Assembly (NCBI RefSeq): GCF_003261635.1
Contig: NZ_QFXK01000009.1
Coordinates: 434,001 to 498,000, forward strand
Length of the DNA: 64,000 nt
Source: Kribbella monticola
Lineage (GTDB): Bacteria > Actinomycetota > Actinomycetes > Propionibacteriales > Kribbellaceae
Reading direction: 5' to 3'
Shown here piece by piece: positions 1 to 64,000 of this stretch; position 1 is the stretch's first letter, and the number at the start of each line of letters is the position of its first letter. The notes under the pieces are model-generated. The model was not told the DNA's origin. It ran no database searches and saw nothing but the letters and a program-made list of their open reading frames with translations. The position numbers and the translations under genes were made by a program.

Positions 1-230
1 GGGTGATCCCGTTCCCGGAGACGCACGTGATGGAACACGGGCTCTACGTGCTGGAGGGCAAGGCGGTCTACCTGCTCAACAAGGACTGGGTCGAGGTGCA
101 GGAGGGCGACTTCATGTGGCTGCGGTCCTTCTGCCCGCAGGCCTGCTACGCCGGTGGACCGGGCCGGTTCCGCTATCTGCTTTACAAGGACGTCAACCGG
201 CATCCGAAGCTTCCTAGGCATCACCTGTGA
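1..230 (+). CDS. allE: (S)-ureidoglycine aminohydrolase, C-terminal part
   Basis: This is the last 75 or so residues of a cupin enzyme whose 5' part lies before the window. The family releases ammonia from (S)-ureidoglycine, giving (S)-ureidoglycolate, in the allantoin branch of purine breakdown in the cytoplasm. The visible part is the second cupin barrel: an EHGLYVLEGK strand pair, then a stretch with LLNKDWVEVQEGDFMW and an FCPQACYAGG segment, closely matching AllE-type proteins as I know them. The reading frame is open from the first base, so no start can be assigned. The function is inferred from the C-terminal half only. A general ureide-binding cupin is the alternative. Confidence 0.82.
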   Translation, partial: VIPFPETHVMEHGLYVLEGKAVYLLNKDWVEVQEGDFMWLRSFCPQACYAGGPGRFRYLLYKDVNRHPKLPRHHL

Positions 231-247
231 CTGTCGCGAGGTTGTGT

Positions 248-275
248 CGTTAGGCTCTTCGGCGTACGCCTAACG
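248..275. promoter_or_regulatory. Perfect 8-bp inverted repeat before the aminotransferase gene
   Basis: CGTTAGGC at 248-255 is mirrored by GCCTAACG at 268-275 with a 12-base loop. It sits 17 bases after the allE stop and 15 bases before the chosen GTG start of the next gene. It could be a weak terminator for allE (there is no T run) or an operator for the aminotransferase. The sequence does not decide between these. Confidence 0.45.
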
Positions 276-290
276 GTGAAAGGGACCCTC

Positions 291-1550
291 GTGACCAGCA
301 ATGAAGAGTTGACGGCTCAGCGCGACCAAGCGCGTCAGGACTACGAGGCGCTGGTCGCCCGGGGGCTGAAGCTGGATCTCACCCGGGGGAAGCCGTCGCC
401 GGACCAGCTCGACCTCGCGCACGGACTGCTGGAGTTGCAAGGTCCGCCGACCGCGGCCGACGGGACCGACCTGCGCAACTACGGCGGTCTGCACGGCCTG
501 CCGGAGTTGCGGGAGATCTTCAGCGAGGCGCTCCAAGTTCCCGTCGAGCAGTTGCTGGCCGCCGGGAACTCCAGCCTGGAGTTGATGCACGACGCGGTCG
601 TCTTCGCCATGCTCAGCACGCTTCCGGGCGGCGAGCGTCGCTGGGTGGAGGAGCCTGAGGTCGCCTTCCTCTGCCCGGTGCCCGGCTACGACCGGCACTA
701 CGGCATCTGCGAGCGGTACGGCATCACGATGATTCCTGTGCCGATGACGGCCGAGGGACCGGACATGGACGTGGTGGAACGCCTCGTCGCCGAAAATCCT
801 GCGGTCAAAGGCATCTGGTGCGTACCGAAGTACAGCAACCCCGACGGTGTCGTGTACTCCGACGAGACCGTCCGCCGGCTGGCCGCGATGGAGACCGCAG
901 CACCGGACTTCCGGATCTTCTGGGACAACGCGTACGCCGTCCATCACCTGACCGACGAGCCGGCCGAGATCGCCGACGTTCTCGCCCTCGCGGCCGAGCA
1001 CGGTCACGCCGACCGGGTGTTCGTGTTCGGCTCCACCTCGAAGATCACCTTCGCCGGAGCGGGCGTCGCGTTCTTCGGTTCGTCGCCCGCCAACGTGACC
1101 TGGTGGCTGAGCCACACCGTGAAGCGCAGCATCGGGCCGGACAAGATCAACCAGCTGCGGCACGTGCAGTTCCTCAAGGACGCCGACGGTCTGCGCGAGC
1201 ACATGGCCCGGCATGCCGCGGTGATCCGGCCGAAGTTCGACGTGGTGGACAAGATCCTCACGGCCGAACTCGGCGACACCGGCCTCGCGTCCTGGACCAG
1301 CCCGGCCGGCGGCTACTTCATCAGCCTTACGGTCCCCGAGGGGTGTGCCCGCGAGGTGGTCGCGAAGGCGAAGGCGGCCGGCATCGCCCTGACCCCGGCC
1401 GGTGCGACCCACCCGTACGGCGACGAGCCCGCGGACCGCACCATCCGGATCGCCCCGACGTACCCCGATCCGGCCGAACTCGAGACCGCGATCAGCGGTC
1501 TGGCCACCTGCGTCCGGCTAGTTGCTCTTGACAAGCTCTTGAACGCGTAA
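291..1550 (+). CDS. Class Ic aspartate aminotransferase-like PLP enzyme
   Basis: A 419-residue PLP-dependent aminotransferase of the MocR-like group (Pfam Aminotran_MocR). The actinobacterial group includes the Corynebacterium aspartate aminotransferase, which interconverts aspartate/2-oxoglutarate and oxaloacetate/glutamate. The N-terminal substrate loop (LTRGKPSPDQLDLA), the WDNAY segment holding the cofactor aspartate (about residue 213) and the Schiff-base lysine in FGSTSKITFAG (about residue 251) are all present. Length is normal. I chose the GTG at 291 because AAAGGGA lies 5 bases upstream. An in-frame GTG at 276 has no ribosome site and would run into the hairpin at 248-275. Substrate choice beyond aspartate cannot be read from the sequence. 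Confidence 0.86.
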   Translation: MTSNEELTAQRDQARQDYEALVARGLKLDLTRGKPSPDQLDLAHGLLELQGPPTAADGTDLRNYGGLHGLPELREIFSEALQVPVEQLLAAGNSSLELMHDAVVFAMLSTLPGGERRWVEEPEVAFLCPVPGYDRHYGICERYGITMIPVPMTAEGPDMDVVERLVAENPAVKGIWCVPKYSNPDGVVYSDETVRRLAAMETAAPDFRIFWDNAYAVHHLTDEPAEIADVLALAAEHGHADRVFVFGSTSKITFAGAGVAFFGSSPANVTWWLSHTVKRSIGPDKINQLRHVQFLKDADGLREHMARHAAVIRPKFDVVDKILTAELGDTGLASWTSPAGGYFISLTVPEGCAREVVAKAKAAGIALTPAGATHPYGDEPADRTIRIAPTYPDPAELETAISGLATCVRLVALDKLLNA

Positions 1551-1642
1551 CCCTTCCCTGACGCGGCGTGTTCGGGGTTTGTGAACTCTGGACAGGCACG
1601 GCCCAGACACGGTCTACTCACCCTTGATCGACCGGGAGGGCC

Positions 1643-2956
1643 GTGACAGGAATCAGGCTGGACTCCGTGTCCAAGGTGTACGACGGTGGGCAGCTGGCCG
1701 TCAACGAGCTGTCCCTGGAAATCGAGGACGGCGAGTTCATGGTGCTGCTCGGGCCGTCCGGGTGCGGGAAAACGACCGTCCTGCGGATGATCGCGGGGCT
1801 GGAGGACCTGACCAGCGGTTCGGTCTGGTTCGACCGCACTGAGGGCACCGGGCTGACGCCCAGGGACCGCGGTGTCGCGATGGTCTTCCAGAACGGCGCG
1901 CTCTACCCCAACCGGACCGCCCGGGAGAACATCATCTTCCCGTTGCGGATGGCGGGCGAGGACCTGGTCGAGGCGAACGCCAAGGCTTCGGGGCTGGCGC
2001 GCATCCTCGGCATCGACGGCGCGCTCGACCGGTTGCCGCGCACGCTGTCGGGTGGCCAGCGGCAGCGGGTCGCGATCGGCCGGGCCATCGTCCGGCAGCC
2101 CAAGGTGTTCCTGATGGACGAGCCGCTGTCGAACCTGGACGCCACCATGCGCACCGAGTTGCGGCAGGAGATCGGGTCGATGACCCGGGACCTGAAGGTG
2201 ACGACGGTCTACGTCACGCACGACCAGGTGGAGGCGCTCACGCTGGCCGACCGGATCGCGATCATGCGCGACGGCCAGATCGAGGACGTCGGCACCCCGT
2301 CGCAGATCTACGACGACCCGGCGACCGCCTTCACCGCCGGCTTCCTCGGTACGCCGAGGATCAACCTGATGACCGCCACGGTCCGGGTCGCCAGCCACCA
2401 CCGGGTCACGCTGGACTTCGGCAGCCAGTCGATCGCGCTTCCGCCCACCGATCGCCGATCCATGATCCTGCGCGACCACGCCGGTGAGCAGGTCGTCGTC
2501 GGTGCTCGCTCGGACGCCTTCAAGGTGACGTTCGACGGCGGGGAGGCCAACCAGTTGTCCGGCACGATCCGGACGCTGGAATTCCACGGGAACCAGTGGA
2601 TCGCGTTCGTCACCGCGGGAATCGAGCTACTGAACCCCGATCTCATCGGGCGCACCCGGAGTCGTCGGGTCAGAAGCGGCCGGCCGACCTCGCACAGCGC
2701 GGGCTCACGGGTGCACCGTTCGGCGGGGCGCGTGTCCGCGTTGGCGGGCAAGGTGCGGTCCGTGATCGGCCGCGAGTACACGCCGCCGCCGTTGGAGCCG
2801 CTCGCGTCGGCGACGCACCGGCGCTCGGACCTGGTGCTCGAGATCGACAACGTCGCGAATCTCAAAGCGCACGACACGATCCACCTGGTGGTCGACGTCA
2901 ACCGGATCCACATCTTCGACCAGCAAGGCCGCCGGGTCGACCGCGTCAAACGCTAG
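1643..2956 (+). CDS. Sugar-type ABC transporter ATP-binding protein with long C-terminal region
   Basis: A 437-residue ATPase of the MalK/UgpC/MsmK class, which powers carbohydrate ABC importers and often serves several permeases. Walker A GPSGCGKTT is at residues 37-45, the Q-loop glutamine near 83, the LSGGQ signature at 135-139 and Walker B VFLMDE at 155-160. A regulatory TOBE/MOP-like region follows from about residue 245. It is longer than usual and contains a basic, poorly conserved stretch around residues 335-380. The GTG start has GGGAGGG just upstream. No permease or binding protein of the matching sugar family is next to it, so it looks like an orphan, shared ATPase. It converges on the Opp operon with 38 bases between the genes. 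Confidence 0.85.
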   Translation: MTGIRLDSVSKVYDGGQLAVNELSLEIEDGEFMVLLGPSGCGKTTVLRMIAGLEDLTSGSVWFDRTEGTGLTPRDRGVAMVFQNGALYPNRTARENIIFPLRMAGEDLVEANAKASGLARILGIDGALDRLPRTLSGGQRQRVAIGRAIVRQPKVFLMDEPLSNLDATMRTELRQEIGSMTRDLKVTTVYVTHDQVEALTLADRIAIMRDGQIEDVGTPSQIYDDPATAFTAGFLGTPRINLMTATVRVASHHRVTLDFGSQSIALPPTDRRSMILRDHAGEQVVVGARSDAFKVTFDGGEANQLSGTIRTLEFHGNQWIAFVTAGIELLNPDLIGRTRSRRVRSGRPTSHSAGSRVHRSAGRVSALAGKVRSVIGREYTPPPLEPLASATHRRSDLVLEIDNVANLKAHDTIHLVVDVNRIHIFDQQGRRVDRVKR

Positions 2957-2994
2957 CCGTTCTTGCCGCCGGGCGGACCGACGTGGGGATCGGA

Positions 2995-4080
2995 TCAGGC
3001 GGCGCCGGTGTCCGGTGGGGTGACGGCCGGGTCCGGGGAGGTGAAGCCGGGGTCGGGTTGGGCGACGTGGCAAGCGGCGGTGTGGCGTTCGCCGAGCAGC
3101 CGGAGCTTCGGCGTGATGTGGTGGCACTCGTCGATCGCCAACGGGCAGCGCCAGCGGAACCGGCAACCGGGGGTCGGGTCGATGACCTTCGGCGGTTCGC
3201 CCGTGTCACCCTCGACGCCGACACTGAGCGGTGCGCGCGGATCGGGCACCGCGCCGAGCAACAGATCCGTGTACGGGTGTTTCGGGTCGGCCAGGACGGA
3301 CTCCGCCGGACCGGACTCGACGATGTGACCGGCGTACATGATCATCAGCCGGTCGGCGACGTACCGGGCGCTGGCGATGTCGTGCGTGATGTAGAGGAAC
3401 GACACCCCGGCCGACTCGCGTAGCTCGGCCATCAGGTTGAGCAGGCCGATCCGGATCGACACGTCGAGCATCGAGACCGGCTCGTCGGCCAGGATCAACT
3501 TGGGCTGGTGCGCGAGTGCCTGCGCGAAGCCGATCCGCTGCCGCTGACCACCGCTGAGTTCATACGGATAGCGATGAAGGATGTCGGCGGCCGGTGCCAG
3601 GCCGACCTGCTCGACCACCCGCGCGGCTTCGTCGTACCGCTGGTCGCGGGTGAGGTCGGGGTTGTGCAGTTTCAGGCTGCGCAGGATGCCGTGCGAGACG
3701 CGGAAGGCGGGGTTGAGCGAGCTGAACGGATCCTGGAAGACCATCGGAACGTCGCCGCGGTACGCGAGTTGCTCCCGGCGTGACCGCATCGCAGACACGG
3801 GCCGACCCTGGTAGTAGATCTCGCCGCTGGTCGGCTTGTAGACGCCCGCCAGCAGCCGGGCGATCGTGCTCTTGCCGCTGCCGCTCTCTCCGGCCAGTGC
3901 GACGATCTCCTGGCGTTCGACGGTGAGGTTCACGTCGTCGACCGCGTGCAGCATCTTGCGGGAGAAGCCGCGGCCGACCCGGAAGTGCTGAGTCAGGTTC
4001 TTGGTCTCCAGCAGCGGGCCGGTCGACGCGTCCGCGGCCGAGTCGGCGGGGGAGAGCCTGTCGGTGCTGACCTCGGTCAT
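2995..4080 (-). CDS. Opp/Dpp-type ABC importer ATP-binding protein (OppF-like)
   Basis: A 361-residue ATPase, last gene of the importer operon 2995-9700. Walker A GESGSGKST lies at about residues 64-72, followed by LSGGQRQRIGFAQAL and Walker B LILADEPVSMLD. The C-terminal oligopeptide-transporter domain holds a Cys-rich segment (PGCRFRWRCPLAIDEC), which in this family can carry an iron-sulfur site of unclear role. The ATG start at 4080 overlaps the stop of the upstream ATPase as ATGA, so the two are translationally coupled. The open frame extends further upstream without a plausible start. The protein should form the heterodimeric motor with the 4077-5069 product at the cytoplasmic face of the membrane. 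Confidence 0.9.
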   Translation of the reverse strand: MTEVSTDRLSPADSAADASTGPLLETKNLTQHFRVGRGFSRKMLHAVDDVNLTVERQEIVALAGESGSGKSTIARLLAGVYKPTSGEIYYQGRPVSAMRSRREQLAYRGDVPMVFQDPFSSLNPAFRVSHGILRSLKLHNPDLTRDQRYDEAARVVEQVGLAPAADILHRYPYELSGGQRQRIGFAQALAHQPKLILADEPVSMLDVSIRIGLLNLMAELRESAGVSFLYITHDIASARYVADRLMIMYAGHIVESGPAESVLADPKHPYTDLLLGAVPDPRAPLSVGVEGDTGEPPKVIDPTPGCRFRWRCPLAIDECHHITPKLRLLGERHTAACHVAQPDPGFTSPDPAVTPPDTGAA

Positions 4081-5069
4081 GAGGTCGCCTCCTGCTTCGG
4101 TTCGGTCAGTACGCCGTCGGGTGCGTGCAGCAGGCACCGGGCCTGCACGGCTCCGACCTGGTAGAGGTCGGGCTCGATCTTGGGGCAGTCGCCGAACGCC
4201 ACCGGGCACCGGGGATGGAAGCGGCACCCGCTCGGTGGATGGGCCAGGTTCGGCGGGCTGCCCGGGATTCCGGTCAGCGGGACCTTCGGCCCGCGGATCG
4301 ACGGGAAGGCGTCGAGCAATCCCTTGCTGTACGGGTGGGCCGGATGATCGAACACGGCCCGGGTCGCGCCGAGCTCGACCACCTGGCCGGCGTACATGAC
4401 CAGCAGTTGGTCGGAGAAGTGGCTGACCAGGGACATGTCGTGGGTGACGAAGACGACCGCGAAGCCGAGTTGCCGCTGCAACTCCTTGATCTGCACCATC
4501 AGCGAGCGCTGGGCGACGACATCGAGCGCCGACGTCGGCTCGTCCATGATGATGAGATCGGGCGTGAACAGCAGCGCCATCGCGATCATCGCCCGCTGCC
4601 GCATGCCACCGCTGAGCTGGTGCGGGTAGCTCTTCAAGTGGATCGGGTCGATGCCGACCAACCGCAGTACTTCGGCAGGACGGTCGTCGGCCACCGGCTC
4701 GTCGTGGGCCATGATCGCGTCGTGGAACTGGGCGCCGATGCTCTTCACCGGATTGAGCGCGTTCATCGCGCTCTGCATCACCACGGAGAAGTCGCGCCAG
4801 CGCAACGCCGCCAGCTCCTTCTCGCTCATCGCCACGAGGTTCTGGCCCTGGAACAGCACGCTGCCGCCGGTGATGGCGGCCGGTGGACTCAGCAGTTGGG
4901 CGATGGCGAACAGCAGCGTCGACTTGCCGCAGCCCGACTCACCGACCACGCCGACGAACTCACCGGCGTGCACCTCGAGATCCACCCGGTCGACCGCGAC
5001 CACCGGCTGGTCGCCGGTGTCGTATTCGACGGTGAGATCGCGGACCTCAAGAATTGGCTGACTTGGCAC
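4077..5069 (-). CDS. Opp/Dpp-type ABC importer ATP-binding protein (OppD-like)
   Basis: A 330-residue ATPase paired with the OppF-like protein. Walker A GESGCGKST is at about residues 43-51, the signature reads LSGGMRQRAMIAMAL and Walker B LIIMDEPTSALD. The C-terminal signature of this family, with PGSPPNLAHPPSGCRFHPRC, is present. The GTG start is preceded by GGAGGCGAC. Its 5' end overlaps the 3' end of the upstream permease by 23 bases. Together with the OppF-like gene it completes a two-ATPase, two-permease importer. Confidence 0.9.
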   Translation of the reverse strand: MPSQPILEVRDLTVEYDTGDQPVVAVDRVDLEVHAGEFVGVVGESGCGKSTLLFAIAQLLSPPAAITGGSVLFQGQNLVAMSEKELAALRWRDFSVVMQSAMNALNPVKSIGAQFHDAIMAHDEPVADDRPAEVLRLVGIDPIHLKSYPHQLSGGMRQRAMIAMALLFTPDLIIMDEPTSALDVVAQRSLMVQIKELQRQLGFAVVFVTHDMSLVSHFSDQLLVMYAGQVVELGATRAVFDHPAHPYSKGLLDAFPSIRGPKVPLTGIPGSPPNLAHPPSGCRFHPRCPVAFGDCPKIEPDLYQVGAVQARCLLHAPDGVLTEPKQEATS

Positions 5070-5982
5070 GTCGCCTCCGAACCGGGCGCAGGGCGGGGTT
5101 GCTGATCTCGTCGAACGCGTAGTTGAGCAGGGCGAAGGCGACGCCGAGCAGGGCGACCGCGAGGCCGGGGGACAGGGCCCAGGCCGGTAGTCCGTTCACC
5201 AGCGCACCTTGGTTCTGCGCCCAGTAGAGCATCGTGCCCCAGCTGAGCGAGTTGGGATCGCCGAGTCCGAGGAACTGCAGGCCGGCCGCCGTCAGAACGG
5301 AGTACAGAGCGGCGCCGAGGAAGTTCGCGACGATCAGCGAGATCATCGTCGGCAGCATCTCGACCACGATGATGTACGACCGGCGCTCGCCGCGGCACCG
5401 GGCCGATTCGAGGAAGTCCCGGTTGCGCAGCGACAGCGCCTGCGCGCGCATCTGCCGGGCGCCGTACGACCAGCCGGTCAGGATCAGCACGATGATGATG
5501 ACCGTCAGATTGCCTTTGCCCGCGTACGTCGCCAGCACGATGATCAGCGGGAAGGTCGGGAGCACCAGGAAGATGTCGGTCAGCATCGACAGACCGTCGT
5601 CGGCGAAACCGCCGAGGTAGGCGGCCGAGACGCCGATGACCACCGACAGGATGGTCGCCCCGAGCCCTGCGACGACGGCGATGACGAGCGATTCACGGGT
5701 GCTGTAGATCAGTTCGGCGTACACGTCCTGGCCGAGGCCCGTCGTACCGAGCCAGTGCTTGCCCGACGGTCCTTCCAGCGGCAGGTCGCCGATTGCGCGT
5801 GGATCTCCGTGCAGCCAGGGGACGAACAGGTGCGGGAACGCGGCGAGCAGGACGAACAGCACCAGCAAAGCGGCGCCCAGCATGGCTTTGCGGTTGCGCA
5901 TGACGGCCCGCAACAGTCCGCCCCGCGGGCGACGGCCCGCACTGGGCGCGGTAGTGGCAGTACCGGCGACGATCGCACTCAT
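5047..5982 (-). CDS. Opp/Dpp-type ABC importer permease (OppC-like)
   Basis: A 311-residue inner-membrane permease. A short cytoplasmic N-terminus with an RNRKAMLGAALL segment leads into the first membrane helix. About five more helices follow, and the EAA coupling loop appears as SARCRGERRSYIIVVEMLP. The start at 5982 gives the usual OppC length; the open frame goes on upstream but would overlap the OppB-like gene. Only seven bases separate it from that gene. It forms the membrane channel with the OppB-like permease and delivers the substrate from the lipoprotein encoded at 7026-8735. Confidence 0.88.
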   Translation of the reverse strand: MSAIVAGTATTAPSAGRRPRGGLLRAVMRNRKAMLGAALLVLFVLLAAFPHLFVPWLHGDPRAIGDLPLEGPSGKHWLGTTGLGQDVYAELIYSTRESLVIAVVAGLGATILSVVIGVSAAYLGGFADDGLSMLTDIFLVLPTFPLIIVLATYAGKGNLTVIIIVLILTGWSYGARQMRAQALSLRNRDFLESARCRGERRSYIIVVEMLPTMISLIVANFLGAALYSVLTAAGLQFLGLGDPNSLSWGTMLYWAQNQGALVNGLPAWALSPGLAVALLGVAFALLNYAFDEISNPALRPVRRRRAKSANS

Positions 5983-5989
5983 TGGTGGC

Positions 5990-6988
5990 TCACCCCTTCG
6001 TCCGGGCTCGGGGATCGAGCAGGAAGACCGCGAAGTCGCAGAGCAGGACACAGATGAGTACGGCGAGCGTCACCAGCAGGAAGAGGGCCTGCAGCAACGG
6101 ATAGTCCGTACTCACGGTGGCGTTGTAGAACATGTAACCGAGTCCGGGGTAGTTGAAGACGTACTCGACCAGGATCGTGCCGGAGATGACGAAGCCGAGC
6201 GACATCGCGAACCCGGACAGGTTGGGCAGGAACGCGTTGCGGCCGGCGTACCCGAACATGATCCGCCGGTTCGGGATGCCCTTGGCCCGGGCCATCCGGA
6301 CGTAGTCCTCGGCCAGCGTGGCGATCATGTTGTTGCGCATGGTCAGGATCCAGCCGCCGACCGCGGTGATCAAGATCGTCCCGGCCGGCAGGATGCCGTG
6401 TTCGAGCACGCTCAGGATGAACTCACCGTTGAAGCCCGGCGTCAGGCCCTGCTCGTAGTTGAAGTCGTTGGGCAGCAGCGGGTTGTTGCCAATGGCAAAC
6501 AACGAGATCAGCAGCAGCGCCACCCAGAAGTACGGCAGTGCCGAGGTGACGATGAAGACCGGCGGCACGATCCCGTCGATCAGCCCGCCGCGCCGCCAGC
6601 CCGCGATGGTGCCGATCAGGGTGCCGAGCACGAACGCCAGGATGGTCGCGATGCCGACCAGGCCGAGCGTCCACGGCAGCGCATGGCCGATCAGCGAGGT
6701 GACCGGTACGCCGAGGCTGCTGCCGATCGACACTCCCCAGTGCCCGGTCACCATCGCCTTCAGGTACTCGACGTACTGGAGCAGGATGTTCTTGTCCGGG
6801 TCGAAGCCGAACTCGGCCAGCACGGTGCGCAACTGCTCCGGCGAGACCACCGAGCCGCCCTTGCTGAACCTCTCCCGCAAGGCCTGCTCGGGACTGCCCG
6901 GCATCATCCGGGGGATGAAGAAGTTCAGCGTCATGGCCGCCCAGAGAGTGAGCACGAAGAAACCGAGGCGGCGGATCAGATACCTCAC
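5990..6988 (-). CDS. Opp/Dpp-type ABC importer permease (OppB-like)
   Basis: A 332-residue permease with the N-terminal OppB hallmark YLIRRLGFFVLTLWAAM, about six membrane helices, and an EAA loop region around DYVRMARAKGIPNRRI. The periplasm-side segment LLPNDFNYEQGL and the surrounding insertion are longer than in classical dipeptide permeases. Similar insertions occur in Opp-type systems that carry oligosaccharides, though I infer this only loosely. The GTG start at 6988 lies 37 bases after the stop of the binding-protein gene. Confidence 0.88.
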   Translation of the reverse strand: MRYLIRRLGFFVLTLWAAMTLNFFIPRMMPGSPEQALRERFSKGGSVVSPEQLRTVLAEFGFDPDKNILLQYVEYLKAMVTGHWGVSIGSSLGVPVTSLIGHALPWTLGLVGIATILAFVLGTLIGTIAGWRRGGLIDGIVPPVFIVTSALPYFWVALLLISLFAIGNNPLLPNDFNYEQGLTPGFNGEFILSVLEHGILPAGTILITAVGGWILTMRNNMIATLAEDYVRMARAKGIPNRRIMFGYAGRNAFLPNLSGFAMSLGFVISGTILVEYVFNYPGLGYMFYNATVSTDYPLLQALFLLVTLAVLICVLLCDFAVFLLDPRARTKG

Positions 6989-7025
6989 GGGGGGTCAGCT
7001 CCTTGTGCTCACTCTCGCGGACGAC

Positions 7026-8735
7026 TTACTTCTGCGCGGACTTCGAGTACAGGTTCGCGAGCACCTGACCGACGTCGGGGATGTTGTACGGCGCCGGCTG
7101 GGCATAGGGGTTGTCCTGCGTCGGCCAGCCCTCGAGGTCCTTGGTGTTGTACTGGTACCAGTCGACCGACTCGGTGGTCGGGATGAGCGGCACGTCCTTG
7201 ATCATGTACGACGAGATCTGCTTGATCAGCTTGACCTGCGTGTCCGGGTCGGCACTCGCGTACTGGTCGAACAGCTTGTCCACCTCGGGCTTCATGTAGC
7301 GCGAGTAGTTGCTGCTGGCCTGCTTGCCGATCGGCGCGCTGTTCTTGGAGTACAGCAGCTGCCGCAGTTCGTAGTACGGCGTCGGGCCACCGGAGAGGCT
7401 GGAGTAGGCCAGGTCGTAGTCACCGGTGAAGAGCTTCTGGTTGTACGACTGCTGCTGCAGGTCCTGGACGGTCAGCTCGATCCCGACCTTGGCGAGCTGC
7501 TGCTTGACGACCGCGAGCGAGGCGTCCCAGTCGGTGTAGCCGGTGACCGTGATGACGTTGAGCTTGAGCGGGTTGGACGACGAGTACCCGGCGCCCTGCA
7601 GCAGTTGCTTGGCCTTGTCCTGGTTCGGCTTGTCGTAGCCGGCCGCCGCGAGCGCGTCCTTGTCGAAGTACTTGTCGAAGGTCGGGGTGACGACGCCGGT
7701 CTGGTTGGCGGCCGGCTGGTAGCCGCTCTCACCGATCTTGGAGATCTGCTCGCGGTCGAGGGCGTAGGCGATGGCCTGGCGAACGGCCAGGTTGCTGGTC
7801 ACCTTGTGCGACGGGTCGAGGTTGGGGATGATCGCGACGTTCGCGGTCGGCGGGAACCAGTAGTTGTTCTGCGGCGACTTCGACTTGTAGAACTTGTCGA
7901 TGTTCGGGATGTACTGGCCGCCCCATTGCGCCTTGCCGCTGGCCAGGTCGAGGTTGGCCGGGTTGTTGTCCAGGTACGCCGGGTACTGCACCTTGTCGAC
8001 GTACGGCTTGCCCGGCTGCCAGTAGTTGCTGTTGGCAACGTAGGAGATGTTGTTGCTGCTGCACGAGCCGACCGTGAACGGACCGGTGCCGATCGGCTTG
8101 GTGTCGGCCCAGGTGCCCGGCTTGGACGCCGCCTCGCCGGTGGACCAGATGTGCTTGGGGACGATGCCGACCTGGTTGGCGAAGTTGAAGAAGTACGGCT
8201 CGGCGGCCGCCTTGAACTTCATCGTCACCTTGTCGCCGCTGGCGGTGACACTGGTCAGGCCCGCACCGGTCCACAGCGAGTACAGGTCGAGGGCCGGCTG
8301 CGCCTTCATCTGGTTGAAGGTGTAGACGACGTCGTCGGCGGTGAAGGGCTGGCCGTCGCTCCACTTCACACCGGACCGGATCGTGAAGACGATCGAGTCC
8401 TTCTTCGGCGACCAGGCGAACGCGGTCGCGAGCATCGGGGTGGTGGCACCGCTCTTGAGGACGTTGACGAAGGTCAGCGGCTCGTAGACGAAGCCGAGCG
8501 CCTGCTGGTTGACCGCCGGGTTGAACGGGTTGAACTGGCACGGCCAGGTCTGCCCGCCGACGTTGGCGATCGTGACCGTGCCGCCCTTCTTGTACGTCCC
8601 CTGGCCGCCGCCGCTGCTCGATGCCTGCGGGGTGCCCGACGACGCGCCCCCGATCGGTTTGTCACCACCGCCACAGCCCGCGGCCAGTAGACCGACCGCA
8701 ATCGCGGTGACGGCGACACGCTTGATGGCCCTCAT
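7026..8735 (-). CDS. Family 5 extracellular solute-binding lipoprotein of the Opp-type importer
   Basis: A 569-residue secreted lipoprotein. Residues 1-21 (MRAIKRVAVT, then AIAVGLLAAGC) form a signal peptide with lipobox LAAGC, so Cys21 should be lipid-anchored. A Gly/Ser-rich tether and the large SBP_bac_5 fold follow. The ATG at 8735 gives a classical signal peptide. Another ATG at 8771, with GAGGAGG upstream and ATGA overlap with the kinase gene, adds MIIRSSSERQKR and is a real alternative start. The substrate is not visible in the sequence. The genetic link to a ROK sugar kinase and a ROK repressor suggests an oligosaccharide rather than a peptide. Confidence 0.87.
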   Translation of the reverse strand: MRAIKRVAVTAIAVGLLAAGCGGGDKPIGGASSGTPQASSSGGGQGTYKKGGTVTIANVGGQTWPCQFNPFNPAVNQQALGFVYEPLTFVNVLKSGATTPMLATAFAWSPKKDSIVFTIRSGVKWSDGQPFTADDVVYTFNQMKAQPALDLYSLWTGAGLTSVTASGDKVTMKFKAAAEPYFFNFANQVGIVPKHIWSTGEAASKPGTWADTKPIGTGPFTVGSCSSNNISYVANSNYWQPGKPYVDKVQYPAYLDNNPANLDLASGKAQWGGQYIPNIDKFYKSKSPQNNYWFPPTANVAIIPNLDPSHKVTSNLAVRQAIAYALDREQISKIGESGYQPAANQTGVVTPTFDKYFDKDALAAAGYDKPNQDKAKQLLQGAGYSSSNPLKLNVITVTGYTDWDASLAVVKQQLAKVGIELTVQDLQQQSYNQKLFTGDYDLAYSSLSGGPTPYYELRQLLYSKNSAPIGKQASSNYSRYMKPEVDKLFDQYASADPDTQVKLIKQISSYMIKDVPLIPTTESVDWYQYNTKDLEGWPTQDNPYAQPAPYNIPDVGQVLANLYSKSAQK

Positions 8736-8767
8736 CCTCTTCTGCCTTTCACTACTGGAACGAATGA

Positions 8768-9700
8768 TCATGCGAAGGCCTCCTCGCCGAGGTCCGCGCC
8801 GGCGGCCTGGACTCCCAGGGCGAGCGCCCCGACCAGCGGTGCGTCCGAGGGAAATCGGGCAGTCGTCAACTCCGGTGGATACGGCACCGCCGCGTCCAGG
8901 GCGCGCCGCAGGTCCGGCTCGATCCGGTCCCACGAACGCACCATGCCGCCCGCGACGACGATCCGGACCGGGTCGATCGCGATGGCGAGATTCACCACGT
9001 GCAGGGCCAGTTCGCGGACGAACTCGGTCGTCAGCGCTGCCGCGTCCGGCCGGGTCTGCGCGAGCGCGAAGACCTCGGCCGCGGTCACCGGCTGCCCGAG
9101 CCGGGCGGTGCCGGTCGCTTCGAGCGCCTGGCCGCTCACCACTTCTTCCAGGATCGTGCGCTCCACCTCGGCGATGCCGACGTCCGCTGTGCTGCGCAGG
9201 TTGTAGCCGATCTCGCCCGACGCGCCGTGTGCGCCGGAGATGACCGTGCCGCCGGCAACGATCGCCACGGCCAGACCGGTGCCCAGGTTGAGATAGATGC
9301 CGGGATCGCACCCGAGCAAGGCACCCCAGCGCAGTTCGGCGGTGGCCGCCGCCTTCACGTCGTTCCCGAGCTGGACCGGTACGCCGGGGAAGGCGTCCTT
9401 CACCAACTGCCCGAAGGGGAGTTCGCCCCAGCCCGGAAAGGTCGGCGCGAGGTCGACCCGGTCGTCGTACGGGATGCCGAGCGTCGCCGCGCCCACAGCG
9501 ACGAGTTCTCCCTGCGGTGCCACGTCCGCCAGCAACTCGTGGGCCGCGGCCAGGCTCCGGGCAAGGGTCGCCGCTGCTCCTGCACCGTCCTGGCTGTCGA
9601 CAGTCGTGGCGCCGAGGCGCCGGCCAGTCAGGTCGCAGACCGCCGTGGCGATCTTCGTGCCACCGAAGTCGAGTCCGAGGACAACCGGCGTACGAGTCAT
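8768..9700 (-). CDS. ROK-family sugar kinase
   Basis: A 310-residue kinase of the ROK family, which phosphorylates hexoses or amino sugars with ATP. The phosphate loop DFGGTK is at residues 11-16, the sugar-binding GND segment at LGNDVKAAA, and GTGLAVAIVAGG and GASGEIGY follow in order. The zinc-binding CxCGxxGCxE motif of glucokinases is absent: after GASGEIG the chain runs into NLRSTADVG with no cysteines. Start 9700 has GAGGAG upstream and leaves out a short in-frame extension. As first gene of the importer operon it probably phosphorylates a sugar released from the imported substrate. Confidence 0.85.
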   Translation of the reverse strand: MTRTPVVLGLDFGGTKIATAVCDLTGRRLGATTVDSQDGAGAAATLARSLAAAHELLADVAPQGELVAVGAATLGIPYDDRVDLAPTFPGWGELPFGQLVKDAFPGVPVQLGNDVKAAATAELRWGALLGCDPGIYLNLGTGLAVAIVAGGTVISGAHGASGEIGYNLRSTADVGIAEVERTILEEVVSGQALEATGTARLGQPVTAAEVFALAQTRPDAAALTTEFVRELALHVVNLAIAIDPVRIVVAGGMVRSWDRIEPDLRRALDAAVPYPPELTTARFPSDAPLVGALALGVQAAGADLGEEAFA

Positions 9701-9724
9701 GGGCTGGCAACTCCTCGTGCCTAC

Positions 9725-9753
9725 CAAATAGAATCAATCGGAAACTACGTTAA
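9725..9753 (-). promoter_or_regulatory. Candidate promoter for the kinase-importer operon
   Basis: Read on the minus strand, TTAACG (9753-9748) is followed after 17 bases by TATTTG (9730-9725), 25 bases before the kinase start. It lies in the most AT-rich part of the 121-base divergent region shared with the ROK repressor gene. A direct repeat AACTA (9744-9748 and 9752-9756) overlaps the -35 region and could be part of the repressor's operator. This rests on spacing and composition only. Confidence 0.4.
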
Positions 9754-9821
9754 CTATCACCGTCGGCACAAGGGTCTCCGGTGACGCCGGTATTAAGACT
9801 TCGCAACGTAAGGAGCATCTG

Positions 9822-11015
9822 GTGACCGTTGTCGCGGGAGGTGCCGCCGCGGCCCGCCCGCGTCTGATCCGGGCGATCAACGAGCAGGTACTGCTCGATC
9901 ACATCCGGCGATCCGGGCCGGTGTCCCGGTCCGAGCTCGCCACGCTGACCGGTTTGTCCAAGCCGACGGTGTCCGCCGCCCTGAGCAGCATCGAGCGGGC
10001 CGGACTGGTGCACGCCACCGGTCAGCGAACCGGCAGTCCCGGGCCGGCCGCGATCCTGTACGAGGTGCGCCCGGAAGCCGGGTTCGTGCTCGGGCTCGAC
10101 GTCGGACGTGAGTACCTGCGCGGTGGGATCGCGGATCTGGCCGGCACCGTTCGCAGCCGGCTGAGCGTGCGGACGAAGGCCGGTGACGCGATGGCCCGGG
10201 TCCAGGAGCTGGCCGACCTGGCGACGAAGCTGCTCGGTGAAGCGGGCATCCAGGCCTCGCAGCTGGTGCAGACCGTGATCGGCAGTCCGGGGGTCTACGA
10301 CCCGAAGCTCGACACGCTGACCCTGACCGGCCGCCTGTCGGGCTGGGACTCACCGGCCGTGCTGACGGCCCTGCGGGCCCGCTTCGGGGCGACGCTGATG
10401 ATCGAGAACGACGTGGACGCGGCCGCCCTGGCCGAGCGGGTGCACGGTCATGGCCGCGGCGTCGACAGCTTCGCGTTCGTCTCGGTCGGGACCGGGATCG
10501 GGATGGGCCTGGTGCTCGACGGCAAACTCCGGCACGGTTCGCACGGCGTGGCCGGTGAGATCTCCTACCTGCCGTTCACCGAGGGCAGCGGTAGCGATGC
10601 CAGGGATGCGCGCAAACGCGGCAGCTTCGACGCCTCGGCTTCGGCTGCTGCCGTCGTACGGGCCGCGAGGCGGGCGGGTCTGCGCGGCGCGTCCACGGCG
10701 GAGAAGGTGTTCGCGGCGGCGGCCCGCGGCGATGCGGTCGCTGCGGCTGTCGTCGCGGAAGAGGCGTTGCTGGTGGCGAAAGCGGTCTGCTCGGTCATCG
10801 CGGTGGTCGATCCCGACCTGATCGTGCTGGGCGGCGGCATCGGCCAGGCGCCGGGCTTCCTCGAGGCCGTCGTCGGCCAGCTCCGCCGGCTGGCCCCGGT
10901 CCTGCCGGACGTGAAGGCCAGCGTCCTCGGCACCGAGACAGTCGTCGCCGGCTGTATCGCGGCCGGCCTCGACCAGGCCTGGGAACAGCTCGTCGGCCAG
11001 ATCTCACCCGCCTGA
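9822..11015 (+). CDS. ROK-family transcriptional repressor
   Basis: A 397-residue regulator. The winged helix-turn-helix occupies about residues 25-75 (SRSELATLTGLSKPTVSAAL), followed by a ROK sugar-binding domain with GLDVGREYLRGGIAD and SVGTGIGMGLVLDG. The zinc cysteines typical of NagC/Mlc proteins are missing. Start GTG at 9822 is set by AAGGAG eight bases upstream. It is transcribed away from the ROK kinase and importer operon, so it is most likely the sugar-responsive repressor of that operon and of itself. Confidence 0.87.
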   Translation: MTVVAGGAAAARPRLIRAINEQVLLDHIRRSGPVSRSELATLTGLSKPTVSAALSSIERAGLVHATGQRTGSPGPAAILYEVRPEAGFVLGLDVGREYLRGGIADLAGTVRSRLSVRTKAGDAMARVQELADLATKLLGEAGIQASQLVQTVIGSPGVYDPKLDTLTLTGRLSGWDSPAVLTALRARFGATLMIENDVDAAALAERVHGHGRGVDSFAFVSVGTGIGMGLVLDGKLRHGSHGVAGEISYLPFTEGSGSDARDARKRGSFDASASAAAVVRAARRAGLRGASTAEKVFAAAARGDAVAAAVVAEEALLVAKAVCSVIAVVDPDLIVLGGGIGQAPGFLEAVVGQLRRLAPVLPDVKASVLGTETVVAGCIAAGLDQAWEQLVGQISPA

Positions 11016-11019
11016 GACG

Positions 11020-11062
11020 CCGGAACCCCTGACCGGCGAACAGCACCGATCAGGGGCTCCGG
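11020..11062. terminator. Bidirectional terminator hairpin
   Basis: CCGGAACCCCTGA (11020-11032) pairs with TCAGGGGCTCCGG (11050-11062) with one mismatch and a 17-base loop. It fills most of the gap between two genes that converge here, the ROK repressor ending at 11015 and the phosphoesterase ending at 11070. There is no T run, as is common in high-GC actinomycetes. Confidence 0.7.
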
Positions 11063-11069
11063 ACAACGA

Positions 11070-13811
11070 TCAGCCGTCGGACTCCGGTGCCGGGAGGTAG
11101 GAACCCGGTACGTCGGCCGGGGCGACGATCTTGGTCTCACCCGGGTACGGCGTCGACCAGTCGTGTGCTTGGTACCAGTCGAAGTGGTTCATCTGCGCGG
11201 GGTTGGCGAAGTCGGCCCGCGCGTTGGGTCCGGTCGTCCGCTGCTGGGACTTCCACGCTTCCCACTGCGCCGCGACCGCTTGCTGGTCCGCCGGTACGAC
11301 GGCCTTCGGCGCCGGCGCCGCGTTCGGGTTCTGGGCCGCCGGAACGTCCGGGCCGCACGGCGGCAGTGTCTTGAGACCGGCCGTCAGCGAGGTCCGGTTC
11401 GGCACGGCGGTGAACGGCGTGAAGTCCGGCTTCGTCGTGAAGGCGGTCGCCATCGGCGTCGCCGCGGTGTCCTTCTGGTTCATCGGCTTGATCCCGAGGA
11501 TCTGCTCGATCGTCCGGATCACCGTGATCTGGGTGTAGTAGCGGCTGTCGACGACGCCGTGCTGGGCCCACGGGCTGATGATCTGGATCGGTGCCCGGTG
11601 GCCGTCGATGTGGTCCAGCCCCGCCTGGGAGTCGTCCTCGAGGATGAAGATCGCCGAGTCCTTCCAGTACTTGCTGTGTGAGATCTGGTCGACGATCCGG
11701 GCGGTGGCCAGGTCGTTGTCCGCGACCTGGGCGGGGCCGCTCGGCGGGCCGCCGGTGTGGTCGTTGGACAGCCAGAACATGTTCAGCGCGGCCGGTCCGG
11801 TCCGCTCGAAGTCGCGCTTGAAGATCTCGGTCTTGTAGATGTCCGGCACGCTGGTGTCGAACAGCGGGAAGCCGGGCACCGAGACGGCGTTCAGCGACGG
11901 GATCGCCGAGCCGGTCTGGATCGGATAGGCGGTGTCCTGTCCGGTCTTCGCCATGTTCAACGTGTCGCAGTACAGGTTCTGCCAGGTCGCGCCGTCCGGC
12001 TTGACCTCGATCGACTGGAACTCGCCGTAGTCCTTGACGGACTTACCGGCTGCCTGCGCACCGGTCCAGAGGAAGCCGCTCTTCTGGTGGCCGAGCGCGT
12101 CGTTCTCGGTGTCGTAGCTGCGCAGGTACTCACCGGCCGACGACTCGGTGTACTCCGGGTTGTCGGCCTGCATGAGCCAGTTGTGCCCCTCGGCGGAGTT
12201 CGTGCCGATGTCGTAGGTGTTGTCGTAGAGCCCGAACTGCTTGGCCATCGCGTGCTGGTTCGGCGTGACGTTCTCGCCGTACTGCGCGAGCGCGGGATCT
12301 CCGTTGCCCTCGGGGATGTCGCCGTACACCTGGTCGTAGGTCCGGTTCTCCTTGACGATCAGGAAGACGTGCTTGATCGTCGACGGGTCACCGAGCTTCA
12401 CCGGCACCGGAACAGGCTTCTTCCCTGCCTTGTCGTCGCCGTGAGCCGAGTCCTTCGTCCAGCCGTTCTGCTGGAAGACCTTGTCGGTGCCGGCCCGGAT
12501 GGCGTGGTCGTCCGGCAGCGTGAACCGGGTGAGGCTCGACGTGGTGTCGTGGGTGCTGTGGCCCGCGGCGGTCGTCGTACGGCGGGCGTCGACACCGCGG
12601 GTGTTCGACACCACGATGTCCTTGCCGACCGTCGCGATCTCGGCGGGGAAGTAGTCCGTCGGCAGCAGGCCGACGTAGCTGACCGGCTCCAGCGGATTCC
12701 GGTACTTGTAGACGGCCACCGCGTTGGCCCGGCCGAGTGTCACCAGCAGATGACCGTCGTCGGTGAGCGTGACGCTGTTGGGTTCGTAGCCGACCGACGC
12801 TTCCGGCCACGGCTGGGTGGCGATGGTCTGGACGACCCTGCCGCGCCGGGTGTCGATGACCGAGACGTTGTTGCTTGCCGTGTTCGTCACGAAGACGGCG
12901 CCGTTCTTGGCGTACATCGCGGTCGGGTGCAGCCCGACGCCGATGCTCGCCGGCGCGGCGGCAGGCTTCGACAGGTCGATCACGCTGACCGTGCCGGTGG
13001 TGGTGGCCGCGGTGAACTGCGAGGCCGGGACCTGAGTGCCGTACGACTCGATGGTCGGCTCGCCGGGCCTGGCCGGACGGCCGCCCTCGTTGCTGACGTA
13101 GAGCTTGTCGCCGACCATCACCAGGTCCCGCGGCGCGTTGCCGACGGCCCAGCTCTGCTTGACGGTCCCGGTCGCGGTGTCGATCGCGACCACCTTGTTC
13201 TGGCCGTTCACCGCGGAGTACACGGTGGTGCTGTCCGATGAGAACACGGCCTCGCCGACGAGAGCGCGCTTGGTGCCGTCGGCAGGGATCGCCACGAACG
13301 TCGGGTCGGCCAGCGAGCCGTCCGGGTTCACCGTGAACTTCCGGTAGCCGTCGGCCTGGCCCAGCCAGACCTGCGAGCCGTCGGGGGAGTACGTCGGGCC
13401 TTCCTGGCCCACGTCGTTGCCAGGGATCTTCAGGTCCGCGGCGGCGTTGTTGCCGACGTACTGCTGGACCTTCCAGTTCTTCAGGTCGACGATCGCGAGC
13501 GCCATTCCGCCGTCGGCGACGGAGGCGGCCAGGTGGCTGCCGTCCGGGCTGACGGTGGACGACATGATCTTGCCCTTCTGGAGCACGAGGCGGTCGCCGA
13601 GCGGGTCGAGGTACTGGTCGCTGGAGATGACCTGGCCCTTGTCGGTGATTTGGCCGACCTGCTCGGTGCCGAACTGCTGGGTCGAGGCGACCGCGGTGCC
13701 GGCCAGCGCCACGGCGACGGCGGTCGTCCCGGCCGTGACTAGCGGAATCCGGCGGCGAAAACGGCTGGTGAAGCCCTTTTCGTCACGCCTGCGACGGCGT
13801 GTTACCTGCAT
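11070..13811 (-). CDS. Secreted beta-propeller / phosphoesterase-family protein
   Basis: A 913-residue exported protein. The N-terminus is very basic (QVTRRRRRDEKGF), followed by a hydrophobic segment and an AVAS cleavage-like site, giving a signal peptide of about 45 residues. Residues 60-430 hold YVTN/WD-like propeller repeats (VSPDGSHLAASV, TGTVSVIDLSKP, NNVSVIDTRRGRV). From about 490 comes a phosphoesterase domain (PF04185, related to phospholipase C and acid phosphatases), with KENRTYDQVYGD, GHNWLMQ and LEDDSQAGLDHIDGHR. ATG 13811 follows the ABC permease stop by five bases, so it is the last gene of that operon. Substrate unknown: phosphate monoester or phospholipid hydrolysis is plausible. 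Confidence 0.82.
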   Translation of the reverse strand: MQVTRRRRRDEKGFTSRFRRRIPLVTAGTTAVAVALAGTAVASTQQFGTEQVGQITDKGQVISSDQYLDPLGDRLVLQKGKIMSSTVSPDGSHLAASVADGGMALAIVDLKNWKVQQYVGNNAAADLKIPGNDVGQEGPTYSPDGSQVWLGQADGYRKFTVNPDGSLADPTFVAIPADGTKRALVGEAVFSSDSTTVYSAVNGQNKVVAIDTATGTVKQSWAVGNAPRDLVMVGDKLYVSNEGGRPARPGEPTIESYGTQVPASQFTAATTTGTVSVIDLSKPAAAPASIGVGLHPTAMYAKNGAVFVTNTASNNVSVIDTRRGRVVQTIATQPWPEASVGYEPNSVTLTDDGHLLVTLGRANAVAVYKYRNPLEPVSYVGLLPTDYFPAEIATVGKDIVVSNTRGVDARRTTTAAGHSTHDTTSSLTRFTLPDDHAIRAGTDKVFQQNGWTKDSAHGDDKAGKKPVPVPVKLGDPSTIKHVFLIVKENRTYDQVYGDIPEGNGDPALAQYGENVTPNQHAMAKQFGLYDNTYDIGTNSAEGHNWLMQADNPEYTESSAGEYLRSYDTENDALGHQKSGFLWTGAQAAGKSVKDYGEFQSIEVKPDGATWQNLYCDTLNMAKTGQDTAYPIQTGSAIPSLNAVSVPGFPLFDTSVPDIYKTEIFKRDFERTGPAALNMFWLSNDHTGGPPSGPAQVADNDLATARIVDQISHSKYWKDSAIFILEDDSQAGLDHIDGHRAPIQIISPWAQHGVVDSRYYTQITVIRTIEQILGIKPMNQKDTAATPMATAFTTKPDFTPFTAVPNRTSLTAGLKTLPPCGPDVPAAQNPNAAPAPKAVVPADQQAVAAQWEAWKSQQRTTGPNARADFANPAQMNHFDWYQAHDWSTPYPGETKIVAPADVPGSYLPAPESDG

Positions 13812-13816
13812 AGGGG

Positions 13817-15169
13817 CTATCCCTTCGGGGTGGACGGAAGCAGTTCGATGGAGCCGTCGAACTGCCAAAGCGGGTTCGGTGCGTCGCCCGCCGGGGTCCG
13901 GACCAGGAAGAAGCCGTTGACTTCCTTCGGTCCGTCCCCGTCGGCGACGTACCGACCGAGTGGGGTGATGTCGAGTTGGTAGATGGCCGAGCCGGCCGCT
14001 TCGACACCAGGCAGGTGCCAGCTCACGACGCAGCGCCAGTCGTTGCCCGGTCCGACGGCGGCGACCTGGTCGCCGCCCTTGGTGCAGGCGGCCGAGGTCT
14101 GCAACTGCTCCTCGGTGACGGCCGGCCGGTTGAGCTGCCTGGTCTGCAGACGGTAGAGGTGAGCGAAGGACGTGGCGACCGATTGCTGCACCTTGTCCTG
14201 ATCGATCCCGGAACCGGTGGCCCCGGTCGTCCCGATGACGACCGCGACGGTGATTGCGAACAGGGCGACCAGCGGCAGCAGTCCCGCCGTGATCGCAGCA
14301 CGACCCGAGCCGTCGTGGACCGGGTTGGTGAAATCCCTGCGCAGGAAGAGGAACAGGGCCAGTGCGGTCGCCACAACCGCCCACACGAGACTGACCACCA
14401 CGCCGATCATCAGGGGTTCAAGCTGGCCGGGGCTGGTGAACAGGACGTTCCAGCTGATGAAGGCATAGCCGGGCAGGGCGAGGCGGATGGCTACCGGAAC
14501 CGGCAGCAGCTGAACCAGTTGCATCGCCAGCGCAACCATTGCCGGTAGCAACAATCCCATCGGGGACCGGCCGAACGCGACCGAGCCGAGCAGGCCGATG
14601 GCGGCGAGCGCCAAGGTCGGGGCGAGCGCACAGAGCCAGGCGAGCACGACCTTGCCGGCCGCGTCGCCCGCGGACAGCACGTGACCGTCGAGACCGATCA
14701 GCGGCCGGTTGCCGATCACGACGACCCCGCTGATCGCACTGGATGCGACGAGGCCGACCACCAGCACCAAGATCACGGTGAGGCTGGCGAGCGCCTTGGA
14801 CGCGAAGATGCGCCGCGGCGACCGCACCGCCACCAGCAGGTGCCGCCAGGTGCCGAGCCGGTCCTCGACAGCGAAGACGTCCCCGGCGACGAGCGACGTC
14901 AGTAGTGGAAGGGCCCACGAACCCGCGAAGCCGAGGATGACCAGTGGTCCGGCCCACCCGGTGGCGTGCATCCAGCGACCGAAGAGGGTGTCGACCGGCA
15001 ATGAGGACTGCCGGCTGATGACGGCGACGAAGAGCGCCGGCGCGAGCCAGCAGGCGACGATGAGCAGGCGCACCCGCCATTGCGAGAGGAGCTTGGTCAG
15101 CTCGAAGCGGTAGCCGCGCAGTACCGGGACGGGACGGACTGCCGCCGGGGTGGCGACGGTTGCGGTCAT
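13817..15169 (-). CDS. ABC transporter permease, exporter type
   Basis: A 450-residue membrane protein with about seven predicted helices, beginning LLIVACWLAPALFVAVI and ending AAITAGLLPLVALFAITV. After the last helix there is a soluble region of about 130 residues, expected outside the cell. The fold and position fit ABC-2/NatB-type permeases. The start ATG at 15169 shares one base with the stop of the ATPase gene (TGATG), so the two are coupled. The substrate is not visible. The following gene encodes a secreted phosphoesterase, so the transporter may support its assembly or act in the same envelope process. Confidence 0.75.
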   Translation of the reverse strand: MTATVATPAAVRPVPVLRGYRFELTKLLSQWRVRLLIVACWLAPALFVAVISRQSSLPVDTLFGRWMHATGWAGPLVILGFAGSWALPLLTSLVAGDVFAVEDRLGTWRHLLVAVRSPRRIFASKALASLTVILVLVVGLVASSAISGVVVIGNRPLIGLDGHVLSAGDAAGKVVLAWLCALAPTLALAAIGLLGSVAFGRSPMGLLLPAMVALAMQLVQLLPVPVAIRLALPGYAFISWNVLFTSPGQLEPLMIGVVVSLVWAVVATALALFLFLRRDFTNPVHDGSGRAAITAGLLPLVALFAITVAVVIGTTGATGSGIDQDKVQQSVATSFAHLYRLQTRQLNRPAVTEEQLQTSAACTKGGDQVAAVGPGNDWRCVVSWHLPGVEAAGSAIYQLDITPLGRYVADGDGPKEVNGFFLVRTPAGDAPNPLWQFDGSIELLPSTPKG

Positions 15170-16098
15170 CAGATGGACTCCGGCTGCTCGGTCAGGGCAA
15201 GGAAGGCGGCCTCGAGTGGCGAGATCACCGGTGCGAGTTCGCGGACTGCGACGCCCGCGAGCACGAGCTTCTTCACGAGGTCGTCCAAGGCGGGCACCGG
15301 CGCGGACACCACGAGCAGCTCGGCATCACGCCGTACGCCGGTGTCGTCGACGACCCGGATGCCGGAGGTGTCGCCGGCCAGTCGGCGGGCGGTCGCCGCG
15401 TCCGAGGTGACGAGGCGGTAGTCGAGTTCGTGGGTCTCGGTGGCCAGTTTGGTCAGGGGGCCGGAGAAGGCGACCCGGCCGGTGGACAGGATGGTGACGT
15501 CCGAGCACAGCGCCTCGACGTCGTCCATCCGGTGACTGGACAGGACGACGGCTGTTCCCTCGGCGGCGAGCTTCGCGAGGACGCCGTGCACGTGCTTCTT
15601 CCCGGCGGGATCGAGGCCGTTCGAAGGTTCGTCGAGGACGAGCAGGCGAGGCTTGGTGAGTAGCGCGGCGGCGAGACCGAGGCGCTGCCGCATGCCGAGG
15701 GAGAAGCCGCGGACCCGGTCGTCGGCGAGATCGGTGAGGCCGACTTCATGGAGCACCTCGTCGATCCCGGCCGTCTGCTCTTTTCCGCGCAGCGCGGCGA
15801 GGGCGGCGAGGTTCTGCCGGGCGGTGAGGGAGGGGTAGAGGCCGGGGCCGTCGACGAAGCCGGCCACTCCGTCGGGAGCGGCGAGCGCGCGGCCTACCGG
15901 CGTACCGAGGATTTCGAGCCGGCCGCTATCGGCGACGGCCAGGCCGAGCAGGAGGCCGAGCAACGTCGTCTTGCCTGCTCCGTTCGGGCCGACCAGGCCG
16001 TGCACCTGCCCGGCGGCCACGTCGAGATCGATACCGTCGAGCGCCACCACCTCACCGAAGGACTTGGTGATCCCGCGAGCCCGGACGGGCTTGTCCAT
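15169..16098 (-). CDS. ABC transporter ATP-binding protein, exporter type
   Basis: A 309-residue ATPase of the CcmA/NatA group. Walker A GPNGAGKTTLL is at about residues 37-47, the signature FSLGMRQRLGLAAAL near 135 and Walker B LLVLDEPSNGLDP follows. The C-terminal 90 residues are the accessory domain typical of drug or lipid exporter ATPases. It is the first gene of a three-gene operon with the permease at 13817 and the phosphoesterase at 11070. The ATG at 16098 opens onto the repeat-rich intergenic region. Confidence 0.85.
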   Translation of the reverse strand: MDKPVRARGITKSFGEVVALDGIDLDVAAGQVHGLVGPNGAGKTTLLGLLLGLAVADSGRLEILGTPVGRALAAPDGVAGFVDGPGLYPSLTARQNLAALAALRGKEQTAGIDEVLHEVGLTDLADDRVRGFSLGMRQRLGLAAALLTKPRLLVLDEPSNGLDPAGKKHVHGVLAKLAAEGTAVVLSSHRMDDVEALCSDVTILSTGRVAFSGPLTKLATETHELDYRLVTSDAATARRLAGDTSGIRVVDDTGVRRDAELLVVSAPVPALDDLVKKLVLAGVAVRELAPVISPLEAAFLALTEQPESI

Positions 16099-16223
16099 GA
16101 GTTCCTTCTTTCCCGACTTCTACGGAACATAGTTACGCTTTCCACCCTCGCCTGCTTCAAACGTCTAGTTGAACGTTGGGCAAACGTCAGACGACACTCC
16201 GTCACCAACAACCGCCGGCAACG

Positions 16224-16331
16224 CAGCCATCCGCAGCGCCGCCGACCAGTGCCGTCCCCGACAGCTCCGCCGACCACCAGCCATCCGCAGCGCCGCCGAC
16301 CACTGCCGTCCCCGACAGCTCCGCCGGCCAC
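16224..16331. repeat. 54-bp tandem duplication
   Basis: Copy 1 at 16224-16277 and copy 2 at 16278-16331 begin CAGCCATCCGCAGCGCCGCC and differ at two positions. The repeats are directly adjacent. The unit length is a multiple of three, but no gene is evident here. Confidence 0.9.
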
Positions 16332-16435
16332 CGCGACGTCGATCGGATCACCCCTCGCGACTTCCCCCGCCTCACCGAGGCCGCCCCGTAGGCGAAGCCC
16401 CGGCCCACCTTTTCCAGCGAACTCACCCTCCGGCG

Positions 16436-16669
16436 AACCCACCATTTCGGGGGTCAACCCCTCAACTGGTGGGTTGTCCGCCTGCATACCGCGCGCCAAC
16501 CCACCGTTTCAGAGGGCAGCCCCTCAACCGGCGGGTTGTTCGCTTGCTGTCGTGTGCGAAGCCGGCGAACCCACCGCTTCGGAGGTTGGCGGGTGGAATG
16601 GTGGGTTGTCTGCCTGCATACCGCGCGCCAACCCACACGTTCGGGGGTCGGCGCGTCAAACGGTGGGTT
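16436..16669. repeat. Array of four 40-bp imperfect palindromes
   Basis: Units lie at 16436-16475, 16498-16537, 16568-16607 and 16630-16669. Each is exactly 40 bp, opens with AACCCACC (AACCCACA in the fourth) and closes with GGTGGGTT (GGCGGGTT in the second), so each can fold into a hairpin. Spacers are 22, 30 and 22 bp. The first and third spacers are the same apart from one base (GTCCGCCTGCATACCGCGCG versus GTCTGCCTGCATACCGCGCG, then CC in both). Units 1-2 and 3-4 therefore form a 132-bp higher-order duplication. No cas genes are nearby. Confidence 0.9.
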
Positions 16670-16674
16670 TGCCG

Positions 16675-16905
16675 AGGGGTGGGGATACGGGAGTGCTTGG
16701 GTGGACGGATTGGTGGGGGTGGTCGGGGTGGGAAGGGCCGGGTGGCGAGGGCCGCGGGGTAAGGCGGGGTGGTCGGAGTGGAGAGGGCCGGTGGCGGCGA
16801 GTGCCGCGCGGTGGGGAGGCGGCGTGGGCGCGGTGGCGAGGAGAGCGGGGAGGGCCGGGGTGGGGAGGGCCGCGGGGTGGGCGGAAATTCGGTGGCGGGG
16901 TGGCG
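16675..16905 (+). other. Strongly G-rich, C-poor strand segment
   Basis: The plus strand here is dominated by G runs (GGTGGGGGTGGTCGGGGTGG and similar) with few C or A bases, a much stronger skew than in any coding stretch nearby. Many runs of three or more G at short intervals could form G-quadruplexes in the non-template strand of the helicase leader. It lies about 140 bases upstream of the helicase start. Confidence 0.6.
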
Positions 16906-17048
16906 GGTGGGCTGGTAGCGTCCTCGGCCTGCCTTTTCGGTATCTGCGTGAAGGATCGAATCGAACCGGATGGTGTCCGGGGCGGGACCCTGTTGATCGC
17001 CATCAGTCCGTCGTTCGTATCCGTGCCAACGCGAGTCGAGGCCCCTCC

Positions 17049-19091
17049 ATGGTCGAATCCGTCCCTGTCCACCTTCCCGAACTCGAGGCCGAGCGCGCCT
17101 TCCTCGCTCAGGCCCGTGCCGCCCTGGTGCGCATGCACTCCGACGTACTGGTGCGGGAGATCCCCGTCATCGGCGGCGAGGACAACGACGAGCGCTTCAC
17201 CAACGAAGCGAACCAGCGCGCCCACCAGCAACGTGTGCTGGCTCTGGTCGACCTGCCCGACGTGCCGCTGTTCTTCGGCCTGCTCGACTACGAGCCGGGC
17301 ACCATCGAGGGCATCGACCGGATCCACATCGGCCGCCGGCACGTCCACGACGGCAACGGCGTCCCACTCGTCATCGACTGGCGGGCGCGCGTCTCGGTCC
17401 CCTTCTACCGGGCGACCGCGGGCGACCGGCAGAACGTCGTACTGCGGCGTCGCTACGGCTTCTCCGATGCCGCCGAGCTGACCGGGTTCGAGGACGAGCC
17501 GCTGGTCGGAGCCGTCGCGTCCGATCAGGCCGACGCGTTCCTGCGGGCCGAGATCGAGCGGCCGCGCACCGGGCCGATGCGCGACATCGTGGCGACGATC
17601 CAGCCCGAGCAGGACGACCTGGTCCGCGCGGCACTGCATCCGTCGGTGTGCGTTCAGGGCGCGCCCGGCACCGGGAAGACGGCCGTCGGGCTGCACCGCG
17701 TGGCCTACCTGCTCTACACCGAGCGGGAGTGGCTGAGTCGTGGCGGTGTCGTCATCGTCGGCCCGAACAGTTCGTTCCTGTCCTACATCCGCAAGGTGCT
17801 TCCCGCGCTCGGTGAGGTCAACGTCCGGCAGATCACCATCGAGGAGCTGATCACGCACCCCACCACGGCGTCCGACGAGCCGGAGACCGCGCGGGTCAAG
17901 GGCGACGCCCGGATGGCCGCCGTACTGGAGCGGGCGCTGTGGTCGTACGTCGGTACGCCGGTCGAGGGAATCCTTTACAGCAAGGGATCCCGGCGCTTCC
18001 GGGTCCACGACTACGAGCTCGCGGAGATCGTCTCGGCCTTGCGCGGCTCGACGCGGTACGCACCGGGACGGAACGCCCTGGCGCAGCGGGTCGCGCACGC
18101 CGTACTGGTGCAGATGGAGCGGAGCGGTGATTCGCCGGACGATCGGGTGCAGAACGCCGTGGCTCGTTCGAAGCCGGTGAAGGATCTGCTCGCCGCGGTA
18201 TGGCCGACCGTCACGCCTGAGCAGGTGTTGCACCGGTTGCTCTCCGATGCCGCGTTCCTTGCTGAGTCGGCCGAGGAGCTGACCGAAGAGGAACGTACTG
18301 CGCTGTTGTGGGCGAAGCCGGCTCGCTCGTGGAAGTCGGCCAAATGGTCGGTCGCCGACACCGTGCTGCTCGACGAACTGGAGGACCTGATCGAGCGTCG
18401 TACCGGCTCGCTCGGGCACCTCGTCCTGGACGAGGCGCAGGACCTGTCGGCGATGCAACTGCGCGCCCTCGGTCGCCGTTGCCGCACCGGTTCGGCGACC
18501 GTGCTCGGAGATGTCGCCCAGGCGACGACGCCGTGGGCCGCAGGCTCATGGGACCTGGTGCTCGGCCACCTAGGCAAGGCGGACGGGATCGTCGCCGAGC
18601 TCGATCGTGGTTTCCGCGTGCCGGAACAGATCATCAGCTACGCGGCGAGGCTGCTGCCCGAGATCGCCCCGACGCTCGGCGTACCGACCGGCGTCCGGAC
18701 GGTCGCCGATGCTCTCTCGATCGTCTCCACCGACGACCTGGCCTCGGCTGTGGTGACCGCCTGCAAGACCGCCCTCACCGGTGAGGGATCGGTCGCCCTC
18801 ATCGCCGCCGACACGCAGATCGTGGAGCTCCGCGATGCGCTCTCGGCCGCTGGCCTCCAACCGGCTCTTCTCGGTACGGGCGAGGAGGAGATGGACTCGT
18901 CCCGCTTGGTCTGTGTCCCGGCCACGCTCGCCAAGGGCCTCGAATTCGACGCAGTGGTGGTCGCCGAACCGGCCCGCATCGTCGCCGCCGAACCGCGCGG
19001 CCTCCAACGCCTGTACGTCGTCCTCACCCGCGCGGTCAGTGGACTCCAGATCGTGCACGCGGAACCGTTGCCCAAGGCCCTCGATCGGTAA
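17049..19091 (+). CDS. helD: HelD-type RNA polymerase-associated helicase
   Basis: A 680-residue UvrD/Rep-like ATPase of the HelD family, which binds RNA polymerase and frees it from stalled complexes. In some actinomycetes related proteins (HelR) protect polymerase from rifampicin. The N-terminal coiled arm (EAERAFLAQARAALVRMH) is followed by the family's WRARVSVPFYRA segment near residue 111. Walker A GAPGTGKT is at 204-211, the DEAQD box near 460 and C-terminal helicase motifs follow. Start ATG 17049 was chosen because it gives the family's usual N-terminus; the frame stays open far upstream. The ribosome site is weak. I saw no rifampicin-associated inverted repeat upstream. Confidence 0.85.
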   Translation: MVESVPVHLPELEAERAFLAQARAALVRMHSDVLVREIPVIGGEDNDERFTNEANQRAHQQRVLALVDLPDVPLFFGLLDYEPGTIEGIDRIHIGRRHVHDGNGVPLVIDWRARVSVPFYRATAGDRQNVVLRRRYGFSDAAELTGFEDEPLVGAVASDQADAFLRAEIERPRTGPMRDIVATIQPEQDDLVRAALHPSVCVQGAPGTGKTAVGLHRVAYLLYTEREWLSRGGVVIVGPNSSFLSYIRKVLPALGEVNVRQITIEELITHPTTASDEPETARVKGDARMAAVLERALWSYVGTPVEGILYSKGSRRFRVHDYELAEIVSALRGSTRYAPGRNALAQRVAHAVLVQMERSGDSPDDRVQNAVARSKPVKDLLAAVWPTVTPEQVLHRLLSDAAFLAESAEELTEEERTALLWAKPARSWKSAKWSVADTVLLDELEDLIERRTGSLGHLVLDEAQDLSAMQLRALGRRCRTGSATVLGDVAQATTPWAAGSWDLVLGHLGKADGIVAELDRGFRVPEQIISYAARLLPEIAPTLGVPTGVRTVADALSIVSTDDLASAVVTACKTALTGEGSVALIAADTQIVELRDALSAAGLQPALLGTGEEEMDSSRLVCVPATLAKGLEFDAVVVAEPARIVAAEPRGLQRLYVVLTRAVSGLQIVHAEPLPKALDR

Positions 19092-19305
19092 CGGTCATCT
19101 CGGCTCTGCTCGAAGCGTTTACCTCGCCCTCCAAGCCGGTACCAGCGTCGTTATCCGTTGCATAAGGCAACGATTTGCTGACGCGAAAGGTGAATGATCA
19201 TGGGACCGATGACACGAATGGCCGCGATCGGGCGCCGGTGAAGGTGCGGATCGTTTTGCCGTCGACAGCCACGTGCAGGACGTCGGTGGGAAGCGGGCGT
19301 GGTAC

Positions 19306-19345
19306 GAGAAAGGCGCCCGGTGACGGGTCACCGGGCGCCTTTCTC
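19306..19345. terminator. Perfect 19-bp bidirectional terminator hairpin
   Basis: The arms 19306-19324 (GAGAAAGGCGCCCGGTGAC) and 19327-19345 are exactly complementary with a two-base gap. The stem carries an A run on one side and a T run on the other, so it can stop transcription from either strand. It lies 8 bases past the icd stop and about 215 bases past the helicase stop. Confidence 0.9.
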
Positions 19346-19353
19346 GAGGTGTG

Positions 19354-21636
<2,283 letters not shown>

Positions 21637-21749
21637 TTAGTCGGCGGACCGGCCGGGCCCGGCGGGGAGTGGTCAAGGTCTCGGCCCGGCCGGACCGGGA
21701 GCGGCCGAGCCCTTCCGCAGACGGCCGGGACGGTCTACCTTCGCGGTAC

Positions 21750-21765
21750 GTGAGAGCGCTCTCAC
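21750..21765. promoter_or_regulatory. LacI-family-type operator palindrome
   Basis: GTGAGAGCGCTCTCAC is a perfect 16-bp palindrome with the central CG and GAGCGCTC core typical of LacI-family operators. The actinomycete cellobiose regulator CebR uses the related TGGGAGCGCTCCCA. It lies 39 bases before the GTG of the secreted glucanase-like gene and was probably bound by a sugar-responsive repressor. No LacI-family gene is in this window. Confidence 0.7.
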
Positions 21766-21804
21766 CTCCTGCCTTCGTTCTTCCGCCCCCTGGAGGTGGC
21801 ACCT

Positions 21805-23934
21805 GTGATTCCGAGCCCCGCACCAACTCACCCACACCGGACACGCCTGCGCGCGAGTCTCGTCGCCCTCGTCCTGGCCGTCTGCGCGACCCTCCTGGTG
21901 GTCGGCGTGGCGACGGCTGCCGACGACTACGCCCAGTCGGCCACCTCGCTGAACGCGACCCAGGCCCAGATCTCGTTCACCCCCACCACGGCGGCGCTGT
22001 ACGTCGACGTCCACTACACCGGCACCGCCCAGGGTCAGCAGAACGTCCGCATGACGCTCAGCGGCGGCACCTGGCGGACGACGGTCAGCGGGCTGTCCAC
22101 CGGCACCGTCATCGACTACTGGTTCACGTACGAGAAGAACGGCCCGCAGTACGACACACCGCACTTCTCCTACACCCACGGCGGCCCGACGACACCACCG
22201 ACCACCCCGCCTACGACGCCGCCCACAACCCCGCCGACAACGCCGACGAGCTGCCCGACGCAGTCCGACGTACCGAACTTCGGTCCGAACACCCGCATCT
22301 TCGACCCGAGCATGTCGAGCGCGACCATCCAGGCGCAGCTCGACGCGGACTTCAACGCCCAGAAGGACACGCTGACCGCGCAGATGGCCAACCGACGGGT
22401 CGCGCACCTGTTCAAGCCGGGCAGCTACAGCGTGCACGACGACGTCGGCTACTACACCTCGGTCGCCGGTCTCGGCCAGAACCCTGGTGACGTCGTCATC
22501 AACGGAGCCATCACCGTCGACGCCTTCAACGAATCCGACCAAGGCGTCGCGCTGCAGAACTTCTGGCGCTCCGCGGAGAACATGGCCGTGAACCCGATCG
22601 GCGGCTCGGATCGCTGGGCGGTCGCGCAGGCGGCGCCGTTCCGCCGGATGGACATCCGCGGCAACCTGCAGCTCTACCCGGCCAGCTACGGCTTCGCCAG
22701 CGGCGGCTACATCGCCGACACCAAGGTGTCGGGCCAGACCGCCTCGATCTCCCAGCAGCAGTGGTACACCCGGGACAGCAACCTCGGCAGCTGGTCCGGC
22801 GGCGTCTGGAACATGGTCTTCTCCGGTACTACGGGCGCTCCGGCGACCACGTTCCCGAACCCACCCGAGACTACTCTCGCCACCACGCCGGTCTCGCGCG
22901 ATGTTCCGTACCTGTACGTCGACGGCGCCGGCAAGTATCGCGTGTTCACGCCGTCGCTGCGCACCAACGCGTCGGGGGCGAGCTGGGCAAACGGATCCAC
23001 TCCCGGTACGTCGATCCCGATGAGCCAGTTCTACGTGGTGAAGGCCGGCGACACCGCGTCGTCCATCAACTCGGCCCTGGCCTCGGGGTGCAACCTCTTC
23101 TTCACGCCCGGTGTCTACCACCTGAACCAGACGCTGAACGTGACGAAGGCCAACACCGTCGTCCTCGGCATCGGCTACCCGACGTTGATCCCGGACAACG
23201 GCGTCAACGCGATGCAGGTCGCCGACGTCGACGGAGTACGGCTGAAGGGCCTGCTGTTCGACGCCGGTACGACGAACTCGGCGGCCCTGCTGACCGTCGG
23301 GCCGTCCGGTTCCTCGGCGAGTCACGCGGCGAACCCGACCACGCTGCAGGACGTGTTCTTCCGGATCGGCGGCTCGATCGCCGGCCACGCGACCACCAGT
23401 CTCGTTGTCAACAGCAACAACACGATCGTCGACCACATCTGGGCCTGGCGGGCCGACCACGGCAATGCCGGGACCTGGGGCTGGACGCAGGCGACCGCCG
23501 ACACCGGATTGCTTGTCAACGGCAACAATGTGCTGGCGAGCGGGCTGTTCGTCGAGCACTACCAGAAGAGTCAGGTGATCTGGAACGGCCAAGGTGGCAA
23601 GACGATCTTCTTCCAGAACGAGATGCCGTACGACGTACCGAACCAGGCCAGCTGGAATCGTCCGAGCGGCCGCAACGGCTACCCGGCGTACAAGGTCGGG
23701 GACAACGTGACCTCGCACGAGGCCTGGGGGCTGGGCAGCTACAACTTCTTCAACGTCAACCCGTCCGTCAGCGCGTACAACGCCTTCGAGGTGCCGAACA
23801 ACACAGGGGTGCGCTTCCACAGTCTCTGCACCGTGTCGCTCAACTACCAAGGCGTGATCACTCACGTCATCAACGACACCGGCGCGGTGACGCCACCGGG
23901 CACCGTGCCGGTGAACGTGGTCAGTTACCCGTAA
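21805..23934 (+). CDS. Secreted beta-helix glucanase-like protein with CBM56-like module
   Basis: A 709-residue exported protein. A signal peptide (LVALVLAVCATLLVVGVATA) is followed by a roughly 90-residue beta module (ALYVDVHYTGTAQGQQNVRM, GTVIDYWFTYEKNGPQYDTP) that resembles the CBM56 beta-1,3-glucan-binding family. A Thr/Pro linker of repeated TTPP follows at about residues 128-145. The rest (HLFKPGSYSVHDDVGYYTSV to the end) resembles right-handed beta-helix proteins near GH55/GH87, often misnamed adenylyl cyclase. Start GTG 21805 is eight bases from TGGAGG; a GTG at 21796 would overlap that site. Role: probably fungal-wall or beta-glucan breakdown. The enzymatic class is inferred. Confidence 0.75.
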   Translation: MIPSPAPTHPHRTRLRASLVALVLAVCATLLVVGVATAADDYAQSATSLNATQAQISFTPTTAALYVDVHYTGTAQGQQNVRMTLSGGTWRTTVSGLSTGTVIDYWFTYEKNGPQYDTPHFSYTHGGPTTPPTTPPTTPPTTPPTTPTSCPTQSDVPNFGPNTRIFDPSMSSATIQAQLDADFNAQKDTLTAQMANRRVAHLFKPGSYSVHDDVGYYTSVAGLGQNPGDVVINGAITVDAFNESDQGVALQNFWRSAENMAVNPIGGSDRWAVAQAAPFRRMDIRGNLQLYPASYGFASGGYIADTKVSGQTASISQQQWYTRDSNLGSWSGGVWNMVFSGTTGAPATTFPNPPETTLATTPVSRDVPYLYVDGAGKYRVFTPSLRTNASGASWANGSTPGTSIPMSQFYVVKAGDTASSINSALASGCNLFFTPGVYHLNQTLNVTKANTVVLGIGYPTLIPDNGVNAMQVADVDGVRLKGLLFDAGTTNSAALLTVGPSGSSASHAANPTTLQDVFFRIGGSIAGHATTSLVVNSNNTIVDHIWAWRADHGNAGTWGWTQATADTGLLVNGNNVLASGLFVEHYQKSQVIWNGQGGKTIFFQNEMPYDVPNQASWNRPSGRNGYPAYKVGDNVTSHEAWGLGSYNFFNVNPSVSAYNAFEVPNNTGVRFHSLCTVSLNYQGVITHVINDTGAVTPPGTVPVNVVSYP

Positions 23935-23949
23935 CCGTCAGCCACCCGT

Positions 23950-23983
23950 CGTAGGGAGCCCGGTACCGGCCGGGCTTCCTACG
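23950..23983 (+). terminator. Hairpin terminator after the glucanase-like gene
   Basis: CGTAGGGAGCCCGG (23950-23963) pairs with CCGGGCTTCCTACG (23970-23983) with a single mismatch and a six-base loop. It lies 15 bases after the stop codon and 22 bases before the next gene. There is no T run. Confidence 0.75.
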
Positions 23984-24005
23984 AGCTGCGCATAGGGTGT
24001 TGTTC

Positions 24006-24428
24006 GTGGACGACCAGGCGAGTTGGCGCGAACAACGGCGCGAGGCGGCTGCCGCTCACGCCGAGGCCCTCGATCGCCGCAAGGCCGCCGAGACCCAGCA
24101 GGCCCGCGAACTGCTGGCCGGATTCATCGAGAAGCTGCGGGCGGCGGGGGTCGAGCCGCAGCCGCTCCGGGCGCCGGTCGTCGGATCGGGGACGAGCTAC
24201 CGGACCGGCATCACCGGGTGGTACTTGCGCCGCAACAAGTCGCTCGGCCTGGACACCGAGGGCAACTTCTACATCCTCGGTGTCCAGCCCGGTTTGAAGG
24301 CCCGCGTGCTCGGCGTACAGGTCCTGCCGTCGGAGCCGCCCTTGATCATCGGCCTCGGCGCTCGCGACGGCGAATCCCTACCGCTGAAGGAACTCCTCCG
24401 GCTCCGCCTCGAGGAACTCGGCCTCTGA
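24006..24428 (+). CDS. Conserved small protein of unknown function
   Basis: About 140 residues. The N-terminal third is a charged, alanine-rich helix likely to be coiled coil (WREQRREAAAAHAEALDRRK, then AAETQQARELLAGFIEKLRA). The rest looks like a compact alpha/beta domain (GITGWYLRRNKSLGLDTEGN, PPLIIGLGARDGESLPLKEL). No signal peptide, metal site or catalytic motif is visible. I recall similar unnamed proteins in actinomycetes but cannot give a function. GTG 24006 was taken; an in-frame GTG lies at 23997. It converges on the SnoaL-like gene with three bases between. Confidence 0.65.
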   Translation: MDDQASWREQRREAAAAHAEALDRRKAAETQQARELLAGFIEKLRAAGVEPQPLRAPVVGSGTSYRTGITGWYLRRNKSLGLDTEGNFYILGVQPGLKARVLGVQVLPSEPPLIIGLGARDGESLPLKELLRLRLEELGL

Positions 24429-24431
24429 CGG

Positions 24432-24791
24432 TCAGGCGAGCTTCGAGACCTGGTAATGGGCGATGCGCCACTCGTCGCCGATCCGGCGGACGATCACGCT
24501 GAGGTTGACCTCGAGCGTCGGGCGATCGACGAACGAGAAGGACACCTCGAGGTAGCCCAGCACGAGGTCCTCGCTGAGCTGCCTGGTCTCGACGATGTCG
24601 TACTGCGCCTTCATGCCCAGCGGCTGCGACTCGTAGTACTGCGCAACGCCTACCGGCCCGACGCTGTACGGGTGCAGACCCTGGAAGATCGCGTCGTCGG
24701 TGAGGAGCTTCCCGACGGCAGCCGGGTCGTGGGCGTCCACACCGGCCTTCCACTGGTCGAGGACCGAACGCAGGATGCTTGTCGTACTCAT
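24432..24791 (-). CDS. SnoaL/NTF2-like (DUF4440-type) protein
   Basis: A 119-residue single-domain protein of the cystatin-like NTF2 fold, seen in SgcJ/EcaC-type proteins: an opening helix (SILRSVLDQWKAGVDAHDPA), AVGKLLTDDAIFQG, and the closing sheet with NLSVIVRRIGDEWRIAHYQV. Such domains bind small hydrophobic substrates, but the reaction cannot be read here. Its ATG overlaps the stop of the MFS transporter gene (ATGA). It is the third gene of the unit SDR - MFS - SnoaL, divergent from a LysR regulator. Confidence 0.78.
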   Translation of the reverse strand: MSTTSILRSVLDQWKAGVDAHDPAAVGKLLTDDAIFQGLHPYSVGPVGVAQYYESQPLGMKAQYDIVETRQLSEDLVLGYLEVSFSFVDRPTLEVNLSVIVRRIGDEWRIAHYQVSKLA

Positions 24792-25963
24792 GCTTGGATC
24801 TCCTTGAGGTGAACGCGGCTCGGCAACGGGCCGAGGTGATGAGGAAACCGGTGTCTCAGGACGCCGGCTGCGACGGCTGCCAAGGCGACCACACCAGAGC
24901 CGATCAGCAGTGCCTGGTGGTAGCCGTTGTGGAGTAGTGGGGCGACCGCGAGCGGGCCGAGGATCTGCCCGATGCTGTAGCCGGTCGTGAGGATGGCGAC
25001 CGCCCGCGGGATCTGGAGATGCGCACCGATCGCGAGGGCGAGACTGCCGATTCCGAGGAAGGTGGCGCCGAACAGCGTCGCCGAGACGAGTGCCGAGGAG
25101 ACACCACCGGCGATCGCCGGTAGCGCGATGCCGACGGCCTGGACGAGCAGTGCGGCGAACAGCAGGGTCGGACGCGACCAGGTGCGGCTGAGCGTGGCCC
25201 ACAGCGCGGTGGACGGTACGGCGGCCAGCCCGACCAGTACCCAGGCGCCCGCGCCGGCCCGGCCGTCGACCGTTTGGTTGATCGCGGCAACCAAGAACGT
25301 CCCCGCGACGATATAGCCGACGCCTTCCAGCGAGTAGCTCGTGACCAGGGCCGCGAACCATCGTCCACCGGGCCGGCGTCGGGTTTCGTCGTTGCTCCCC
25401 TGATGAGGAACGCGGAGCTGCCAGGCCGGGATGGTCAGTGCGACCGACAAGGCCGCAGCTGACCACCACGCGGCCCGCCAGCTACCCGTCGTACGGAGTA
25501 GGAGGACGGCTGCGCCCGAGAGTGCGATACCTGCTCCTATGCCGCCGAATGCCCAGCCGATGAGGTGCTTTGCGGGACTCGTGAGCAGGCCACTGACCGC
25601 GATCACGAAGACCATCGCGCTGGCGATCCCGGCCACGAGCCTCAGCACAACCCAGTGACCACCGCTGGTGGTGATCGGCATCAGAGCGAGTGTGCCGATC
25701 AGCACCAGCAGCGATCCCCGCAGTACCAGGCGCGAGCGGATCAGGGCCGGCATCACGATCGCGGCCAGCGCACCGATCAGATAGCCGACGTAGTTGGCCG
25801 TCGCGAGTCCCGCACCAAGCCGCGGTGACATCCCGGCCTGCGCCTGCATGAGGGGCAGGATCGGCGTGAACACGAATCTGCCGATACCCATCCCCACCGC
25901 GAGCGCCGCCGCCGCTTCGCCCGCGAGGCGCCACGGCCGGACCGATGGATAGCTGGCTGGCAT
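24788..25963 (-). CDS. MFS transporter of the YbfB/YjiJ type
   Basis: A 391-residue membrane protein with about twelve helices. The N-terminus (AVGMGIGRFVFTPILPLM) is the signature of YbfB/YjiJ-like major facilitator proteins. GIGAGIALSGAAVLLL and GYSIGQILGPLAVAPLL follow in later helices. Most relatives have no known substrate; export of a small molecule is the usual guess. It is coupled by ATGA overlap to the SnoaL-like gene and sits 29 bases after the SDR gene, so all three should be made together. Confidence 0.82.
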   Translation of the reverse strand: MPASYPSVRPWRLAGEAAAALAVGMGIGRFVFTPILPLMQAQAGMSPRLGAGLATANYVGYLIGALAAIVMPALIRSRLVLRGSLLVLIGTLALMPITTSGGHWVVLRLVAGIASAMVFVIAVSGLLTSPAKHLIGWAFGGIGAGIALSGAAVLLLRTTGSWRAAWWSAAALSVALTIPAWQLRVPHQGSNDETRRRPGGRWFAALVTSYSLEGVGYIVAGTFLVAAINQTVDGRAGAGAWVLVGLAAVPSTALWATLSRTWSRPTLLFAALLVQAVGIALPAIAGGVSSALVSATLFGATFLGIGSLALAIGAHLQIPRAVAILTTGYSIGQILGPLAVAPLLHNGYHQALLIGSGVVALAAVAAGVLRHRFPHHLGPLPSRVHLKEIQA

Positions 25964-25992
25964 CGCGGACTCCTTCCGGGTTTGCGGGTGGA

Positions 25993-26697
25993 TCAGTGGC
26001 CGGCGCTCTGGCCGCCGTCGATGTGGAGGATCTCGCCGGTGACGAAGGGGGCGTCCTCGAGGTAGGTGATGGCGTTGACGACATCGCTGATCTCGCCGAT
26101 CCGGCCCACCGGGTGCAGGCCGGCCAGCGCCGCGTGCGTCTCCTCGGGGTGCATCGGGGTGTTGATGATGCCGGGGGAGACCGTGTTCACCCGGATGCCG
26201 CGGGCGGCGTACTCGACGGCCAGCGATCGGGTGACCGCGTTGAGGCCGCCCTTGGTCAGCGAGGCGAGCGCGGACGGGACGTTGGTGTTGGCGTGATCGA
26301 CCAGGCTGGTCGAGACGTTGACGATATGGCCGCTGCCCTGCGCGACCATCGTTTCGACCGCGCGGCGGGTGATCTCGAAGAAGCCGCGCAGGTTCACGCC
26401 GGCCACGAGGTCGAAGTCCTCGTCGGTGTAGTCGGTGAACGGCTTCGCGACGAACACACCGGCGTTGTTGACGAGCGAGTCGATCCGGCCGAAGGCGTCC
26501 AGGCCGTGCTCGATGATCCTGGTGCCCACGCCGGGGGTGGCGATGTCGCCCGCAACGTTCAGCACCCATGGGTCGTCGGAGGGCTGGATCGAGCGCGAGT
26601 TGGCGACCACGGCGTACCCGAGTTTGCGGTAGGCGGTCACCAGGGCGGCGCCGATTCCTTGGGATGCGCCGGTGACGACGGCGACTTTCTGGTTCAT
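25993..26697 (-). CDS. SDR-family protein lacking the catalytic tyrosine
   Basis: A 234-residue Rossmann-fold protein. The cofactor loop TGASQGIG is at residues 9-16 and NNAG at 77-80, so NAD(P) binding is expected. The active-site region reads PSALASLTKGG. The lysine is at 149, but the position four before it, where SDR enzymes have tyrosine, is Ala145. Known SDRs need that tyrosine for hydride transfer chemistry, so this may be a non-redox or regulatory member. The start at 26697 was chosen from length; the open frame begins further upstream in the divergent region. Genes 24432-26697 form one unit facing the LysR gene. Confidence 0.82.
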   Translation of the reverse strand: MNQKVAVVTGASQGIGAALVTAYRKLGYAVVANSRSIQPSDDPWVLNVAGDIATPGVGTRIIEHGLDAFGRIDSLVNNAGVFVAKPFTDYTDEDFDLVAGVNLRGFFEITRRAVETMVAQGSGHIVNVSTSLVDHANTNVPSALASLTKGGLNAVTRSLAVEYAARGIRVNTVSPGIINTPMHPEETHAALAGLHPVGRIGEISDVVNAITYLEDAPFVTGEILHIDGGQSAGH

Positions 26698-26722
26698 GGT
26701 GGTGGTTTCTCCTGTCTGCGGA

Positions 26723-26736
26723 CCGGTCTGGAGACC
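26723..26736. promoter_or_regulatory. Inverted repeat between SDR operon and LysR gene
   Basis: CGGTCTGGAGACCG is a perfect 6-2-6 dyad, 26 bases upstream of the SDR start. A smaller dyad CTCTC-N4-GAGAG lies at 26795-26808 near the LysR start. LysR proteins usually bind dyads in such divergent regions. Assignment to this regulator is inference. Confidence 0.4.
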
Positions 26737-26839
26737 GATCGTTCTCTGCCTCCGATGGTGGCTCGGTGCACCGGGGTTCACCACGACCGATCGGCTCTCT
26801 GCTGAGAGGCTGAAGCTCCTACTGGCCTACGATCGGCGG

Positions 26840-27763
26840 ATGGAACTACGGCAGCTGCGGTACTTCGTCGCGGTGGCTGAGGAGCTCAACTTCAGCCGCG
26901 CCGCCGCCCGCCTGCAGATCGCGGGTCCGTCGCTGTCCCAGCAGATCAAGGCGCTGGAGCGCGACCTCGGCGTACGCCTGTTCGATCGCAACCGGCGATC
27001 CGTCACGCCGACCGCCTCGGCCGACGCCCTGCTGCCCAAGGTCAGGGCGCTGCTGGCAGAAGCCGACGAGTTGCGTCGCTCAGCGGCCGGGCTGTCGGCG
27101 GCCGAGCCGGTACGCCTCGGCTACGTCAGCTGGTACCCGCCGGATCTGGTCACCCGGGTGACCGGGGTCGCCCAGTTGCACATCGACACCTGGGTGATGC
27201 CGTCGCATACCCAGGCCGCCCGGGTCGTCGACGGCAGCGTCGACCTGGCGATCGCCTGGATCACCACCGATGCGCTCGCTGCCAACCGCCTCGAAGCGAG
27301 TTTCATCAGCGTCGACCGGCTGCACGCGCTGTCCGTCGGTCCCGACGACAGCCCGGTCCGGGCGAAGGATCTCGCCGTACCGGTCGACGCCGACCTGGCG
27401 ACCTGGTCGTCGTGGAACGAGTACGCCGAGGAGTTCGCGCACGCGACCGGTGCGCGGCTGGAGTACACCGATGACGGTGGCATCACCCCGCCGTCGCTCT
27501 TCGACCACGTCCGCAGACTCGGCCGTCCGGTCCTGAACTCGCCGAAGCGGACCGCGTTCGAGCTGCCGCCGGACATCGTCCAGCGTGAGGTCGTCGCGCC
27601 CACGCCGTACTGGACGTGGTCCTTGATCTCGCGCCAGGACGAGCCGCGGGCCGCCGTCCGGGCCGCGGCGCAGGCGCTCACCCACGACGTCGCTCCGCTC
27701 GACCTCGATCCGGCGACGACCTGGCTGCCGGCGAAGGATCCCTACGCTGCGGGTGCCAGGTAG
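26840..27763 (+). CDS. LysR-family transcriptional regulator
   Basis: A 307-residue regulator with a classic N-terminus (MELRQLRYFVAVAEELNFSR) and helix-turn-helix in residues 18-37 (RAAARLQIAGPSLSQQIKAL). An effector-binding domain starts near residue 90. ATG 26840 gives the standard LysR start. It is divergent from the SDR - MFS - SnoaL unit and is the likely regulator of it. Its last 22 bases overlap the end of the convergent YchJ-like gene. Confidence 0.9.
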   Translation: MELRQLRYFVAVAEELNFSRAAARLQIAGPSLSQQIKALERDLGVRLFDRNRRSVTPTASADALLPKVRALLAEADELRRSAAGLSAAEPVRLGYVSWYPPDLVTRVTGVAQLHIDTWVMPSHTQAARVVDGSVDLAIAWITTDALAANRLEASFISVDRLHALSVGPDDSPVRAKDLAVPVDADLATWSSWNEYAEEFAHATGARLEYTDDGGITPPSLFDHVRRLGRPVLNSPKRTAFELPPDIVQREVVAPTPYWTWSLISRQDEPRAAVRAAAQALTHDVAPLDLDPATTWLPAKDPYAAGAR

Positions 27764-28116
27764 ACCCAGCGGCCGTCCGCACGGACGAAGCGGCTGTTCT
27801 CGTGCTGCTCGCCGGGTCGGCCGTCGGCCAGGTAGTGGGCGCGGAACTCGACCGTCCCTTCGGTATGGAAGGCGGTCCCGCCGACCGTGTTCAGGATGTC
27901 GAGCGCGGTCCATTCGAGGTTGTCCTCGAAAGTCAGGTGCGGCGGGCGGGTGGCCGCGGCCCAGGTGTGCAGCAGATAGGCCGCGTCCCGGACGACGTAA
28001 GCGACGTACCGCGATCGCATCAACTGCTCGGCGGTCATCGCTGCCTTTCCCCGATGCAGGCGCCCACAGCAGTCGTCATAACCGGCGTCGAGTCCACAAG
28101 GGCAGGGTTCGGCCAT
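27742..28116 (-). CDS. YchJ-like SEC-C/NTF2 protein
   Basis: A 124-residue protein of the UPF0225 (YchJ) family. The N-terminus CPCGLDAGYDDCCGRLHRG is the zinc-binding SEC-C motif (CxCG...CC). The middle SRYVAYVVRDAAYLLHTW and the end SRFVRADGRWVYL match the rest of the family's NTF2-like fold. Role is unknown; SEC-C motifs usually dock on other proteins or nucleic acids. ATG 28116 was chosen; a GTG at 28122 would add two residues. Confidence 0.85.
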   Translation of the reverse strand: MAEPCPCGLDAGYDDCCGRLHRGKAAMTAEQLMRSRYVAYVVRDAAYLLHTWAAATRPPHLTFEDNLEWTALDILNTVGGTAFHTEGTVEFRAHYLADGRPGEQHENSRFVRADGRWVYLAPAA

Positions 28117-28125
28117 GCCCACAAT

Positions 28126-29283
28126 CTAGTCGGTGCGAAGTGTGATGGTGGCGGCGATCAGGAGCACCGAGGTTGTGGCGATGGCGGCGATAACCGCGGA
28201 GACTCCGATCCAGCTGACTGTGAGGGGGAGCAGGAGGATGACGGCAACGCAGCTCAGCAGGAAGACGGGTGGGATGACCGGCTCGTCGACCAGCGGAGCG
28301 TGCACCGCCCACAGCAAGGTGAGGAAGACGGCGACCGGGATGGCGACGGCGTACGTGACTTCGAGTGGCGGCGCCTCGACGTGGTGGCCGGTCTGCCCGA
28401 CAGCGACCTCCAGGCCCGCGCCGAGGGCGGCTAGCGCGGCGAAGATGCCGTAGTGGCTGTAGCCCCACAGGTAGGAGCGTTCGCGGCGCGCGCTGAGGGC
28501 CTCGCCGGCCGGCTCGAGGAAGTAGAGCCACCAGAGCGCGAACAACAAGACGAGTGACGAGATCGCGACGGTGATGAACGCCCCGCTGATCCCGGTCGCG
28601 TCCAGGGCGCCTTGTACGCCGGTCGCGGCGGCGAGGACGCTCTCGCCGAGCAGGATGATCGTGAAGAGGCCATAGCGCTCGGCGATGTGGTGTGGGTGCC
28701 AGTTGGTGGGCGCGGTGCGTTCGGCCCAGCGCGGGACGAGAAGATCGAGGACGGCCAGCACCAAGAACAACGGAAGCTGGGTCGACGGTGGCAGCGCACC
28801 GGTGTCGAGCAGGACGAGGCGGAGCACCCATCCCACCTGGACGACGGCGATCCCCGCCGCGTAGCGGAACGCCGTACGCCGGCTGGCCGGGTCCTCGATT
28901 CCGGCTCGCACCCATTGCGCGACCAGGGCGATCCGCATGATCACGTAGCCGATCGTGATGGCGCGGAAGTCCGAGTGGTCGGCCGCCGCCGGTACGCCGG
29001 CAGCCAGCACCAGGACGCCCGCCATCTGCAGCATCGTGAGCAGCCGGTAGGCCACGTCGTCGGTGTCGTAGGACGAGGCGAACCAGGTGAAGTTCATCCA
29101 GGCCCACCAGATCGCGAAGAACACCTGCAGGAACGGCACGATCGAGACCAGCGCGTGCGCATCGGCGATCTGGTGCGCGAGCTCAGCCGTGACGGCCGCG
29201 ACCGCGACCACGAAGGTCAGGTCGAACAGCAACTCGAGCTGGCTGGACACGCGGTGCGGTTCGTCGATCGGCCGTGCGCTCAT
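28126..29283 (-). CDS. LtrA-like low-temperature-requirement membrane protein
   Basis: A 385-residue membrane protein with about ten to eleven helices. The family start SSQLELLFDLTFVVAVAAVT and WWAWMNFTWFASSYDTDD are diagnostic of LtrA (PF06772), first linked to cold growth in Listeria; the biochemical role is not known. RERSYLWGYSHYGIFAAL comes in the second half. Start ATG 29283 has a poor ribosome site; GTG 29289 is an alternative. Transcription probably begins at the ECF41-type promoter at 29350-29376, about 60 bases upstream, which would place it in an ECF41 regulon. Confidence 0.87.
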   Translation of the reverse strand: MSARPIDEPHRVSSQLELLFDLTFVVAVAAVTAELAHQIADAHALVSIVPFLQVFFAIWWAWMNFTWFASSYDTDDVAYRLLTMLQMAGVLVLAAGVPAAADHSDFRAITIGYVIMRIALVAQWVRAGIEDPASRRTAFRYAAGIAVVQVGWVLRLVLLDTGALPPSTQLPLFLVLAVLDLLVPRWAERTAPTNWHPHHIAERYGLFTIILLGESVLAAATGVQGALDATGISGAFITVAISSLVLLFALWWLYFLEPAGEALSARRERSYLWGYSHYGIFAALAALGAGLEVAVGQTGHHVEAPPLEVTYAVAIPVAVFLTLLWAVHAPLVDEPVIPPVFLLSCVAVILLLPLTVSWIGVSAVIAAIATTSVLLIAATITLRTD

Positions 29284-29349
29284 CGGCACCCGGATCCGGA
29301 TCCTGGCGTTTGCTCCGGGCAAGGGTCTTCTCCTGTCGTCGACAGCTGA

Positions 29350-29376
29350 GACAGCACAGCGACCACCACTGTGACA
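29350..29376 (-). promoter_or_regulatory. ECF41-type promoter for the LtrA-like gene
   Basis: On the minus strand TGTCACA (29376-29370) is followed after exactly 16 bases by TGTC (29353-29350) and then TCAG. The published ECF41 sigma consensus is TGTCACA-N16-CGTC. It faces away from the matching plus-strand promoter at 29407. Confidence 0.75.
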
Positions 29377-29406
29377 GGCGCCACCCGAAAGTCGCAGCGC
29401 CGGAGC

Positions 29407-29433
29407 TGTCACAGGCTCCGGCGCTGTCCGGTC
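29407..29433 (+). promoter_or_regulatory. ECF41-type promoter for the NAD(P)-binding oxidoreductase
   Basis: TGTCACA (29407-29413), 16-base spacer, GGTC (29430-29433), then TTAGCTG. It fits the ECF41 pattern except for the first base of the -10. Expected transcript start is near 29440, giving a leader of about 48 bases to the ATG at 29488. The leader opens with a possible GTG-ACC-GGG-CGG-TGA minigene at 29441-29455. Confidence 0.75.
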
Positions 29434-29487
29434 TTAGCTGGTGACCGGGCGGTGACGAGAGCCGCCGGCGGACAGGAAAGGTGTGCC

Positions 29488-30228
29488 ATGAAGATCGTGG
29501 TTATCGGCGGTACGGGCCTGATCGGGTCGAAGCTGGTCGCGAAACTCGGCGAACACGGACACGACGCGGTGGCGGCCTCGCCGAACACCGGTGTGAACAC
29601 GATCACCGGCGAGGGACTCGAGGCCGCGCTGGCCGGCGCGGACGTCGTGGTCGACGTGTCGAACTCGCCCTCGTGGGAGGACGACGCCGTGATGGAGTTC
29701 TTCCGGACCTCCACCAGCAACCTGCTCGCGGCCGAGGCCGCCGCGGGCGTCGGCCACCATGTCGCGCTGTCCGTGGTCGGGACCGAGCGTCTCCAGGAGA
29801 GCGGCTACTTCCGGGCGAAACTGGCGCAGGAGAAGCTGATCGAGGATTCCTCGATCCCGTACTCGATCGTGCGCGCGACGCAGTTCTTCGAGTTCGTGCC
29901 GAGTATCGCGGACGCGGCGTTCGACGGGACCGCGGTCCGGCTGGCGCACGTGTTCTTCCAGCCGATCGCCGCCGAGGACGTGGCGCAGGCCGTCGGCCGG
30001 GTCGCGGTCGGCACCCCGCTGAAGGGACAGGTCGAGGTCGCCGGCCCGGAGCGCTTCCGGATGGACGAGTTCTTCCGCACAGTACTTGCCGAGCGCAACG
30101 ATCCGCGCGAGGTCGTCACCGACCCCGACGCCGTGTACTACGGGATCTCGCCGACCGAACGCGCCCTCGTCCCCGACGACGACGCGACCCTCGCCGAGAC
30201 CACCTACGCCGCCTGGGCCGCCAAGTGA
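29488..30228 (+). CDS. NmrA-like NAD(P)-binding oxidoreductase
   Basis: A 246-residue atypical SDR. The cofactor loop GGTGLIG is at residues 7-13, and the glycine-rich site and lack of YxxxK fit the NmrA/ycf39 group, which includes redox sensors and quinone reductases. FRAKLAQEKLIEDSSIPYSI in the middle is typical of that group. GGAAAGG precedes the ATG. Known ECF41 targets include such oxidoreductases, so this gene and the promoter at 29407 agree. It is followed after 24 bases by a small acidic protein gene. Confidence 0.85.
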   Translation: MKIVVIGGTGLIGSKLVAKLGEHGHDAVAASPNTGVNTITGEGLEAALAGADVVVDVSNSPSWEDDAVMEFFRTSTSNLLAAEAAAGVGHHVALSVVGTERLQESGYFRAKLAQEKLIEDSSIPYSIVRATQFFEFVPSIADAAFDGTAVRLAHVFFQPIAAEDVAQAVGRVAVGTPLKGQVEVAGPERFRMDEFFRTVLAERNDPREVVTDPDAVYYGISPTERALVPDDDATLAETTYAAWAAK

Positions 30229-30252
30229 GCTGTGCCGAGAGAGGGAGGAGCG

Positions 30253-30483
30253 ATGACCATGCCGGCTGAGAACGACTTCCTGCACCAACTCGAAACCGAG
30301 GTCGAGGTCGAGGTGACGATGGCCGAGGCCGGTCAGCCCGACGAGACCGCCGGTCCGGCGACCTGGCTGGTGGACCCGGCCGACGCCGTCCGCGACGAGG
30401 TCGCGCTCCACAGCCTGCTGGGTGCCGTGGAGGCGCTGGAGCACGACACCGCTGCGGACCTCCAGCAGCAGCCCTGGCGATAG
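30253..30483 (+). CDS. Small acidic protein of unknown function
   Basis: A 76-residue acidic protein, opening TMPAENDFLHQLETEVEVEV and ending in a probable amphipathic helix (EVALHSLLGAVEALEHDTAA). I do not recognise a family. The strong ribosome site GGGAGGAG just before the ATG argues that it is expressed. It lies 24 bases after the NmrA-like gene and so would share the ECF41-type promoter. Confidence 0.6.
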   Translation: MTMPAENDFLHQLETEVEVEVTMAEAGQPDETAGPATWLVDPADAVRDEVALHSLLGAVEALEHDTAADLQQQPWR

Positions 30484-30489
30484 CTCCTG

Positions 30490-30524
30490 GATGCTGCAGG
30501 CAACAAGTTGGCTACGGCAGCATC
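30490..30524. terminator. Hairpin between convergent genes
   Basis: GATGCTGC (30490-30497) and GCAGCATC (30517-30524) form an 8-bp stem with a 19-base loop, between the small acidic gene ending at 30483 and the reductase gene ending at 30537. The stem is short and lacks a T run, so strength is uncertain. Confidence 0.5.
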
Positions 30525-30536
30525 GGGGCTTGGGTA

Positions 30537-32252
30537 TTACATGTCGAGCACGACGTCGTCCGTGGGGCGGGCGCAGCAGATCAGCGCCTGGCCCTCGGGC
30601 GCGGGTTCGAGTGGGCTGGGGGAGTAGCTGACCTCTCCGGACAGCAGCGGGGTGACGCAGGTATGGCAGACGCCGGTCCGGCAACTCCACCGGGTCGGCA
30701 CATCGCAGGCCTCGGCGAGCTCCAGCAGACTGGTGCCGTCGAACGGCGTCGAGATGCCACTGCGGGCGAAGGTCACCATCGGGCCGGTTCCGGGCGCGCC
30801 CGGTGGTTGATGCGGTGGACGGCTGACCTGGCCGGTGACACCGGGGTTGGTCGACGGCAAGGCGCCGAAGAGCTCAGTATGGATGTGATCCGGCGCGAGC
30901 CCGGCTGCGGTCAGCGCTTCCCGCAGGTCGGCCATGAACGAAGCCGGCCCGCAGATGTAGGCACTCGCGTCGACCGGAAGCTGGAGCTCCAGCAGCTTCT
31001 CCTTGGTCAGCCGCCCAGTGGTTCCGCTGTAGTACAAGTGTTCCCGCGCGTTGGGCAGCGATTCGATCAACGCACGTGCCTCCGCCGCCAGCGGATGCTC
31101 CTGCGTACTGCGGGCGCTGTGGATCCACCACACTTCCCGCGTACTGCGGACGCTCGCGAGCTGGTGCAGCATGGCGAGCACCGGCGTGACTCCGATGCCG
31201 GCGGAGATCAGCAGCACAGGGCCGGCCTGTTCGTCGAGCACGAAGTCCCCGCGCGGCGCGGCCGCCTCGACGACGGCGCCCTTGTGCAACTTGGTGGTCA
31301 GGTAGCCGCTGACTTCGCCGTACGGCTCGTGCTTCACGCTGATGCGATACCGCTCGCCGCCGGGAGCCGACGACAACGAGTAGCTCCGCACCGGCACCCG
31401 TACGCCGGGGTCGGCGATCCGGAGCGTGAGGTACTGACCGGCCAGCGCCGGCGGCAAGGGGGTGCCGTCGGGCGCGGCCAGGAAGATCGAGGAGACCGTC
31501 GCGCTCTCTGCGACCACGTCGGTGACCTGCAACGGGCGGAAGCCGTTCCAGGACGGCTCGTTCGGGGATGCTTTGAGGAGATCCCGGAACGAACCTTGCC
31601 AACCGGGGCTGAGGGCGGGGATCTGGGTGGCGCGGACGAGGTCCGCCCGATCACGGTCGGGCAGGTAGAGAAGCGCGTCGATCGCGGCGACAGTCATGGC
31701 GTGCGGACCGGTCGCGGTCTTGACGATCTGATCGCCGGCCGCGACCTCTCCTTCGGCGATGACGCGCAGGTAGAAGCCGGGGCGATGATGGCTGACCAGC
31801 AGGGCGGGCAGTTCGGGCTCACCCATCCGCAGGCCGACCCGGTAGCAGGTGACCCGCGGCTGGGTGACCTCGAACTCCGCCGTACCGATCCGGTACCGGT
31901 CACCGATACAGACCTCGTCGTCGGGCAGCCCGTGGACGGTGAAGTTCTCGCCGAACTGGCCGTAGCTGAAGTCGTCGCGCCCGAAGTACTGCTGCCAGTA
32001 CCGGTAGGAGTCGAGCTGGTAGACGAGCACGGCCCGCTGTTCGCCGCCGTGCCCGGCTGTGTCGCCCTGGCCGTCCCCGTCGAGGTTGAGCCGGCGGACC
32101 GTCGCCGGCCCGTCGACGGGATACTTCCAGACGCCGGTGTAGACCGTCTTCCCGTTCCAGGTCACGTCCTTCGGCTTGCCGACGTTCACCGACACGAGCG
32201 AAGGGTGCGACCGGCCGGCGTCGAACGAAACCTGTCCCGTCACACCCAACAC
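30537..32252 (-). CDS. MOSC / flavin reductase / 2Fe-2S ferredoxin fusion protein
   Basis: A 571-residue three-part protein. Residues 1-215 are a MOSC domain of the YiiM type (HGGEQRAVLVYQLDSYRYW, QPRVTCYRVGLRMGEP), with a cysteine that could ligate molybdenum cofactor. Residues 235-465 are a ferredoxin-NADP reductase module (FAD motif RSYSLSS, NAD motif SAGIGVTPVLAML). The C-terminus is a plant-type 2Fe-2S domain with CRTGVCHTC and a later CC pair. Electron flow from NAD(P)H via FAD and the cluster to a molybdenum centre is the likely logic, perhaps for reducing N-hydroxylated compounds as YiiM does. The GTG start lacks a clear ribosome site. Confidence 0.85.
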   Translation of the reverse strand: MLGVTGQVSFDAGRSHPSLVSVNVGKPKDVTWNGKTVYTGVWKYPVDGPATVRRLNLDGDGQGDTAGHGGEQRAVLVYQLDSYRYWQQYFGRDDFSYGQFGENFTVHGLPDDEVCIGDRYRIGTAEFEVTQPRVTCYRVGLRMGEPELPALLVSHHRPGFYLRVIAEGEVAAGDQIVKTATGPHAMTVAAIDALLYLPDRDRADLVRATQIPALSPGWQGSFRDLLKASPNEPSWNGFRPLQVTDVVAESATVSSIFLAAPDGTPLPPALAGQYLTLRIADPGVRVPVRSYSLSSAPGGERYRISVKHEPYGEVSGYLTTKLHKGAVVEAAAPRGDFVLDEQAGPVLLISAGIGVTPVLAMLHQLASVRSTREVWWIHSARSTQEHPLAAEARALIESLPNAREHLYYSGTTGRLTKEKLLELQLPVDASAYICGPASFMADLREALTAAGLAPDHIHTELFGALPSTNPGVTGQVSRPPHQPPGAPGTGPMVTFARSGISTPFDGTSLLELAEACDVPTRWSCRTGVCHTCVTPLLSGEVSYSPSPLEPAPEGQALICCARPTDDVVLDM

Positions 32253-32285
32253 TGCACCACGCCACCGCGTGCTGCCGCAATGAGC

Positions 32286-33095
32286 TCAGGCGAGGCGGAT
32301 GCGGAAGATTGCCTCGTGGGCGTCGTGGCTGTCGACGTTGAGCGGAATGATCTTCGAGTTGAGCAGCTCGAGCTGGACCGTGCCGTCGCCCGGCAGCCAG
32401 TCGATGCGGTCGATGCCACTGCCGAAGACCTTGCCCTCGTTCGGCTGGCCGGTCGCCTGGTCGTAGTTCGGGTTGTTGGTGTCCGCCGTCCAGATCACCG
32501 CCGTACCGCGGTCGTGGTAGTTCATCACGCGTTCGCGGTGGGTCTTCTTGTGCAGATCCCAGTACTGGCGCAGGTTCGGGTTCTGCGTGCCGTTGTAGGC
32601 ATCGTGCATGTAGTGCGTGTTGATCAGCACGAACTTGAGCGCCGAGTTCGTGCCGTACTGGACGGCGACCTCGTTGATCCAGCGAGGCGGCGATTCCCCG
32701 GGGACGACGCCGTGCACGAAGACCGAGTTGTAGTTGACGACCGTCCACGGCGCCGGCACCGAGATCGGTACGCGGAACGAGCTCGGATCGTTGAGGAACA
32801 AGTTGTTGTACGACGGCCCGAAGTGCTGCGCGATCATCGCCGGCTCCCCCGTGTCGCCCTCGCTGATCTCCTGCCAGCCGACGAACGGCCTGGTCCCGTC
32901 ACCGTTGCGCACGGCCTGGATCGCGGCATCCCGGGCGCCGAGGTTCTTCCGCCCGATGTTCGCCGTGATCACCGGGAGCCGCACCCACTCACCGGCCGCA
33001 ACGGCACTCTCGCCCACCGCCCCGGCCACCGCGACCCCGGCCAGCGCTCCACCTCCGAGCCTGAGCGCCTGCCGCCTGCTGATCCTGCTACCCAT
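32286..33095 (-). CDS. Tat-exported endonuclease/exonuclease/phosphatase-like protein
   Basis: A 269-residue protein. The N-terminus GSRISRRQALRLGGGALAG is a twin-arginine signal peptide, so it should be exported folded. The mature part keeps parts of the EEP fold: ITANIG (metal Asn), GWQEI (metal Glu), LINTHYMHDAY and WTADTNN. The C-terminal SDH box is only loosely kept (VDSHDAHEAIF). It may be a nuclease or phosphodiesterase. GGAGGTGG before ATG 33095 decides the start. It lies downstream of no close gene; the MOSC fusion gene follows it after 33 bases on the same strand. Confidence 0.75.
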   Translation of the reverse strand: MGSRISRRQALRLGGGALAGVAVAGAVGESAVAAGEWVRLPVITANIGRKNLGARDAAIQAVRNGDGTRPFVGWQEISEGDTGEPAMIAQHFGPSYNNLFLNDPSSFRVPISVPAPWTVVNYNSVFVHGVVPGESPPRWINEVAVQYGTNSALKFVLINTHYMHDAYNGTQNPNLRQYWDLHKKTHRERVMNYHDRGTAVIWTADTNNPNYDQATGQPNEGKVFGSGIDRIDWLPGDGTVQLELLNSKIIPLNVDSHDAHEAIFRIRLA

Positions 33096-33260
33096 CTCCA
33101 CCTCCACAAGAGCCCGGCCTCACAGCCGGTTGGCGATCGTCAAATCCAGCACTCACCAGATCACACCGAAACCACCAGCCACCCCATCTCGACCAAACCC
33201 GATCAGGACGCCCGGTACGACGTACGACCTCACCCTCCGGTTGCACCGGCTCGACCGTGC

Positions 33261-33291
33261 TTGACCTCAACTTCAGTTCAGGTTGCAGGCT
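33261..33291 (+). promoter_or_regulatory. MerR-family-type promoter with overlong spacer
   Basis: TTGACC (33261-33266) and CAGGCT (33286-33291) are 19 bases apart. The spacer carries the dyad ACCTCAAC (33264-33271) / GTTCAGGT (33276-33283), seven of eight pairs matching. A 19-base spacer with a dyad is the mark of MerR-family control (for example SoxR or metal sensors). The ATG at 33298 is so close that the mRNA would have almost no leader. No MerR gene lies in the window. Confidence 0.65.
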
Positions 33292-33297
33292 GTCGCC

Positions 33298-33690
33298 ATG
33301 AGCATCTTCACCGCATCGGAACTCGCCTATCTGGCTAAGCAGAAACTCGGCCGGCTGGCCACGCAGGCGCCTGACGGGACGCTCCAGAACAATCCCGTCG
33401 GGTACTTCGTCAACGCGGCGGGGGGCTACCTCGATATCGGTGGACACGGTATGGGTGCCAGCCGGAAGTTCCGCAACGTCCAGCTCGCCGCCCAGGTCAG
33501 CCTGGTCGTGGACGACCTCTCCACCGAGCACGGCTGGCAGGTCCGCGGCATCGAGTTCCGCGGCCGCGCCGAGGCGCTGACCGACGTCGACCCACCGATG
33601 CCCGGCTTCAGCCGCGAGATCATCCGAATCCACCCCACCCGCATCCTCACCTGGGGCCTCCCCAACAGCACCACCCGCAACCTCCCCTGA
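33298..33690 (+). CDS. PPOX-class F420-dependent oxidoreductase-like protein
   Basis: A 130-residue split-barrel flavin/F420 protein of the pyridoxamine-phosphate-oxidase-like superfamily, where actinomycete members reduce substrates with F420H2. Visible are the start FTASELAYLAKQKLGRLAT, the cofactor-binding GHGMGASRKFRNVQ and the terminal RIHPTRILTWGL. Length is normal for the family. There is no separate ribosome site; the promoter at 33261-33291 suggests a leaderless message. It could help detoxify whatever the MerR-type regulator senses. Confidence 0.82.
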   Translation: MSIFTASELAYLAKQKLGRLATQAPDGTLQNNPVGYFVNAAGGYLDIGGHGMGASRKFRNVQLAAQVSLVVDDLSTEHGWQVRGIEFRGRAEALTDVDPPMPGFSREIIRIHPTRILTWGLPNSTTRNLP

Positions 33691-33712
33691 AACCACTCAG
33701 TACGGTGCCTGG

Positions 33713-34834
33713 ATGACGATCGTGAGGCAGTTCGAGAACGATCACTACACACCGGAGGACGGCGTTCTCGTCGTACGCGATGCAGGCGGCGGGTTCGGTG
33801 CGGACGAGCGGTCCGCGATCGACGCGCACCCGTGCGGCACGATCGTGCGAACGGGGCAGGGTTGGCTCTACGCGAGCGGAGGAGACGGGCCGTGCGTGGT
33901 ACGCCTACGGCTGCAAGCCGACCGGCCCGCTGACGACGACGACTGGGCAGAGCTGGTCGAAGTACCGTACGGCAGCCTGTCCGGTGCCGTCGAACTGTCG
34001 TTGCTGACAACTTCCAGCGGCCTGGAGCAGCTACGTCTCGGCGAGCCGGGGTTGTACCGCCTGCGGGTGGCTCATCGCCCGCTGCCGCGAACTGTCGGAC
34101 CGATGCCGGACATGGACGACGAGGAAGCCGAAGAGCACCAGGAGCCGACCGAACTCTGGCAGTTGGACTTCTGGCAGGTCCGCGAACCGGCTGAGCCGCC
34201 GCAGTGGATCCGGCGACGCAGACCAGCGGTCCGGCCGCTCGACCCGGGCTGGAGGTCGCTGCTCGACTTCCAGGTGCTCGAGATTCCGAACGTGGTGCTG
34301 TGGGCCGGTGGCGAGAACGGTTTGACGATGGACGAGCTGCGCCAGTGGGCGATCGACCACTACCGAGGTGACCAGTGGCTCGATCAGCCGTTGTCGACCT
34401 ACACCACCCCGGGCCATCCGAGCCTGGCCGAAATCGCCGCCCAGGTAGGTGTTCCGGAGCCCACCATCAGGCGCGACGTACTACCGCTGGCTGTTGCGCT
34501 CGGGCTGCTGAGGTTCGAAGGCACTCGGTACGTCGGCGTCGAGCGACCGCGGCCGGCGCAGGAGGTCCTCCGACTTCCCGCCAAGTTGGTGGAGGTGCTC
34601 GAGGCGACTCAGCTGGCGCAGCAGTACACCGGGTACGCCGCGGATCTCATCTCTGTCGTCTTGTGGTCCCGGCCCGAGCAGAGCGTCGCCGAGTTGGCCA
34701 GTCGCACGCTGGCCTCCGAAGACCACGTACGACGTGCGCTCCGGTACGCCGAGCGTGTCGGCCAGGCGCGCGTTGAGTGGGTGTCGGACGACGAAGTCAT
34801 CCTGGTGCCACTCAAGCGGGACTCGCGCTACTAG
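33713..34834 (+). CDS. Protein of unknown function with two winged-helix-like segments
   Basis: A 373-residue soluble protein that I do not recognise. The N-terminal 100 residues look like a beta-rich domain (GVLVVRDAGGGFGADE, VVRLRLQADRPADDDDW). A very acidic stretch (PDMDDEEAEEHQEP) sits near residue 130, and a Trp-rich segment (LWQLDFWQVREP) follows. The C-terminal half has two helix-turn-helix-like segments, SLAEIAAQVGVPEPTIRRDV near 240 and SVAELASRTLASEDHVRRAL near 325. DNA binding is plausible but unproven. It starts 22 bases after the PPOX gene and may be co-transcribed with it. Confidence 0.6.
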   Translation: MTIVRQFENDHYTPEDGVLVVRDAGGGFGADERSAIDAHPCGTIVRTGQGWLYASGGDGPCVVRLRLQADRPADDDDWAELVEVPYGSLSGAVELSLLTTSSGLEQLRLGEPGLYRLRVAHRPLPRTVGPMPDMDDEEAEEHQEPTELWQLDFWQVREPAEPPQWIRRRRPAVRPLDPGWRSLLDFQVLEIPNVVLWAGGENGLTMDELRQWAIDHYRGDQWLDQPLSTYTTPGHPSLAEIAAQVGVPEPTIRRDVLPLAVALGLLRFEGTRYVGVERPRPAQEVLRLPAKLVEVLEATQLAQQYTGYAADLISVVLWSRPEQSVAELASRTLASEDHVRRALRYAERVGQARVEWVSDDEVILVPLKRDSRY

Positions 34835-34868
34835 CATGCCGTTTCCCCGCGTGATGAGGAGGAAGTGA

Positions 34869-35336
34869 ATGGTGCGTGGAGGCGAGTGTGAAGAGCGGTT
34901 GCTGGGGGATCGGGAGCTGGGTGAGTTGCTGGAGGGGGCGTTTGCGGAGTTGGTGGGGCGGTATGGGGGTGAGGGGCGGTCGCGGGTGAAGGAGGGGGCT
35001 CGGTTTCTCGTGGTGTTGGGGGAGGGTGGGGTGGCAGTGGGGTGTGGGGCGGTGCAGGTCTTCGGGGATGAGAGTGAGCATGCCGGGGATGGTGAGCTCA
35101 AGCGGATGTATGTGGTGCCGGCGGCGCGGGGGCGTGGGTATGCGCGGGCGCTGTTGGCCGGGTTGGAGGACCTGGCGCGGGGGAGTGGGCATCCGGTACT
35201 GCGGTTGGCGACCGGGGAACTGCAGCCCGAGGCGATCGCGTTGTACGAGTCGAGTGGTTATGTGCGTACTGCGTCCTGGGGTAAGTACGTCGATCAGCCC
35301 CTGACCCGGTGCTACGCGAAGGCGCTCGTCAGTTGA
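34869..35336 (+). CDS. GNAT-family N-acetyltransferase
   Basis: A 155-residue acetyltransferase. The acetyl-CoA site is VVPAARGRGYARALLAGLED at about residues 82-101, followed by ALYESSGY at the end of the fold, both typical of GNAT enzymes. The acceptor is unknown. GAGGAAGTGA lies before ATG 34869. The first 250 bases of the gene are extremely G-rich compared with its neighbours. It converges on another GNAT gene, sharing eight bases at the ends. Confidence 0.8.
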   Translation: MVRGGECEERLLGDRELGELLEGAFAELVGRYGGEGRSRVKEGARFLVVLGEGGVAVGCGAVQVFGDESEHAGDGELKRMYVVPAARGRGYARALLAGLEDLARGSGHPVLRLATGELQPEAIALYESSGYVRTASWGKYVDQPLTRCYAKALVS

Positions 35337-35901
35337 GGGCGAGGCGCATGAGGATCCGGGGGTGGCCTGCCAGGGTGGAAGTGGTGTCGGCGGCCTTGGT
35401 GAAGCCCGCCTGTTCGAAGTTCTTGCGGAGGCCGGCGTAGGCCATCGTGAGGTCGACCTTGGCGTCGCCGTTGTCGAGAGGGTAGGCCTCGATCGCCGGT
35501 GCCTGGTGGGCGCGGGCGAACTCGACCGCACCGGTGATGAGGTGGTGCGAGATGCCCTGGCCGCGGTGGCCGGGTCGGACGCGGATGCACCACAACGACC
35601 ACACCGGTAGGTCGTCGACGTAGGGGATCCTGCGATTGCGGGCGTAGGTGGTATCGGCGCGAGGCGCGACACCGGCCCAGCCAACCGGGGTCTCGCCGTC
35701 GTAGGCGAGCACTCCCGGCGCGAGCTTCGCCCGGCACAGTTCGGCGACGAACTCACCCCTAGCCGGTCCGTGCAGCGAGTTGTTCAGCTTGGACGGGATC
35801 CGATGGCTTAGACACCAGCACACCGTCGCGGTCGGAGACTTCGGCCCGATCACCGCCCGCACGTCTTCGAAGACCGAAGCCGGCCGAATCTCGATGCTCA
35901 T
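35329..35901 (-). CDS. GNAT-family N-acetyltransferase
   Basis: A 190-residue acetyltransferase. The acetyl-CoA loop appears as VRPGHRGQGISHHLITGAVE near residue 111, and AYDGETPVGWAGVAPRADTT upstream is typical of actinomycete GNAT members. The acceptor cannot be read. Its ATG overlaps the stop of the XRE regulator gene (ATGA), so it is translated with it. Confidence 0.8.
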   Translation of the reverse strand: MSIEIRPASVFEDVRAVIGPKSPTATVCWCLSHRIPSKLNNSLHGPARGEFVAELCRAKLAPGVLAYDGETPVGWAGVAPRADTTYARNRRIPYVDDLPVWSLWCIRVRPGHRGQGISHHLITGAVEFARAHQAPAIEAYPLDNGDAKVDLTMAYAGLRKNFEQAGFTKAADTTSTLAGHPRILMRLALN

Positions 35902-36767
35902 ACCGAGGGATCGTACGACGTACCAGCGTCAGCCGGCGCCCTCGAAACCGACCACTGCAGCAGGAAACGAAGACCTTCGGACGACTGGGAATCGGCCGCT
36001 GCCGTGTAGGCGATCAGGAACTGCTCCGGATGGGTGTCGACCGTGAACTGCTGGACCTCGAGAGTCAGCTCCCCGACGACCGGATGGACATAGGTCTTGG
36101 TCAGCTGGTGCGGTCCGCGGACCTGGTGGGTCGCCCACCAGTTGCGGAAGTCGGCATCCCCGGCCTGCAGCTCGTCGATCAGCGCGTGCAACGCGGTGTC
36201 ATCGGGTTTGCGGCCCGCCTCCATTCGCAGTACCGCGACGCACTCGCGCGCGGCGCGCGGCCAATCGGCGTACAGAGCCCTGAAGTCCTTGTCGAGGAAG
36301 GTGAGCCAGATCAGGTTGCGTCGTGGCGGCGCGACCTGCTCGAAATCGATCAGCAGTGCCGCGGCCCCGCCGTTCCAGGCAAGAACGTCCATCGTGCGAC
36401 TCAGCACCATGGCCGGTACGTCGTGCATGGTGTCCAGCAGCTGCCGCAACTGCGGCGACACCGCGGCCCGCGCCGGCTGGCGTGCGGCAGCACCTGGTAC
36501 GACGTCCGCCGCGGCGAACAGGTAGTCGCGCTCGTCGGCCTCCAACCCCAGCGCGTCGGCGAGGGCATCCAGAACCGGGCGGGAGACCCGTCGGCTCCGG
36601 CCCTGCTCCAGCCGCACGACGTAGTCGACACTCACGTGCGCGAGCTGGGCCAGTTCCTCGCGGCGCAGTCCGGGAACGCGGCGCAGCCGGCCGTCGTCCG
36701 GTATACCCACCTGCTGAGGATCGACCGCGGCGCGACGCGCCCGAAGGAAGTCGCCGAGCTGATTCAT
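35898..36767 (-). CDS. XRE-type regulator with MmyB-like ligand domain
   Basis: A 289-residue regulator. The helix-turn-helix lies in residues 33-62 (REELAQLAHVSVDYVVRLEQ), with the family's RRVPGLRREELA lead-in. From about residue 110 follows the PAS-like MmyB ligand domain (LSRTMDVLAWNGGAAALLID, YADWPRAARECVAVLR, GELTLEVQQFTVDTHPEQFL). Such regulators normally repress a divergent oxidoreductase or hydrolase gene. Here the divergent neighbour is the hydrolase at 36891. Confidence 0.87.
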   Translation of the reverse strand: MNQLGDFLRARRAAVDPQQVGIPDDGRLRRVPGLRREELAQLAHVSVDYVVRLEQGRSRRVSRPVLDALADALGLEADERDYLFAAADVVPGAAARQPARAAVSPQLRQLLDTMHDVPAMVLSRTMDVLAWNGGAAALLIDFEQVAPPRRNLIWLTFLDKDFRALYADWPRAARECVAVLRMEAGRKPDDTALHALIDELQAGDADFRNWWATHQVRGPHQLTKTYVHPVVGELTLEVQQFTVDTHPEQFLIAYTAAADSQSSEGLRFLLQWSVSRAPADAGTSYDPSV

Positions 36768-36890
36768 GACACCAGTGTCCCCATGATCCGCGAGAAATGC
36801 CTGGTACTGGCTTGCCTAGGCAGAACCCTCCCTGGAACGCACCCGCGACGACGGCGACCGTGGAGTGGCCACCGAGTTCAAGGAGCCGCA

Positions 36891-37796
36891 ATGAGAATTG
36901 ATGTCACATTCCCGAGCAACGGCCTGCAAATCGCCGGCCACCTCTATGTCCCCGACCAGCACACGGGTGTACCTGGGCCCGCGGTCGTGGTCGGGCATCC
37001 GGGCACCGGCGTGAAGGAGCAAGCAGCGGGCCTGTACGCCGCCAGGCTGGCCGCCGAGGGTCTCGTCACCCTCGCCTTCGACGCCGCGTACCAGGGCGAG
37101 AGCGAAGGGGAGCCGCGGGGACTGGAGGATCCGGCGCAGCGGGTCGAGGACCTCAAGGCGGCGGTGTCGTTCTTGACCACGCGCGATCAGGTTGACCCGG
37201 AGCGGATCGGCGTACTGGGCATCTGCGCCTCCGGCGGCTACGGTCTCGCGGCCGCCGGTACCGACCATCGGATCAAGGCGCTCGCGACGGTGAGCGGTGT
37301 CGACATCGCCCGGCAGTTCCGGTTCGGTGCCGATGGCAACCAAGATCCGGCGGTGCTGCAGAGCATGCTCGACGCGGCAGCACAAGCCCGTACCGCGGAA
37401 GCGCAGGGCAAGGAGCCGCAGACCTTCGACCTCTTCCCGGCGACCGAGCAGGATGCGCGCCGGGGCGGACCGCATGTCTTCGAGGGCTGGGAGTACTACA
37501 GCAGCCCGCGGGGCATGCATCCGCGATCGGCGAAGGCGATGCCGTGGAGCAGCGTCGACCGGATCGCCACCTTCGATGCCTTCCGTGCGGCCGATCTGAT
37601 CACACCGAGGCCGTTGTTGATGATCGTCGGCCGCGAAGCCGTCACCGCGTGGATGGCCGTCGAGGCGTTCCAGCGAGCACACGGTCCGAAGGAGCTGTTC
37701 TGGATCGAGGGTGCGAGCCACGTCGACCTGTACGACAAGGACGAGTACGTCACGCCGGCGGTAGCTAAGCTGGCTGAGTTCTACGCTGCGCTCTGA
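36891..37796 (+). CDS. Alpha/beta hydrolase, dienelactone-hydrolase-like
   Basis: A 301-residue soluble hydrolase. The nucleophile elbow reads GICASGGYG, the acid lies in PRPLLMIVGREA and the terminal catalytic histidine in EGASHVDLYD. GHPGTGVKEQ early in the chain forms the oxyanion side. Relatives act on esters or lactones; the substrate is unknown. AAGGAG before ATG 36891 settles the start. It is divergent from the XRE/MmyB regulator, which probably controls it. Its 3' end overlaps the AraC regulator gene by 32 bases in convergent order. Confidence 0.85.
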   Translation: MRIDVTFPSNGLQIAGHLYVPDQHTGVPGPAVVVGHPGTGVKEQAAGLYAARLAAEGLVTLAFDAAYQGESEGEPRGLEDPAQRVEDLKAAVSFLTTRDQVDPERIGVLGICASGGYGLAAAGTDHRIKALATVSGVDIARQFRFGADGNQDPAVLQSMLDAAAQARTAEAQGKEPQTFDLFPATEQDARRGGPHVFEGWEYYSSPRGMHPRSAKAMPWSSVDRIATFDAFRAADLITPRPLLMIVGREAVTAWMAVEAFQRAHGPKELFWIEGASHVDLYDKDEYVTPAVAKLAEFYAAL

Positions 37797-38712
37797 AGGC
37801 GCGGCGGTAGGCGCTCGGCGTGGTTCGTACGGCGGACTGGAAGCGGCGGCGGAGGTTGGTGGCCGAGGACAGGCCGACCCGGGTGGCGATGGTCTCGATC
37901 GGCAGGTCGGTTTCCTCAAGCAGGACACGGGTTCTGGCGATGCGCTGGGCGAGCAGCCATTGGCCCGGAGCCGTCCCGAGCTGCTCGGCGAAGCGGCGAG
38001 CGAGGGTTCGTGGCGAGACATTGATCCGGGCGGCGAGATCGTCCACCGTGATCGGTTCGGCAAGGTGATCGGTCGCCCAGTCGAGGAGTTCGCCGAGAGA
38101 TTCGTTCGGTACTACGGCGGCTTCGGCGCGGTACTGGACTTGGCCGCCTTCGCGGTGTGGCGGCATCACCATCCGGCGCGCGATCCGGGCGGCGTACGCG
38201 GCGCCGTGGTCGGCACGGATCAGCTGCAGGCAAAGGTCGATCCCGGTGCCGGAGCCGCCGCTGGTCGCGATGTCGCCGTGGTCGATGTAGAGCACATCCG
38301 GGTCCACCTGCACGGCCGGGAAGCGGCGCTGCAGCTCGTCGGCGTACCGCCAGTGGGTGGTGATCCGGCGCCCGTCGAGCAGCCCGGTCGCAGCCAGTGC
38401 GGCCGCACCCGAACAGATGCTGACGAGGCGGGCGCCCCGCCGATGCGCCCGGCGCAGAGCACGCAGTACGGCGGGGGAGGGCTCGCGATCGAGCGGCAAC
38501 CAGCCCGGTACGACGATGGTGTCCGCGCGCTCCAGTCTTCGCAGGCCTGTCGGCACCACCATGTCGAAACCTTCAAGGGTCGCAACGGCGCCAGGCTGTT
38601 CGGTGCACACGCTGAACGAATAGCGCTCGTCACGGAAGACGGCGGCGACACAGCCCAGCTCGAAGCTGGACTGGGGCGCCGTCACCAGGGCCACTACTCG
38701 ATGCACGACCAT
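37765..38712 (-). CDS. AraC-family regulator with DJ-1/PfpI-like sensor domain
   Basis: A 315-residue GlxA/FtrA-type activator. Residues 1-190 form a class I glutamine amidotransferase-like domain. Its elbow cysteine is in VSICSGAAALAATGLLDGRR, but such domains usually sense rather than catalyse. The AraC DNA-binding part covers about residues 205-310 (DDLAARINVSPRTLARRFAE, IETIATRVGLSSATNLRRRF). It is divergent from the cupin gene at 38775, its probable target. Confidence 0.9.
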   Translation of the reverse strand: MVVHRVVALVTAPQSSFELGCVAAVFRDERYSFSVCTEQPGAVATLEGFDMVVPTGLRRLERADTIVVPGWLPLDREPSPAVLRALRRAHRRGARLVSICSGAAALAATGLLDGRRITTHWRYADELQRRFPAVQVDPDVLYIDHGDIATSGGSGTGIDLCLQLIRADHGAAYAARIARRMVMPPHREGGQVQYRAEAAVVPNESLGELLDWATDHLAEPITVDDLAARINVSPRTLARRFAEQLGTAPGQWLLAQRIARTRVLLEETDLPIETIATRVGLSSATNLRRRFQSAVRTTPSAYRRAFRAQRRTQPA

Positions 38713-38774
38713 GGCAGAAAAGTACCGGATCGGGACTATTCAGACACTGGGAAGCGACACGGCAGCGTTCCAGG

Positions 38775-39095
38775 ATGGACGACATGCAGAACTTCGAATG
38801 GGCGGTGGCCGACGACGTACCGAGCCGTGAGGTGTTCCCCGGTATCAAACTGCGGACCCTCTGGAAGGGCGAGGTCGCGTCGGCGCACCTGCTGCAAATG
38901 GAACCCGGCTCCTGCTGGGAGGGCATCGACGTCCACGAGCCGGGACCGGAGGAGGTGTTCGTCGTCGAAGGCGTCTTCAACGACGGGATCCGCGACTACC
39001 CCACTGGTTCGTTCATCCACGCCCCGGCCGGCTCGTCCCATGTCCCACAGTCGGCCGAGGGCTGCACGTTGTTTCTCTTCTACCCTGAGGGTTAG
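38775..39095 (+). CDS. Small cupin protein
   Basis: A 106-residue single cupin. The two cupin motifs are EPGPEEVFVVEGVFND and GSFIHAPAGSSHVPQSAEGC, with His and Glu residues suitable for a metal. Members of this ChrR-like shape can bind small ligands or act as simple dioxygenases; this one is unassigned. Two ATGs (38775 and 38784) are possible. It is divergent from the AraC regulator and its stop overlaps the convergent aminotransferase gene by four bases. Confidence 0.78.
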   Translation: MDDMQNFEWAVADDVPSREVFPGIKLRTLWKGEVASAHLLQMEPGSCWEGIDVHEPGPEEVFVVEGVFNDGIRDYPTGSFIHAPAGSSHVPQSAEGCTLFLFYPEG

Positions 39096-40213
39096 CCGAG
39101 ACCCGTGGCGATCCGGTTGAGCATCTCGGTGACGAGCTCCTCGCTGGTGCCGAAGTTCAGCCGGGCGAAGGTGGTCGCCGCCGGGTCGTAGCTGGTGCCC
39201 GGGCTGAGCGCGACGCCGGCCTTCGAGAGCAGGAAGCGAGCCGGGTCCTCGTCGAGCGCACCGGCGAAGTCGAGCCAACCGACGTACGTGGCTTGCGGGG
39301 GAGTCCACGAGACTCCGGCCGGAAGCCCCGTGTCGATGACGGTGCGGTTCCGGTCGAGTTGGCGCAGGACGTCGTCGAGCCAGTCGTCGCACTGCGAGAA
39401 CGCGACCTCGGCCGCGAGCACGCCGAGCAGGCCGGCCTGTTCGGAGGCGATCGACGATCGGCGTACGACGTCCTGTGCGCGATCCGAGGCGGTGACCATC
39501 ATCGCGGCCTTCAGCCCGGCCAGGTTGAAGGCCTTGGACGCCGAGGTCAGCGAGATCCCGCAGGACCGGGCAGCGTCCGACACCTCCAGCCAGGGCACAT
39601 GCTTGGCGCCGCCCGGAAGGACCAGCGGCGCGTGGATCTCGTCGGCAAACACCCAGGCGCCGTACTGCGCGCAGAGGTCGGCGATCTGCTCCAGTTCCTC
39701 GCGCGGCAGCACCCGGCCGGTCGGATTGTGCGGGTTGGCAAGGATCAACACATCGAGGCCGTCCCGCAGCTGCGCGACGAGCCTGTCGAGATCGAAGGAC
39801 CCGTCCGCGGCCAACGGGATCGGCACCAGCGAGAAACCGGCCGGCGGCAACTGCAGCAGGAACGGGGGATAGGCGGCGGATGCGAAGCCGACCGAGCCGC
39901 CCGGCGCGACGATCCGGCACAGCTCGATGAGGCCGAGCATCACGTCGGGCACGAGGGCGAGCTGATCCGGATCGACCTGCCAGTCCAGCCGTCGCCGCGC
40001 GAACCCGGCGAACGCCTCACCCAGCGAAGCCGGTACTCCGGCCGTGTAGCCGAGGTCGCTGCGCGAAACCGCGTCGTGCAGGACCGCGGCGATCGGCTCC
40101 GCCAGCTCGAAGTCCATCTCCGCCACGGTCGCGGCGATCACCCCGTCGCCGTAGCCGAACCACTTCTCGCTCCGTCGCTGCTGCAATTCGTCCAGTGCCG
40201 GAACCTTGGGCAT
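39092..40213 (-). CDS. MalY/PatB-type PLP aminotransferase or cystathionine beta-lyase
   Basis: A 373-residue fold-type I PLP enzyme. NPHNPTG is at about residues 160-166, DEIHAPLVLPG near 191 and the cofactor lysine is Lys227 in SLTSASKAFNLAG, all in the MalY/PatB arrangement. These enzymes cleave C-S bonds of cystathionine or cysteine conjugates, and some also repress sugar genes. Which applies here cannot be read. The ATG at 40213 follows AAGGAGGAC. Confidence 0.87.
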   Translation of the reverse strand: MPKVPALDELQQRRSEKWFGYGDGVIAATVAEMDFELAEPIAAVLHDAVSRSDLGYTAGVPASLGEAFAGFARRRLDWQVDPDQLALVPDVMLGLIELCRIVAPGGSVGFASAAYPPFLLQLPPAGFSLVPIPLAADGSFDLDRLVAQLRDGLDVLILANPHNPTGRVLPREELEQIADLCAQYGAWVFADEIHAPLVLPGGAKHVPWLEVSDAARSCGISLTSASKAFNLAGLKAAMMVTASDRAQDVVRRSSIASEQAGLLGVLAAEVAFSQCDDWLDDVLRQLDRNRTVIDTGLPAGVSWTPPQATYVGWLDFAGALDEDPARFLLSKAGVALSPGTSYDPAATTFARLNFGTSEELVTEMLNRIATGLG

Positions 40214-40265
40214 GGTCCTCCTTCGATCGGCTGAGTGCTTCTCCCCGTACCCAGCCCGGCCGGTT

Positions 40266-41054
40266 TCAGGCCGGCGGCCGCGGCTCGGTGTTCCCCGCGT
40301 GCGTGCCGTCCGCCGGGAGTTTGCGGGTGTCGATCAGCTGCTGGGCGACGTCGCGCAACTTCGTGTTGGTGTCCTGCGAGTAGCGCTTGAGGATCGCGAA
40401 CGCGCGGTCGCCGTCGACGTCGAAGCGCTCCATCAGGATGCCCATCGCCTGGCCGACGAGTTTGCGGGCGTCCACCGCCTGCGCCATCGAGACCTCGTGC
40501 CGCGCGGTGGCGACAGCGACCGAGGCGTGCCGGGCGAGGATGTGGGCGATCGCCTCGTCGTCGGCACCGAACGCGTCCGGCTCGGGACTGTAGAGCCCGA
40601 GTACGCCGACGGTCTGCGGCCGCGTGCCGCCCGTCAGCAGCGGTACGTCGAGGACGCTGCGTACTCCGAGCGCCGCGACCTTGGCCGCCCATTCCGGCCA
40701 GCGCTGCTCGGTACTCGTGTCAGGGATCAGCACGGTCGTCCGCTCCCGCAGCGAGGTCACCAGTGGCCCGTTGTCACTGGAGATCTGCATCTCGTACGCC
40801 TCGGCGACGACCGGATCGGTGACAGCGGCAACCTCTGGGCGACGGCCACGGACGTTCAGCACGATGCCGGCGTACGAGCAGTTCAGCGCCTGCAGCGCGA
40901 ACTGGGCAACCGCTTCGACAGTCTCCACCAGGCCGTCGGCGTCGTGCAGCTCGATCGCCAGCCGTGCGAACGTGTCGGCGACCTGCTGGCCGTCGGCCTG
41001 ATCGGCTGCATCGAGGGGTGCCTGCTCGGCAGCCACCCGGGGGGACTGAGTCAT
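40266..41054 (-). CDS. GAF-ANTAR RNA-binding regulator
   Basis: About 262 residues. A GAF domain covers roughly residues 30-175 (ALNCSYAGIVLNVRGRRPEV, VRSVLDVPLLTGGTRPQTVG), and a C-terminal ANTAR domain follows (AVDARKLVGQAMGILMERFD, AFAILKRYSQDTNTKLRDVA). ANTAR proteins bind paired hairpins in mRNA leaders and prevent termination, so this should sense a small ligand or redox state and act on RNA. ATG 41054 was taken; a GTG at 41060 is also in frame. No partner kinase is nearby and I saw no obvious paired-hairpin target beside it. Confidence 0.87.
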   Translation of the reverse strand: MTQSPRVAAEQAPLDAADQADGQQVADTFARLAIELHDADGLVETVEAVAQFALQALNCSYAGIVLNVRGRRPEVAAVTDPVVAEAYEMQISSDNGPLVTSLRERTTVLIPDTSTEQRWPEWAAKVAALGVRSVLDVPLLTGGTRPQTVGVLGLYSPEPDAFGADDEAIAHILARHASVAVATARHEVSMAQAVDARKLVGQAMGILMERFDVDGDRAFAILKRYSQDTNTKLRDVAQQLIDTRKLPADGTHAGNTEPRPPA

Positions 41055-41161
41055 GGGCACATCATGCCAAGCCCACGCCGAAGGCGGGCGCGGACACGGA
41101 CGCCGGCTCAGTCCACGGATGATCTGCTACGCGGAGTAGCAGAACAGCTACGCGGGGGGCC

Positions 41162-41515
41162 TCAGGCGTGGTCGCCGTCGAGGAGTTCGTGGAGTTCGGC
41201 GACCGCCTTGGTGATGTCCTCGTAGTCGTTCTGGGCGGCGCGCGACTCGGCGCTGATCACGCCGCAGCGGTGCACGCGACGGAAGTCGCCGTACGGGAAC
41301 TTGTAGCGCCCCTTGGTCTCCTCGCTTGCCTCGGTGTCGACCCCGAGGTACCACTTGCCGTACTCGCTCCAGCCGTGCTTGTCGACGTACGCGTTCTCGT
41401 CGTCGGCGCTCGGCGCGTGCTCGCTCCAGTCGTCGCGCTCGTCCATCACCGTCTGGTTCTTGCGGGCCAGGCTCTTGGCGTGGTCGAAGGCGGCCTTGTT
41501 GAGTTTCACCGTCAT
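41162..41515 (-). CDS. Conserved small charged protein of unknown function
   Basis: A 117-residue soluble, charged protein (VKLNKAAFDHAKSLARKNQT at the start, DKHGWSEYGKWYLGVDTEAS in the middle, RRVHRCGVISAESRAAQND later). I recall unnamed actinomycete relatives, often with this WSEYGKWYLG core, but no function. GGAGGAG about ten bases before ATG 41515 supports the start; an in-frame upstream ATG lies too far from any ribosome site. There is no signal peptide or membrane helix. Confidence 0.72.
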   Translation of the reverse strand: MTVKLNKAAFDHAKSLARKNQTVMDERDDWSEHAPSADDENAYVDKHGWSEYGKWYLGVDTEASEETKGRYKFPYGDFRRVHRCGVISAESRAAQNDYEDITKAVAELHELLDGDHA

Positions 41516-41578
41516 CGTGGTCAGCTCCTCCACTGTCGGACGCGTCCCAAGTGCCCAGCCGGAGGGTCCGAAAACACC

Positions 41579-42532
41579 TCAGGTACTTCGTGCCGCTGCC
41601 TGCAGTCGCTCCGCCAGGACGCGACAGCGGTCCGTCAGCTCGGGCGGATCGAGTACTTCGAAGGGGTGCCCCAGCAGGACCATGTGCATCAGCACGAAGT
41701 CGAGACTGCCCCCGCCACTCAGTACTTCGCAGCGCTCGCCGTCACGCGGTCGCACAACGGCGGCGGCCGCCGGGAGCTGCGCGCGGACGGTCTCAGCCGA
41801 CGCGTGCACGAGGAAGCGGGCCTGGTGTGGGTAGACCCGGCTCGACACGGCTTCCTGCACGTACGACGCGGCGTCCGGCGCCGGGCGCGGCCGGAATCGC
41901 CAGGTCCGCGCGGCCACCTCGGTCATCCGGTCGACGCGGAAGTTCCGCCAGTCGTCGCGGTCGAGGTCGTAGGCGAACAGGTACCAGCGCCGGTCGGAGG
42001 AGACCAGGCGATAGGGCTCGACCCGGCGTCGGCGTACCTCGTTCCCGGACGGGTAGTCGAAGCCGGCCTCGACCTGGTCGCGACACGCCCTGGCCAGCGT
42101 CATGATCACCTCGGCGTCGACCGGCGCGCGGCCCCCGCCGAAGGACTCCACCGAGCCGGCGAGAGCACGCACCTCGTGCTGCAACCGGGTCGGCAGCACC
42201 CGGTCGAGCTTGGTCAACGCCCGTACGGCGGCGTCACTCGCGCTCGCCACGCCGCCACCCGCACCGGCGAGCAGCGAGACAGCCGTGGCGATCGCCTCCT
42301 CGTCGTCGAGGAGCAGCGGCGGCAGGTCCTGCCCGGGACCCAGTTGGTAGCCGACGCCCTGGCTGGCGTGCACCTGGTAGCCGAGAGTGCGGAGTCGCTC
42401 GACATCACGTCGTACGGTGCGTGGCGTGACCCCGAGGCGTGCGGCCAGCTCGGGCCCCGTCCAGACCTGGCGCTGCTGGAGCAGCCCGAGCAGGGTCAGT
42501 ACGCGCTCCGTCGTACCGAGCTCGTCTTCCAT
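41579..42532 (-). CDS. YafY-type WYL-domain transcriptional regulator
   Basis: A 317-residue DeoR-like regulator. The helix-turn-helix is at residues 24-45 (TGPELAARLGVTPRTVRRDV). The WYL domain starts near 140, with the RRRRVEPYRLVSSDRRWYLF core and FRVDRMTEV. WYL domains sense nucleic acid or small ligands. It is divergent from the VOC protein gene at 42624, with a clear dyad between them. Confidence 0.9.
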   Translation of the reverse strand: MEDELGTTERVLTLLGLLQQRQVWTGPELAARLGVTPRTVRRDVERLRTLGYQVHASQGVGYQLGPGQDLPPLLLDDEEAIATAVSLLAGAGGGVASASDAAVRALTKLDRVLPTRLQHEVRALAGSVESFGGGRAPVDAEVIMTLARACRDQVEAGFDYPSGNEVRRRRVEPYRLVSSDRRWYLFAYDLDRDDWRNFRVDRMTEVAARTWRFRPRPAPDAASYVQEAVSSRVYPHQARFLVHASAETVRAQLPAAAAVVRPRDGERCEVLSGGGSLDFVLMHMVLLGHPFEVLDPPELTDRCRVLAERLQAAARST

Positions 42533-42553
42533 GAGGTCCAGCCTGCCAGAACT

Positions 42554-42574
42554 AGCGGACCGATTCTGTCCGCT
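42554..42574. promoter_or_regulatory. Candidate operator of the YafY-type regulator
   Basis: AGCGGAC (42554-42560) and GTCCGCT (42568-42574) form a perfect 7-7-7 dyad in the 91-base region between the divergent WYL regulator and VOC genes. Dyads of this shape are common next to YafY-type genes, so it is the likely shared operator. Confidence 0.65.
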
Positions 42575-42623
42575 TGAGGTGTCAGGGTGAAGCTATGAAG
42601 ACAGCTACGAGCGGAGCGAACCG

Positions 42624-43085
42624 ATGAGCCGTGAAATCCAGGTCACCTTCGATGCCCACGACCCGGCCGCGTTGTCGATCTTCTGGCGGGACGTGCTGGG
42701 CTATGTCCACCCGGGGCCGCCCGGGGTCGACCTGCCCGAGGGCGCCGATCCGCTGGCGGCCTGGGACGAATTCCTCGAGCGGGCCGGCGTGCCGGAGAGC
42801 GAGCGCAACACCGCCTCGGCGTTGGAGGATCCCGACAAGCGAGGTCCTCGTTTCTTCTTCCAGCAGGTGCCGGAGGACAAGGTCGCCAAGAACCGGGTGC
42901 ACCTCGATGTCCGGGCCGCGCCGGGACTCGAAGGCGACGAGCGGATGGCGACGCTGGAAGCCGAATGCGCCCGGCTGGTCGCGCTGGGAGCGACGCGGGT
43001 CCGGCGCAGCGAGCCGGCGCCGCCGATGAGCCTCGGCTTCATCGTGATGACCGACCCGGAAGGCAACGAGTTCTGCCTGGACTGA
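42624..43085 (+). CDS. VOC-superfamily (glyoxalase-like) protein
   Basis: A 153-residue two-module VOC protein (Glyoxalase_6 type). Opening SREIQVTFDAHDPAALSIFW and closing GFIVMTDPEGNEFCLD are typical of actinomycete members; KNRVHLDVRA marks the second half. These act as dioxygenases, lyases or drug-binding proteins. The exact role is unknown. It is divergent from the WYL regulator and is its likely target. Confidence 0.85.
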   Translation: MSREIQVTFDAHDPAALSIFWRDVLGYVHPGPPGVDLPEGADPLAAWDEFLERAGVPESERNTASALEDPDKRGPRFFFQQVPEDKVAKNRVHLDVRAAPGLEGDERMATLEAECARLVALGATRVRRSEPAPPMSLGFIVMTDPEGNEFCLD

Positions 43086-43259
43086 CAGCTGCGGGATGGC
43101 CGGGGTGGCGAGCGGCTCTTCCGGAGGTGAGCTGCTCGACCCCGGCCACCGCGCTCGCTGTACCCCGTCGGCATTCGGGGCAAACCTGGACTCCGGATGA
43201 CCGGCCGGTGGACGAATTTCCGACGGCGATCGTCCGGAACGAGGGCTATCGTCGCGGTC

Positions 43260-44030
43260 ATGGACATGCTGACGACTGAGCAGATCGAGGCGGCCGACCT
43301 CAAGGACTGGCGGAAACTCGGGCAGGGGTTCCATGCGCGGTACGTAGTGGACGGGTTCGGCGAGGGAGTGCGGTTCGTCGCCGCCGTCGGGCAGGCCGGC
43401 GACGCGCTCGGGCATCATCCGCGGGTGACGATGGGGGACGGGTTCGTCGACCTCAAGCTGATCAGCGAGGACGCGGTCTACCGCGACGGCGAAGGCAGTG
43501 AGCACGTCGTCGAATGGGTGACCGGCAAGGACGTCGAGCTCGCGCGACGGATCACCGAAATCGCTGCTGAGCAAGGGATTGTGGCGACGCCGAGCGCGGT
43601 CACCGTGGTGGAGCTGGCGATCGACACCGCGCAGGCCGCGGCGATCGCGCCGGTGTGGGCGGCGCTGCTGACCGGAAGCACCGAGGCGCAAGGGCGCGGC
43701 ACGATCGGCACCGACATCCGCGATGCGACCGGCAGGGTACCGATCCTGTGGTTCCAGCAGACCGACGAGCACGAGACGCCCCGGCAGCGCTTCCACCTCG
43801 ACATCTGGGTCCCGCCGGAGATCGCCGAGTCCCGCATCGCCGCGGCCGTCGCCGCCGGCGGCATCGTCGTCGACGACACCCAGGCGCCGTCCTTCACCGT
43901 CATCGCCGACCAGGACGGCAACAAAGCCTGCATCTGCACCTACCTGTCCGCCGGCGAACCCGCCGCCCCCGCCGAAATCTCGGACATCCCCGCCGACACC
44001 TCGGACACCCCCTGGTCCGTCGACCGCTAG
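43260..44030 (+). CDS. Pterin-4a-carbinolamine dehydratase / VOC fusion protein
   Basis: A 256-residue two-domain protein. Residues 1-95 resemble pterin-4a-carbinolamine dehydratase (LTTEQIEAADLKDWRKLGQG and the catalytic-type HHPRV), which recycles pterin cofactor after aromatic hydroxylation. Residues 105-230 are a VOC domain (ELAIDTAQAAAIAPVWAALL, FTVIADQDGNKACICTY). A short Ala/Pro/Asp tail ends it. The loop after HHP lacks the usual later histidine-rich segment, so dehydratase activity is not certain. ATG 43260 was chosen; the frame extends upstream without a ribosome site. Confidence 0.8.
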   Translation: MDMLTTEQIEAADLKDWRKLGQGFHARYVVDGFGEGVRFVAAVGQAGDALGHHPRVTMGDGFVDLKLISEDAVYRDGEGSEHVVEWVTGKDVELARRITEIAAEQGIVATPSAVTVVELAIDTAQAAAIAPVWAALLTGSTEAQGRGTIGTDIRDATGRVPILWFQQTDEHETPRQRFHLDIWVPPEIAESRIAAAVAAGGIVVDDTQAPSFTVIADQDGNKACICTYLSAGEPAAPAEISDIPADTSDTPWSVDR

Positions 44031-44046
44031 CCTGCCCAGGGCGATC

Positions 44047-44880
44047 TCACCGAGGACCCGGTTCGCTGCCGGCGTCTGCTTCGCGCGTTCCTCTGAGCTG
44101 GCCCTGGGCCCGGTAGCGGCCGGGGGTGGTGCCGAGGAGGGTGGTGAAGGCGGTGATGAAGCTGCTGGGGTTGGACCAGCCGCAGGCATGCGCGACGTAC
44201 GTGGTGTCGTGGCCGTGGGCAAGGAGGATGAGGGCGTGGTAGATGCGGAGTTGGGTGCGCCACTCGTAGAAGGTCATCCCGAGTTCGTCGTGCAGGAGGC
44301 GGCTGAGCGTGCGGCCGCTGGCTCCGATCTTCTGGCCGAGTTCGGCCAGTGAGGTGTTGGTCGACGGGTCGTCGTACAGCAAGCGGGCGAGAGCTTGTAG
44401 ACGATCGTCCTGCGGCTCCGGGAGTTGCAACGGTTGCTCTTGTGCTTCGGGCAGTTCGTCGACGAGAGCTCGGCTGAGGCGAGCGGTCGCGGCCCGGTCG
44501 TACGGCGGTTTGCCGGGGTCGTAGTTGCGCGGGCCGGTCAGTGCGAGCAGGAGTTCACGGGCGAGCGGGGACACCGTGAACACGGCCGGGCGATCCAGGA
44601 TCCGCCGGGCCAGCGACGCCGGCAGGAAGAGGATTCGCATCTCCGTCTCGCCGTGCGCCCGGTGGTAGTGCGTGAACCCGGCCGGCGTCCAGCCGACCCG
44701 GCTGGCCGGAACGATCGACGTACCGCGCTCCGTGTGCACTGTCAGCACGCCGCTCGCCGCGTACACGAGATGGCCGCGACGATGTGAGTGCGCCGAGCTC
44801 GTGCCACCGGAGGTCCACAGGTGCATTCCGCCGGAAGCCCAGAGCTGGGACGAGCGGGGAGCTTGGCGGCCTACGAGCAT
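44047..44880 (-). CDS. AraC-family regulator with cupin sensor domain
   Basis: A 277-residue regulator. An N-terminal cupin (SSAHSHRRGHLVYAASGVLT) is followed from about residue 165 by the AraC DNA-binding module (SLAELGQKIGASGRTLSRLL, TTYVAHACGWSNPSSFITAF). The start at 44880 was chosen because it fits the family length and leaves a 54-base divergent region to the quinone oxidoreductase gene. That gene is its likely target. A longer open frame upstream would run into that gene. Confidence 0.88.
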   Translation of the reverse strand: MLVGRQAPRSSQLWASGGMHLWTSGGTSSAHSHRRGHLVYAASGVLTVHTERGTSIVPASRVGWTPAGFTHYHRAHGETEMRILFLPASLARRILDRPAVFTVSPLARELLLALTGPRNYDPGKPPYDRAATARLSRALVDELPEAQEQPLQLPEPQDDRLQALARLLYDDPSTNTSLAELGQKIGASGRTLSRLLHDELGMTFYEWRTQLRIYHALILLAHGHDTTYVAHACGWSNPSSFITAFTTLLGTTPGRYRAQGQLRGTREADAGSEPGPR

Positions 44881-44934
44881 AAGTTGGCAGTTTACCGGTG
44901 GCCGGTCAGACGGCGCGCTCGCGAGAGTGAAGAC

Positions 44935-45918
44935 ATGAGTACGACGATGCGAGCGGCGGTCTGTGTCAGAGCGGGCGGCCCGGAAGTCCTGGAGATCCGT
45001 GAACTGCCCGTGCCGAAGGTGCGGGACGGCTGGAGTCTGGTGCAGGTGAAGGGAGTGGGGCTGAACCGGTCGGAGTTGAGGACACGGCAGGGTCATTCGC
45101 CGAGCGTGACGTTTCCGCGGGTGCTGGGAATCGAGTGTGTGGGAGTCGTCGCGTCCTCGACCGACCCCGCGTTGCCGGAGGGGACGACGGTCGCGGCGGT
45201 GATGGGTGAGATGGGCCGTGCGTTCGACGGCGGCTATGCGCAGTACGCGTTGTTGCCCAACGCGCTGCTGATGCCGATCAGTACTTCGTTGCCGTGGGAG
45301 GTGCTGGCCGCGCTGCCGGAGACCTACCTGACTGCGTTCGGCGCGCTGGAGGCGCTGGGCATCGGGTCAGGTGGCCAGGGAAAGTTGCTGATCCGTGGTG
45401 GGACCTCGTCGGTGGGGATGGCGGCTGCGTCGATCGCGTCCGGCTACGGGATGGAGGTCGCAGCGACGACCCGGCGTCCCGACAAGGCCGACGCGCTGAG
45501 GGCGGCCGGTGTCGACCACGTGCTGATCGACGCCGACGGGTCGACGGCGACGGGCCTGCCCTGGCCCGAAGGTCCGGAGTATGTGCTGGAGTTGGTGGGC
45601 GCGAGCACCGTGGCGGACTCACTGCAGGTCGTACGCCGTGGCGGAACCGTCTGTGTCGCGGGCTCACTCAGCGGCTGGCTGATCCAGGACTTCGAACCGA
45701 TCGCGATGATCCCGTCCGGCACCCGGCTGACCGCCTTCCACAGCGACACCCTCAAGGGCAGCGCGGGCGCTCCGGCGCTCCAGCGGATCGTCCGCGAGAT
45801 CGAGGCAGGCACCTACCGCCCCAACATCGACCAGGTCTTCCACCTCGACGACATCGTCGCCGCCCACACCTACATGGAATCCAACCAAGCCACCGGAAAA
45901 CTGGTCGTCCTGCCCTGA
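44935..45918 (+). CDS. Zinc-independent quinone oxidoreductase-like (MDR) protein
   Basis: A 327-residue medium-chain dehydrogenase of the quinone oxidoreductase kind. MRAAVCVRAGGPEVLEIREL at the start, GLNRSELRTRQGHSP and LIRGGTSSVGMAAASIASGY (NADPH-binding) are the usual landmarks. The cysteines that hold structural zinc in alcohol dehydrogenases are absent. It should reduce quinones or enones with NADPH. It faces away from the AraC-family gene across 54 bases. Confidence 0.87.
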   Translation: MSTTMRAAVCVRAGGPEVLEIRELPVPKVRDGWSLVQVKGVGLNRSELRTRQGHSPSVTFPRVLGIECVGVVASSTDPALPEGTTVAAVMGEMGRAFDGGYAQYALLPNALLMPISTSLPWEVLAALPETYLTAFGALEALGIGSGGQGKLLIRGGTSSVGMAAASIASGYGMEVAATTRRPDKADALRAAGVDHVLIDADGSTATGLPWPEGPEYVLELVGASTVADSLQVVRRGGTVCVAGSLSGWLIQDFEPIAMIPSGTRLTAFHSDTLKGSAGAPALQRIVREIEAGTYRPNIDQVFHLDDIVAAHTYMESNQATGKLVVLP

Positions 45919-46009
45919 CGTCGGTCGGCCGCGCCAGGGGTTAGTTAACTTCATCAAGAATCTCGGGTCCGGGATCTTGACATCGTCTCCGGCAGGCCAC
46001 AAGGTTCCA

Positions 46010-46025
46010 ATATCCTATTCGATAT
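46010..46025. promoter_or_regulatory. AT-rich dyad in the GH27 gene promoter region
   Basis: ATATC (46010-46014), six bases, GATAT (46021-46025), 23 bases before the ATG of the GH27 gene. A TTGACA at 45977-45982 lies upstream and could be a -35. The dyad covers the expected -10/start region, where a repressor would act. The stretch is unusually AT-rich for this genome. Confidence 0.45.
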
Positions 46026-46048
46026 GTGGTTTGTGAGGTCACACCCTG

Positions 46049-48562
46049 ATGACCAGGTTCCTTCGAAACAAGGCGGTGCGGGGCGTGCTCGCGGGGGTCG
46101 CCGTCGCCGCTGTGCTGCCGGTCGGGATCACCGCGTCCGCCGCGCGGGATCCCCGCGGTACGCCGGCCGCGCCGCGAACTGACGCCAGGACCACGACCAG
46201 TACTACGAACGCGAGCATCTCCACCCCTGCGAACGTCACCACGTCGAGCGCCTCGCTCGGGCCGGCGGGGGCTGTGGCGGCCAAGCCGTACATGGGGTGG
46301 AGCAGTTACAGCATGCAGGTGTACTCCAACGACGGTGGTGGCTGGATCAACGCGGCCCAGTTGATGGCCCAGTCGGACGCGATGCACCAGAAGCTTCAGC
46401 AGTACGGGTACAAGTACATCAACATCGACGCGGCCTGGAACGGTGGCACCGACGGGTACGGCCGGCCCGTCCCGAGCGCGAAGCTGTTCCCGAACGGCCT
46501 GCAGGCGGTGATCGACCACATCCACGCGAACGGCCAGAAGGTCGGGCTCTACAGCATCCCCGGCATCTCGAAGGCGATGCTCGACGCCAACCTTCCCGTT
46601 TACGGTCATCCCGAGTGCAAGACCGGCGACCTGGCCAAGCAGCCGTTGCAGCAGGGCGACTACTGGGGCTTCGGCTACCGCATCGACATGACGAAGCCGT
46701 GCGCGCAGGCGTACATCGATTCGATCGCCGACCTGTTCGCCTCCTGGGGCATCGACTTCCTCAAGTTCGACAGCGTGACGCCTGGCTCGGGGCACAACGA
46801 CCTGTCGATGGACGCCCGCGACGAGGTCAAGGGCTGGTCGCAAGCCCTCGCGCGGCACCAGATCTGGCTCGAGCTGTCCTGGGCGCTCGACATCAACTAC
46901 GCCGACTACTGGAAGTCCGTGGCCAACGGCTGGCGGGTCGAGTGGGACGTGGAGTGCTACTGCCCGGGTGAGGCACTGACCGCCTGGCCGAACATCGCGC
47001 GACTCTTCCCGAAGGCGGCCGACTGGTGGCGGCACGCGGGGCCGGGTGGCTGGAACGACTTCGACTCCCTCGACGTCGGCAACGGCACGATGGACGGTCT
47101 GACGAAGGACGAACGCCGTACGGCGGCAACGCTGTGGGCCGTCTCCGCCGCACCCTTCTACATCGGCAACGACATGACCAAGCTGGATTCGTACGGCGTG
47201 CAGCTGCTCACGAATCCCGAGGTGATCGGGGTCAACCAGGCCGGGCGGCCGGCGCAGCCGGTGTCGACCAAGACCAACAAGCAGGTCTGGTACTCGCTGA
47301 ACGCGGACAGCTCGTACACCGTTGCCTTGTTCAACCTCGGGACCACCGAAGCGAACATGACGGCGAACTTCGCGGATCTCGGGCTGGACGGATCGGCGAC
47401 CGTGCGCGACCTGTGGGCTCGCAAGGATCTGGGCAAGTTCACCTCCAGCTACACGGCGGCGGTCGTGCCTCCGCACGGTGTCCGGCTGTTCAAGGTCACG
47501 CCGCAGAAGCAGGCCGCGATCCGGGTCAACGACGACGACCTGCGGGTCGGGTACGACGGAACCTGGCAGCGCAACAACAACTACGAGGTGCCCGCGGTCT
47601 CGGAGCCGCTGACGGTCACGGTGACCGACTCGGGTACGGCGCCTGCGCCGACGCCGGCCGGCACGTCCGGCGTACGGACTGTTGCCTTGAACAACGATGA
47701 CGCGGGCATCGTCTACACGGGTTCGTGGAGCCGGAGTACCGGGCGTGGGCTCGGGGACTATCAGGACGACGTGCAGTACACCGAGACCAACGGCGACGCC
47801 TTCTCGTACAGCTTCGTCGGTAACGGCGTCGACTACGTCACCGAGAAGGATCCGTCGCAGGGCGAGGTCGACATCTACGTCGACGGTGCGTTCAAGGCGA
47901 CCGTGGACACCCATGCGGACTCGCGCTCGGCGCAGCAGGTGGTCTACAGCATCTCGGACCTGCCGAACGGGAGCCACACGATCCGTGCGGTGAAGAAGTC
48001 CGGCCAGTTCATGCTGCTCGACAAGCTGGTGGTCCGGCAGGAGAGTCTGCTGAACCCCGGTACGGCGGCGTTCGACAAGGGTGCCCAGACCGACGTGACG
48101 ACGGAGATCGGGCGGGACCCGGGCGAACTCGTCTCGATCGCCAACGGTGACAAGGCCCTCGTGAAGGGGACCGACTACACCGTCGACGGCAAGGTGGTGA
48201 CGATCAAGAAGGCGTACCTGGCGGCGCAGCCCGTCGGGAGTACGAAGCTGGACTTCAGCTTCCGGGGTGACTACCGCGACGACGTGCACGCCTCGACGGC
48301 GGCCGGCGCGGCGATCACCTTCACCTTCCGGGGCACCGGTGTCGACTGGATCACGGCACTTGCGCCGGATCAGGGCGAGGCCGACGTGTACCTGGACGGC
48401 AAGCTGGTCACCCGGGTCAACCTGCACAACGACGTACGGGTGACGACGCGGCAGGTGTTCAGCCGCACCGGCCTGACGGATGCTCAGCACACGCTGCGCA
48501 TCGTGAAGGTCTCCGGGGAGGTCCTGCGCAACGACCTGATCCGCTACACGCTGGCGAAGTAG
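46049..48562 (+). CDS. Secreted GH27 glycosidase (alpha-galactosidase-like) with binding modules
   Basis: An 837-residue exported enzyme. A signal peptide lies in residues 1-32 and a Thr/Ser linker follows to about 75. The GH27 barrel runs from MGWSSYS (82) through NIDAAWNGG; Asp241 in FLKFDSV is the catalytic nucleophile, and GGWNDFD comes later. Residues 485-670 form a beta module (YTGSW, DGAFKATVDTHADSRSAQQV). A CBM_X2-like insert (residues 671-745, LLNPGTAAFDKGAQTD) follows, and a second similar beta module closes the protein. It should act on alpha-galactosides or related polymers outside the cell; alpha-N-acetylgalactosaminidase or beta-L-arabinopyranosidase activity is also possible. 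GAGGT precedes the ATG. Confidence 0.87.
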   Translation: MTRFLRNKAVRGVLAGVAVAAVLPVGITASAARDPRGTPAAPRTDARTTTSTTNASISTPANVTTSSASLGPAGAVAAKPYMGWSSYSMQVYSNDGGGWINAAQLMAQSDAMHQKLQQYGYKYINIDAAWNGGTDGYGRPVPSAKLFPNGLQAVIDHIHANGQKVGLYSIPGISKAMLDANLPVYGHPECKTGDLAKQPLQQGDYWGFGYRIDMTKPCAQAYIDSIADLFASWGIDFLKFDSVTPGSGHNDLSMDARDEVKGWSQALARHQIWLELSWALDINYADYWKSVANGWRVEWDVECYCPGEALTAWPNIARLFPKAADWWRHAGPGGWNDFDSLDVGNGTMDGLTKDERRTAATLWAVSAAPFYIGNDMTKLDSYGVQLLTNPEVIGVNQAGRPAQPVSTKTNKQVWYSLNADSSYTVALFNLGTTEANMTANFADLGLDGSATVRDLWARKDLGKFTSSYTAAVVPPHGVRLFKVTPQKQAAIRVNDDDLRVGYDGTWQRNNNYEVPAVSEPLTVTVTDSGTAPAPTPAGTSGVRTVALNNDDAGIVYTGSWSRSTGRGLGDYQDDVQYTETNGDAFSYSFVGNGVDYVTEKDPSQGEVDIYVDGAFKATVDTHADSRSAQQVVYSISDLPNGSHTIRAVKKSGQFMLLDKLVVRQESLLNPGTAAFDKGAQTDVTTEIGRDPGELVSIANGDKALVKGTDYTVDGKVVTIKKAYLAAQPVGSTKLDFSFRGDYRDDVHASTAAGAAITFTFRGTGVDWITALAPDQGEADVYLDGKLVTRVNLHNDVRVTTRQVFSRTGLTDAQHTLRIVKVSGEVLRNDLIRYTLAK

Positions 48563-48578
48563 CCGGTCCGATCCCGGA

Positions 48579-48608
48579 GAATGCCCCCGCCTGCCCGCGG
48601 GGGCATTC
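48579..48608 (+). terminator. Terminator after the GH27 gene
   Basis: GAATGCCCCCGC (48579-48590) and GCGGGGGCATTC (48597-48608) form a perfect 12-bp stem with a six-base loop, 16 bases past the stop, followed by TTC. Confidence 0.9.
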
Positions 48609-48665
48609 TTCGCGTGCCGACCTGATGGAATGAGGCCGACCAGGACAGCGGCGGAGGGATACGGG

Positions 48666-49409
48666 ATGAGTGAGTCGGTCTGCATCGTCACGGGCGGCGG
48701 CGGGGTTCGGATCGGCAACGGGATCTGCCGGGCGCTCGCGGCCAAAGGATGGACTGTCGTGGTCGCGGACCAGGACCTGCCGGCGGCCGAGGCGGTGGTC
48801 GAGGAGTTGCGCGGCGCGGGAGCTCACGCCGTACCGATGTTCCTGGACGCGACCGACGCCGACTCGGTGCGGGAAGTGGTTGCCGCGACGGTGCGGGAGT
48901 ACGGGCGGATCGATGCCTTGGTCAACAGTGCCGGCGTCGGGTTGCGCAAGCTCGGTGCCGACGCGACGCCGGAGGACTTCGATCGCGTGCACGCGATCAA
49001 CTACCGCGGGCCGTGGACCTGTATCCGCGAGGTCCTGCCGGTCATGCTGGCAGGAGGCAGCGGCAGCATCGTGAACATCGGTTCGGTGCACGCCGCCGGC
49101 GCCGCCGAGACGTTCACCCTGTACGCCGCGACGAAGGCCGCCCTCGCCGCGCTGACCCGGGGAATCGCGCGGGACTACGGCCTGCGCAACATCCGCTGCA
49201 ACATCGTCCACCCGGGTGCGGTGGAGAGCCGGGGCAACGAACACCTGCTGGCCGATTTCGTCGCCACCAAGCAGATGCTCCCCACCGCGATCGAGTCCAT
49301 CGACATCGGCAATGCCGTCGCCTTCCTGCTCTCCACTGAGGCGCGCGCCATCACCGGTATCGAACTCTTCGTCGACGCGGGCACCACCGCGATGCTCTTC
49401 GAGCAATGA
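48666..49409 (+). CDS. SDR-family oxidoreductase
   Basis: A 247-residue classical short-chain dehydrogenase with an intact active site: cofactor loop TGGGGVRIGNG at residues 9-19, NSAG at 87-90, and Ser140, Tyr153 and Lys157 in NIGSVHAAGAAETFTLYAATK-type order. The aspartate at 35 after the second strand favours NAD. The substrate is unknown. GGAGGGAT precedes ATG 48666. It ends four bases before the ECF41-type promoter of the next gene. Confidence 0.88.
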   Translation: MSESVCIVTGGGGVRIGNGICRALAAKGWTVVVADQDLPAAEAVVEELRGAGAHAVPMFLDATDADSVREVVAATVREYGRIDALVNSAGVGLRKLGADATPEDFDRVHAINYRGPWTCIREVLPVMLAGGSGSIVNIGSVHAAGAAETFTLYAATKAALAALTRGIARDYGLRNIRCNIVHPGAVESRGNEHLLADFVATKQMLPTAIESIDIGNAVAFLLSTEARAITGIELFVDAGTTAMLFEQ

Positions 49410-49412
49410 AGC

Positions 49413-49439
49413 TGTCACAGCACGCGGGGGTGAACTGTC
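49413..49439 (+). promoter_or_regulatory. ECF41-type promoter for the ferritin-like gene
   Basis: TGTCACA (49413-49419), 16-base spacer, TGTC (49436-49439), then TTAGCTG. It matches the ECF41 pattern with one change in the -10. From 49437 the sequence is identical for 19 bases to that after the 29407 promoter. A GTG at 49447, right at the expected transcript start, is in frame with the gene. Confidence 0.75.
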
Positions 49440-49500
49440 TTAGCTGGTGACCGGGTGGCGCTTGGCGTCACCGTTCTTCGATCACCGGAGTGAAACCCTT

Positions 49501-50541
49501 ATGGATCAGCAAGAGCGGACCGCGGTGCTGGCGCCGATCAGGACGTTGGAGAGCCTGCGGGAGCATCTGCAATGGGCGATCGAGTTGGAGCACGCCACAC
49601 TGCCGCCCTATCTGTACGCGTTGTACTCGCTCGACGAAGCGCGCAATCCCGACGCTGTTCAGGCGGTGGCCGGGGTCTTCGTCGAGGAGATGATCCACCT
49701 CGCGCTGGCGGCCAACCTGCTCAACGCCGTGGGCGGGAAACCGCGACTGGACAAGCCGGGAATATTGCCGCCTCATCCTCGGCGGCTGCCGCACGGCGAT
49801 CGCGACCTGGAGTTGTCGCTGGTGCCGTTCGGGCCGGAAGCGCTCGAGATGTTCCTGCGCCTCGAACGCCCCGCGCCGCCCGGCGGCCCGGCCGAAACGG
49901 ATCGGTACGAGACGATCGGGCAGTTCTACAGCGCCATTGAGGACGGGCTGCGGTACCTGTGCACCGAACTCGGCGCGGAGGCCGTCTTCTCCGGCGATCC
50001 GGCGCGCCAGGTGTCGGCGGGCCCGTTCCGGCACAGTGGCGGCCACGTGGCCGCGGTCAAGGATCTGGAGTCGGCCCTGACGGCACTGGAGGAGATCGTC
50101 GACGAGGGTGAGGGCACCGCCCGAGGTGAGGTCTGGGACGGCGACCAGGACATCTTCCATCCCGACCATGACGAGGTCGCGCACTACTACCGGTTCCAGG
50201 AACTGAAGGTCGGCCGGCGTTACCAGCGCGGTGACACGCCACAGTCCGGTCCGACCGGTGAGGCCGTGCGGGTGGACTTCGAAGGCGTCCGCCCACTGCG
50301 CCACAATCCCCGGTTGGCCGATCACGCGGTGGGCACTCCGATCCGGGTCGCCCAGGAGGATTTCAACGAGACGTACCGCGCGCTGCTCCGGCAACTGGAG
50401 GAGGCCTTCAACGGCCGCCCGGAGCTACTCGGAGCCGCTACCCGCGCGATGTACGGCCTGAAAGCAAAGGCCGTCGCCCTGATGGAGCTCCCGGACGGCG
50501 ACGGCCTCTTCGCCGGACCCACCTTCGAACAACAGCCTTAG
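49501..50541 (+). CDS. Ferritin-like (VioB-C-type) protein
   Basis: A 346-residue protein with a ferritin-like four-helix bundle in its first half. Helix 1 carries Glu30 and His31 (WAIELEHATLPPYLYALYSL), and helix 2 carries Glu62/Glu63 and His66 in VEEMIHLALAANLL, the diiron or dimetal ligand pattern of PF12902. The second half (WDGDQDIFHPDHDEVAHYYR onward) matches the iminophenylpyruvate-dimer synthase VioB only generally. The role may be oxygen or peroxide handling. ATG 49501 is used. The leaderless GTG at 49447 would add 18 residues. The gene is driven by the ECF41-type promoter at 49413. Confidence 0.8.
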   Translation: MDQQERTAVLAPIRTLESLREHLQWAIELEHATLPPYLYALYSLDEARNPDAVQAVAGVFVEEMIHLALAANLLNAVGGKPRLDKPGILPPHPRRLPHGDRDLELSLVPFGPEALEMFLRLERPAPPGGPAETDRYETIGQFYSAIEDGLRYLCTELGAEAVFSGDPARQVSAGPFRHSGGHVAAVKDLESALTALEEIVDEGEGTARGEVWDGDQDIFHPDHDEVAHYYRFQELKVGRRYQRGDTPQSGPTGEAVRVDFEGVRPLRHNPRLADHAVGTPIRVAQEDFNETYRALLRQLEEAFNGRPELLGAATRAMYGLKAKAVALMELPDGDGLFAGPTFEQQP

Positions 50542-50975
50542 TGCCAAGGATCACCTGGCGCGCGGACGAAGCGGGTCCACGTGTACCGCCACGGGATGAC
50601 CGCCACGACGACCACCACGAAGAGGCAGTTGATCAAGACCGCGTGGGCCTCGGGGTTCAGGTCGCCGGCGACGAGGTGGGGGATCGCCACCGTGGCGACC
50701 CAGATGACCTTCCAGATCACCTCGAAGAGCAGGATCGGCAGCAGCTTCACGGGGTATCTGAGGCCGAGGAAGACCAGCAGCGAAAGGCCGGTCAGCAGGC
50801 AGGTGACGACTCCGGCCGGCACCGGAAGCGACCGAACGTCGTGGATCAGCAGCGGCCACTTGACGATCGCGAGCCCAACTCCCATGAACGCGTAGCCGAC
50901 CCGCAGGACGTTCGAGCGGCGGACGGTCAGTGCCGGTTCCGTGCTGTCCGCGTCGACGACAGGTGCGATGGTCAC
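50538..50975 (-). CDS. Four-helix membrane protein of unknown function
   Basis: A 145-residue integral membrane protein with about four helices (GYAFMGVGLAIVKWPLLI, VVTCLLTGLSLLVFLGL, LLPILLFEVIWKVIWVATVA, LINCLFVVVVVAVIPW). No catalytic motif. It follows the 50972 gene with ATGA overlap, so the two form a small membrane operon. Its end overlaps the ferritin-like gene's end by four bases. Confidence 0.75.
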   Translation of the reverse strand: MTIAPVVDADSTEPALTVRRSNVLRVGYAFMGVGLAIVKWPLLIHDVRSLPVPAGVVTCLLTGLSLLVFLGLRYPVKLLPILLFEVIWKVIWVATVAIPHLVAGDLNPEAHAVLINCLFVVVVVAVIPWRYTWTRFVRAPGDPWH

Positions 50976-51232
50976 GATGCACTCCTGGAGGTGGTGCGGA
51001 TGAGGAGGTACCGGCGGGCTCGGTGGAGTTGGGGCATCAGGCCGTAGATGACGATCGGGACGGCGATCGTGGCGAGGACGAACGTGCGGACGACCGGAGT
51101 GAGGGTCCGCAGCCAGTCGCCGAGGGCGAGGTTGAGCACGGTCAGGGTCGGGAAGACGGCGAGCCAGATCATCAGCGCGAGCTGATGTTTGCTCGGTGGG
51201 CCGGGGACGGTGGTCGGGTCGGGCGTGGTCAC
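50972..51232 (-). CDS. Small two-helix membrane protein of unknown function
   Basis: An 86-residue protein with two membrane helices (LALMIWLAVFPTLTVLNLAL and TFVLATIAVPIVIYGLM) and a basic tail, resembling small actinomycete membrane proteins of no known role. GTG 51232 lies five bases after GGAG. It is divergent from the XRE-cupin regulator at 51342 and coupled to the 50538 gene, so that regulator may control the pair. Confidence 0.72.
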   Translation of the reverse strand: MTTPDPTTVPGPPSKHQLALMIWLAVFPTLTVLNLALGDWLRTLTPVVRTFVLATIAVPIVIYGLMPQLHRARRYLLIRTTSRSAS

Positions 51233-51341
51233 GGGGACTCCTTGGGAACGGGCGGTACGTCGTACCGGCTGGTGTTTCCAGGCTGGAGCCAAGGCCGGTG
51301 TTCGGCTACGAAGGTTGCCGAAACTGGGAAAGTGGCGTCAG

Positions 51342-51941
51342 ATGAGGCGCGTGAAGGACACCTCAGCGACCGAGATCGCCGGCGTGCTCGAGCAGGTCGC
51401 CGGCCGGCTCAAGGACGTCCGGACCCGGCGCCGGCTCACGCTCGCGGAGGTGACCGAGGCGACGGGGATCTCGAAGAGCACGTTGTCGCGGCTCGAAACG
51501 GGACAGCGGCGGCCCACCCTGGAGCTGCTGCTGGCGTTGTCGCACGTCTACCGCGTACCACTGGGCGATCTGGTCGCGGCACCGGAGCAGGGCGATCCGC
51601 GCATCCACCTCAAGGCCGGCCAGGTCAAGGGCAGGACGGTGATCCCGCTGACGCGCCAGCCGGACGGCACGCAGGCGTGGAAGATCGTCATCCCCTCCGG
51701 CAACGTCACGCCACAGCTACGAGCACACGACGGCCACGAATGGATCTACGTGCTGTCCGGCCGGATGCGGATCGTTCTCGGCGACCAGGACTGGGTGCTC
51801 GGACCCGGCGAGATCGCCGAGTTCGGCACCCAGATCCCGCACTGGTTCGGCAGCACCGGTGAGGAGCCCGCGGAGATCCTGAGCATCTTCACCCGCCCCG
51901 GCGAGCGTATGACAGTCCGCACCGCAGCAGTGCTGGGGTAG
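51342..51941 (+). CDS. XRE-cupin transcriptional regulator
   Basis: A 199-residue regulator with helix-turn-helix at about residues 35-55 (LAEVTEATGISKSTLSRLET) and a C-terminal cupin (HDGHEWIYVLSGRMRIVLGD, PHWFGSTGEEPAEIL). Relatives control catabolic and stress genes through a ligand bound by the cupin. ATG 51342 is used; GTG 51351 is a near equal. It is divergent from the two-gene membrane unit 50538-51232, a plausible target. Confidence 0.85.
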   Translation: MRRVKDTSATEIAGVLEQVAGRLKDVRTRRRLTLAEVTEATGISKSTLSRLETGQRRPTLELLLALSHVYRVPLGDLVAAPEQGDPRIHLKAGQVKGRTVIPLTRQPDGTQAWKIVIPSGNVTPQLRAHDGHEWIYVLSGRMRIVLGDQDWVLGPGEIAEFGTQIPHWFGSTGEEPAEILSIFTRPGERMTVRTAAVLG

Positions 51942-51955
51942 AAGACCCGTAAGGC

Positions 51956-54673
51956 TCAGGACACTGCAGTGCGGAGCTGTCGGCGGGAGGTGATGCCGAG
52001 CTTTGCGAACGTCTTGCGGAGATGCCACTCGACCGTGCGCGGGCTGATGAACAGCTGCGCCGCGATCTCTGGGTTGGTCAGGCCGTCGCGAGCCAGGCCG
52101 GCGATCTGCGCCTCCTGGGCCGTGAGGTCGCTGCTGGTCTCCGGTGAGCGCTTGCGGACCGTCTCACCGGTGGCGAGCAACTCGTGCCGGGCCCGTTCGG
52201 CGAAGGCTTCGAGTCCGCCGGCGGTGAAAACGGTGTGGGCCGACCGGAGCTGTTCGCGCGCGTCGACCCGGCGGCCTTCGCGACGCAGCCATTCGCCGTA
52301 CAGGAGTTGTGTTCTGGCCACTTCGACGCGGAGGGTGGTCCGGCTCAGGTGCTCGATCGACCGGCGGTAGGCCTTCTCGTCGGCGCTGAGCAGTGCACGG
52401 ACCCTGGCCTCGATGCCGAGTCCCCAATCGGTCGGCGTGGCAGCGGTGCGTTCGGTCAGCCAGGCGAGAGCGGACTCGACGAGTTCGGTGGCGCCGGTCC
52501 GGGAGGCCGCTTCGGCAAGCTCGCTGACCACCAGTACGCCGTACCCGAGGACGTCCTGCTCGAAGACCCGGAGCGCTGCGTCCCGGGCCTCGTCGTACCG
52601 GCCGAGGCTGTTGCAGAGCACCGACTTCGCAGCGAACGCGAAGTCGACCATGCGGCCCTGCTCGCGCTCGGTGGCCGCCGCGATGGTCGCCTCGATCAGG
52701 TCGGTCGCCGGCTGCTCGGTGCCGCGGAAGGCGGCCAGCAGGAGTCCGCCGAAGCCGACCTCGGGTTTGCCGGTCGCCATGGCGATCTGGCGGCCCTCCT
52801 CGACCAGCCGGGCGACGGCGGCGAGGTCGCCGGTCAGGCAGTCGAGATTGGCGCGGAAATTGAGCGCGAACTGCAACTGGACGAGCGCGCCGGTCTCCCG
52901 GGCCATCCGCTCCTGCCGAACGGCGAGCTCCTGAGCGGCGGCGAAGTCCCAGACCTCCAGTGCGATGATCCCGGCGGCCCGGTTCCCGGCCAGCCAGAGC
53001 CAGCTGCGGACATCCTCGGCGCGGACGATGGCATCGCGCGCCTCGCTCAGAGCCTTGGTGAGGTCCGGTGCGGCAGCCGTATAACCACGCAGGACCCGCT
53101 TCGCGAAAGCCTGCAGCAGCAGATCGGCCGCGGTAGCCGGTTCCACCGGGGGAGGAGCGGCGCTCGCAGCCTGAGCCAGTACGCCGGGAGCGTCGGGCCC
53201 GCTGGCCCAGATCGCCGCCGACATCGCTTCCAGGTGGGCCGTCCGGGCTCGGGTGGCATCGAGCGGTTCGAGTCCTCGGGCGGCCTCGAGCAGCAGGCCG
53301 GCCGCGTCGCGAGCGTGGCCGAGGTCCAGGGCGATCTGTCCGCGCAGCTGTTCGGCCTCAGCTGCCCGGAGTGCGTCGGCAGGCCCGGCGGCCACACTGC
53401 CGAGTAGGGCCAGCGCTGCCTCGAGCGCTCCCGACCCGCGTTTCGCGGCCGCTGCTGCGAGCGCGCGATCGGCTCTGCGACCAGGAGACGGGCTCAGTTC
53501 CGCGGCGCGCTCCAGGAACGCGGCCGCCGCGTGGAAGCCACCGCGCGCCTGCGCTCGCATCGCCGACTGTTCGAGCTCGGCGGCGACCTCTTCGTCGGGC
53601 CGAGACGTCGCCTGCGACCGGTGCCAGGCCCGCCGGTCCGGATCGGTGTCGGCATCGGTCACTTCGGCCAGCGCGCGATGAACGGCCTGCCGCTCCTGCG
53701 GCGAAGCCGTCCGGTACGCCGCCGAGCGCACCAGCGGGTGCCGGAACTGAACCCGCTGCCCGAAGGTGATCAGCCCCGACGCGATCGCGGGCGTCGCCGG
53801 GTCCGCCCCGAGCCCGAGGTGTTCCGCGGCGCGCCAGAGCAAGGTCGCGTCGCCGAGTGGTTCGGCGGCCGCGGTCAGCAGCAGCATCCGGGTCTCCGTG
53901 GGCAGCGATTCGAGGCGACGCACGAAGCCGTCCTCGATCCGGCCGGCCAGCGAGTCCGGCGTCAGGCCGTCGGCCAACTCGGCGGCACTCCAGCTCTGTG
54001 GCAGTTCCAGCAGGGCCAGCGGATTGCCCCGCGTCTCGGCCACGATCCGGTCCCGCACGCGGGGGTCGACCGGCCCCGGCAGCACGGAGTCCAGCAGTGC
54101 CGCCGCGTCGGCCTCGCCGAGACCGCTCAGTTCCAGCTCGGCCAGCCCGGTCAGTTCGTGCTCGCTGCCGTCGCGAACCGCGAAGATCATCACCACCGAC
54201 TCCGCCTCCAGCCGGCGGGCGACGAACGCGAGAATCCGTGCCGACATCAGATCGAGCCACTGGGCGTCGTCGACCACGCACAGCACCGGCTGCTGGTCTG
54301 CGGCGCCGGAGAGTAGGTTCAGGACGGCCAGGCCGATCAGGAACCGGTCCGGCGTCGGCCCGGTCAGCAGGCCGAACGCCGTCCCGAGCGCGTCGTGCTG
54401 AGGCGGCGGGAGCCGGTCGATCGAATCCAGGAACGGCTGGCAGAGCTGATGAAGGCCGGAGTAGGCGAGCTCCATCTCGGACTCGATCCCGACGGCCCTG
54501 GCGATCCGGCAGCTCTGGTTACGGGCCACCAACGAGTCGAGTAGGGCGGACTTGCCGACCCCCGCCTCGCCACGTAGTACCAGGGCCTCGCTCCGGCCGG
54601 ACCGGGCCGCACTGACCAAGCCGTCGAGGAGTGCGAGTTCCCGCTGCCGGCCGCGTAACCCTGTGTCCACCAC
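51956..54673 (-). CDS. Large LuxR-type (LAL-like) ATPase regulator
   Basis: About 905 residues. The N-terminal AAA-type ATPase has Walker A GEAGVGKSALL near residue 35 and Walker B VLCVVDDAQWLD near 135. A long TPR-like alpha-helical middle follows, and the LuxR helix-turn-helix closes it (LTAQEAQIAGLARDGLTNPE, FISPRTVEWHLRKTFAKLGI). LAL-type proteins switch on distant gene clusters in response to a ligand or nucleotide. The GTG pair at 54670/54673 is the chosen start; the open frame continues upstream but without family resemblance. It is alone and divergent from the DUF1345-like gene. Confidence 0.87.
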   Translation of the reverse strand: MVDTGLRGRQRELALLDGLVSAARSGRSEALVLRGEAGVGKSALLDSLVARNQSCRIARAVGIESEMELAYSGLHQLCQPFLDSIDRLPPPQHDALGTAFGLLTGPTPDRFLIGLAVLNLLSGAADQQPVLCVVDDAQWLDLMSARILAFVARRLEAESVVMIFAVRDGSEHELTGLAELELSGLGEADAAALLDSVLPGPVDPRVRDRIVAETRGNPLALLELPQSWSAAELADGLTPDSLAGRIEDGFVRRLESLPTETRMLLLTAAAEPLGDATLLWRAAEHLGLGADPATPAIASGLITFGQRVQFRHPLVRSAAYRTASPQERQAVHRALAEVTDADTDPDRRAWHRSQATSRPDEEVAAELEQSAMRAQARGGFHAAAAFLERAAELSPSPGRRADRALAAAAAKRGSGALEAALALLGSVAAGPADALRAAEAEQLRGQIALDLGHARDAAGLLLEAARGLEPLDATRARTAHLEAMSAAIWASGPDAPGVLAQAASAAPPPVEPATAADLLLQAFAKRVLRGYTAAAPDLTKALSEARDAIVRAEDVRSWLWLAGNRAAGIIALEVWDFAAAQELAVRQERMARETGALVQLQFALNFRANLDCLTGDLAAVARLVEEGRQIAMATGKPEVGFGGLLLAAFRGTEQPATDLIEATIAAATEREQGRMVDFAFAAKSVLCNSLGRYDEARDAALRVFEQDVLGYGVLVVSELAEAASRTGATELVESALAWLTERTAATPTDWGLGIEARVRALLSADEKAYRRSIEHLSRTTLRVEVARTQLLYGEWLRREGRRVDAREQLRSAHTVFTAGGLEAFAERARHELLATGETVRKRSPETSSDLTAQEAQIAGLARDGLTNPEIAAQLFISPRTVEWHLRKTFAKLGITSRRQLRTAVS

Positions 54674-54760
54674 CGCGACAGGCTCGCATCCGGTCCACCC
54701 GCGACGCAACGCGGCCCCGTCGCCCCGCCTCGGGCGCTGGGTTGTGCCAGGGTGGCTGGC

Positions 54761-55459
54761 ATGGCCGAGGAGCGAGCAGGACAGACGCACCCGGGGGAGC
54801 CCCGGCTGCCGGCAGCGGCGGGCGTGATGGTCGCGATCGGGCTGTACGCCGTACTGCCGCGCTCGTTCCAGATCGGGCCGCGCTACGTGATCCCGGCCCT
54901 GGAGTTGTTGCTGTTCATCCCGCTGATGCTGGCCAACCCGCGCCGGATGAGCCGGCAGAACCGGTTGCTGCGCAGGCTGTCGATCGGTCTGGTGCTGCTG
55001 ATCGCGCTGTCCAACACGACCGCGCTGGTGCTGTTGATCCACTCGCTGGTCGTCGGGGACGCGGTGGCCGGCGGGCAACTGCTGGCGGCTGCGGGGCAGG
55101 TCTGGCTGACGAACGTCCTGGTGTTCGCGCTGGCGTACTGGGAGCTGGATCGCGGTGGTCCGGTGACGCGGGCCCGGGTGTCCCGGCCGGGGCTGCCCGA
55201 CGCCGACTTCCGGTTCCCGCAGGACGAGGACCACGACGCGATCAGCGAGGTCGCGGTGCGGTCGTCGGCCAAGTCGGGCTGGGCGCCCGGGTTCATCGAC
55301 TACCTGTACATCTCGGTCACCAACTCGTCGGCCTTCAGCCCGACCGACACCATGCCGCTGAGCGTTCGCGCCAAGCTGCTGATGGCGGTCGAGTCGGTCT
55401 CGGCGCTGATGCTCTCGGTGCTGGTGGTGTCCTTCGCCGTCGGCGCGCTACAGAAATGA
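54761..55459 (+). CDS. DUF1345-like membrane protein
   Basis: About 232 residues with roughly five helices. Near the end, SVTNSSAFSPTDTMPLS followed by a final helix resembles the pore-like loop of DUF1345 and related channel-shaped proteins. Acidic residues stand in the cytoplasmic or external loop (RFPQDEDHDAISEVAVR). A role in ion passage is only a guess. ATG 54761 is taken over the in-frame GTG 54752. It converges on a small gene with six bases between. Confidence 0.72.
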   Translation: MAEERAGQTHPGEPRLPAAAGVMVAIGLYAVLPRSFQIGPRYVIPALELLLFIPLMLANPRRMSRQNRLLRRLSIGLVLLIALSNTTALVLLIHSLVVGDAVAGGQLLAAAGQVWLTNVLVFALAYWELDRGGPVTRARVSRPGLPDADFRFPQDEDHDAISEVAVRSSAKSGWAPGFIDYLYISVTNSSAFSPTDTMPLSVRAKLLMAVESVSALMLSVLVVSFAVGALQK

Positions 55460-55465
55460 GCGGCC

Positions 55466-55699
55466 CTAGTTCCCGAGCGGCATGGGGCATTCCGGCTCGG
55501 TGGCGACGTCGTCCAGGTCGTAGGCGACCAGGGGACAGCGCACGCAGTACAGGAGCCCGTCGTCGAGGTTGCTGACGAGCTCGTGACCGTGGGCCACCAC
55601 CTGCTGGCCGGTCGAGTCGGCCGACGAATCGGTCACGGTCCTCATTTCCCCAGAGAGGCTGCGCAGTGCCTCCCCGGTTCCCCGTGCGTAGGTTTCCAC
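55466..55699 (-). CDS. Small protein with CxxC motif, unknown function
   Basis: About 77 residues. A polar N-terminal half leads to DDGLLYCVRCPLVAYDLDDV with a CxxC and a third cysteine in EPECPMPL. This could hold a metal or a redox disulfide. Two starts fit: GTG 55699 (with AAGGC close by) and ATG 55645. No family is recognised and it could be wholly an RNA-leader or chance frame, but the cysteine pattern argues for a gene. Confidence 0.5.
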   Translation of the reverse strand: METYARGTGEALRSLSGEMRTVTDSSADSTGQQVVAHGHELVSNLDDGLLYCVRCPLVAYDLDDVATEPECPMPLGN

Positions 55700-55761
55700 G
55701 CCTTACAGCTCCATCACACCGTAGTACGGACCTTCATCTGGCTCAGTGGCTGGCATCGAAC

Positions 55762-56736
55762 TCAGCTTGCTGCCTGTTCCTCCCCGATGGCGTTCCACCT
55801 GGTCAGCAGGTGAGTGGCGAACAGATTGTCGATGCCGAGTGAGCAGGCCGCGCCGAAGAGCACGTCCGGTGCCGCTTCGGGATGATCGGCGACGTAGGAG
55901 TCGCAGAGGTCGTGTGCGGCGATCTGCTCGTGGACGGCGTCCGCCTCGACGTGCTCGGTGAAGTAGCGTGCCTGGTCCGCGGTGGCGCCGAGGCGTGCGG
56001 CACCGGCGGCGTACCGGCGGTTCGGCAGGGTGGAGGTCATCTCGAGCGCCGCGAGGTGACCGACCAGCGCACCGACCCAGCGACGATGGAACGCGAACAG
56101 CGACATCACGTTGGACAGCGCCAACGTCACGGCCGGTACGTCGGGAACGTAGTACCCGTAGCTGTCGTCGAGCCCGAGCCAGCGCATCGTCGTACGGAAC
56201 AACTCGGCATGCATCCGCTCGGGCCGGCCGCCGCCGTACTCGTCGGCCTGGATCTCCACCAGCGCGGCCTTCGCCGCCCCGTCCAGGCGGGGGATGCCGA
56301 AGCTGTGCGGGTCGGCCTCCTTCAACTGGTAGACCGACCGGTTGGCGACGAACTCGGCGAACTGGGTCAGGTCGGCGTGCCGATGCAGGTACGCCGCCAG
56401 CGACGGGCCGTCGTCGGCGTCGATCATCCGGCGCAACTGCGTCGACACCGGCTCACTCGTTGCCTTCGGCCACCAGGTGGCGCGGAGCCAGTCCGACCAG
56501 GGCTCCTCGAGCCTGGCCCGGAAGGCCAGGACGTCCGGATCCCACTCGGCCTCGGCGGGTACGCCGTCGAAGCCGCGGTAGCTGAGTTCGTAGCAGCACC
56601 ACAGCGCCAGCTGGAAATCTTCGTCGGCCCACAGTGCCGCGCGGTCGCTGTCGACCGGCGGAATGGGATCCGAGTGGCCTTCCAGGCGGCTGATCAGCCA
56701 GCCGCTCAGTGGCCCCCGTGCAGGCGGTACTCGCAT
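55762..56736 (-). CDS. Iron-containing redox enzyme of the heme-oxygenase-like fold
   Basis: A 324-residue helical protein of the heme-oxygenase-like diiron oxidase group (PF14518). The ligand-bearing helices appear as VEIQADEYGGGRPERMHAEL near residue 165 and EHVEADAVHEQIAAHDLCDS near 270, giving paired Glu/His/Asp residues. Known relatives desaturate or cleave fatty acids or amino acids using O2. ATG 56736 has GAGGAGGG upstream. The divergent gene is a CDGSH iron-sulfur protein, a likely electron donor. Confidence 0.82.
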   Translation of the reverse strand: MRVPPARGPLSGWLISRLEGHSDPIPPVDSDRAALWADEDFQLALWCCYELSYRGFDGVPAEAEWDPDVLAFRARLEEPWSDWLRATWWPKATSEPVSTQLRRMIDADDGPSLAAYLHRHADLTQFAEFVANRSVYQLKEADPHSFGIPRLDGAAKAALVEIQADEYGGGRPERMHAELFRTTMRWLGLDDSYGYYVPDVPAVTLALSNVMSLFAFHRRWVGALVGHLAALEMTSTLPNRRYAAGAARLGATADQARYFTEHVEADAVHEQIAAHDLCDSYVADHPEAAPDVLFGAACSLGIDNLFATHLLTRWNAIGEEQAAS

Positions 56737-56782
56737 CGTCACCCTCCTCGTTCGAGCGGCCGGTACCCGGTCCGAAACCGGT

Positions 56783-57019
56783 ATGCATAAGTTTGGGCAC
56801 CTACTGGTCATGGACGACAAACACAGCGAGGGCGCCGTGATCCGGGCGTACGCCGACGGGCCGCTGCTCGTGCGCGGCGACTTCGAACTACGCGACGAGG
56901 CCGGCGAGCTGATCGATCCGGGCCGCGCCACGATCGCGTTGTGCCGGTGCGGGCGCTCGGCCCGCAAACCGCTGTGCGACGGCACCCACTCCCTGCTCAA
57001 GAAGCGCCGCGAGCCCTAG
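56783..57019 (+). CDS. CDGSH-type iron-sulfur protein
   Basis: About 78 residues. The 2Fe-2S ligands are clear: Cys54, Cys56, Cys65 and His69 in LCRCGRSARKPLCDGTHSLL, the mitoNEET-type C-x-C-x8-C-x3-H set. The rest (AVIRAYADGPLLVRGDFELR) is the family's beta strand. ATG 56810 is an alternative start that fits relatives better. It is divergent from the heme-oxygenase-like diiron enzyme, 46 bases away, so the two probably form an electron-transfer pair. Confidence 0.82.
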   Translation: MHKFGHLLVMDDKHSEGAVIRAYADGPLLVRGDFELRDEAGELIDPGRATIALCRCGRSARKPLCDGTHSLLKKRREP

Positions 57020-57093
57020 CCGCGACCCACCGCCACGGCCGTCCAGCCGCCAGGGCACGTCACCGCAGCGGCCGGGCGCCGCCGGGCCGGGGG

Positions 57094-57303
57094 CTACGGC
57101 CGTTCGCCCTGCCGGCGGTAGGCGCCCGCGACCACCAGGATCGAGCCGAAGGCGAGCAGCGCGATGGCCAGACCGACCGGTCCGTCACCGGTGGCGCTGA
57201 GGATCAGCCCGGCCACGGTCATCGTGAAGCCGAGAGCGGTGAACAGCAGCGATCTCCACACCTGACTCGAGATCCTGCCGGTACGTCGTGGCGGTTCTCC
57301 CAT
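57094..57303 (-). CDS. Small two-helix membrane protein
   Basis: A 69-residue protein with two hydrophobic helices (LLFTALGFTMTVAGLILSAT and VGLAIALLAFGSILVVAGAY) and basic ends. No family is recognised. ATG 57303 was taken. It may be a real small membrane protein; the ribosome site is weak. Confidence 0.55.
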   Translation of the reverse strand: MGEPPRRTGRISSQVWRSLLFTALGFTMTVAGLILSATGDGPVGLAIALLAFGSILVVAGAYRRQGERP

Positions 57304-57411
57304 ACCTGTCCAGTACCCCCGATTAGACAGCGGATGAACGGGGTACCGGGCTCCTACTCGTCGGGCAGTGTGCGGGTACTCGTTGCATGTGTGAGGGAAG
57401 GGCCGGGGGAA

Positions 57412-57750
57412 ATGACCATCGTCGATGGTGAGACCTACGACCAAGCTGCGACGGCGACGCCTGCCGTACGGCTCGAGGTAGATGCCGAGACCGCGCGAGT
57501 CGTAGTCGAGGGTGTGTTGACCGAAGCGGTCGCGGCGGCTGCTCGCGAGTTGCTGGTCGACGCCTGTGAACTGAAGACGGCCGCGGTGATCCTGGATCTG
57601 AGGGCGATCCTGGATCCCGCGGACCACGATGTGCTGCCGCACCTGGTCGACGTTGCGCAGCGGCGGTGCTGGGCTGCCCGGCGCCGGTTCGACCTGACCG
57701 TCGCGGACCCCGAGGTCCGCGAAGCCCTCGCTACCGCCGGAATCTGGTAG
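57412..57750 (+). CDS. STAS-domain protein
   Basis: A 112-residue single STAS-like domain (AVRLEVDAETARVVVEGVLT, TAAVILDLRAILDPADHDVL), the fold of anti-sigma-factor antagonists. The conserved phosphorylatable serine position is taken by an Ile/Leu segment (DLRAILDP), so phosphoswitching may be lost. The last codons are duplicated just after the stop. GGGGGAA precedes the ATG. It is followed by a small acidic protein gene. Confidence 0.75.
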   Translation: MTIVDGETYDQAATATPAVRLEVDAETARVVVEGVLTEAVAAAARELLVDACELKTAAVILDLRAILDPADHDVLPHLVDVAQRRCWAARRRFDLTVADPEVREALATAGIW

Positions 57751-57787
57751 CTCCGCGAAGCCCTCGCTGCCGCCGGAATCTGGGAGC
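57716..57787 (+). repeat. 36-bp tandem duplication across the STAS gene stop
   Basis: Copy 1 (57716-57751) covers the last codons and stop of the STAS gene. Copy 2 (57752-57787) starts the same way, TCCGCGAAGCCCTCGCT, with two changes: one in the middle, and the stop TAG reading GAG. The unit is twelve codons long and in frame, so loss of the first stop would extend the protein by a repeat of its own tail. Confidence 0.9.
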
Positions 57788-57810
57788 TCCGACCCCGAGA
57801 GGACGCTGTG

Positions 57811-57948
57811 ATGACCGACCACCCCGGTGAAGAGCCGTTGGTCGACGACCTCGTCGACGAGACCCGGCTGCCCGAGCAGACCCCCGAGGTCGGCTCACCT
57901 CCCGACGATCAGCCCGACCCGCTGGACCCCGAGCTGTCGGACCGCTGA
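57811..57948 (+). CDS. Small acidic protein of unknown function
   Basis: A 45-residue, strongly acidic and proline-rich peptide (TDHPGEEPLVDDLVDETRLP, then SPPDDQPDPLDPELSDR). GAGAGGA seven bases before ATG 57811 is a good ribosome site, and the frame ends just before the EEP gene's GTG at 57952. It is probably unstructured. It lies between the STAS and EEP genes and may be cotranscribed with both. Confidence 0.55.
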   Translation: MTDHPGEEPLVDDLVDETRLPEQTPEVGSPPDDQPDPLDPELSDR

Positions 57949-57951
57949 CCG

Positions 57952-58770
57952 GTGGACCACCAACTCCGGGCGATGACCTGGAACATCTGGTGGCGGTTCG
58001 GTCCCCGCTGGCGGGAGCGGCAGCCCGGCATCCTGGAGACTCTCCGCCGGTTCACTCCGGACGTGATCGCGCTCCAGGAGGTGTGGGGCACCGAAGCCGG
58101 AACACAGGCCGACGAGCTCGCCGATGCTCTCGGTCTGCAGGCTGTCTTCGCGGCGCCTTCGTATCCGGTGGCGCCGGAGTCACCCGAGAATCCGGACCAG
58201 GAAGGCGTCGAGCTCGGGGTTGCTCTGCTCAGCCGCTGGCCGATCACGCAGTACGAAGCCATCGCGATGCCATCGCGCCATCGCGCCTGGGACCCCGTCG
58301 TACTCAGAGCGACCGTCGAACATCCGGCCGGGCCGCTGCCCGTCCTGGTGGCCTGCCTCGAGCACGCCACTACCTACAGCGACGACCGGCTGGCCCAGGC
58401 CGCTCTGCTGGCTGACCTCGCCACCGATCCCGCGACGGACGGGCCGTGTCCTTCGCTCGCGATGGGCGATCTGAACGCAGCCGCCGACAGCGCCGTACTG
58501 CGGCCGCTGCGCGAGGTGCTGATCGATGCGTGGATCGCGGGCGGGGGTGCCGAGGACGCGGTCACGCTGCCGTCGAGCCATCCGAGCGCTCCGCTCGAAG
58601 CCGGGCCGGAACTCGTCGACCAGCGGATCGACCACATCTTCTACCGGCCGGGTCACGAGGACCAGCTGGTCAACGTCGAGTCGGCGATGATCGCCGGCGA
58701 GGCGGTCGACGGTGTGTTCCCGTCCGACCATCGCGCGGTCGTCTGCGACCTGCGCTGGCACGACCGCTGA
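57952..58770 (+). CDS. Endonuclease/exonuclease/phosphatase-family protein
   Basis: A 272-residue cytoplasmic EEP enzyme with all metal and catalytic boxes: MTWNIWWRF (Asn), ALQEVWG (Glu), ACLEHATT in place of the LxxxH strand, AMGDLNAAAD (Asp, Asn) and SDHRAVVCDL. Members cut DNA or phosphoesters, or inositol phosphates. There is no signal peptide, unlike the EEP protein at 32286. The GTG start is three bases past the upstream small gene. Confidence 0.85.
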   Translation: MDHQLRAMTWNIWWRFGPRWRERQPGILETLRRFTPDVIALQEVWGTEAGTQADELADALGLQAVFAAPSYPVAPESPENPDQEGVELGVALLSRWPITQYEAIAMPSRHRAWDPVVLRATVEHPAGPLPVLVACLEHATTYSDDRLAQAALLADLATDPATDGPCPSLAMGDLNAAADSAVLRPLREVLIDAWIAGGGAEDAVTLPSSHPSAPLEAGPELVDQRIDHIFYRPGHEDQLVNVESAMIAGEAVDGVFPSDHRAVVCDLRWHDR

Positions 58771-58819
58771 TCTTCCGCCTGCCGGCCGACCTGCAGGAAT
58801 GAACCACGCCTCCTCTCGT

Positions 58820-58833
58820 GTTGACATGTCAAC
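58820..58833. promoter_or_regulatory. Palindrome in the LLM flavoenzyme promoter
   Basis: GTTGACATGTCAAC is a perfect 14-bp palindrome, 45 bases before the LLM gene. TTGACA within it could serve as a -35, so a bound repressor would block the promoter directly. The regulator is not identified. Confidence 0.55.
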
Positions 58834-58878
58834 CAGATCTTGCACACTGGACCTGCCAACGAGAGGGAAGGACGCTTG

Positions 58879-59907
58879 ATGAGCGAGCTGTTGTTCGGCC
58901 TCGACACCTTCGGGGACATTCCGGAGGACGACGAGGGCCGGCTGGTGTCGGCGGCGGCCGCGATCCGCCAGGTGATCGACGAGGCGGTGCTCGCAGACGA
59001 GCTCGGCGTCGACGCGATAGCGCTCGGCGAGCACCACCGGCCGGAGTACTCGATCTCCACCCCGGAGACGGTGCTCGCCGCGATCGGGGCGCGCACGTCC
59101 CGGATCAAGCTCGGCTCCGGCGTGACGGTGCTGAGCTCGGACGATCCGGTCCGGGTGTTCCAGCGGTTCTCGACCGTCGACGCGATCTCGAACGGCCGGG
59201 CCGAGGTCATTCTCGGCCGCGGTTCGTTCACCGAGTCGTTCCCGCTGTTCGGCTACGACCTGCAGGACTACGAGGTCCTGTTCGAGGAGAAGCTGCAGCT
59301 GTTCGCGCGGCTGCTCGAGGAGAAGCCGGTCACCTGGAGCGGCACCACTCGCGCCGCGCTGGAGAACGCGGAGGTCTATCCCAAGACCGAGTCCGGCCGG
59401 TTGACGACCTGGGTCGGCGTCGGCGGAACACCACAGTCGGTCGTGCGTACGGCGTACTACGGGCTGCCGCTGATGCTCGCGATCATCGGTGGGTCGCCGG
59501 AGCGGTTCTCGTCGTACGTCGACCTGTACCGGCGGGCGGCCGAGCAGTTCGGGACCGTCGCGCATCCGGTCGGGATGCACTCGCCGGGCTTCGTCGCCGA
59601 CACCGACGAGGAGGCTAAGGAGGTGTTCTGGCCGCGGTACAAGGTGATGCGGGACCGGATCGGGGCGCTGCGCGGCTGGCCGCCGGTGAAGCGGTCCGAG
59701 TTCGACGCCGAGGTTGCCCACGGTTCCATGTACGTCGGTTCGCCGGACACCGTCGCGCAGCGGATCGCCGACGCGGTGAAGAAGCTGGACGTCGGCCGGT
59801 TCGACCTGATCTACAGCGCCGGTTCGGTGCCGGTCAGTGCCCGGCTGAAAGCGGTCGAGCTGTACGGCGCGAAGGTGATCCCGATGGTCCGGGAGCTGCT
59901 GGCATGA
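58879..59907 (+). CDS. LLM-class flavin- or F420-dependent monooxygenase
   Basis: A 342-residue luciferase-like monooxygenase (TIM barrel). [20 protein letters not shown] near residue 45 and [20 protein letters not shown] near 110 are the usual landmarks of the SsuD/LLM branch. It uses FMNH2 or F420; the substrate is unknown. GGGAAGGA precedes the ATG. The stop overlaps the start of the F420-reductase-like gene (ATGA), which suggests that the pair recycles one cofactor. Confidence 0.87.
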
Positions 59908-60572
59908 AGCCCACGATCGGAATCCTCGGCGCCGGCAAGGTCGGCACGGTTCTGGCCCGCCTCGCGGTCGCTGCCGGGTACCACGTCCTCATCGCCGGCT
60001 CGGGTGAGGTGTCGAAGATCGCGCTGATCGTCGAGGTCGTCACGCCCGGTGCGGTGGCGACGACGGCGGCCGAAGCAGCAGCACAGGCCGATGTGGTGAT
60101 CCTCGCGCTGCCGCTCGGCAAGTACCGGAGCATCCCGGCCGAGGCGCTGGACGGCAAGCTGGTCATCGACGCGATGAACTACTGGTGGGAGATCGACGGC
60201 CGCCGCGACGACCTGACCGATCCGCGGACGTCGTCCAGTGAGATCGTCCAGGAGTTCCTGCGGGGAGCGCGGGTGGTGAAGGCGTTCAACCACATGGGCT
60301 ACCACGACCTCGAGGACGGCGCCCGGCCGGCCGGAGCCCCGGACCGCAAGGCGATCGCGGTCGCGGGGGAGCCCGGTGACGTCGAGGTGGTCGCGGGGAT
60401 CGTCGACGCACTCGGCTTCGACCCGGTGCCGGCCGGTCCGTTGGCCGAAGGTGTGCGCTTCGGCCCCGACACCGAACTGTTCGGCGCCAACGTCGACGCC
60501 GACGAGGTCCGCGCAATGCTCGACCGCTTCCCGGACACCCTGCGCGGCCGGCTCAGGTCGGTCAGCGGGTGA
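59904..60572 (+). CDS. NADPH-dependent F420 reductase-like protein
   Basis: A 222-residue Rossmann protein with the cofactor loop [17 protein letters not shown] at residues 6-22, [20 protein letters not shown] near 75 and [16 protein letters not shown] near 125, as in F420-NADP oxidoreductases and related NAD(P)-binding proteins. It would pass hydride between NADPH and F420 for the coupled LLM enzyme. It converges with the RibD-type gene, overlapping it by eleven bases. Confidence 0.8.
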
Positions 60573-61137
60573 CGTCGTACACCAGCTTCTGGATTCCGTT
60601 CGGGTAGGACTGGCTCTCGACGAGGGTCAGGTTCTGCTGGTCCTTGTCGCTTTCGCTGAACATTCGCTTGCCGGCGCCGAGCAGGACCGGGAAGACCAGC
60701 AGGTGGTAGCGGTCGATCAGGCCGGCGTCGGACAGGTTGCGGTTCAGGGTGGCGCTGCCATGGATGATGATCGGACCGCCCTCGGTCTGCTTGAGCGCCG
60801 CGACGTCGTCCAGCGACCGCAGGATGGTGGTCTCGCCCCAGGTGGACACCAGGTCCTGGTCCTGCAGGGTGGTCGATACGACGTACTTCGGCATCGCGTT
60901 GTAGCCGGCGAAGTCGACAGTCATCCCGGGCCAGACCGGCGCGAACGCCTGGTAGCTGACGCGGCCCATCATCATGGCCGTGGCCTCGTTCTGTTCGCGG
61001 CCCTTCAGTTCGTACGCGGCCTCGTCGTACGCGACGGCTTTGAAGGTCCAGCCCGAGTTGCGGTAGCCCGGTTCTCCGCCGGGCGCCTCGACGACGCCGT
61101 CGAGTGAAACGAACGCGGTGGCGATCAGGGTGCGCAT
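60562..61137 (-). CDS. RibD C-terminal-like (dihydrofolate reductase-family) protein
   Basis: A 191-residue reductase-fold protein. [20 protein letters not shown] at the start, [28 protein letters not shown] and [20 protein letters not shown] are the family's steps. Members bind NADPH, but most of these stand-alone copies have no known substrate. GGAGGAC before ATG 61137 sets the start. It is alone on its strand. Confidence 0.87.
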
Positions 61138-61281
61138 CTGTTGTCCTCCGTGGGATTCGATCCGGTGTGCTGTCGTCACTGCGTCGAGCGCACAGTGCCC
61201 GGATGGACATCCAACACGGAGTGATCTGGATCACCTCCACCGGCCGGCTCGAGCATCGCAGCATGGCCTGGAGCCGACGAC

Positions 61282-62991
61282 TCAGCTGACGATGCCGTAG
61301 TCGCGGATCTTGCGATAGATGGTCGCGCGGGACATGCCGAGCGCGGCGGCCGCGGCGGTCTTGTCGCCGTTGTGGGCGGCCAGCGCACCGACGACGGCGT
61401 CGCGCTCGAGGGCTTCCATCCTGGTCAGGTGGCGTCGCGTCGTCGCATGGCATTCGGCCGGCAGGTCGTCGAGTTCGATGACGCCGGAGCGGCGGCGACG
61501 GGCGACCTCGGTCAGCACCCGCCGCAGGTGGGTGACGTTACCGGCCCAGGGAAGTCGCATCAGCTGGTTGGTCGCGGCCGGCGACATCGTCACGCCGGTG
61601 ATCCCGGCCCTGCTGAGGAGATGCCGCGCGAGCGCCGGGACGTCCTCCAGGTGATGGCGCAACGGTGGCACCGCGACCGTCCGCGGGAAGAAGTGCAGGA
61701 GCTGGGTGCCGAGCTGCTCGGAGCCGCCGGTTTGTCCGGTCAGCATCGTGAGTGCGACCCACGGATCCCGGCCGATCGAGCCGTCACGGGCACCCTGCAG
61801 CAACTCGGTCAGGCCTTCGATGGTCTCGCCGCTGAGCAGATGGGCGTGCTGGATGATCAGATCCGCGCCGGACTCCAATTCGTTCCCGGCGCGACTGAGC
61901 AACTCGTCCGCCGAGGCGGGGTCGGCTGCATCGACGATCGCCAGTCTGCCGTTCGGCGAGGTGTAGTCGTGCACGCTGCGCAAGAGAGTCAGCTTGCCCA
62001 CGCCGGACTCGCCCTCGGCGACCAGCCACTCGGCCCGGGCGGTGGCGTCCAGCACCTCCTGGATCGTGTGCCGCCACAAGGCGCTGGTCCCGGCGACACC
62101 GGGTAGTGCCGGTACGCGCCCTTCGCTGGTCGTACGCAGTCCGGGCCGCTGTTCCTTGATCTGGATGACTCCACCGGCCAGGGTGTCGCCCAGGAACGTC
62201 GGGTTGTAGGCGAGCCGGGCGATGGTCCCGCTGGGCAGGTCGGCGATGAACGTCACCGGTTTCGTGCCACCGCGGGCGTCCCGGGTGCGATCGATCAGAG
62301 CGGCCTGATCGGTGGAGTCGAAGTGCTGCTGGGCGTGCGAGTTGATCATGAAGACCTCGTCGCCGAGCGCGATCACGGAGCCGCCGGTGTGCCGGCAGAC
62401 CGCGTAGTAGTCGCTCAGCAGCGCCTGGTCCAGCGCGTTCGCCTCCTCCACGATGCGCTCCTGGATCCGCCGGGCCGCGAGCTTGGCGAACGACAGCAGC
62501 ACGGCATTCGAGTTCTTCGCCTGCGTGGTGATGTCGAGTACGCCGAGCAGCCCGCCGGTGACCGGGTGTGCGATCGGCGCCCCGGCGCACGCGAAGCCCC
62601 GCAGTACGCCGGTGTAGTGCTCCTCGCCGAGGACCAGGATCGGCCCGCCGACCTCCAGGGCGGTGCCGATGCCGTTGGTGCCGACCTCCGACTCGGCATA
62701 GCGGAACCCGGGGGCCAGGTCGACGGAGTCCAGACGCCGGATCAGCGTGCGGTCACCGCCGCGACGGTCCAGCACCACCCCTTTGGCGTCGGTCAGGATG
62801 ATGCACACCGGTTCGTTGGTGAGCTCCGACGACAGCGCGTCGATGACCGGCCGGGCGGCCCTGGTCAGCGTGGTGTCGTAGTCGATCCCGGCGAAGTACG
62901 ACGGCGCCGGCTGGTCGGCGTCGACGAGCGACGCCTGAGAGCGCTGCCAGGACATCCGGATCGTGTTCCGGACAGGCAGGTCGGTGGGCAT
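61282..62991 (-). CDS. GAF / AAA+ / Fis regulator of the monooxygenase (MimR-like)
   Basis: A 569-residue regulator shaped like a sigma-54 activator. N-terminal GAF sensor (FRYAESEVGTNGIGTALEVG), AAA+ domain with Walker A GESGVGK near residue 325, and a Fis helix-turn-helix at the end (DKTAAAAALGMSRATIYRKI). The GAFTGA loop needed to touch sigma-54 is missing: after Walker A the chain goes straight to ADLIIQHAHLLSGETIEGLT. This fits Actinobacteria, which lack sigma-54. It is divergent from prmA, and in mycobacteria the same arrangement has MimR activating propane/acetone monooxygenase genes. ATG 62991 follows GGAG. Confidence 0.85.
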   Translation of the reverse strand: MPTDLPVRNTIRMSWQRSQASLVDADQPAPSYFAGIDYDTTLTRAARPVIDALSSELTNEPVCIILTDAKGVVLDRRGGDRTLIRRLDSVDLAPGFRYAESEVGTNGIGTALEVGGPILVLGEEHYTGVLRGFACAGAPIAHPVTGGLLGVLDITTQAKNSNAVLLSFAKLAARRIQERIVEEANALDQALLSDYYAVCRHTGGSVIALGDEVFMINSHAQQHFDSTDQAALIDRTRDARGGTKPVTFIADLPSGTIARLAYNPTFLGDTLAGGVIQIKEQRPGLRTTSEGRVPALPGVAGTSALWRHTIQEVLDATARAEWLVAEGESGVGKLTLLRSVHDYTSPNGRLAIVDAADPASADELLSRAGNELESGADLIIQHAHLLSGETIEGLTELLQGARDGSIGRDPWVALTMLTGQTGGSEQLGTQLLHFFPRTVAVPPLRHHLEDVPALARHLLSRAGITGVTMSPAATNQLMRLPWAGNVTHLRRVLTEVARRRRSGVIELDDLPAECHATTRRHLTRMEALERDAVVGALAAHNGDKTAAAAALGMSRATIYRKIRDYGIVS

Positions 62992-63064
62992 CCCGGCTCC
63001 CTCCGCTCGGCGACTGATGGACAGCGGAACATCACCAACAGTAGGTCGCACGGCGCAGAACGGC

Positions 63065-63079
63065 GTCTCACATTGAGAC
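63065..63079. promoter_or_regulatory. Candidate activator site upstream of prmA
   Basis: GTCTCA (63065-63070), CAT, TGAGAC (63074-63079) form a perfect dyad in the region between the MimR-like gene and prmA, 59 bases before the prmA ATG. It is the most likely binding site for the Fis helix-turn-helix of that regulator. Confidence 0.55.
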
Positions 63080-63138
63080 AGCGGCCCGCTCATCGGACAG
63101 CTTTCATCGCTGCAACACAGCCGATTCTGGAGGCAGAG

Positions 63139-64000
63139 ATGAGCAGGCAGAGTCTCACCAAGGCGCATGCCAAGATCACCGAACTCTCGTGGGAGCCGAC
63201 CTTCGCCACGCCGGCCACCCGGTTCGGGACGGACTACACGTTCGAGCGGGCGCCCAAGAAGGACCCGCTGAAGCAGATCATGCGGTCCTACTTCCCGATG
63301 GAGGAGGAGAAGGACAACCGGGTCTACGGCGCCATGGACGGCGCGATCCGGGGGAACATGTTCCGCCAGGTCCAGCAGCGCTGGCTGGAGTGGCAGAAGC
63401 TGTTCCTGAGCATCATCCCGTTCCCGGAGATCTCCGCGGCCCGGGCGATGCCGATGGCGATCGACGCGGTCCCGAACCCGGAGATCCACAACGGTCTCGC
63501 GGTGCAGATGATCGACGAGGTCCGGCACTCGACGATCCAGATGAACCTCAAGAAGCTGTACATGAACAACTACATCGACCCGGCCGGTTTCGACATGACC
63601 GAGAAGGCGTTCGCGAACAACTACGCGGGCACCATCGGCCGGCAGTTCGGCGAGGGGTTCATCACCGGTGACGCGATCACCGCCGCGAACATCTATCTGA
63701 CGGTGGTCGCCGAGACCGCGTTCACGAACACGCTGTTCGTCGCCATGCCGGACGAGGCGGCGGCCAACGGCGACTACCTGCTGCCGACGGTGGTCCACTC
63801 GGTCCAGTCCGACGAGTCGCGGCACATCAGCAACGGGTACTCGATCCTGCTGATGGCACTCGCCGACGAGCGCAACCGGCCGCTGCTCGAACGCGACCTG
63901 CGCTACGCGTGGTGGAACAACCACTGCGTCGTGGACGCCGCGATCGGCACCTTCATCGAGTACGGCACGAAGGACCGGCGCAAGGACCGGGAGAGCTATG
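63139..64000 (+). CDS. prmA: Propane-type diiron monooxygenase, large hydroxylase subunit (5' part)
   Basis: The first 287 residues of a soluble diiron monooxygenase hydroxylase alpha subunit of the PrmA/MimA group, which hydroxylates propane at C2 or attacks acetone and phenols. All six iron ligands are visible: Glu97 (FPEISAARAM), Glu127 and His130 (EVRH), Glu192 (VVAETAFTN), Glu226 and His229 (SDESRH). GGAGGCAG precedes ATG 63139. The frame is open to the window end. Reductase, beta-subunit and coupling-protein genes are expected beyond it. Control is probably by the divergent MimR-like regulator. Propane, acetone or phenol as true substrate cannot be told here. Confidence 0.92.
   Translation, partial: MSRQSLTKAHAKITELSWEPTFATPATRFGTDYTFERAPKKDPLKQIMRSYFPMEEEKDNRVYGAMDGAIRGNMFRQVQQRWLEWQKLFLSIIPFPEISAARAMPMAIDAVPNPEIHNGLAVQMIDEVRHSTIQMNLKKLYMNNYIDPAGFDMTEKAFANNYAGTIGRQFGEGFITGDAITAANIYLTVVAETAFTNTLFVAMPDEAAANGDYLLPTVVHSVQSDESRHISNGYSILLMALADERNRPLLERDLRYAWWNNHCVVDAAIGTFIEYGTKDRRKDRESY

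Follow-up and report, generated by a model that had tools for sequence, protein, structure and literature searches.

Why should two promoters with different spacers and different target genes carry the same 19 bases after the -10 element? The question arises in a stretch of 64,000 nucleotides from Kribbella monticola, here called the window, which holds three ECF41-type promoters, sites A, B and C. Site C, on the plus strand, begins with the -35 sequence TGTCACA (49413 to 49419), the same as the published ECF41 -35 in the sections of PMC3426412 consulted. Next come a 16-base spacer (49420 to 49435), whose last six bases, GTGAAC, occupy the place of a consensus CTGYCC described below, and the -10 sequence TGTC (49436 to 49439). 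TTAGCTG (49440 to 49446) follows as the putative discriminator, recognized by direct reading and from promoters of SDR orthologs. The last element is GTGA (49447 to 49450; consensus GYGA), within which transcription would start at G49449. A hairpin with an 8-bp stem and a 3-nt loop is predicted at 49454 to 49472, near the 5′ end of the mRNA of the presumed target, the gene for a Ferritin-like protein (49501 to 50541, plus strand; PF12902, E = 1.1e-62).

Site A, also on the plus strand, reads TGTCACA-N16-GGTC-TTAGCTG (29407 to 29440) and continues with GTGACCGGG (29441 to 29449), which includes the likely transcription start at G29443 and the beginning of a folding leader. Its presumed target is an NAD(P)H-binding/NmrA-type SDR gene (29488 to 30228, plus strand; PF13460, E = 4.8e-9; PF05368, E = 2.6e-6). 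Site B is a divergent promoter on the minus strand, TGTCACA-N16-TGTC-TCAGCTG (29343 to 29376), with a likely start at 29340; its presumed target is an LtrA family protein gene (28126 to 29322, minus strand; PF06772, E = 6.2e-94 for 28129 to 29286), which in our reading would begin with TTG behind AGGAG. The minus-strand copy of GTCTYAGCTG that had been reported was confirmed: the promoter at 29376 to 29350 bears GTCTCAGCTG at 29352 to 29343. YGA is present at the presumed start in all three sites. In genome G008, the counterpart of site B (L066:7504, minus strand) has a palindromic insert, CTAGTGC-GGGG-GCACTAG, that parts TGTC from TAGCTGTCGAC in the ltrA promoter. This insert is a natural disruption of the extended element.

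A sequence-only reading of the window had noticed that bases 49437 to 49455, after TGTCACA-N16-TGTC at 49413, equal 29431 to 29449, although spacers and genes differ. All of this held: 19 of 19 bases are identical, the spacers agree at 8 of 16 bases, and the targets are a ferritin-like and an SDR gene. The exact 19-mer has only two copies in the genome of 8,025,353 bases, and 13 places match it with up to three mismatches. Three of these, two of them exact, are in the window, where shuffled sequences give 0.02 per window. GTCTYAGCTG alone, with one mismatch allowed, did not stand out from chance in the window (10 matches against 6.6 expected); it did so only in combination with the promoter. 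Outside the block, sites A and C agree at 8 of 16 spacer bases, 8 of 20 upstream bases and 12 of the next 37. The block is therefore no part of a longer copied stretch, and the recent copying of one locus over a greater length, named beforehand as something that would speak against the signal, was not borne out.

In the whole genome, TGTCACA-N16-NGTC occurs at 11 sites. The three in the window continue with TYAGCTG and the other 8 continue differently, five of them next to other ECF41 paralogs (L068, L075 and L076). ECF41 promoters without the extension had been expected to speak against it. They do exist, at 8 of the 11 sites, and, with five beside other paralogs, they suggest that the extension marks a promoter subclass; the signal itself stands. 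Near L068, two ECF41-type promoters diverge (contig C77, L309:3872 on the minus and 4107 on the plus strand); they have a common -35 and the same base at 15 of 16 spacer positions, and differ after the -10.

Nine genes of this genome score at least 194 bits against TIGR02957, which we take to be the ECF41 sigma factor family, and the next match has 123 bits. One of them, L070 (G000:C80:17648-18520), lies outside the window on a contig other than that of sites A to C. It has sigma regions 2 and 4 (PF04542, E = 4.1e-14; PF08281, E = 4e-15), scores 335.4 bits against TIGR02957 (cut-off 323.25), as an ECF41-type sequence should, and has a C-terminal extension that matches SnoaL_2 at E = 2.4e-4 (22.1 bits, below the 27-bit cut-off). 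No extended promoter was found at up to five mismatches in the 3.8 kb of its locus. Sites A, B and C have the -35 TGTCACA and the 16-base spacer of ECF41-dependent promoters. GTC is present in the -10 of all three, preceded by T or G and not by the C of the published CGTC. Site A precedes a COE-type gene (NmrA/epimerase-like SDR), as ECF41 promoters do; sites B and C precede LtrA and Ferritin-like genes instead of a COE or ECF41 gene.

To see which bases are conserved, we took the SDR gene (29488 to 30228) as query and read the upstream regions of 30 orthologs; the motif was not used in the selection. In 29 of the 30, the best ECF41-type match placed the -35 at 66 to 100 bases before the start codon. 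The remaining ortholog, L248, had no convincing promoter (best match 7.5 of 10, no GTC) and was omitted by eye from the column counts; L260, also at 7.5, was retained. Of the 29 promoters, 19 agreed at every one of the ten scored bases and had a 16-base spacer; overall, a spacer of 16 bases fitted 27 and one of 17 fitted two. With the C of GTC numbered 0, the spacer columns were T-8 in 29, G-7 in 28, C-5 in 26 and C-4 in 27 of these 29 orthologous promoters, whose shared descent adds to the conservation. In the -10, position -3 was T in 23, G in 5 and C in 1, and G, T and C were each present in 29. Counts for the putative discriminator were T+1 20, T+2 27, A+3 23, G+4 19, C+5 27, T+6 26 and G+7 27, so that +4 is weak. 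They were followed by G+8 21, T+9 22, G+10 28 and A+11 28, and by C+12 23, C+13 21, G+14 27 and G+15 23. Beyond +15 only A+21 was strong (21 of 29), a position within the loop region of the hairpin in the leader. TTAGCTG was exact in 12 promoters, kept six bases in 7, five in 5 and four or fewer in 5, and YTAGCTG was present in 15. The conserved run is thus CTGYCC in the spacer, KGTC, TTANCTG and GYGA. Conservation beyond the -10, which the earlier reading had proposed to check, does run past the -10 to GYGA, and it also extends upstream into the spacer.

The same element was found in front of unrelated genes. Among 121 distinct motif sites, 82 precede SDR genes, 35 precede genes of 18 other groups, and 4 have no downstream ORF and belong to no group. 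The number of 18 is approximate, with some groups resting on automatically chosen reading frames. From translations read by eye, with no family search, these groups include FAD-type oxidoreductases, a transporter-like protein, ECF-type sigma genes and the ferritin-like family of site C, whose homologs stand behind the promoter also in Kutzneria (L143) and in L213. Because the motif itself served as query for most of these loci, the presence of TTAGCTG there is no proof on its own; we examined the unselected columns, with one vote per group (18 groups, 35 sites; null 95% mark 0.35 bits, 99.9% mark 0.78 bits). Columns -9 to -4 and +8 to +11 all exceeded 0.35 bits, and -7 and -4 exceeded 0.78 bits. 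The conserved bases were C-9, T-8, G-7, Y-6, C-5 and C-4, and G+8, Y+9, G+10 and R+11. Four more spacer columns nearer the -35 (-19, -17, -15 and -12) were above the 95% mark, +12 to +15 were weak, and +16 to +30 were all below 0.35 bits. GACCGG at +10 to +15 was present at 55 of 82 SDR sites against 6 of 35 non-SDR sites. Together these results suggest a common element CTGYCC-KGTC-TTAGCTG-GYGA, while CCGG belongs mainly to the leaders of SDR genes.

TGTCACA-N16-NGTCTYAGCTG was present in 15 of 58 genomes searched, our own included, and a reversed-pattern control gave zero in all. At three mismatches, a search of relatives came near its reversed-pattern control in many genomes and gave no clean count. 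Contigs of public genomes contained the TTAGCTG form in at least 117 stretches. For 80 of these with titles, we assigned the phylum from the organism name: 77 are presumably Actinomycetota and three are not. Genera among the titled matches include Nonomuraea, Microbispora, Actinomadura, Planotetraspora, Kribbella and Catellatospora; the three others are an Acidobacteriaceae bacterium, Edaphobacter and Achromobacter. The SDR promoter with its leader hairpin was seen in the Acidobacteriaceae bacterium (L109, z = -4.8) and in Edaphobacter (L131, z = -1.7), which suggests that the unit was transferred or that its ancestry is deep. In the Achromobacter stretch (L134) and in L198, the extended pattern has CGTC and precedes similar genes. 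An ECF41 gene outside the clade of L070 is near the L134 site. The pattern in these two stretches is possibly due to chance.

Which sigma factor goes with this element? Two collections gave 137 motif loci (117 and 20, some places being in both), and 67 of them hold an ECF41 gene. Of 68 such genes, 66 match L070 best among the nine paralogs, a count that holds duplicates, as six pairs of rows are identical and most likely the same places twice. In a tree of 86 rows, 80 of them different, 58 of 60 motif-linked ECF41s formed one clade with L070 (support 100/97), joined at 99/86 to a sister clade, that of L072; the two outside were L106 and L134. The tree left out 8 of the 68 ECF41 genes, those below 240 amino acids, and took 10 of 20 L072-clade and 7 of 13 L071-clade loci.

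All 15 motif-bearing genomes among the 58, our own included, match L070 at E ≤ 1e-60, and none of the 17 genomes lacking such a match has the motif (Fisher 0.002, or 0.003 excluding our own genome; these and the following Fisher values are inflated by shared ancestry). Of the 41 genomes with a match, 26 lack the exact motif. Among 148 genomes of the class, 3 have the motif, our own included, all within the 8 that have an L070 match of at least 60% identity; 5 of the 8 lack the exact motif, and the reversed-pattern control was zero. Co-occurrence gave a Fisher value of 1e-4 at 60% identity (0.002 excluding our own genome), a threshold set post hoc after the list was seen, and 0.009 with the set of 32 defined by E ≤ 1e-60, which likewise includes all three. 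In one motif-bearing genome, the L070 ortholog was matched in two adjacent pieces (G027:C1:4524294-4525159), as if frameshifted.

Related clades use related but different sequences. In the L072 clade, an ECF41-type match was present at 20 of 20 loci, with GGCTGYC at 14 and CTGGTGA at 16; the -10 was GATC at 12, GGTC at 4 and AGTC at 4. At most of these loci (L275-L294), the next gene has its promoter within the 3′ end of the sigma gene, and the sigma stop codon is part of the conserved GTGA. Coding constraint on this overlap could keep part of the sequence. The L071 clade has a different sequence after its -10. TGTCAC is common to the clades, whose promoters seem to diverge from the -10 onward. 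Three residues of L070, D91, G99 and R102, are the same in 55, 57 and 53 of 57 clade members and are seldom found in the sister clade or among 21 other ECF41s; they were picked from 34 listed clade-typical positions, with L106, L126, L134 and L173 left out. They probably lie in the linker between sigma regions 2 and 4.

The position of the transcription start can be estimated from published promoters. For the SMb20029-rpoE9 promoter of Sinorhizobium meliloti, the mapped start lies 9 nt past TGTCACA-N16-CGTC, according to the sections of PMC3616915 consulted, and ECF41 promoters start at G in two organisms in the part of Wecke et al. (PMC3426412) covered here. Y at +9 followed by a purine at +10 was found at 109 of 117 motif sites. 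The 9-nt spacing of S. meliloti falls on Y+9 G+10, which would place the start at the G of GYGA and make TTAGCTG a discriminator. Transcription of sites C, A and B would then begin at 49449, 29443 and 29340, respectively.

From this start, leaders of SDR genes fold better than expected. Compared with dinucleotide shuffles from +10, 43 dereplicated SDR leaders had a mean z of -1.77, with 34 below -1, against 0.02 and 6 for a coding control of 25 sequences; 12 of the 82 SDR sites, with leaders beyond the range of 30 to 90 bases, were set aside. The 33 non-SDR leaders had a weak signal (mean z -0.63, 12 below -1), and 45-base windows over all 70 leaders had a weaker one (mean z -0.66, 24 below -1). 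A 28-base window slid along the SDR sites peaked at +10 (mean z -1.54, 40 of 58), with another, shallower dip at -8 (mean z -0.85; 27 of 58 below -1) and no folding signal from +18 to +34. We then counted pairs in a 4+4-pair stem; as this stem was taken from the consensus, the observed register has an advantage over slides. In 38 leaders, the share of cells that pair is 75.3%; shuffles give 68.9%, with none of 500 reaching the observed value, and sliding the stem gives 33 to 53%. None of the 500 shuffles reached the observed pair types or covariation score, and the two double-change counts were reached by 9 (7 of 8 pairs changed on both sides) and by 3. The other 4 of the 42 dereplicated leaders are outside the alignment (A1), and the count on all 42 agrees (73.9% pair, 20 double changes; 0 of 500 shuffles as high on either). 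RNAalifold predicted no pair on a plain MAFFT alignment of the 38 leaders, probably because the hairpin varies in position and length. At sites A and C, which differ in genes and stem sequences, the predicted hairpins both begin at the sixth base past the presumed start; the G008 copy of site C has a 7-bp stem.

Several other explanations of the block were weighed. A chance match, or the recent copying of one promoter to the other place, gains something from the rarity of so long a match: only 21 of 2870 pairs of an SDR and a non-SDR promoter (about 0.7%) share a run of nine or more bases beyond TTAGCTG, so the full identity to +16 sits at the tail of the consensus. Background would give such a run at 1e-5, however, and the TTAGCTG promoter stands at unrelated genes across many genera. 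Similarity beyond the block is slight, and a recent duplication of sites A and C was rejected on their flanks and spacer; we regard coincidence or copying as highly improbable. Even less credible is a leaderless start or a shared start codon context, in which GTG-ACC-GGG opens a reading frame, as the sequence-only reading had offered. The GTG frame at 49447 is indeed open into the ferritin-like gene, 18 codons ahead of its ATG, and GTG does prevail at that place in the genus (T+9 in 22 of 29). The frame at 29441, however, is GTG ACC GGG CGG TGA and stops after four codons, and the G008 copy of site C is GTG ACC GGG TGA, stopping after three with its own ATG further on. Over the 121 promoter sites GTG occurs at only 26, against GCG at 61. 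On the reading frames, a leaderless start or short ORF was rejected.

A block kept purely as an RNA leader element, for the sake of the transcript, would account for the SDR leaders, with their folding from the presumed start and a pairing that no shuffle reached and slides fell far below. It would not account for TTAGCTG, which lies upstream of that start and outside the hairpin, or for the unselected GYGA kept at non-SDR sites with their weak hairpin signal, and RNAalifold found no pair on the plain alignment. This makes a leader-only origin very unlikely; the RNA leader element proposed earlier survives as a second layer, a covarying hairpin of SDR leaders from the presumed start, with CCGG in the counted stem. 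A somewhat better candidate, still unlikely, is an operator: a dimeric repressor or activator on an inverted repeat CCGGTC-N9-GACCGG across the -10 and the start. Site A is a perfect repeat, and the dip at -8 in the SDR windows fits it. The arms, though, do not covary: +13 is C at 64 of 80 sites with T-3 and at 30 of 37 with G-3, and A, the partner of T, is equally frequent with G-3 (4 of 37) and T-3 (7 of 80). GACCGG is moreover mostly confined to SDR sites, and TTAGCTG-like bases keep a fixed, gap-free place after the -10 in the promoters selected by gene. For lack of covariation between its arms, the operator at site A was rejected.

We conclude that the block probably forms the 3′ half of an extended core promoter of one ECF41 clade, with the sequence TGTCACA-N8-GCTGYCC-KGTC-TTAGCTG-GYGA. 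The extended element in early transcribed DNA that had been suggested came close. Its conserved part is wider than thought, with CTGYCC in the spacer, TTAGCTG as the likely discriminator and GYGA at the likely start, and it is linked to one ECF41 clade. The analysis shows the conservation, its register, the association with the sigma clade and the hairpin signal with covariation; that L070 directs transcription from sites A, B and C, where it starts, and that the discriminator is read in the open complex are inferred. RNA polymerase carrying L070 would bind TGTCACA through sigma region 4, and region 2 would melt the DNA at KGTC. Contacts that depend on the sequence would then extend across the melted TTAGCTG as far as a fixed start, Y-1 G+1 A+2; they would likely be made by the sigma 2-4 linker with the template strand or by the beta subunit with the opposite strand. 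Past +2, the identity in SDR leaders would have a second cause, a 5′-terminal hairpin of the mRNA, which may shield the transcript or influence promoter escape. Together the three sites would make up one regulon of an SDR/NmrA protein, LtrA and a ferritin-like protein.

More tentatively, the clade may read the whole transcription bubble, its specific sigma 2-4 linker contacting discriminator and start, with D91, G99 and R102 of L070 as candidate residues. In the ECF open complex, according to the sections of PMC6411747 consulted, sigma 2 and beta contact the non-template strand at the -10, beta contacts the core recognition element, and the linker contacts the template strand, which makes a sequence-reading linker plausible. 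The primary sigma discriminator (GGG, read by sigma 1.2) is similar in that sequence between -10 and +1 aids recognition; ECF sigmas differ in having no region 3 and, between sigma 2 and sigma 4, a linker that varies, as described in the same sections.

The ECF41 promoter was derived as TGTCACA-n16-CGTC from 285 sequences, with the conclusion of a single target gene or operon, and its -10 was mapped as TGTT or CGTC (Wecke et al. 2012, PMC3426412, in the sections covered here). The promoters described here share with it TGTCACA, a spacer of 16 ± 1, GTC in the -10, COE genes downstream and an ECF41-type sigma. They are set apart from this two-box consensus by T or G as the first -10 base, by the conserved spacer end, discriminator and start, and by further targets (ferritin-like, LtrA). 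The SMb20029-rpoE9 promoter shares TGTCACA-N16-CGTC and the 9-nt spacing that fits Y+9/G+10; no discriminator motif is mentioned for it in the consulted sections of PMC3616915. An extension of ECF41 promoters was not reported in the titles and abstract openings searched, which did not include the large ECF classification papers, and the consulted part of PMC8103513 has nothing on it.

The ompA mRNA carries a 5′-terminal stem-loop. The hairpin described here is likewise at the 5′ end of the leader; it is tied to one promoter class and is clearest in SDR leaders.

The best reading is that a known class of promoter occurs here in a new form, in which a subclade of ECF41 uses a longer core promoter and serves several genes. 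Sigma factors of the ECF41 type are found widely, and their published promoter consists of two short boxes before a single target gene or operon, as stated in the consulted part of PMC3426412. About 17 further conserved bases suggest how nine ECF41 paralogs that share TGTCACA could keep their promoters apart. The extended pattern is specific enough to predict regulons across Actinomycetota. It makes discriminator reading by an ECF sigma factor directly testable, with sister clades as natural controls. If the bubble is read as proposed, it would be a recognition element undescribed for ECF promoters in the literature examined, and would tie the choice of promoter to a fixed 5′ end at which the leader hairpin begins.
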